From: a virus
DNA length: 23,685 nucleotides
Direction: 5' to 3' (one strand)
Virus record (IMG/VR): IMGVR_UViG_3300042400_000115
Coordinates: 1-23,685 of that record
The notes beneath the pieces were generated by a model. It saw only the letters and a list, made by a program, of their open reading frames with translations. It was not told the origin of the DNA and did no database searches. A program made the position numbers and the translations under genes. Positions 1 through 23,685 of this stretch are shown here, one piece after another (position 1 is the first letter of the stretch; each line of letters opens with the position of its first letter).

Positions 1-729
1 GGCCTGTTTTGGCTGGGGTCCGACGCTCGTGGCCGGGGTATCGTCTACCGATCCAACGGCTACAGCGGCCAACGGATTTCAACTCACGCCATCGAATGGC
101 AAATCCAGCAGTACGGCAATCTGTCGGACGCTATCGGCTACACCTACCAGCAAGACGGCCATGCCTTCTACGTGCTGATTTTCCCGACTGCTCAGACCAC
201 TTGGGTTTACGACGTGGCTACCCAAGCCTGGCATGAGCGGGCCGGCTGGTCAAACGGCAACTTTGTACGGCATCGGTCTAACTGCCAAGCAGTCTTCAAC
301 AACCAGGTCATTGTCGGCGACTTTGAAAACGGCAACATTTACGCCTTCGACCTAGACGAATACGCCGATAACGGCGAAATTCAAAAGTGGCTGCGGTCGT
401 GGCGGGCGCTGCCGCCTGGCACAAACAACCTCAAGAGGACCGCGCATCACAGCTTGCAAGTCGATTGCGAGGCGGGTGTTGGCCTTAACACGGGCCAAGG
501 CAGCGACCCACAGATGATGTTGCGGTGGTCGGATGACGGCGGCCATACGTGGTCCAACGAGTACTGGACTTCTGTGGGCAAGGTCGGTGAATATTACCGC
601 CGCGTCATTTGGCGACGCTTAGGCATGACGCTCAAATTACGCGACCGTGTGTATGAGATTTCGGGCACTGACCCCGTGAAACTCGCTATCATGGACGCCG
701 AACTGATCGTATCGCCGACCAATGCCTAG
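1..729 (+). CDS. P22 gp10-like tail accessory / packaged-DNA stabilisation protein (5' truncated)
   Basis: The reading frame is open from the first base to a TAG at 727-729 (242 residues), so the N-terminus lies outside the window. The segment DGHAFYVLIFPTAQTTWVYD, followed by a WHER motif, is the part I recognise as typical of the phage stabilisation family (P22 gp10, PF11134). These proteins form a ring of the short-tail hub that closes the portal channel after packaging and carries the fibres. The many aromatic residues and short beta-type segments fit a beta-propeller-like tail protein. The start overlaps the next gene by 8 bases (ATGCCTAG), so fibre translation is probably coupled to it. 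The following fibre and ejection genes match a P22-type tail and injection block. Family assignment is from remembered motifs, not from a search. Confidence 0.72.
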   Translation, partial: GLFWLGSDARGRGIVYRSNGYSGQRISTHAIEWQIQQYGNLSDAIGYTYQQDGHAFYVLIFPTAQTTWVYDVATQAWHERAGWSNGNFVRHRSNCQAVFNNQVIVGDFENGNIYAFDLDEYADNGEIQKWLRSWRALPPGTNNLKRTAHHSLQVDCEAGVGLNTGQGSDPQMMLRWSDDGGHTWSNEYWTSVGKVGEYYRRVIWRRLGMTLKLRDRVYEISGTDPVKLAIMDAELIVSPTNA

Positions 730-2674
730 CCCCCCAAACATCACGAACATACCGTCTAACCGTGTCGGGATCATTGATCCCCGCACCGGGGTGATGTCGC
801 GTGAGTGGTATCGGTTTTTTCTAAACTTGTTCACTCTGGCAGGCGGCGGGAGCAACCAAGTATCGCTAGACGACCTGCAACTTGGCCCGCCACCCCAGCC
901 AGACTCAGGTGCTGGCGGCACGGTAACCTCTGTGAGCATGACAGTCCCTACCGGGCTGTCGGTTTCTGGTAGCCCAATCACTACTGTTGGCACGTTAGCG
1001 GTTAGTTACACGGCCGGGTACTCTATCCCTACGACAGCCAAGCAGAGCGAATGGGACACGGCCTACTCCGAGCGTTTGCAGTGGGACGGTGGGTCTACAA
1101 ACCTTGTGGCTGCCACTGGCCGCACCTCGCTTGGCGCTACAACGGTAGGCGGCAATTTTTTCACGCTGCCCAACCCCAGCGCTATCACGTTTGTCCAGAT
1201 CAACGCGGACAACACCATCACCACGATGGACGCCCCCACGTTCCGCGCCGCCATCGGCGCGGGTACTGGCGGTGGGTCGGTAACGTCGGTCAGCGGCACA
1301 GGCACAGTCAGCGGCCTGACCCTGACAGGTACGGTCACCACCTCGGGCAGTTTGACGCTTGGAGGCACGCTGGCTGTTACGCCGTCAGACTTTGCCAGCC
1401 AAAGCGCCAACACCTTTTTGGCCGCACCGAACGGGTCGCCAGGCGTTCCTACATTCCGTGCAATCGTTGCGGCTGATGTCCCAACGCTAAACCAGAACAC
1501 CACGGGCACAGCCAGTAACGTGACTGGCGTGGTGGCTGTCGCCAACGGCGGCTCAGGTCAGACGACTGCTCAGGCAGCTATGAACACGTTTGCTGGCGCG
1601 GCGACGTCCGGCCAGTACCTGCGCGGCAACGGCACGAATGTGGTGATGTCGGCCATCCAAGCCGCAGACGTACCGACATTGAACCAGAACACTACAGGCA
1701 CTGCGGCCAACGTGACTGGCGTGGTGGCGGTCGCAAATGGCGGTACTGGGCTTTCATCCACCCCGGCCAACGGCGAGTTGGATATTGGTAATGGCACAGG
1801 GTTTACCCGAACTACATTGACCGCCGGCACGGGCATTAGCATCTCCAACGGCGCAGGGTCGATCACAATTGCCTCGTCTGTGACCCCGGTCACGTCGGTT
1901 ACGGGCACGTCTCCCGTGGTGTCGAGCGGGGGCACGACGCCGGCCATCAGCCTTGCATCGGGCTACGGCGACACGCAGAATCCTTACGCCAGCAAGACGG
2001 CTAACTTTGTCTTGGCCGCGCCCAATGGAACTGCGGGCGTACCTACGTTCCGGGCCATTGTGGCTGCGGACATCCCGACGCTTAACCAAAACACGACCGG
2101 CACTGCGGCCAATGTGACCGGGGTAGTGGCGATTGCCAACGGCGGTACGGGCCAGACCACGCGCCAGGACGCGATGGACGCCTTGGCTGGCGCCACGACT
2201 TCTGGCTTTTATCTGCGAGGCAACGGCACTGACGTAGTAATGTCGGCCATTCAAGCGGCAGACGTACCAACCCTCAACCAGAACACGACAGGCACCGCGG
2301 CCAACGTGACAGGCACCGTGGCAATTGCCAACGGCGGCACGGGCCAGACGACAAAAACCGAGGCGTTTGACGCTTTGTCGCCCACTACTACCAAGGGCGA
2401 CATTATTGTCAGCAACGGCACGGACAACGTGCGGTTGGGCGTGGGCACGAATAACCAAGTGCTGACGGCCGATTCGACCACGGCAACTGGCCTTAAATGG
2501 GCTGCCGGGGGCGGCAGCAACATCACGTCGTTGGGGCTGTGGGAGAATAACGCGACGATTTCGGCCAACTATTCAATTACGTCGGGCAACAATGGGTTGT
2601 CTGCGGGCCCGGTCACCGTGGCCTCGGGCGTCACCGTTACGGTGCCGACGGGCTCGTCGTGGGCTGTTGTTTAA
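722..2674 (+). CDS. Long repeat-containing tail fibre protein
   Basis: This is a 650-residue structural protein very rich in Gly, Thr, Ser, Ala, Asn and Val. Residues 1-45 (PNITNIPSN, then GVMSREWYRFFLNLF) form a conserved N-terminus typical of phage fibres and probably attach it to the virion. The body holds four copies of a roughly 30-residue repeat (AADVPTLNQNTTGTA, then a VANGG core) starting near residues 250, 314, 448 and 512. These proteins are trimeric beta-structured shafts. The C-terminus (VTVASGVTVTVPTGSSWAVV) is a compact tip that recurs in the fibre at 8301-8960. The ATG overlaps the upstream stop by 8 bases. The likely role is host adsorption, but the receptor cannot be read from the sequence. 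Confidence 0.85.
   Translation: MPSPPNITNIPSNRVGIIDPRTGVMSREWYRFFLNLFTLAGGGSNQVSLDDLQLGPPPQPDSGAGGTVTSVSMTVPTGLSVSGSPITTVGTLAVSYTAGYSIPTTAKQSEWDTAYSERLQWDGGSTNLVAATGRTSLGATTVGGNFFTLPNPSAITFVQINADNTITTMDAPTFRAAIGAGTGGGSVTSVSGTGTVSGLTLTGTVTTSGSLTLGGTLAVTPSDFASQSANTFLAAPNGSPGVPTFRAIVAADVPTLNQNTTGTASNVTGVVAVANGGSGQTTAQAAMNTFAGAATSGQYLRGNGTNVVMSAIQAADVPTLNQNTTGTAANVTGVVAVANGGTGLSSTPANGELDIGNGTGFTRTTLTAGTGISISNGAGSITIASSVTPVTSVTGTSPVVSSGGTTPAISLASGYGDTQNPYASKTANFVLAAPNGTAGVPTFRAIVAADIPTLNQNTTGTAANVTGVVAIANGGTGQTTRQDAMDALAGATTSGFYLRGNGTDVVMSAIQAADVPTLNQNTTGTAANVTGTVAIANGGTGQTTKTEAFDALSPTTTKGDIIVSNGTDNVRLGVGTNNQVLTADSTTATGLKWAAGGGSNITSLGLWENNATISANYSITSGNNGLSAGPVTVASGVTVTVPTGSSWAVV
1469..2353 (+). 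repeat. Four intragenic fibre repeats (about 90-99 nt each)
   Basis: Copies begin at 1469, 1661, 2063 and 2255. Each encodes AADVPTLNQNTTGTA, an NVTG element and an ANGG element. Within each pair the copies are exactly 192 nt (64 codons) apart, and the sequence between them (YLRGNGT, VVMSAIQ) is also shared. This looks like duplication of a two-repeat block. Third-position differences between copies show that the duplication is not recent. Confidence 0.9.
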
Positions 2675-2683
2675 GGAACTGAC

Positions 2684-3025
2684 ATGACCGTTACCGCACG
2701 CAACCTAGTGCCTGCCAAGCTGGTGGAAACCACCCAGACCACTCAGTACATCGTACCCAGCAACGCTTCGGTGACCATTATTGACAAGTTCACGGCCACA
2801 AATGTTAGTGGTAGCACAGCCACAATCAGTGTAAACTTGGTCACAGGTTCGGACACCCCCGGCGATAGAAATTTGATCACCAAGACCAGAAGTCTAGCGG
2901 CGGCCGAGGTCTACACGTTTCCTGAATTGGTGGGACAGATCATGCCGACAGCCTCGTTCATCTCAACGATTGCCAGTGCTGCGAGTGCCATCAACATGCG
3001 CGTCAGCGGGCGAGAGGTAACTTGA
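2684..3025 (+). CDS. Small phage structural protein (conserved, function unknown)
   Basis: This 113-residue protein is preceded by AAGGAAC five bases before the ATG. Its sequence (TTQYIVPSNASVTIIDKFTA, then GSTATISVNLV, ending in RVSGREVT) is an all-beta pattern. I recognise it as a recurrent small protein of podovirus and siphovirus structural blocks, usually next to fibre genes. It contains no cysteine and no membrane segment. It is probably a virion decoration or fibre-associated protein. It lies 9 bases after the long fibre and overlaps the next gene at TGATG, so it is part of the same transcript. No specific function can be given. Confidence 0.75.
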   Translation: MTVTARNLVPAKLVETTQTTQYIVPSNASVTIIDKFTATNVSGSTATISVNLVTGSDTPGDRNLITKTRSLAAAEVYTFPELVGQIMPTASFISTIASAASAINMRVSGREVT

Positions 3026-3582
3026 TGGAACTGGTTTGCGAAAAACCGTTTGATCTTGCAGTCGTCACACCTGACAAGGTGTTGGCATTGCAAGACGAAT
3101 TGTTTAAGATGCCGCAAGCCGACATTGTGACAGAGCATGTGTTTTTGCCGGGCGTGTACGAAAGAAAAATCACCGTCCCGCCTTGGACTGTGTTGACCGG
3201 AGCCGAGCATAAGGTTGCGTATCGCGTAAGGCTAGAAAAAGGCACCATTGCGGTCACAACCGATGCCGGCGTAAAGACTTTGACTGGGCCGTGTGAGTTT
3301 GACGCGCCGGCCGGCACACAGCGCGCGGGGCGGGTGTTTGATGACGAAGTGGTTTGGGTGGACGTGTACGACAATCCAGATGATTGTCAAGACATTCAAA
3401 CACTTGAGAACAGGTTGTATGTTGTACCTGCATGGGGTCTTGGTGACAGCCGCACAGAAGCGCAAAAGGCGATGATTGCGTATCGGTCAATGCTTTTGGA
3501 TTTTGGTGTGGACAAGGCGGTAGCCACAGATGCCGCGATAAGCGCGTTTGAGCACAGGCCGCTTGCCCTTGCCGTCGGATAA
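3025..3582 (+). CDS. Cupin-like phage protein
   Basis: This is a 185-residue protein. The middle (about residues 40-115) follows a cupin beta-barrel pattern: YERKITVPPWTVLTGAEHK, then a RLEKG turn, then PAGTQRAGRVFDDEVVWVDV. His and Glu at AEHK are in the usual metal-ligand strand, but a full set of ligands is not obvious. The start is taken as the ATG at 3025, which overlaps the previous TGA (TGATG) and has GAGAGG about 7 bases upstream. A TTG at 3022 would add one residue. The C-terminal third is helical and may be a separate interaction region. It sits between structural and ejection genes, so a virion role is likely. Whether it binds metal or sugar is unknown. Confidence 0.75.
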   Translation: MELVCEKPFDLAVVTPDKVLALQDELFKMPQADIVTEHVFLPGVYERKITVPPWTVLTGAEHKVAYRVRLEKGTIAVTTDAGVKTLTGPCEFDAPAGTQRAGRVFDDEVVWVDVYDNPDDCQDIQTLENRLYVVPAWGLGDSRTEAQKAMIAYRSMLLDFGVDKAVATDAAISAFEHRPLALAVG

Positions 3583-3593
3583 GGAGAAAGATT

Positions 3594-4286
3594 ATGGCTG
3601 GATGGATGGCTGCCGCAGTAGTCGGCAGTGCTTTAATAGGTAGCAGGTCTTCTAGCAGGGCCGCCAGCGCGCAGGTAGACGCCGCGCGCGAATCCGGCGA
3701 TGTGCAGCGCGAAATTTTTGAGCGCCAAGTAGAACTTAGCGCGCCTTACCGCGCGGCGGGTGAGCAAGCGCTTAACAAATTAGTCCCGCTCGCGACTGAG
3801 TACACGCCGTTCGGGATGGCGCAATTCCAAGCTGACCCAGGTTATGGCTTTCGATTGTCAGAAGGCCAAAAAGCGCTGGAGCGGTCGGCTGCGGCGCGGG
3901 GCAATTTGTTGTCCGGCGGCACTGGCAAGGCGTTGACGCGGTACGGCCAAGAAATGGGTTCGCAAGAATACATGAACGCTTTCAATCGCTACCAAGCCGA
4001 GCGCCAAGCGCGGCTGAACCCACTGCAATCGCTTGCCAACGTGGGCCAAACTTCGTCGCAGCAACTTGCTGGGCAGGCCGGGCAGCTTGGTGCAAATTTG
4101 GCTGAGTCGATTGGCGCAGCCGGTCAAGCCCGCGCGTCGGGCTACATGGGTACGGCTAACGCAATTACCGGCGGCCTGAACCAGTACCTGAACTACAGTC
4201 AGAACCAAGCGCAAAACCAATTGCTGCAGCAGGCTATTGCTGGGCGTCGCTATGACCCGTCCAACTTTGCTTACGCGAGTTACTAA
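3594..4286 (+). CDS. DNA-ejection / pilot protein (P22 gp7-like, 'p32-type')
   Basis: This 230-residue protein has a good SD sequence (AAGGAGAAAG). A short hydrophobic N-terminus (about residues 5-16) is followed by a helical, Gln/Ala-rich protein. The core FQADPGYGFRLSEGQ with SAAARGNLLSGG (residues 78-110) is a hallmark of small phage injection proteins often labelled DNA transfer or pilot protein. Such proteins are packaged in the head and leave before the DNA to help it cross the cell envelope. It is the first of three consecutive ejection-type genes, which mirrors the P22 order 7-20-16. The functional name comes from that context and the motif. Confidence 0.75.
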   Translation: MAGWMAAAVVGSALIGSRSSSRAASAQVDAARESGDVQREIFERQVELSAPYRAAGEQALNKLVPLATEYTPFGMAQFQADPGYGFRLSEGQKALERSAAARGNLLSGGTGKALTRYGQEMGSQEYMNAFNRYQAERQARLNPLQSLANVGQTSSQQLAGQAGQLGANLAESIGAAGQARASGYMGTANAITGGLNQYLNYSQNQAQNQLLQQAIAGRRYDPSNFAYASY

Positions 4287-4288
4287 TC

Positions 4289-5983
4289 ATGGCACTTGTC
4301 AATCCTCAGATCGCGATGTCGTTCCGCCCGACGGTTGAGTATCAGCCGCGTAACGCGCTGGCCGAGTACGCTCAAATTCAGAGCATCGTTGGTGGTCAAC
4401 GCCAAGCTGAAGTTGCGGAGATGCAGCTTGAGCAGTTGCGTCAGGACCGCGACGCGCTTCGCCAGATTCAAGCTGCAATCGTAGCTAAAGGTGGCCCACC
4501 TGATTTAAGCGCTGCTGCTGACGCGATGATCAAGTCTGGCCGTCCAGAGTATCTGCAACAGGGTTTGCGTATTAGAGAAACTTTAGCCCAACAACAGCGG
4601 CTTGAGGCTTACGAACGCGAACACTACCCCACTGACGCCGCCACGTCGTCGGCAGTGCCTGCTGCTGCCGCTGCTGCGCCGCCCGCCGCTGCTGTCACCG
4701 AACCACCTATTCCTCGCGGGCTTACAAGCACAGGGTCGCAAACTTTTGACAACATGATCGCGGACGAAATGCTTCGCAATCCGCCTGCCCGGCTATCTTA
4801 TGGGCCGATGACAGAAGCAGAAATTGCGGCTGGCCGCAACGCGGCGCCCGCCGCTACTGCACCTGCTGCTGTCGCACCTGCTGCTGTCGCACCTGCTGCT
4901 GTACCTGCTGCAACAAACGCCCTTGCACCTGCTGCTGCGCCTGCAACGACTAACGCTATGCGCGCTGCCGCGCAACCTGATGTAGACGCGCTGATGAGGC
5001 GGTATAACCAAGCCGCGCGCGCGGGCTCGCCTGATGCGCCTGCAATACTCAAACAAATTGAGGCCGCATTGCGTGGTGATCAGAATCGACCTGTTACGGT
5101 TTCGCCGGGCCAAACAGTTATTGACCCCCGAACTGGCGCGGCCATATTTACCGCGCCGACCAGTGTTGCGCTGTCAGACCGCTTTGTGCCGGTAGGGCGT
5201 TTGGTGTTTGACCGTCAAACGCAGCAATACATCTCCCCAACGCAAGCGCAGTTGGCTCAGTCGCAAGAACGAGCAACTACTGCTGCTGCGCCTGCCGCCC
5301 GCGCGCCGCTTGGATATCGTTTTACGCCTACGGGCGATTTGGAGCCTATTCCTGGCGGGCCGGCGGCGCGGGCCGCAGAAGGCGCTGGCGCGGCGCAACC
5401 CAAACCGCTCACAGCAGCGCAGGAAGTTGCGCGCCGCGACAAACTTGGAAAAGAGTTTAAGTCGGCTACCGCCGCACTTCAAACCACTCAAGACGTTCTT
5501 GACTCCATTTCTTTTGTGAGGGCAGAGCCTGGCTTGTCAAGAGCCACAGGCTTTACCGGAACGTTTTTACCCTCAATTCCCGAGGGCGCGGCGGCGGCGG
5601 CTGAAACACGGCTTAGGAACCTAGAGGGTAAGGTCACCGCCCTTGGTAAAGCCCAAGCGGCCGCAACCGGCGCAATCGGGTCTATTGCCAACCAAGAATG
5701 GCAAATTCTGCGCGACCAGATTGCTGCTATTGACCGAACCAAAGGTACGGGGCCGCTTTTGAAGCAGTTGGAGTTGGTAGAACTACAAGCTCAAGGTGCG
5801 ATGACGCGCATTCGAGACGCGTATCAAAGACAGTTTGGTGAAGACTTTGAGCGGTTTCCGCAATTTTCTAATCTGCCCGCACCTAGCTCGTCGTTTACAC
5901 CTAGAGCGCCTGCTGGCGGCGCGGGGCGCGCTGCGCCGGCAGCGGGCGGCGGCGTGGACACAAGCAACCCATTGCTTAGGTAA
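4289..5983 (+). CDS. DNA-ejection / internal virion protein (P22 gp20 position)
   Basis: This 564-residue protein starts 2 bases after the previous stop, with only a weak SD. The N-terminal 115 residues are helical and Gln-rich. Residues about 120-230 are a low-complexity Ala/Pro linker that includes three perfect APAAV units. The C-terminal part (about residues 376-545) is a helical domain with SRATGFTGTFLPSIP, a GAIGSIANQEW segment and a FGEDFERFPQF tail. I recognise that pattern from internal virion proteins of other podoviruses. It probably forms part of the ejected trans-envelope conduit. It follows the pilot protein and precedes the large ejection protein. Function is inferred from composition, motif and position. 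Confidence 0.7.
   Translation: MALVNPQIAMSFRPTVEYQPRNALAEYAQIQSIVGGQRQAEVAEMQLEQLRQDRDALRQIQAAIVAKGGPPDLSAAADAMIKSGRPEYLQQGLRIRETLAQQQRLEAYEREHYPTDAATSSAVPAAAAAAPPAAAVTEPPIPRGLTSTGSQTFDNMIADEMLRNPPARLSYGPMTEAEIAAGRNAAPAATAPAAVAPAAVAPAAVPAATNALAPAAAPATTNAMRAAAQPDVDALMRRYNQAARAGSPDAPAILKQIEAALRGDQNRPVTVSPGQTVIDPRTGAAIFTAPTSVALSDRFVPVGRLVFDRQTQQYISPTQAQLAQSQERATTAAAPAARAPLGYRFTPTGDLEPIPGGPAARAAEGAGAAQPKPLTAAQEVARRDKLGKEFKSATAALQTTQDVLDSISFVRAEPGLSRATGFTGTFLPSIPEGAAAAAETRLRNLEGKVTALGKAQAAATGAIGSIANQEWQILRDQIAAIDRTKGTGPLLKQLELVELQAQGAMTRIRDAYQRQFGEDFERFPQFSNLPAPSSSFTPRAPAGGAGRAAPAAGGGVDTSNPLLR
4859..4903 (+). repeat. Three tandem 15-nt units (Ala-Pro-Ala-Ala-Val)
   Basis: The unit GCACCTGCTGCTGTC repeats three times in a row; the third copy ends in TA. 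It encodes APAAV inside the Ala/Pro linker of the ejection protein. Being identical at the DNA level, it is a slippage-prone tract that could vary in copy number among relatives. Confidence 0.9.
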
Positions 5984-5992
5984 GGAGCAAAC

Positions 5993-8266
5993 ATGGCGAA
6001 TCTGGCCTCAATCCTTACCGATCCAAACTACGTTAACGCCAACGAGGCGACAAAACGGGCCATCTTTGACAAGTTTTCGGCGCAAGACCCCAACTTCACC
6101 AACGCAAACCCGGCTACACAAGCGGCTATTCGGCAGCGATTTGGTGTGCAGCAGCCTAGCTCTCCAGTAGACCAGATACCCGGCTACGGTCGGCCAGTGC
6201 CCGCCGCCGCAACGCGGCAAGACGCTATTCCAACCCGCAGGCGCGCGATTGCAGAGTTCTTAGCTCCTACAGTTGAAGCCTTGGGTACTGTTGGCGGCGC
6301 TGCGCTAGGCACGCCAGCGGGGCCAGCAGGTATGGTGACTGGCGCCGGCGCAGGCTACGCGGGCGCTAAAGAGTTTATGCGCGCAGTGGGGGGCGGCGTT
6401 GCACCTGAAACGCTGTCTCAATCTGCTGTTCGTCAAACAAGAAACGTGCTTGAGGGCGCTACGATGGAGGCCGCAGGCCGAGGGGTCATCGCGCCGATAA
6501 TTGGAAAAGGCATGGAGTACGCCAGTAAGCTTAGAAATGTCAAGCTAGACACGTACATCAAAGCGATTGGCAACAAAGGTGACGACATCGTAAACGCGCT
6601 TAGGGGGCGGTCATCAGCCGTCCCTGGCGCCGCCCCAACAGCGGGCGAAGTCGCTGCGCCTGCGGGCAGTGCTGGGTTTTCTACGCTACAAGCCAGAGCG
6701 TTGGAAGTCCCTGCGATGTCCGACACTTACGCGGATATGGCGGCCCAGACAAACCAAGCGCGGCTGGCCCAACAAGCCCGAGCCGATGCAAAGTTTCGAG
6801 CGTCAGCAGGCAGAGTTAACCAGAGAATTGAGTCTGGTTTGACAAACGTCAGCCAGCGCGAAGCAGGGCAAACGCTGTTGGACGCGGCAAGAGCCGAGCA
6901 ACAAACGGCAAAATTAACGGTTACTGAGCCAGCGTACAACCGGGCGTTTGCGGCAGCAGGCGACGCCAGGATCAATGTCGGCAACGTGATCAGTGAAGCC
7001 GAGTCCATTTTGGGCCGCAAGCTGTCTACGTTTGACCCGAGCACCGCGCCGGCAACAGTTACTAAGTTGCTGTCGCTGCAGCCTGCTGCGCCTGCGGCAA
7101 AGCCTGTTGGCAGAGGTCTAGTGTCATCCCGCGTAAGAACACCTACTCCGCCTGCCGCAGCGCCTGAAGTTACGCTCGCGCAACTCGATGACGTTCGCAA
7201 AGCCATTAACGCTGACATCGCAGCAGCGGCGCGTTCTAGTGACCCTTCAGCAGCGGTGACGCTTCGCAACCTCGGCAAGCTGCACCGTGCAATTGACGCT
7301 GCTGTTGACTCTAGTTCTACCCTGCCTGCGGAGGCTAAGGCGCTGTACACAGAGGCGCTGGACACATACCGCACGCAGTACGCGCCTCGGTTCAAGACCG
7401 GCGTCAACGCAAACTTGTTTAGGCAGACATCGCTTAACGAGCCTCGGCTTAACCCGGACGACGTGATTAAAACGTACTTCCAGCCCAAGGGCGAGCGCGA
7501 AGCCCAGCAGTTTGTGACGATGTTCGGCAAAAACGCCGACGCTACCCGCGTGGCGCGCGCCGGCATCGAGGACTTGTACCGCAGAGAAGTCACCGACGCT
7601 GCCGGCCGCGTGACGCCAGAAGCACACGCTAAGTTCTTGAAAAAGTACGCCGATCCGATCCGCATTCTCGACGAGGCAGGCATGAGCCTCACGCCTCGGC
7701 TGGACGCAGTAGCCAAGGACGCGGCACGTTTGGCAAGAATTGAGTCGCTTGCGGCTGCAAGTCAGAACAAACTTGCGCCACCGCTGCCGCCAGGATCGAA
7801 CGCTTTGGCGATTGACAAGCGCATCGCTGAGTTGACCAAGGACTTTACGCCCCAACAGTTGTCGCACGTCAACGCCGTTCGCGACGATCTGCTGCGAGAG
7901 GGCGAGTACCAGCGCCTTGTGGACGCTGGCGCCAAGGCCGACATTAAGATACGCGGTTTGGGCACTGAAACTGGCCGCGAAATAGGCCTTCCCCTGCCCA
8001 ACTTTCTGTCGGTTCCGATCACGGTCTTCAACAATGTGTTCAAGCGGCTGGCGCTAAGAATGGACGACAAGATCGCGATGGAGATCGCCCGCGAAATGAC
8101 CAGCCCCGCCAAGGCGGCTGAAATGGTCGAAGCTGCTATGGCGCTGCGCCGCAGCCGCGAGATGAACCAAATGCCTCAGTTCTACGGCCGCGCTGCCGCA
8201 CAGTTTGGAAACGAGTTGTCTCGCCGGGCAGAGCCAGTGCAGCAATCTAACACCCTTGCGCGTTGA
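5993..8266 (+). CDS. Large DNA-ejection / internal virion protein (P22 gp16 position)
   Basis: This 757-residue protein has a strong SD (TAAGGAGCAAAC before ATG). It opens with two similar 19-residue units, DPNYVNANEATKRAIFDKF (residues 10-28) and DPNFTNANPATQAAIRQRF (32-50). A Gly/Ala-rich weakly hydrophobic stretch follows (about residues 85-125) that could insert in membranes. The rest is long and helical, with many Ala, Arg and Glu residues and an Ala/Pro linker near residues 360-395. No lytic-transglycosylase motif was recognised. As the third and largest of the ejection genes it probably corresponds functionally to P22 gp16, needed for DNA passage across the cytoplasmic membrane. The evidence is position and composition more than sequence identity. 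Confidence 0.68.
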   Translation: MANLASILTDPNYVNANEATKRAIFDKFSAQDPNFTNANPATQAAIRQRFGVQQPSSPVDQIPGYGRPVPAAATRQDAIPTRRRAIAEFLAPTVEALGTVGGAALGTPAGPAGMVTGAGAGYAGAKEFMRAVGGGVAPETLSQSAVRQTRNVLEGATMEAAGRGVIAPIIGKGMEYASKLRNVKLDTYIKAIGNKGDDIVNALRGRSSAVPGAAPTAGEVAAPAGSAGFSTLQARALEVPAMSDTYADMAAQTNQARLAQQARADAKFRASAGRVNQRIESGLTNVSQREAGQTLLDAARAEQQTAKLTVTEPAYNRAFAAAGDARINVGNVISEAESILGRKLSTFDPSTAPATVTKLLSLQPAAPAAKPVGRGLVSSRVRTPTPPAAAPEVTLAQLDDVRKAINADIAAAARSSDPSAAVTLRNLGKLHRAIDAAVDSSSTLPAEAKALYTEALDTYRTQYAPRFKTGVNANLFRQTSLNEPRLNPDDVIKTYFQPKGEREAQQFVTMFGKNADATRVARAGIEDLYRREVTDAAGRVTPEAHAKFLKKYADPIRILDEAGMSLTPRLDAVAKDAARLARIESLAAASQNKLAPPLPPGSNALAIDKRIAELTKDFTPQQLSHVNAVRDDLLREGEYQRLVDAGAKADIKIRGLGTETGREIGLPLPNFLSVPITVFNNVFKRLALRMDDKIAMEIAREMTSPAKAAEMVEAAMALRRSREMNQMPQFYGRAAAQFGNELSRRAEPVQQSNTLAR

Positions 8267-8283
8267 CTTCAATTAGCTAGAAT
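8256..8283 (+). promoter_or_regulatory. Possible sigma70-type promoter before the fibre cluster
   Basis: A TAGAAT box (8278-8283, 5 of 6 consensus matches) lies 16 bases after a weak TTGCGC. A better -35 match, TTGACT at 8263-8268, is only 9 bases away and so badly spaced. This 34-base gap is the largest in the structural region and lies at the boundary between ejection and fibre genes. The call is weak. Confidence 0.25.
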
Positions 8284-8300
8284 TCACCAAGGACCAAGAC

Positions 8301-8960
8301 ATGGCGCTTCTCTCACCAAACCCCAAACAGCAGTTCTTTGGCGCGAACGGTGAGCCGCTCGTTGGCGGCAAGGTCTACACCTACGAGGCCGGCACGACGA
8401 CGCCGATTGCCACGTATGTGGACGCCGCGGGCATCACTCAGAACACCAACCCCATCATCTTGGACTCGCGCGGTATGTGCAACATCTGGTTGCTCAATAC
8501 CGTCTCGTACAAGTACGTGGTTACGGACGCCGACGATGTGCCCCTGTTTACGACCGACAACATCGGCGTGACGCTGACCACCGCCTCGTTCGCCTCACCC
8601 CCGATCATCGGCAACGCGGCGCCTAACTCGGCGTTCTTCACCACGATTGAACTGACCGCCACCTCAGCCTCTACGCTCAACGTCGGCACCACGGGCCAGC
8701 GGCCAGGCAGCCCCGACATAGGCATGGTCCGCTACAACAGCACCACGACCAAATTTGAGGGCTACAACGGCTCGTGGGGGTCGTTGGGCGGCGGCGCTAC
8801 CGGCGGCGGCGGCAACTCGGTGTTTTTTGAGAACGACCAGACAGTAACCGAAGACTACACTATCCCCGGCACCAAGAACGCGGGCACCTTCGGCCCGATC
8901 ACGGTGGACAGCGGCATCACCGTCACTGTGTCCAGCGGCTCGGTCTGGTCGATTGTTTAA
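8301..8960 (+). CDS. Tail fibre/tailspike protein with P22-like head-binding N-terminus
   Basis: This is a 219-residue protein. Residues 6-80 (NPKQQFFGANGEPLVGGKVY, then AGTTTPIATYVDAAG and NPIILDSRG) match the head-binding domain of P22-type tailspikes (PF09008-like), which anchors the protein to the tail hub. A linker with GTTGQRPGSPDIGMVRYNST and a Gly-rich hinge follows. The C-terminus (TFGPITVDSGITVTVSSGS) repeats the tip of the long fibre at 722-2674. It has no enzymatic spike domain, so it is more likely an adaptor or short fibre than a depolymerase. An AAGGA SD precedes the ATG. It starts the second fibre cluster. Confidence 0.82.
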   Translation: MALLSPNPKQQFFGANGEPLVGGKVYTYEAGTTTPIATYVDAAGITQNTNPIILDSRGMCNIWLLNTVSYKYVVTDADDVPLFTTDNIGVTLTTASFASPPIIGNAAPNSAFFTTIELTATSASTLNVGTTGQRPGSPDIGMVRYNSTTTKFEGYNGSWGSLGGGATGGGGNSVFFENDQTVTEDYTIPGTKNAGTFGPITVDSGITVTVSSGSVWSIV

Positions 8961-8969
8961 GGAGCGAAA

Positions 8970-9656
8970 ATGTCACTAATTCTGAGCGGCACGGACGGTT
9001 TATCTGATGTAGACGGCTCTGCGGCCACCCCTGCCATCAGGGGTACGGATACGAACACCGGCATCTTCTTCCCTGCTGCTGACACGATTGCGTTTGCAGA
9101 GGGCGGTGCTGAAGTTGCGCGGTTTGACTCCAGCGGTAACTTGCTGGTGGGTAAAACGGTTGTAGATTTGAATACAGCGGGATTTACAGCCAGTGCGACA
9201 GGATTGACTGCATCAAATTCGGGTGCAGACTGCGCTAACTTTAATCGAACTTCATCTGATGGCACTGTCGTTATTTTTAGACGACAGTCTAGTGGCGTTG
9301 GAACCATTTCAGTAACTGCGTCTGCCACCGCCTATAACACTTCATCCGACTACCGACTTAAAGAAGACATTGCCCCAATGACGGGTGCGCTTTCAAAGGT
9401 TGCCGCTCTAAAGCCTGTTACCTACAGGTGGAAAGTAGATGGCTCAAATGGTCAAGGTTTTATTGCCCATGAGTTGCAAGAAGTGGTTAAAGGTTGTGTC
9501 ACTGGCGAGAAAGATGCTGTAGATGCTGACGGCAATCCTGTCTACCAAGGCATCGACACCAGCTTCTTGGTCGCCACGTTGACCGCAGCCATCCAAGAGC
9601 AACAAGCCCTGATCCAATCCCTGACCGCACGAATCGCGGCGCTGGAGGCTAAATAA
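8970..9656 (+). CDS. Tail fibre with C-terminal S74 intramolecular chaperone
   Basis: This is a 228-residue protein preceded by AAGGAGCG. Residues 1-120 are a short beta-rich fibre. Residues about 122-228 are a peptidase S74 (endosialidase-type) chaperone domain: SSDYRLKEDIAPM, then KPVTYRWK, GFIAHELQEVV and YQGIDTSFLVATLTAAIQEQ. The catalytic pair is Ser126 and Lys131, with the same five-residue spacing as Ser911/Lys916 of endosialidase NF. In this family the domain trimerises, folds the fibre and then cleaves itself off in front of the Ser, so the mature fibre would be about 125 residues. The stop overlaps the next ATG (TAATG), suggesting coupled translation. Confidence 0.87.
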   Translation: MSLILSGTDGLSDVDGSAATPAIRGTDTNTGIFFPAADTIAFAEGGAEVARFDSSGNLLVGKTVVDLNTAGFTASATGLTASNSGADCANFNRTSSDGTVVIFRRQSSGVGTISVTASATAYNTSSDYRLKEDIAPMTGALSKVAALKPVTYRWKVDGSNGQGFIAHELQEVVKGCVTGEKDAVDADGNPVYQGIDTSFLVATLTAAIQEQQALIQSLTARIAALEAK

Positions 9657-10135
9657 TGTCAAACATCACTCTGAGCGCTAACGCCGGTGGCACGGGCATC
9701 TTCACGATTGCCAGCCCCAGCAGCAACACGAACCGCACACTCACGCTGCCGGATGAGACGGGGACGCTTCTAACTTCTGGTGGGGCTATTTCTGGCACCA
9801 CGGGTACTTTTAGCGGCGATCTGTCGTTCAACTCTGGTTACGGCTCTGTTGCCACAGCTTACGGTTGCCGTGCATGGGTCAACTTCAACGGCACCGGCAC
9901 TGTGGCGATTCGTGCAAGCGGCAACGTGTCCAGCATCACCGATGATGGCACTGGGCAGTACGGCGTAAATTTCACAACTGCGATGCCAGATACAAACTAT
10001 GCCCCTGTCTCAAACTCTTCTGGCAGGTCAACAGCAACAAATGTTACATCCACAAGCAGGGCTGATCTTGTGCTTCGGGATTCCGCCGGGACTTTAACTG
10101 ATTATGCTCAAGTTTTTGTTTCCGTCTTCCGCTAA
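9656..10135 (+). CDS. Tail fibre tip-like structural protein
   Basis: This is a 159-residue, beta-rich, Ser/Thr/Gly-rich protein. The N-terminus (TLTLPDETGTLLTSGGAISG) is a common fibre element. The second half (AYGCRAWVNFNGTGTVAIRA, then GNVSSITDDGTGQYGVNFTT) is a domain seen at the tip of many aquatic phage fibres. It begins inside the stop of the S74 fibre (TAATG). Its last 40 codons (after about 9990) are AT-richer than the rest, as in the neighbouring fibre genes, hinting at exchange of the tip. It is probably a receptor-contacting or fibre-capping subunit. Confidence 0.75.
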   Translation: MSNITLSANAGGTGIFTIASPSSNTNRTLTLPDETGTLLTSGGAISGTTGTFSGDLSFNSGYGSVATAYGCRAWVNFNGTGTVAIRASGNVSSITDDGTGQYGVNFTTAMPDTNYAPVSNSSGRSTATNVTSTSRADLVLRDSAGTLTDYAQVFVSVFR

Positions 10136-10144
10136 GGAGCAATT

Positions 10145-10330
10145 ATGAGAATCATCTACCCCACTGACGACGGCGGCGTGGCCGTGATCATCCCAGCCCC
10201 TGAGTGCGGCCTGACGATTGAAGAGATCGCGGCCAAGGACGTGCCGCAGGGCAAACCCTTCCAGATCGTGGATGTCGCTGACATTCCGTCTGATCGCACA
10301 TTCCGAGGAGCATGGTCATGGGCATCGTAA
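10145..10330 (+). CDS. Small conserved phage protein in fibre cluster
   Basis: This 61-residue acidic protein has a strong SD (TAAGGAGCAATT). The sequence (MRIIYPTDDGGVAVIIPAPE, then GLTIEEIAAKDVP and VDVADIPSDRTFRGAW) is a pattern I associate with small genes beside fibre genes of freshwater and marine phages. The final residues overlap the start of the next gene by 13 bases. It might be a fibre-assembly or accessory factor. No function is established. Confidence 0.7.
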   Translation: MRIIYPTDDGGVAVIIPAPECGLTIEEIAAKDVPQGKPFQIVDVADIPSDRTFRGAWSWAS

Positions 10331-10548
10331 TCGACATCAACAAGGCGAAGGCTATCGCCCACGATATGCGTCGCGCTGCCCGCGCCCAAGAGTTCGCGCC
10401 GCTGGACATCAAGGCCACAATTCCATCGGAGGCCGCAGCCGCTGAAGCGGCCCGCCAGGCTGTGCGTCAGAAGTACGCGGCCATCCAGGCTGACATCGAC
10501 GCAGCGCCTGATGTGGCCGCACTGAAAACCATTGTGGAGGCCCTGTAA
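10318..10548 (+). CDS. Small helical phage protein, fibre-cluster accessory
   Basis: The ATG at 10318 is chosen because GAGGAG at 10305-10310 lies 7 bases upstream. The in-frame ATG at 10312 would be only 1 base from it. The product has 76 residues, starts MGIVIDINKAKAIAHDMRRA and is predicted entirely helical, with repeated Ala/Arg/Gln. It resembles a widespread family of small proteins encoded after tail fibres whose role is unclear; chaperone or assembly help is often supposed. It overlaps the upstream gene and its stop overlaps the next ATG (TAATG). Confidence 0.7.
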   Translation: MGIVIDINKAKAIAHDMRRAARAQEFAPLDIKATIPSEAAAAEAARQAVRQKYAAIQADIDAAPDVAALKTIVEAL

Positions 10549-11648
10549 TGTCAACCGTCCGCGCGAATAACTACTACGACGCCTCTGGCGGCAGCAACGC
10601 CCAGCTTTTCGGCGTGGCCTCGCCGCCTAATAGCATGGGGTTCCGTAACCGCATCATCAACGGCGGTATGGTGATTGACCAGAGGAATGCTGGGGCGAGT
10701 GTTTCGGTAAATACTGGCGCAAATTTTTATGCGGTTGATCGTTTCAACTGTACTGGCGAAGCAACAGACGGTGTGTTTTCAATTCAAAGAAGCACAACGG
10801 CACCAGCAGGTTTTGTAAATTCAATAATTGCCACCGTTACTACGGCGGATGCTTCAATAGGTTCGACGCAAAGATATATACTTCAGCAGCGAATTGAAGG
10901 TTTTAATGTGGCGGACTTTGGGTGGGGCACTGCATCTGCGCAATCTGTTACGCTTTCTTTTTGGGTGCGCTCTAGCGTTACCGGGACATTTGGAGGTTCT
11001 TTTAGAAACGCAGCGGGGGATCGTTCCTACCCTTTTACTTACACAATAAGCGCAGCCAATACATTTGAATATAAAACAATAACGGTTGCTGGAGATACTA
11101 CTGGCACATGGGCAACAGACAACACAGCTGGAATTTTTGTTACATGGTCGCTGGGTGCTGGATCATCTCTAAAAACAACCGCTGGAGCATGGACTTCAGG
11201 AAGCTACTGGGCTGGCACAGGCTCTGTAGACCTTATCTCCACTCTCAATGCAACCTTCTACATCACAGGCGTACAGCTAGAAGCAGGCACGAACGCCTCG
11301 GCGTTTGAGCGCAGACCGTATGGGACTGAGTTGGGGTTGTGTCAGCGGTATTATCAGGCTATCAAAGCAATAAATGGGACTTCTGGCGGCACTACAACTA
11401 AAGTGTTTTCAAATATTCAATATTCAGAAATGCGCGCAACACCAACTTATGCAGTTACTGGCGCACTTGCATTTACTGATCCGGGAACCGCGAGTTATAC
11501 ACAAAGTGCTGGGAATGTAGCGGTTGCTGGCGGTTCAACATCTTCTGGTGTGTTTCTTGAATTTGGAAATCTTACTGGACTTCCAAATAACAGATTTATA
11601 TTGCTAAACACAATGTCTACATTTCTAACACTTTCTTCGGAGCTTTAG
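10548..11648 (+). CDS. Tail fibre / receptor-binding protein with carbohydrate-binding-like domain
   Basis: This is a 366-residue protein. The segment [19 protein letters not shown] (from residue 31) and VDRFNCTG begin a jelly-roll-like domain, with [48 protein letters not shown] and ITGVQLEAG. This is a common fibre module of aquatic phages resembling carbohydrate-binding domains. A GLCQRYYQ motif follows, and then a C-terminal part (residues 275-366) that looks like a variable tip. From about 10690 onward the DNA is clearly AT-richer, with unusual codons compared with the flanks, consistent with exchange of the receptor-binding part. It is probably the main host-range determinant of this cluster. 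Confidence 0.82.
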
Positions 11649-11649
11649 A

Positions 11650-11790
11650 ATGTATCAGTTAAAAACATATTGTGTAATACGCGCCTCTGATGGCGCTTGC
11701 ATCCCCTTCGACCCTCAAAATGTTGACTACCAAGCCTATCTTCAGTGGCTCTCCGAGGGCAACCAACCTCTCCCAGCAGATGAGGCGTAA
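11650..11790 (+). CDS. Tiny phage protein after the fibre gene (46 aa)
   Basis: The ATG is 1 base after the fibre stop, and the TAA is at 11788-11790. The product begins [20 protein letters not shown] and ends with [20 protein letters not shown]. The Tyr-Trp-Gly-Asn-Pro pattern (YLxWLSEGNxP) is a signature of small proteins encoded after tail-fibre genes in many phages, sometimes resembling fibre-assembly proteins. No clear SD is present, so it may depend on coupling to the fibre gene. Its function is not established. Confidence 0.7.
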
Positions 11791-11792
11791 TC

Positions 11793-12026
11793 ATGGAGCC
11801 TGGAGAAATCGATCCCGTCAAGTATGGTGCAATGTGGCAGCGCGTCAATGACTACGAGCGCCGGTTCGAGGTCATCGACCGCAAGCTCGACAAGATGGAA
11901 GCGCAGTTGGACGACCTCATTGCTATGGCTAACAAGGGCAAAGGCGGCTTCTGGATGGGCATGACGATTGCCAGCAGCGTCGGCGCGTTCGCCGCGTGGG
12001 TAGCAGGGCACCTCAAAGGTAGCTGA
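11793..12026 (+). CDS. Small membrane protein with coiled coil (lysis-region, holin/antiholin candidate)
   Basis: This is a 77-residue protein. Residues 10-47 are a charged heptad-like helix (YERRFEVIDRKLDKMEAQLD), then NKGKGG, then one membrane segment at about residues 52-72 (FWMGMTIASSVGAFAAWVAG). It starts 2 bases after the upstream stop. It lies directly before the holin and endolysin, so it may be an antiholin, a pinholin-like partner or a scaffolding membrane protein. It lacks the multiple TM segments of most holins. Family not recognised with certainty. Confidence 0.72.
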   Translation: MEPGEIDPVKYGAMWQRVNDYERRFEVIDRKLDKMEAQLDDLIAMANKGKGGFWMGMTIASSVGAFAAWVAGHLKGS

Positions 12027-12027
12027 A

Positions 12028-12507
12028 ATGATCGACCCCATCACCGCCCTGGCCGCTGTTTCGTCGGCGGTGAACCTTGTAAAAAAGGCCGTCAAGACTG
12101 TGCAAGACGTGCAGTCGCTGGGCCCGGTGCTGGGGCAGTATTTCGATGCCAAGGCCCAGGCCATAGAGGTTGTTGAGAAGGCCAAGGGCGGAGAGTTCAA
12201 AGGCTCCGCGCTCGGCAAGGCGCTCGAACTGGAAATGGCACTAGAGCAGGCCAGGGAGTTTGAGGAGCAGGTCAAGATGCTCTTCTTCCAAAGCAACAAA
12301 ATGGACGTTTGGATGCGGATCACGGCTCGGGCCAAGCAGATGGAGGCCGATGCGGCCAAGGCCGAGCGCAGGCGCAAGGAGGAGCAGAAGCGCCGCCAGG
12401 CTGAGATGGACGACTTGATCTTGGTCAGCGTGGCCGTGGTGGCTACGGTCGTGGTCCTAGGGGTCACGTTTTACTTTGTGATGGATGCACTTCAAAGGCA
12501 GGTGTAA
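12028..12507 (+). CDS. Helical protein with C-terminal membrane anchor (unknown function)
   Basis: This is a 159-residue protein. The N-terminus (MIDPITALAAVSSAVNLVKK) is a weakly hydrophobic helix. Residues 55-130 are highly charged and coiled-coil-like (ARAKQMEADAAKAERRRKEE), and one membrane helix lies at about residues 132-153. I recognise it as a type often found just before lysis genes in aquatic phage genomes, with no assigned role. The long charged region and single C-terminal anchor would suit a cytoplasmic or membrane-tethering function. It has no lipobox and does not look like a canonical i-spanin, whose anchor is N-terminal. An SD-like GGTAG precedes the ATG. Confidence 0.72.
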   Translation: MIDPITALAAVSSAVNLVKKAVKTVQDVQSLGPVLGQYFDAKAQAIEVVEKAKGGEFKGSALGKALELEMALEQAREFEEQVKMLFFQSNKMDVWMRITARAKQMEADAAKAERRRKEEQKRRQAEMDDLILVSVAVVATVVVLGVTFYFVMDALQRQV

Positions 12508-12508
12508 T

Positions 12509-12928
12509 ATGTTCCCACTCGCAGCGTTACTCGATGTCGGCGGCAAGCTGATTGACAAACTGATCCCCGACCCAGAGGCCAAGGCCAAGGCCCAGATGGA
12601 CCTGGCGAAGATGGCCCAAGACGGCGAGTTAGCCAAGATGGCTAACGACACCAAGCTCTACGAGGTAGAGCAGACAAACATCACTGAGCGGTGGCGCTCC
12701 GACATGGGCAGCGACTCGTGGCTGTCCAAGAACATCCGCCCGCTGGCGCTGATCGCCATCTTCGTCGCCTATTTCCTGTTCACCGCGATGTCGGCCTTTG
12801 GCTACCACGCTCAGGAAACCTACGTCCAACTGCTCGGGCAGTGGGGGCAGATCATTTTCCTCGCCTATTTCGGTGGCCGCACGGTTGAGAAGCTGGCTGA
12901 CATGAAGTACACCAAGGACAGCAAATGA
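12509..12928 (+). CDS. Holin of the 3TM superfamily (PF11351-like)
   Basis: The ATG at 12509 is chosen because AAAGGCAGG ends 6 bases upstream. An in-frame ATG at 12485 would add 8 residues but has no SD. The 139-residue product has a charged, helical N-terminal half, the conserved ERWRSDMGSDSWLSKNIRPL (residues 60-79), then hydrophobic helices at about 79-97 and 110-124. The RWRxDMxSDSWLSKxxRP motif is characteristic of the 3TM holin family of proteobacterial phages and gene transfer agents. It would make the membrane lesions that release the endolysin. Its TGA overlaps the endolysin ATG (ATGA). Confidence 0.85.
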   Translation: MFPLAALLDVGGKLIDKLIPDPEAKAKAQMDLAKMAQDGELAKMANDTKLYEVEQTNITERWRSDMGSDSWLSKNIRPLALIAIFVAYFLFTAMSAFGYHAQETYVQLLGQWGQIIFLAYFGGRTVEKLADMKYTKDSK

Positions 12929-13437
12929 GGCACAACTGGGAAGAGGCTATTAAGCACGTTTTGAAGTACGAAGGCGGCTACGTCAACCATCCGGCCGACC
13001 CTGGCGGTCGGACCAACCTAGGAGTGACGCAACGTGTCTGGGAAGAATGGACTGGCAAACCTGCCACTGAAGCAGATATGCGTGGACTTACCGTTGAAAT
13101 GGTTACTCCTCTGTACAAGAAGCGTTTTTGGGACGCTGTGCGCGGCGATGACCTTCCTTCTGGTGTTGATTTTTGTGTGTTTGACTGTGCCGTTAATGCT
13201 GGTGTTGGTCGGGCTAGTCGATTTCTTCAGCAAGTCGTGGGAGTGACCGCAGACGGCGCAATCGGGCCAAGGACTTTGGCGGCAGTAACTGCAATGCCTG
13301 CTGATGAAATTGTCGAGAAATTCTGCGACCTACGCGAGGCGCACTACAAGAGCCTGTCCACCTTCGCCACCTTTGGCAAAGGCTGGATGCGGCGCTTGGA
13401 CTCGGTGGAGGCCGAGTCCAAAACGCTAACGGCGTAA
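12925..13437 (+). CDS. Endolysin, GH108 lysozyme with peptidoglycan-binding domain
   Basis: This is a 170-residue protein. Residues 1-85 are a glycosyl hydrolase family 108 domain: YEGGYVNHPADPGGRTNLGV with catalytic Glu16 in the EGGY motif. Residues about 90-165 match the predicted peptidoglycan-binding domain paired with it (PF09374): FDCAVNAGVGRASRFLQQVV, DGAIGPRT, then WMRRLD. It cleaves the glycan strands of peptidoglycan. There is no signal peptide, so release depends on the holin just upstream (ATGA overlap). The middle (about 12940-13330) has AT-richer codons than the last 100 bases. The 3' end overlaps the convergent - strand gene by 12 bases, with no terminator seen between them. 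Confidence 0.9.
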   Translation: MRHNWEEAIKHVLKYEGGYVNHPADPGGRTNLGVTQRVWEEWTGKPATEADMRGLTVEMVTPLYKKRFWDAVRGDDLPSGVDFCVFDCAVNAGVGRASRFLQQVVGVTADGAIGPRTLAAVTAMPADEIVEKFCDLREAHYKSLSTFATFGKGWMRRLDSVEAESKTLTA

Positions 13438-13602
13438 CAGATCGCGGTACGCCTCCATCGCTGTGCGGAAATCAAGCCGCAAATGCTTGATGTCATCCTG
13501 TTGCTGGCGCAGCGTCGCGTACGCCTCTTGCGCGAACTTCACTAGGTTTTCCTGCTTCCAGCTTGCGAAGTCTGGCCCCTCCGTGAGGTTTTGTGGGGAC
13601 AT
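13426..13602 (-). CDS. Small phage protein, last gene of leftward operon (58 aa)
   Basis: The ATG at 13602 has a strong SD (GAGGAAAG, 2-3 bases before it). The product begins [20 protein letters not shown] and continues as a helix ending in FRTAMEAYRDLLRR. This acidic, helical pattern (ENLTxxPDFAxW, AYxxLxQQxD) resembles small accessory proteins in freshwater phages. The 5' half overlaps the 3' part of the zinc-ribbon gene in another frame (110 bases). The 3' end overlaps the convergent endolysin by 12 bases. Function unknown. Confidence 0.65.
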   Translation of the reverse strand: MSPQNLTEGPDFASWKQENLVKFAQEAYATLRQQQDDIKHLRLDFRTAMEAYRDLLRR

Positions 13603-13720
13603 GTCTTTCCTCAGTTGAAAATTTGTGCTCGTTACCGCACACGCGTGATCGGTGTACGACGCCGTTCCTCTGTCTCGTCAGTTTTACTTCTGTCCACGCT
13701 TCGCATATCGGGCATTTCAC
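13493..13720 (-). CDS. Small zinc-ribbon protein (NrdR-ribbon-like), GTG start
   Basis: This 75-residue ORF starts at GTG (13720). An in-frame TGA immediately precedes it and GGAGG lies 7 bases upstream, which fixes the start. Residues 3-38 ([18 protein letters not shown], then [11 protein letters not shown]) resemble the N-terminal zinc ribbon of NrdR, with ligands Cys3, Cys6, Cys28 and His32. The rest (residues 40-75) overlaps the next small gene out of frame and is low in recognisable features. Such ribbons bind DNA, RNA or protein; a regulatory role is possible. It overlaps the upstream gene by 89 bases and the downstream gene by 110 bases, which is unusually long. Confidence 0.6.
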
Positions 13721-13817
13721 TCAGGGGCCTCCAGCCAAATCTACGCCAGGTTGCTTGGATGTCCGTTGCCGCTGCCGGCACGTACTTGAATTTAGGGTCT
13801 AGGATACGCGCTTTCAT
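13632..13817 (-). CDS. Small basic phage protein (61 aa)
   Basis: A very strong SD (AAGGAGG, 8 bases before the ATG) and an ATGA overlap with the upstream gene support this start. The sequence [20 protein letters not shown] followed by [10 protein letters not shown] is a conserved-looking N-terminus. The Arg-rich C-terminus after about residue 34 overlaps the zinc-ribbon gene in another frame and may be less constrained. It is basic and might bind nucleic acid. Function unknown. Confidence 0.65.
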
Positions 13818-13996
13818 TTAACAGCCTCCTTCATAAGCTCAATTCGCTCCCGCGCCGCGCGCAGCATGGTGTACCGCTGGTGCAGGCGCTCCAAAAACGT
13901 CACGCGACGCGAGCCTTGGCGCTCGGCCTCCAGCAGCGCCAGCACCTCCTGCTCAGTGAGCAGATTTAACTTTTTGTTTAGCTCGCGCCAGTGCAT
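13814..13996 (-). CDS. Small helical phage protein (60 aa)
   Basis: The ATG at 13996 follows GGAGAAGAAAG. The product is fully helical and charged: [20 protein letters not shown], then [20 protein letters not shown]. It looks like a two-helix hairpin and resembles small early proteins of phages, though I cannot name a family. It overlaps the upstream gene by 44 bases and the next gene by ATGA. Function unknown. Confidence 0.68.
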
Positions 13997-14123
13997 CTTT
14001 CTTCTCCAGTTGTTCTAAGGACTTCTTGAGCCGCTCCATGAGCCGGGCGGCCTGGTTGTACTGCTTGACGGCGATGCGGAACTGCGCCTTCGTCGAGCGG
14101 ATTTTCTCTCGGGTTGTGTTCAT
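13953..14123 (-). CDS. Small basic coiled-coil protein (56 aa)
   Basis: The ATG at 14123 overlaps the helicase TGA (ATGA), so translation is probably coupled; no strong SD is seen. The 56-residue product (MNTTREKIRSTKAQFRIAVK, then [20 protein letters not shown]) is a single long basic amphipathic helix. It may be an accessory of the helicase or a nucleic-acid-binding factor, by position only. The last 44 bases overlap the next gene. Confidence 0.6.
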   Translation of the reverse strand: MNTTREKIRSTKAQFRIAVKQYNQAARLMERLKKSLEQLEKKDALARAKQKVKSAH

Positions 14124-15400
14124 TTCAGACTCTCCATTGCAATGTCGCTTAGGGCGCGCTTGTCATGCAGCGCGGCCCATATTTTCTCGTCTACCGTCTG
14201 GTTGGCGATCATGATGTAGCACCAGACGGCGTGGCGCTGCCCGGATCGGTGCAGGCGTCCGTTGGCCTGCTCGAACAATTCGAGGGACCAGGGCAGACTG
14301 AGCCAGACGAGGTGGTGGCCGCCGTGCTGGAGGTTAAGCCCGTGTCCGGCAGACTTGGGGTGTAGACATAGCAGGCGTACTCGTCCGGCGTTCCAGTCAT
14401 CAATGCTGTCAACCGTTCGGGCGTGAGGGAAGCGTCGCTGGAGTTCATTGAGTTCCTCTATGAAGTTGTAGAAGACGATAGTGTTGGCCTGCTGGTTCTC
14501 GGCCAGCAGTTCTTCAAGCCGGTCGAACTTGTGGCCGCTGAACCAGACCGGCTCTGGCGTGTAGACGAACCCAGCGGCCATCTGCGAGAGCTTTTGCGTC
14601 ACCACGGCAGCGTTGACGGCCACGGCAGTCGCATCGGGAAAGCGCGTGACGAAGTCCTTCTTCATCTCCTCGTAAGGCGCGCGGTCGGGCAGGTCTACCC
14701 GCACCTCGACCGTGTGCAGCGGCGGCAGCTTGTCCTTGTACTCGCCCGGCTCCAGCACGAAGGTGGACGGCTTGATGCGCTCCATGACCGCCTCCAGCGC
14801 CCCCGGACGCGGCTGCCAGTCGTTGAACTCGCGGTTGATCAGGTAAAAGTACTGCTGCTGGAACGCGCCCTTGGACCGGCCCAATAAAGCAGTAGAAATC
14901 ATCTTGCACTGGCCGAAGACGTCCTCCAGGCCGTTGCTGGTGAACGAGCCGGTCAGCCCCCAGCGGACCGGGCAGTCGAGCACCTTGGCGAGGGCCTTGA
15001 ACCGAGCGCCCGAGGGGTTCTTCAGGCGCGTGAGTTCGTCGAACACCACACCGTCGAAGTCCAGCGCCTGCTGCGCGAGCCATTGCAGGTTGTCGTAGTT
15101 GGTCACGACGACCTGGGCGCGGCTGCCGAGCGCGGCCAGACGCTGCGCGGGCGTGCCCACGGCCACGGCCATCGTCAGGCTAGGCGCCCACTTAGGCTGC
15201 TCGACCGGCCAGACTGTCTGCGCCACGCGTAGCGGGGCGATGACGAGCCAGCGCTTAACGACGCCGTCGCGGATCATGTCGCGCATGGCCGTCAGCGTGA
15301 TCGCGGTCTTGCCGGCGCCCACCGGCGCGAGCACCATCGCGCGGTCGTTGGCGTACAGGAAGTCAGCGGCCTGTTCTTGATACGGACGCAATGAAACCAT
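14120..15400 (-). CDS. SNF2-type DEAD/DEAH helicase
   Basis: This is a 426-residue protein. The ATG at 15400 has AAGGA about 9 bases upstream and opens with the Q-motif-like MVSLRPYQEQAADFL. Motifs: Walker A APVGAGKT (Lys31), IAPLRVAQTVW (Ia), DELTRLKNP (motif II, Asp121-Glu122), WGLTGSF (III, 147-153), TIVFYNFIEEL (IV), HPKSAGHGLNLQHG (V) and QANGRLHRSGQ (VI, 378-388). This is the two-RecA-fold SF2/SNF2 layout of compact phage helicases. It would move on duplex DNA or remodel protein-DNA complexes during replication or recombination. It overlaps the VRR-NUC gene by 38 bases, an association common in phages that suggests the two act together, for example on branched DNA. Confidence 0.9.
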   Translation of the reverse strand: MVSLRPYQEQAADFLYANDRAMVLAPVGAGKTAITLTAMRDMIRDGVVKRWLVIAPLRVAQTVWPVEQPKWAPSLTMAVAVGTPAQRLAALGSRAQVVVTNYDNLQWLAQQALDFDGVVFDELTRLKNPSGARFKALAKVLDCPVRWGLTGSFTSNGLEDVFGQCKMISTALLGRSKGAFQQQYFYLINREFNDWQPRPGALEAVMERIKPSTFVLEPGEYKDKLPPLHTVEVRVDLPDRAPYEEMKKDFVTRFPDATAVAVNAAVVTQKLSQMAAGFVYTPEPVWFSGHKFDRLEELLAENQQANTIVFYNFIEELNELQRRFPHARTVDSIDDWNAGRVRLLCLHPKSAGHGLNLQHGGHHLVWLSLPWSLELFEQANGRLHRSGQRHAVWCYIMIANQTVDEKIWAALHDKRALSDIAMESLK

Positions 15401-15650
15401 CGACGTGATCCTTATTCCACAAGCAAGCGTAGTTCTGGCGCAGCCGCGCCATGTCGGATTGAAAGACCTTTTGTAGCTCGGACAGCCGGCCGCCTGGCGC
15501 CTTGAGTTCGACAAACCATGTGCTGCCGTCGGGCAGGCAGACGACGCGGTCGGCCACGCCTCGGTGCGCGGGGCTGGTGAACTTGTAGGCCATACCGCCG
15601 AGGGCCTTAACCTGAGCAACGAAGTACCGCTCGATGGCCGCTTCTCTCAT
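15363..15650 (-). CDS. VRR-NUC domain nuclease
   Basis: This is a 95-residue single-domain protein of the VRR-NUC family (PF08774), a minimal PD-(D/E)XK nuclease. Predicted catalytic residues are Glu7 in the first helix, Asp34 in HRGVADRVV, and Glu48-x-Lys50 in WFVELKAPGG, followed by a conserved Gln region (LSELQKVFQ). Stand-alone VRR-NUC proteins cut branched or junction DNA. GGGAG precedes the ATG, which overlaps the previous TGA (ATGA). The downstream helicase overlaps it by 38 bases. Confidence 0.9.
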   Translation of the reverse strand: MREAAIERYFVAQVKALGGMAYKFTSPAHRGVADRVVCLPDGSTWFVELKAPGGRLSELQKVFQSDMARLRQNYACLWNKDHVDGFIASVSRTGR

Positions 15651-15817
15651 TTCGGCTCCCAGTCGTCGAACAGCCTCGCCGCCCGCGCCCGGATCAGGTC
15701 AGCCGCTTGGTACGGCTCGGCTGTCTCTGCGATCTGGGCACAGTCTTTGTACGCCGCCTTGACGGCGGCCTCAAGTTCTGAGCGGTAGCACAGGGTGTCG
15801 TCGTCATCTTTCGTCAT
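15647..15817 (-). CDS. Small acidic phage protein (56 aa)
   Basis: A strong SD (AAGGAGAACAC before ATG) and ATGA overlaps at both ends mark this as a real gene. The product is acidic and helical: MTKDDDDTLCYRSELEAAVK, then YQAADLIRARAARLFDDWEP. No family was recognised. It sits between the multi-module Cys-rich protein and the nuclease. Confidence 0.68.
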   Translation of the reverse strand: MTKDDDDTLCYRSELEAAVKAAYKDCAQIAETAEPYQAADLIRARAARLFDDWEPK

Positions 15818-16662
15818 GTGTTCTCCTTGATGCCGTGGGCGGCTTCAATGGCTCGTGCCACTTCTGTAAAAGACAGCATCGCCGCACCAAGCGGAACACA
15901 AGCCCTTTCAATCTCCTCCTCCGTCAGCGGCTTGCGCTGTGGCGGGGCGTTAATTGGTGTGGTCTTGACTGCATTGGCACAAAAAGTGTATCCACGCTTG
16001 ACGCACAACTCACACAGCGTTTTACACGCCACCCACTCCCGGCGCGGCTGTTTGCACTCAGGATGCACTTCATCGCACCCTTCCCAATGCGTCCGTACCG
16101 GCTGCGCCAGCCCTTTTAAGCATGGATTTTCTGTGGCGCACTTGCAGTCGGGGTACTGGCATTGCTCTGGCTGCGCTGCCTGCTTTGCCTTGTCCAGCCA
16201 TTCGCGTTTCACTGCAATTGGAGCTGCATCCCAAGTCAGCGGCGTTGCGCCACGGTACGTCGGATGTTTTGCGTACAGAGCCTGCGCAGCGCGGCTCAGT
16301 TTTACAGCCTCGCTCGGCTCCTGCTCTGCCAGCGCGTTTTCGTACCCACGTTGCGCTTCTGCCATGTCGGAATCAGATTGCACCGCCCCCCAAATGGCAG
16401 AGATGCCGTGGCCTTGTCTGGCGAGCCTTGCGCCTATTTCATATGGGCGCTCGGGGATGTCCGGCTCCTGCTCTGGCTGCGCCAGCCTCTCGCGCAATAG
16501 TTCCGCCGCATCAGTTGCCACTTGATGAGGGTACACAGTCACTATCGAACCACCATCTCGGGGCTTGCGAACCTGTATTTTTGTCAACGGGTGTTCACAC
16601 CTAGCAAGCAGCTCTAGCGCCTCCAGCGCCTGCTGCATCAGTTCTCTGTCAGTAGGGGGCAT
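15814..16662 (-). CDS. Multi-module protein with repeated Ala-Gln-Pro-Glu-Gln linkers and Cys-rich domain
   Basis: This is a 282-residue protein. The ATG at 16662 is chosen for the GAGAGGAGG SD; an ATG at 16698 would add 12 residues without a better site. It reads as short segments joined by nearly the same linker: LAQPEQEP (residues 60-67), LAEQEP (111-116), AAQPEQ (162-167) and LAQP (185-188). Segment 1 begins DRELMQQALEALELL. Segment 2 has RPYEIGARLARQGHGI. Segment 3 includes ALYAKHPTYRGATPLTWDAA. Residues 168-228 carry ten Cys (CQYPDCKC, WEGCDEVHPEC, CKTLCELC), probably zinc-binding. The C-terminus is KPLTEEEIERAC with ARAIEAAHGIKE. I recall similar proteins in Burkholderiales phages but know no function. 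It may be a modular adaptor or anti-host early protein (inference). Confidence 0.72.
   Translation of the reverse strand: MPPTDRELMQQALEALELLARCEHPLTKIQVRKPRDGGSIVTVYPHQVATDAAELLRERLAQPEQEPDIPERPYEIGARLARQGHGISAIWGAVQSDSDMAEAQRGYENALAEQEPSEAVKLSRAAQALYAKHPTYRGATPLTWDAAPIAVKREWLDKAKQAAQPEQCQYPDCKCATENPCLKGLAQPVRTHWEGCDEVHPECKQPRREWVACKTLCELCVKRGYTFCANAVKTTPINAPPQRKPLTEEEIERACVPLGAAMLSFTEVARAIEAAHGIKENT
16099..16485 (-). repeat. Four dispersed linker repeats in the multi-module gene
   Basis: On the - strand, copies at 16485-16462 (full), 16332-16315 (lacking the CAGCC part), 16179-16162 and 16110-16099 (short) share the core CTGGCGCAGCCAGAGCAGGA or parts of it. They encode the recurring Leu-Ala-Gln-Pro-Glu-Gln-Glu-Pro linker and separate otherwise unrelated segments. 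Confidence 0.75.
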
Positions 16663-16756
16663 CTTCAGCCTCCTCTCGTTGCTTGCGCTGGTACTCACGC
16701 TCCTGCGCGGGCGTCCACGGCACGGGGCCGCCAGGCGGCGGGAACGGCCAAGTCAT
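16649..16756 (-). CDS. Very small Pro-rich phage protein (35 aa)
   Basis: The ATG at 16756 overlaps the preceding TGA (ATGA), and the ORF ends 14 bases inside the next gene. The product MTWPFPPPGGPVPWTPAQER and a charged tail of 15 residues is plausible as a coupled micro-gene. Its 3' end also contains the SD of the next gene. No family was recognised. It could be only a translational-coupling leader for the 282-residue protein. Confidence 0.5.
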   Translation of the reverse strand: MTWPFPPPGGPVPWTPAQEREYQRKQREEAEDAPY

Positions 16757-16926
16757 GCCGTCACCTGCTGCAGTGCAGCAATCAGTTCTTGCGCTTGCTC
16801 GCGGGACAACAGAACAGAAATGTTGGCGCGGCGAAGATACATTGACAAAAAGACCGACTTGTCGTCCTTGTCATACGGCTGCACAAAGACCGAATCGTCG
16901 CTGTTGGCTCTGATGTGAAATTCCAT
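16753..16926 (-). CDS. Small phage protein, first gene of leftward operon (57 aa)
   Basis: The ATG at 16926 is chosen because GGAG lies 8 bases upstream and a 20-residue extension to 16986 would run through the promoter. The product MEFHIRANSDDSVFVQPYDK, with FLSMYLRRANISVLLSREQA and a helix LIAALQQV, is a beta-then-alpha mini-protein. I associate this pattern with small early genes of proteobacterial phages, but no function is known. It is the first gene after the leftward promoter and overlaps the next by ATGA. Confidence 0.7.
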   Translation of the reverse strand: MEFHIRANSDDSVFVQPYDKDDKSVFLSMYLRRANISVLLSREQAQELIAALQQVTA

Positions 16927-16957
16927 TACGGTACTCCAGTTGATTGAGGGAGCCGCG

Positions 16958-16986
16958 ATCATAAGGGGTAAAAAACTTTTGTGCAA
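16958..16986 (-). promoter_or_regulatory. Leftward sigma70-type promoter of the early operon
   Basis: Reading the - strand, TTGCAC (16986-16981) is followed after 17 bases by TATGAT (16963-16958). A start near 16951 would give a leader of about 25 bases with the SD GGAG before the ATG at 16926. The -35 overlaps that of the rightward promoter. Confidence 0.65.
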
Positions 16987-17008
16987 CTACTTTTTTCTGT
17001 GCTATGAT
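16979..17008 (+). promoter_or_regulatory. Rightward sigma70-type promoter of the replication genes
   Basis: TTGTGC (16979-16984) is followed after 18 bases by TATGAT (17003-17008). The predicted start, around 17014-17016, falls at the ATG of the DUF2800 gene, implying a leaderless or nearly leaderless message. It shares its -35 bases with the leftward promoter. Confidence 0.6.
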
Positions 17009-17014
17009 GAGCAC
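16999..17014. promoter_or_regulatory. Palindrome over the rightward -10 (candidate operator)
   Basis: GTGCT-ATGATG-AGCAC is a perfect 5-base inverted repeat with a 6-base centre. It covers the TATGAT box and ends 1 base before the chosen start codon, so a bound repressor would block rightward transcription. No regulator gene is in the window. The palindrome is short and could be chance. Confidence 0.4.
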
Positions 17015-17015
17015 C

Positions 17016-18131
17016 ATGAAACACTCATCCATCGTCGGCGGCTCTACCGCCAAGCGCGTCATCATGTGCCCCGGCTCTGTCAAGCTGGTGCAGAAGATGC
17101 CCCCGCAGCCCTCCAGCGTCCACGCTGACCGTGGCACGATGCTGCACGACGTGATCAGCCGCATCCTGCTCGACCAGGGCGTCGTGATCGGGCAGTACAA
17201 ACACAAAGACCATGTACTAACTCAGGAGCTTTACGATGAGAAGATTGCACCTGCCTTGGACGCGCTCGACGAGATCGATCCCCACGGTCGGTTGGTTTAC
17301 GAGGTTGAAACACGCGTTGGTTTCGGAGATATTCTTCCTGGCGTGTTTGGTAGTACTGACTTGGTTGGCCGCATTGATGATCGCGCTATTGTTCTAGATT
17401 GGAAGTTTGGCGACGGCGTGGTGGTCGAGGCCAAGGAAAACGCGCAGTTGATGTTCTACGCCGCCGCGGCCATGCGGACCGATGAACTCAAATGGGCCTT
17501 CGAGGGCGCCACCGAGATTGAGTGCATCATCGTGCAGCCGCCGGCGATCAGGCGCTGGGTGACGACCAAGGAGCGCATCGCCCAGTTCGAGGTCGAGTTG
17601 GTGCGGGCGGTCAAGACCGCGCTGCTGGAGGACGCGCCATTACAGTCGGGCGACCACTGCCGCTGGTGCGCGGCCAAGCCGGTGTGCCCGCAGATGACCG
17701 GCGCTGTGGACCGGGCGCTCAAGCAGCAACTGATCAATCTGGACGTTGACACGCTCGGCCAGTATCTGCACAATGCCGACCTCTTGGAAGAATGGATTAA
17801 GGACTTGCGCGCGCTGGCCTTTGGCATGCTTGAGAAAAACATCAAGGTGCCGGGGTATAAACTTGTAAACAAGCAAGCGCGACGCAAGTGGGCCGATGAG
17901 AGCAAAGCCAAGCAGGCGCTGCTCTCACTCGGTCTGAAAGAATCTGTCGTCGTCGAGACTACGATCATGTCACCGGCGCAGGCCGAGAAGGCGCTCAAAA
18001 AGCGCTTTAGCGAACTGCCCGAGGACTTGATCAAGTCCGAGTCGTCAGGTACGACGCTCGCCCCGGAGGATGACCCCCGGCCAGCGGTGCAGTCGTTCAT
18101 CGGGCTGTCAAAAGCCCTTTCTAAACTGTAA
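17016..18131 (+). CDS. DUF2800 PD-(D/E)XK nuclease (Cas4/AddB-like, Fe-S cysteines)
   Basis: This 371-residue protein matches the phage DUF2800 family (PF10926). The ATG at 17016 is preferred; ATGs at 17004 and 17007 lie inside the predicted -10 box. Nuclease motifs: ADRGTMLHDVI, GSTDLVGRIDD (Asp115), IVLDWKFGDG (Asp128, Lys130) and NAQLMFYA (Gln144). Cys18 (CPGSV) and Cys215, Cys218 and Cys224 (HCRWCAAKPVC) have the one-plus-three spacing that holds a 4Fe-4S cluster in Cas4 and AddB. Family members are usually encoded beside a phage ssDNA-binding protein and DNA polymerase, as here. The likely role is exonuclease processing of ends during replication or recombination. It is the first gene of the rightward early unit. 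Confidence 0.85.
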   Translation: MKHSSIVGGSTAKRVIMCPGSVKLVQKMPPQPSSVHADRGTMLHDVISRILLDQGVVIGQYKHKDHVLTQELYDEKIAPALDALDEIDPHGRLVYEVETRVGFGDILPGVFGSTDLVGRIDDRAIVLDWKFGDGVVVEAKENAQLMFYAAAAMRTDELKWAFEGATEIECIIVQPPAIRRWVTTKERIAQFEVELVRAVKTALLEDAPLQSGDHCRWCAAKPVCPQMTGAVDRALKQQLINLDVDTLGQYLHNADLLEEWIKDLRALAFGMLEKNIKVPGYKLVNKQARRKWADESKAKQALLSLGLKESVVVETTIMSPAQAEKALKKRFSELPEDLIKSESSGTTLAPEDDPRPAVQSFIGLSKALSKL

Positions 18132-18141
18132 TGGAGTTCAC

Positions 18142-18762
18142 ATGTCTAATCTCGTAAAGTTCTCTGGCGCTAACCTGCCTTCTGTCACTTCCCTCTCGAC
18201 CGCGCTGCGTAGCATCGCCACCGACGTAGGTGCCTCGACCACGGCCATCATCAAGATGGACCGCACGGGGCACTGGGTCTTCGGCGCTGACCAGACCGAG
18301 GCCGAGGCCGACTCAACTTGGGCTGTCAATCCCTTCTCTTTCGTCCACGGCTTCATCGCCTGGGGCGACGGCGAGGTGCTTGGCGAGAAGCTGGTGCCTG
18401 TCACCGAGCCGCTGCCCGAGTTGGAGGCCGCGCCTCACGGTGCGAAAAAGGGCTGGGAGCCGCAGACGGGCTTGTCCCTGAAGTGCATCAGCGGCGAAGA
18501 CGCCGGCATGGAAGCGCGGTTCACCACCACCAGCGTCGGCGGCCGCAAGGCCGTGCAGGCTCTGGCTGTGGAGATCGCCGCGCAGGTCGAGAAGGATCAG
18601 TCCAAGCCGGTGCCCGTCGTCAAGCTGGGCAAAGACCACTACACGCACAAGAGCTACGGCCGTATCTATACGCCGGTGTTCGAGGTCGTGGAGTGGGTCA
18701 GCATGAACGGTGAGGCTGACGAGGCTGCGCCTGCGGCTGGCCGTCGTCGTCGTGCGGCCTAA
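18142..18762 (+). CDS. Putative ssDNA-binding protein of the DUF2800-polymerase cassette
   Basis: This is a 206-residue protein. The ATG at 18142 has GGAG 6 bases upstream; longer in-frame extensions overlap the nuclease gene and look non-coding. The sequence (SNLVKFSGANLPSVTSLSTA, then KMDRTGHWVFGADQTE, WAVNPFSFVHGFIAWGDGEV, and KDHYTHKSYGRIYTPVFEVV) is a mixed beta pattern with conserved aromatics. The tail is acidic (GEADEAAP) and then ends in Arg repeats. Its position between a DUF2800 nuclease and a DNA polymerase is the one usually held by the phage ssDNA-binding protein (DUF2815). I do not see clear DUF2815 motifs, so that role is inference from position. Confidence 0.7.
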   Translation: MSNLVKFSGANLPSVTSLSTALRSIATDVGASTTAIIKMDRTGHWVFGADQTEAEADSTWAVNPFSFVHGFIAWGDGEVLGEKLVPVTEPLPELEAAPHGAKKGWEPQTGLSLKCISGEDAGMEARFTTTSVGGRKAVQALAVEIAAQVEKDQSKPVPVVKLGKDHYTHKSYGRIYTPVFEVVEWVSMNGEADEAAPAAGRRRRAA

Positions 18763-18771
18763 TTGAGAACA

Positions 18772-18804
18772 GGGGCTGGCCTTCGGGCTGGCCCCACCTC
18801 TTTT
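18772..18804 (+). terminator. UUCG-capped hairpin with T-tract before the polymerase gene
   Basis: GGGGCTGGCC (18772-18781) and GGCTGGCCCC (18786-18795) can pair over 10 positions, two of them adjacent G-U wobbles, closed by the very stable C(TTCG)G loop. ACCTC and TTTT (18801-18804) follow, running straight into the ATG at 18805. The shape is that of an intrinsic terminator or attenuator. It could equally tune translation of the polymerase. Confidence 0.6.
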
Positions 18805-20730
18805 ATGATCCTGTACTGCGATTTCGAGACGCGCAGCCGGGTAGACCTCGGCGCCAAAGGCGTCTACAACTACGCGCAGGACATGAGCACCGAGGTGCTG
18901 TGCATGTCCTACGCCTTCGGCTATGATGAGGTGCAGACGTGGGTGCCGGGGCAACCAATCCCCGAGCGCATCTACGCCCACAAAGGCCCGATCTACGCTC
19001 ACAATGCGGCCTTCGAGCGGCTGATATTCTGGTACGTCCTGCAAATACCGTTCAAGCTGGAGCAGTTCGTCTGCACCGCCACGCAGGCCCGTGCCAACTG
19101 CGCGCCTGGCAGCCTTGAGGACGTGGGGCGCTTCGCCAGCGTCAGCATGAAGAAGGACCACCGAGGCGCGCAACTGATCCGCTTGCTGTCGATCCCACAG
19201 GCTGACGGCAAGTTCCGCGAGGACGCCGACCTGATGGCCGAGATGATTCGCTACTGCGAGCAGGACGTCAGGGCCATGCGCGAGATCAGCAAGGCCATGC
19301 GCCCGCTGTCTGAGGACGAGCTTGCCGACTACCACGTCAACGAGCGCATCAACGATCGTGGCGTGCTGGTGGACGTGCCGCTCGCCAAGGCCGCCATGCG
19401 CTACGCCCACGACGAGCTGATCGAGATCGAGGAGCGCGTGGCCGAACTGACCGAGGGCGAGATCGCCTCGGTGCGCTCGCCTAAGATGCGCGAGTGGGTG
19501 CTGGAGCGCGTCGGCGAGCAGGCCAAAAAGCTGATGATGGTCAACGGCAAATATTCGATTGACAAGACTGTGCGGGCCAACCTGCTCGCGATGGAGAACC
19601 CCGATGAGATACCGCCCGCTGTTGCCGAGGTTATACAGTGCGCCGACGACCTATGGGCGTCATCGGTTGCGAAGTTCAGCCGCATGGCAGACCTGGCAGA
19701 CGACGAGGATTGTCGAGTCCGCGGCGCTTTTGTCTTCGCTGGGGGTGCCGCCACAGGTCGTGCGTCGAGCTATGGCCTCCAAGTGCATAACTTCACTCGC
19801 AAGTGCGCTAAGGAACCTGATGCAGTACGAACCGCTATGGTCCGAGGTCACGCTATCGTCCCAGCTTACGGACGCCGAGTTACAGATGTTCTACGGGGAA
19901 TGCTCCGGCCCGCACTGATACCGGCCAAGGGCAAGCACCTCGTCGTCGCCGACTGGTCGGCCATCGAGGGCCGCGTCAACCCGTGGCTGGCCGCCAGCGA
20001 CCAAGGCGAGGCCAAGCTGGACGTGTTCCGCAAGCGCTTAGACCCCTACAAGGTGAACGCCGCTGCGACCTACAGCGTGGCCTACGAGGAGGTCACAGGC
20101 GAGCAGCGCCAGGTCGGCAAGGTGCAGGAGTTGGCGCTGGGCTTCGCCGGCGGCGTGGGGGCGTTCGCTGCGATGGGCCGCGCCTACGGCGTGCACTTCG
20201 AGGAAGCGCAGGCTAGGCGCATCGTCGAGGCGTGGCGCAGGGCTAACCCGTGGTCGGTGCGCTTCTGGCAGCAGCTAGAGGAGGCGTACACCCGCGCCAT
20301 GCGTAACGTCGGGCACGAGTTCTACGCCGGGCGCGTGGCGTACATGTTCGACGGTCAGCACCTGTGGTACGTCCTACCGTCGCGGCGCGTGCTATGCTAT
20401 CCCTACGCTCGGCTGGAAAGCGATGGGGTGACTTACGCCAAAGCATCGTGGAAACCCGCCGCCGACGCGACAGAATGGCCCCGCGCCCGCCTCTGGAAGG
20501 GCTTGGCCTGTGAGAACATCACCCAAGCCACGGCCAACGACATCCTTCGCCACGCGCTGCGCCAGATCGACGACGTGGTGCTGCATGTGCATGATGAGAT
20601 CGTCGTCGAGACAGACAATCCCGAGGCCGTCAAGCTGGAAATGGAGCGTATCATGTGCTCCCCACCAGCATGGGCCGAGGGCATCCCCTTGGCCGTTGAA
20701 GCCGAAATCATGACCCGCTACGGGAAGTAG
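18805..20730 (+). CDS. Family A DNA polymerase with 3'-5' exonuclease
   Basis: This is a 641-residue protein. A DnaQ-type exonuclease occupies about residues 1-180: Exo I YCDFETRS (Asp6, Glu8), Exo II AHNAAFERLIFW and Exo III RYCEQDV. The polymerase follows. Motif A is VVADWSAIEGRV (Asp383), motif B is RQVGKVQELALGFAGG (Lys439), and motif C is HVHDEIVVE (His596, Asp597, Glu598). It replicates the phage genome with proofreading. There is no 5' nuclease domain. The ATG at 18805 has no SD and is preceded directly by a hairpin; the in-frame TTG at 18763 would put the hairpin inside the gene and adds 14 residues of unlikely sequence. It is transcribed with the nuclease and the putative SSB. Confidence 0.93.
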   Translation: MILYCDFETRSRVDLGAKGVYNYAQDMSTEVLCMSYAFGYDEVQTWVPGQPIPERIYAHKGPIYAHNAAFERLIFWYVLQIPFKLEQFVCTATQARANCAPGSLEDVGRFASVSMKKDHRGAQLIRLLSIPQADGKFREDADLMAEMIRYCEQDVRAMREISKAMRPLSEDELADYHVNERINDRGVLVDVPLAKAAMRYAHDELIEIEERVAELTEGEIASVRSPKMREWVLERVGEQAKKLMMVNGKYSIDKTVRANLLAMENPDEIPPAVAEVIQCADDLWASSVAKFSRMADLADDEDCRVRGAFVFAGGAATGRASSYGLQVHNFTRKCAKEPDAVRTAMVRGHAIVPAYGRRVTDVLRGMLRPALIPAKGKHLVVADWSAIEGRVNPWLAASDQGEAKLDVFRKRLDPYKVNAAATYSVAYEEVTGEQRQVGKVQELALGFAGGVGAFAAMGRAYGVHFEEAQARRIVEAWRRANPWSVRFWQQLEEAYTRAMRNVGHEFYAGRVAYMFDGQHLWYVLPSRRVLCYPYARLESDGVTYAKASWKPAADATEWPRARLWKGLACENITQATANDILRHALRQIDDVVLHVHDEIVVETDNPEAVKLEMERIMCSPPAWAEGIPLAVEAEIMTRYGK

Positions 20731-20737
20731 AAACAAC

Positions 20738-20771
20738 AACGCCCGACAGGTAGTGGCCTGCCGGGCGTTTT
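20738..20771 (+). terminator. Intrinsic terminator after the DNA polymerase
   Basis: AACGCCCG-A-CAGG (20738-20750) pairs with CCTG-C-CGGGCGTT (20757-20769) around a TAGTGG loop, with one A-C mismatch, followed by TTC. The T-tract is short but the stem is strong. It lies in the 59-base gap before the primase-helicase gene, so primase expression may be partly uncoupled or rely on read-through. Confidence 0.75.
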
Positions 20772-20789
20772 CACCAAAGGAGCAACACG

Positions 20790-23096
20790 ATGGATTTTCT
20801 GGATTATATGGTCAGTTTGGCCCCCGAGGGCGAGACGTTCCTGATTGTCAGGCAAAAACCACAGTTAAAAGATGGTCAGATGCAGTTCCACGCCGACGGG
20901 GGCATCAAGGCCACCTGGCCGGCGTTCCTACCCACGCACCGCATGAAGGACGGCCAGTCGTGGTACGGCAACACCGCGAGCTTCATCCTCGACCGCTTTA
21001 CCGACGGCAAGGTCAGCGCCTCGGCCGCCAACTGCGAGTACGTCCTCTGCATGGTGCTCGACGACGTGGGCGACCCTGAGAAGGCGCCCAAGACGCCGCC
21101 GCTGCTCCCGACGTGGGTTATGGAAACCTCGGAGGGCAGCTTCCAGTGGGGCTACGCCTTCACCGAGGAGCAGCCCACCAAGGCCGAGTACAGCGCGGCC
21201 ATCGTGGCGATCGCTGAGGCCGGTTACAGCGACCGCGGCGCGATCAACGCAGTCCGCAACTTCCGCCTGCCCGGCAGCGTGAACATGAAGCCCGGCCGGG
21301 GCAACTTCGCCGCCCGGCTGGTCGAGTTCCACCCCGAGCGGCAGTTCACCCTGCCCCAGATATGCGAGGCGCTGGGCGTCATCCCGTCCGAGGCCGGCGC
21401 TAACCCCTACCGCCCGATCCGCGTCTCCGACGACGGCGCTGACGACGTGCTGGCCTGGCTCTCGGCGCAGGGGCTGCTGCTATCCAAGCCTAACGCGCAG
21501 GGCTGGGCCGGCATCATCTGCCCCAACAGCGGCGAGCACAGCGACGGCAACCCGGAGGGGCGCTATAACCCCTCCATGCGGGCGTTCTGCTGCCTGCACA
21601 GCCACTGCATTGACCTCGACAGCACCACGTTCCTCAAGTGGGTGGCCGAGCAGGGTGGCCCGCACCACGCCCCCGGCCTGCGCGATGAGCTACTGGCCGG
21701 CATGATGACCGACGCGCTGGGCAAGCTAGAGCCCACCAAGGCGTTTCCCGACGAGGCCGCCCGCGTCATCGCCGAGGTCGAGCGTAAAGAGCTTGGGCGC
21801 ACCACCAAGGCCGACTGGTATACGCGGTTCTGTTACGTCCAAAACGGCGACCATTATTTTGATCTGCAAGACCGCCGGGAGGTGAGCCGGCAGACCTTCA
21901 ATGCCTTGTTTCGGCATGTCGAGTGCCGCTCGATCCACGGCAAGCGCCCCAAGATCGAGGCGAGCGTCTGCTTTGACGAGAACCGCCAGGAGATGGGCGC
22001 TCGCGCTCTGGTCGGCATCACCTACGCCGCCGGCGAGGGGGTGCTGGTGGCCCGTGACGGCGACGTGTACGGCAACCGCTGGCGCGACGCCCGCCCGGCC
22101 GTCTCCGGTGGCGGCGATATCAACCCGTGGCTGGCCCACTGCGAGCTTCTCATCCCCGAGGCGTCCGAGCGCGAGCATATCTTCGACGTGATGGCCTACA
22201 AGGTCCAGCACCCCGAGGTCAAGATCAATCACGCCGTCCTCCACGGCGGCGACCAGGGTTGCGGAAAGGATACCCTCTGGGCGCCGTTTATCTGGGCCGT
22301 GTGCGGGCCGCAACTGAAAAACCGCGGGCTACTCGACAACGATACCCTTGGCAGCCAGTGGGGCTATGCGCTGGAGTCCGAGATACTGATTCTCAACGAG
22401 CTAAAAGAGCCGGAGGCCAAAGACCGCCGGGCGCTGGCGAACAAGCTAAAGCCCATCATCGCTGCGCCCCCGGAGATGCTCACCGTCAACCGCAAGGGGC
22501 TGCACCCCTACGACATGCTCAACCGCATGTTCGTGCTCGCGTTCTCTAACGACCCCGTGCCGATCTCCCTCGACTCCCAGGACCGCCGCTGGTTCTGCAT
22601 CTGGTCCACCGCCCCCCGCATGGCCCCGGACGCTGCCGCGCGGCTGTGGGGCTGGTACAAGGCCGGCGGCTATGAGGCCGTGGCCGCCTGGCTGCGCGAG
22701 CGTGACGTGTCCGCGTTCAATCCCTCCGCGGCCCCCGCTTGGACGGAATTTAAGGCCAACCTTGTCGAACACGGCATGAGCATGGCCGAGAGCTACCTGG
22801 TCGAGATGATGCGCGCCCGCCGGGGTGAGTTCGCTAAGGGCGTCGTCGGCTCCCCCTTCCACGCCCTTTGCGACCGCGTAGCGGGCGCGGCGCCCTCTGG
22901 CGTGAAGGTGCCTCAGGCCGCCCTGCTGCATGCGCTCAAGGAGGCCGGCTGGGTCGATTGCGGGCGCCTCAAATCACGCGCCCACGATAACCGGAAGCAC
23001 ATATTCTGCGCGCCTGATATGGTGCATCACAGCAAATCGGAGCTTCGCGATATGGTCGAAGACGCGCCCCCGGCGCTGATGGTGCGGGTCAAGTAA
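20790..23096 (+). CDS. Primase-SF3 helicase fusion protein
   Basis: This is a 768-residue protein with a clear SD (AAAGGAGC before ATG). Residues 1-185 look like an archaeo-eukaryotic/RepB-type primase: VLCMVLDDVGD with acidic residues at 91, 92 and 95, FQWGYAF, and the conserved AVRNFRLPGSVNMKPGR. Residues 241-275 hold a Cys/His cluster (CPNSGEHSDG, then FCCLHSHC) likely to bind zinc. The C-terminal part is a viral-type helicase (DUF5906-like): Walker A GGDQGCGKD (Lys493), acidic strand EILILNELKE, AFSNDPVPISLDSQDRRWF (sensor and arginine finger region). It would prime and unwind at the phage fork with the polymerase upstream. The final 150 residues are helical and variable. Confidence 0.88.
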   Translation: MDFLDYMVSLAPEGETFLIVRQKPQLKDGQMQFHADGGIKATWPAFLPTHRMKDGQSWYGNTASFILDRFTDGKVSASAANCEYVLCMVLDDVGDPEKAPKTPPLLPTWVMETSEGSFQWGYAFTEEQPTKAEYSAAIVAIAEAGYSDRGAINAVRNFRLPGSVNMKPGRGNFAARLVEFHPERQFTLPQICEALGVIPSEAGANPYRPIRVSDDGADDVLAWLSAQGLLLSKPNAQGWAGIICPNSGEHSDGNPEGRYNPSMRAFCCLHSHCIDLDSTTFLKWVAEQGGPHHAPGLRDELLAGMMTDALGKLEPTKAFPDEAARVIAEVERKELGRTTKADWYTRFCYVQNGDHYFDLQDRREVSRQTFNALFRHVECRSIHGKRPKIEASVCFDENRQEMGARALVGITYAAGEGVLVARDGDVYGNRWRDARPAVSGGGDINPWLAHCELLIPEASEREHIFDVMAYKVQHPEVKINHAVLHGGDQGCGKDTLWAPFIWAVCGPQLKNRGLLDNDTLGSQWGYALESEILILNELKEPEAKDRRALANKLKPIIAAPPEMLTVNRKGLHPYDMLNRMFVLAFSNDPVPISLDSQDRRWFCIWSTAPRMAPDAAARLWGWYKAGGYEAVAAWLRERDVSAFNPSAAPAWTEFKANLVEHGMSMAESYLVEMMRARRGEFAKGVVGSPFHALCDRVAGAAPSGVKVPQAALLHALKEAGWVDCGRLKSRAHDNRKHIFCAPDMVHHSKSELRDMVEDAPPALMVRVK

Positions 23097-23126
23097 AGAA
23101 AAGCCCCGGCGGGTAAGGCCGGGGCT
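23095..23126 (-). terminator. Intrinsic terminator of the right-hand leftward operon
   Basis: AGCCCCGGC (23102-23110) pairs perfectly with GCCGGGGCT (23118-23126) around a 7-base loop. On the - strand the stem is followed by TTTTCTTT, a good U-tract. On the + strand only A residues follow, so it should work mainly leftward, stopping - strand transcription before it enters the primase gene. Confidence 0.75.
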
Positions 23127-23146
23127 AAAACAGGAGATGGCAACTG

Positions 23147-23209
23147 CTAAAGATCGAGGAAGACCACTAGCAGCGCCACCAGTATACCCGCTAGGATTCC
23201 TGCGACCAT
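23147..23209 (-). CDS. Putative 20-residue membrane peptide
   Basis: The ATG at 23209 follows GAGGAG with 8 bases spacing, and the start overlaps the end of the upstream gene. The product is almost a pure transmembrane helix (MVAGILAGILVALLVVFLDL). The gene ends just before the leftward terminator. The good SD, the position as last operon gene and the clean hydrophobicity support a real micro-gene. No family can be assigned to so short a peptide. Confidence 0.45.
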   Translation of the reverse strand: MVAGILAGILVALLVVFLDL

Positions 23210-23412
23210 ACGGCGCTCTCCTCGATCGACGCCACCAGGCCATCGGCCAGCAAAGGGTAGATATCTACCCCGGCCACCTTAGCGGCGATCAGGTAGGCCG
23301 CGGGCGGAAATGGCGGGTTTATCTCGTCGGCCGTCTGGCCGGGGTCATACTCTAGTTCGCAGTCCAGTTCGATACCATCCGAGTGGCGGTATAGGTGGTT
23401 TATTGTTCGCAT
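23191..23412 (-). CDS. Small acidic phage protein (73 aa)
   Basis: The ATG at 23412 has GGAG about 7 bases upstream. The product (MRTINHLYRHSDGIELDCEL, then EYDPGQTADEINPPFPPAAY, VAGVDIYPLLADGLVASIEE) is an acidic alpha/beta mini-protein. The pattern of a short beta start, a YxPGQ turn and a C-terminal helix is one I have seen in small early proteins of proteobacterial phages, without known function. It lies in the leftward operon that enters from the right edge. Confidence 0.68.
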   Translation of the reverse strand: MRTINHLYRHSDGIELDCELEYDPGQTADEINPPFPPAAYLIAAKVAGVDIYPLLADGLVASIEESAVWSQES

Positions 23413-23427
23413 GGCAACTCCACTACT

Positions 23428-23685
23428 TTAGGCTTGCGCGAGCGGAAGAAAGTCAAGCGCCGCGCCCTCTGGCGGGCACACAATTCCCATAAGAGACAGC
23501 TCACGTCGCAACAGGGCGCGGCCCTCTGGGTGTCGCCAATACTTTGCGCCGTAATGCTGTCTGGAAGTTTTGGCTATAGCTTGCAGCAGGGGCTTACACT
23601 TGCCGCGCATCGGGCGGCAGGCGACCACAACTAATGAAAACCAGTAATCAGCGCGGGTGTCGTTAAGCCATCGTTGGGCTTTGTG
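23428..23685 (-). CDS. Unknown phage protein, 5' end outside the window
   Basis: The - strand frame is open from the right edge to a stop at 23428 (85 residues visible). A GTG at 23628 could start a 66-residue product, but the reading upstream of it (WLNDTRADYWFSLVVVACRP) continues smoothly with aromatic and hydrophobic pattern, so the gene is probably longer. The rest (LLQAIAKTSRQHYGAKYWRH, then GRALLRRELSLMGIVCPPEG) is basic and helical. Family not recognised. It is 15 bases upstream of the next gene in the same operon. Confidence 0.55.
   Translation of the reverse strand, partial: HKAQRWLNDTRADYWFSLVVVACRPMRGKCKPLLQAIAKTSRQHYGAKYWRHPEGRALLRRELSLMGIVCPPEGAALDFLPLAQA

Follow-up and report, generated by a model that had tools for sequence, protein, structure and literature searches.

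The window analysed here is the whole 23,685-nt stretch of the virus record IMGVR_UViG_3300042400_000115, and the gene under study occupies positions 15814-16662 on its minus strand, with an AGGAGG Shine-Dalgarno sequence directly 5' of the ATG (16662) and the stop codon at 15816-15814. An earlier note had divided its 282-residue product by four linkers, LAQPEQEP, LAEQEP, AAQPEQ and LAQP, all of which were located in the translation of the ORF; it had overlooked two more joints of this gene, one at 15945-15907 (PPQRKPLTEEE) and one at 15858-15817 (ARAIEAAHGIKENT). The order in the protein is S1-LAQPEQEP-S2-LAEQEP-S3-AAQPEQ-S4-LAQP-S5-PPQRKPLTEEE-S6-ARAIEAAHGIKENT, where S1 to S6 denote cassettes and J1 to J3 joints:

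15814-16662, minus strand: mosaic cassette gene, 282 residues and a stop codon
16486-16662, minus strand: N-terminal cassette S1, residues 1-59, predicted helix-strand-strand-helix, pLDDT about 85-97
16462-16485, minus strand: joint J1 (linker 1), LAQPEQEP, CTGGCGCAGCCAGAGCAGGAGCCG, residues 60-67
16333-16461, minus strand: cassette S2, residues 68-110, predicted helical, pLDDT about 90
16315-16332, minus strand: linker 2, LAEQEP, residues 111-116, a DNA repeat
16180-16314, minus strand: cassette S3, residues 117-161, predicted helical
16162-16179, minus strand: linker 3, AAQPEQ, residues 162-167, a DNA repeat
16111-16161, minus strand: cassette S4, residues 168-184, Cys-rich
16099-16110, minus strand: linker 4, LAQP, residues 185-188, with 13 nt in common with linker 1
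15946-16098, minus strand: cassette S5, residues 189-239, Cys-rich
15907-15945, minus strand: joint J2, PPQRKPLTEEE, PPQRKPLTEEEIE, a DNA word in at least 120 IMG/VR stretches
15859-15906, minus strand: core of the C-terminal cassette S6, RACVPLGAAMLSFTEV, 90% nucleotide identity to L127
15817-15858, minus strand: joint J3, ARAIEAAHGIKENT, a recurrent C-terminal joint with the alternative tail AIEAKLKEKNT
15363-15650, minus strand: downstream operon gene, a small ORF of 95 aa with no Pfam match
14120-15619, minus strand: SNF2/DEAD helicase (Pfam), downstream in the same operon
17004-18131, plus strand: DUF2800/PD-(D/E)XK nuclease (Pfam), a candidate recombination function

The downstream genes on the same strand, which also include a 56-aa ORF, overlap or nearly overlap, and we take the 95-aa product to be a VRR-NUC-like nuclease. 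The opposite strand carries the DUF2800/PD-(D/E)XK nuclease, a DNA polymerase A and a DUF5906 protein. From these neighbours, the gene looks like part of the apparent replication (early) half of the 23.7-kb record. On the virion side, a 650-aa ORF (722-2674) contains long internal repeats of type AADVPTLNQNTTGTAANVTGVVAVANGGTG and is tail-fibre-like.

Sequence searches with the window protein against Pfam, NCBIfam and the PDB returned nothing, and those against PHROGs returned no match below E=4. By tblastn against INPHARED, the whole protein had no match, and a composite consensus query gave weak matches to environmental phages and nothing stronger. In the AlphaFold model of the window protein, S1 and S2 were predicted with confidence, the linkers lay in loops between helices, and confidence was poor from S4 onwards; the pTM of 0.35 for the whole protein points to segments without a fixed mutual arrangement. 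Foldseek comparison of this model with BFVD and the PDB produced no significant match.

The gene belongs to a large family that appears to be undescribed: in the literature searched, which included few subscription journals, neither the AQPEQEP string nor any description of the family was found. The consensus over 130 ORFs reads MTxREAxxxALEAL...AIxAxxEALAQPEQEPVAW...LYTxPPQRxWxGLTDEE...IEAxLKEKN, and the general plan, as read from the sequences, appears to be [N cassette: helix ... helix]-J1(LAQPEQEPVAW)-[middle]-J2(PPQRKPLTDEE or QREWVGLTDEE)-[C cassette]-J3(ARAIEAAHGI or AIEAKLKEKN). All the viral relatives are metagenomic assemblies; copies on the host side were found in genome records of Limnohabitans, Polynucleobacter, Comamonadaceae and other Burkholderiales. 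Each phage record carries one to five linkers, all on one strand. Among the family members the middle cassettes contain no consistent domain, and a few are recognisable, such as DUF551, present in 2 of the 130 members and not in the window protein. Several variants of J1 were also observed: joints of type AALEAKDEPVAW stand in place of LAQPEQEPVAW in ORFs upstream of J2 in five stretches (L217, L225, L237, L241 and L243), and further phages have AEKQEP or AQQEP at the J1 position. A 428-aa member in a Limnohabitans genome (L153:148-1431) contains several linkers, namely AQPEQEP, QPTQQEP and others.

The claim that the linker is conserved at the DNA level was confirmed, with one caveat: repeats of 13-21 nt do connect the linkers of the window gene, but the 20-nt core quoted in the earlier note occurs only once in the window (16466-16485), the remaining copies being partial. 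Linkers 1 and 3 carry exact copies of the sequence TGCTCTGGCTGCGC (minus strand GCGCAGCCAGAGCA), and linker 2 a copy with 86% identity; a 21-nt repeat with 90% identity is common to linkers 1 and 2, and an exact 13-nt repeat links linkers 1 and 4 (16100-16112 and 16475-16487), 375 nt or 125 codons apart. A linker 23-mer is present in 50 IMG/VR stretches and a degenerate LAQPEQEP DNA pattern in at least 120; each of the 124 linker sites sampled lies in frame within an ORF. Repetition of the linker well beyond chance was confirmed.

Alignment of the joints at the DNA level showed that their synonymous sites are conserved as well. The two Glu codons of J1 are GAG in 93% and 96% of copies, compared with 52% in genome usage, and its Pro codons are position-specific, the first being CCA in 71% and the second CCT in 64% and CCG in 31%. 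Information falls to background beyond about -27 to +32 nt of J1 and beyond -12 to +34 of J2. In J2 (PPQRKPLTDEE), whose copies were sampled independently by its own pattern, 81 of the 125 copies carry one and the same 32-mer, CCACCACAGCGCAAGCCGCTGACGGATGAGGA, which codon usage would give with a probability of about 2.5e-5 per copy; GAT for Asp (100%), CGC for Arg (99%) and CTG for Leu (99%) are nearly invariant in carriers of 40-62% GC. The J2 32-mer stands unchanged in 78 loci, which are fragments and form 22 groups with no 500-bp similarity between them; this suggests that unrelated phages carry it. With their DNA letters almost frozen, the joints look like cut-and-paste sites of recombination. 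In the set of S1 homologues, which had not been selected by the linker, synonymous divergence of the linker does not increase with that of S1; linkers thus do not diverge at the pace of the segments. The history of the joints differs from that of the cassettes, which is what exchanges with their ends in the joints should produce.

Protein similarity breaks where the linkers are. Right ends of alignments fell at a linker in 55 of 69 cases, against 9.7 expected at random positions, although many of the pairs come from the S1 set and are not independent; the count took alignments over at least 35 aa, with 70% identity or more, that ended inside both ORFs, and "at linker" meant -3 to +12 aa of the linker start. 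The clearest pair, L204 and L205 (the whole contigs of L129 and L130), differs by 6 mismatches in 8,419 bp (99.9% identity), and the 2.3 kb leading up to the linker contain none of them; the linker itself has two synonymous differences, and after it neither the remainder of the gene nor the next genes are similar. In L123, linker 1 is fused to linker 4, S2-S4 of the window gene (375 nt, 125 codons) are absent, and the two alignments to the window overlap within the 13-bp repeat.

The earlier note had regarded the segments as unrelated cassettes, and separate searches bore this out for S1, S2, S5 and S6, which recur with other neighbours; breakpoints were mapped inside the linker. S3 and S4 had no relatives among the viral contigs. 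Order is not preserved: S1 was found at 21 other viral loci (75-98% identity), most of which continue after it with a sequence of their own. A relative of S2 (71%) stands in another context in L143; S5 follows directly behind S1 in L123 and L144 (96.5% nucleotide identity) and is partially present in L145; S6 lies behind another middle in L127 and occurs also in L185. L102 and L127 have a middle cassette in common (97%), and their similarity begins in J1 and ends in J2. Clustering of the cassettes showed that 85 of 91 ORF pairs with the same N cassette differ in the middle and 15 of 21 pairs with the same middle differ in the N cassette; the counts for C cassettes are upper bounds, some of these clusters being chained via a conserved joint. 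Exchange within one phage is illustrated by L066, which has three tandem paralogues (L066:5062-5971), two of them alike in the RNFCPRCGKRTADLTVIHTCTPP cassette that follows the linker but unlike in the sequence that precedes it. This cassette, immediately 3' of the linker in both, is zinc-ribbon-like. It is well supported by these comparisons that the cassettes between joints are mutually unrelated and appear to have been swapped both among phages and among tandem paralogues of one phage. The C cassette EEIEVLAKKHNGIYYDCDITFARAIEA was seen with two different tails, AHGIKENT and KLREKNNV, in L102:7326-7457 and L145:3284-3417, and this suggests that J3 is also an exchange point. The cassettes are under purifying selection, with pN/pS of 0.21 for S1, 0.26 for N-cassette pairs and 0.30 for middle and C-cassette pairs, the last including joint residues.

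Two known counterparts come closest: the Ea22/DUF551 group of mosaic early proteins and the boundary-sequence hypothesis for phages. According to PMC10834534, lambda and Stx phages have early proteins, Ead/Ea22, that combine a constant helical N part with swapped C domains and are called mosaic, and DUF551 is portable. The mosaic organisation and DUF551 are common to both groups; in contrast, our family showed no N-terminal homology to them, the window protein lacks a Pfam match to the Ead/Ea22 signature of N-terminus and coiled coil (IPR025153), and our family uses more cassettes, of smaller size. Lambda Ea22 matches phrog_250 and phrog_368, of which only phrog_250 is matched in the family, by 1 of 130 members; the family set matches chiefly phrog_60 and phrog_660. 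No fixed DNA joint is mentioned for Ea22 in the passages cited from PMC10834534. Boundary sequences are an old idea in which short conserved sequences serve as proposed sites of homologous recombination (discussed in PMC3029335). Short conserved DNA at the borders of exchanged modules, with breakpoints inside it, is what was found here, but these boundaries fall within a single reading frame, are common to many phages and are repeated within one gene. Smug et al. 2023 (PMC10684548) described fragment shuffling in phage proteins as ongoing and expected a large reservoir in unknown accessory proteins, whereas their main examples are tail fibres and spikes, endolysins and DNA polymerases, and the word 'linker' is absent from their text. 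In the shufflon of IncI plasmids (pilV), segments are inverted at repeats by Rci (PMC5430464). Conserved repeats between alternative coding segments are a likeness; the joints here, however, are direct and of several kinds, and an integrase was found neither in 42 of 44 phage records nor in the window. Diversity-generating retroelements employ a reverse transcriptase, a template/variable repeat and adenine-directed point changes, whereas the variants here are unrelated cassettes and not point variants of one repeat.

From these results, a hypothesis may be put forward, to which we assign a probability of about three in four: the gene represents a mosaic family of small, putatively modular early accessory proteins whose cassettes are swapped at the joints by homologous or annealing recombination. 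The joint would act as a short in-frame boundary sequence for homologous or single-strand-annealing recombination, and the partners could be co-infecting phages, prophages or tandem paralogues. We infer a general homologous or annealing system as the enzyme, namely the recombination proteins that happen to be available when phages co-infect a cell or meet a prophage; among the 44 phage records, many of them fragments, no recombinase is common to all carriers, with RecT in 3, ERF in 3 and the DUF2800 nuclease in 9 (window included). Since the joint would travel with each exchange, joints would stay similar while cassettes diverge. The products may resemble beads on a string: a helical N part that stays constant would display small exchangeable modules, which probably bind host or phage partners in a role comparable to that of lambda Ea22. 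That the joints are kept as DNA recombination sites, so that numerous unrelated phages take their early-protein cassettes from one loosely shared pool via a few universal in-frame joints, is a more tentative proposal, to which we would give only about a third of that confidence; if true, it would be a phage counterpart of combinatorial gene assembly for rapid host adaptation or counter-defence.

The dispute whether phage modules are joined by homologous exchange at boundary sequences or by illegitimate recombination is an old one, chiefly since boundaries are rarely visible, and PMC3029335 favours the latter for most mosaic borders. Applied here, it would mean random joins among which the survivors keep the frame and a flexible AQPEQEP hinge, the joint being a protein constraint and no substrate for recombination. 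The position of the linkers in loops of the AlphaFold model, their being in frame and the retention of the peptide despite synonymous dialects agree with such selection; moreover, exact repeats in the window of just 13-14 bp are short for general homologous recombination, and microhomology-mediated illegitimate recombination may be at work. Selection would explain the frame and the peptide, but neither the frozen synonymous sites of J2 across carriers of 40-62% GC nor the position-specific Pro codons of J1, and we regard this explanation as unlikely.

Far less probable still are the two other explanations that we weighed. Shuffling by a shufflon-like invertase or an integrase at the joint would account for short conserved DNA between variable segments, and the commonest J1 DNA (window 16470-16485) can pair as a small hairpin, TGGC-nCA-GCCA, in 66% of copies. 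This hairpin was set aside as a recombination signal: it is missing from several dialects, and its stability is barely above that of random synonymous versions. As the joints are direct repeats only, on a single strand per phage, of at least three kinds, and no recombinase is shared (Phage_integrase, PF00589, in 2 of the 44 records, many of which are fragments, and not in the window), a dedicated site-specific system is very improbable. Equally hard to credit are chimeras of short-read assemblies jumping between genomes at joints that are repeats of 23-46 nt, even though the viral relatives are all metagenome contigs. An assembly jump needs identical sequence, and the two differences in the L204/L205 linker, just before the break, speak against it; shared cassettes are, in addition, diverged (70-97%) in their new contexts, and the family also occurs in bacterial genome records such as those of Limnohabitans and Polynucleobacter. 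On the linker mismatches and the diverged cassettes, an assembly artefact was rejected.

Exchange by homologous or annealing recombination at the joints thus remains our preferred reading, and the boundary sequences, being visible, repeated and in frame in hundreds of contigs, make the question of mosaicism directly testable. The family defeats whole-protein clustering, the window protein falling in no Pfam or NCBIfam family. Its small phage early modules, which can replace one another, form a natural library in which host-takeover and counter-defence functions could be sought. A second mosaic family with other joints may exist among the small ORFs of the early regions of L204 (1-1800, reverse strand) and L205 (7700-8960), where the pieces M.REAVIRMAREAG..., ...FAALVAAAERE... 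and ...AIRARGNT recur.
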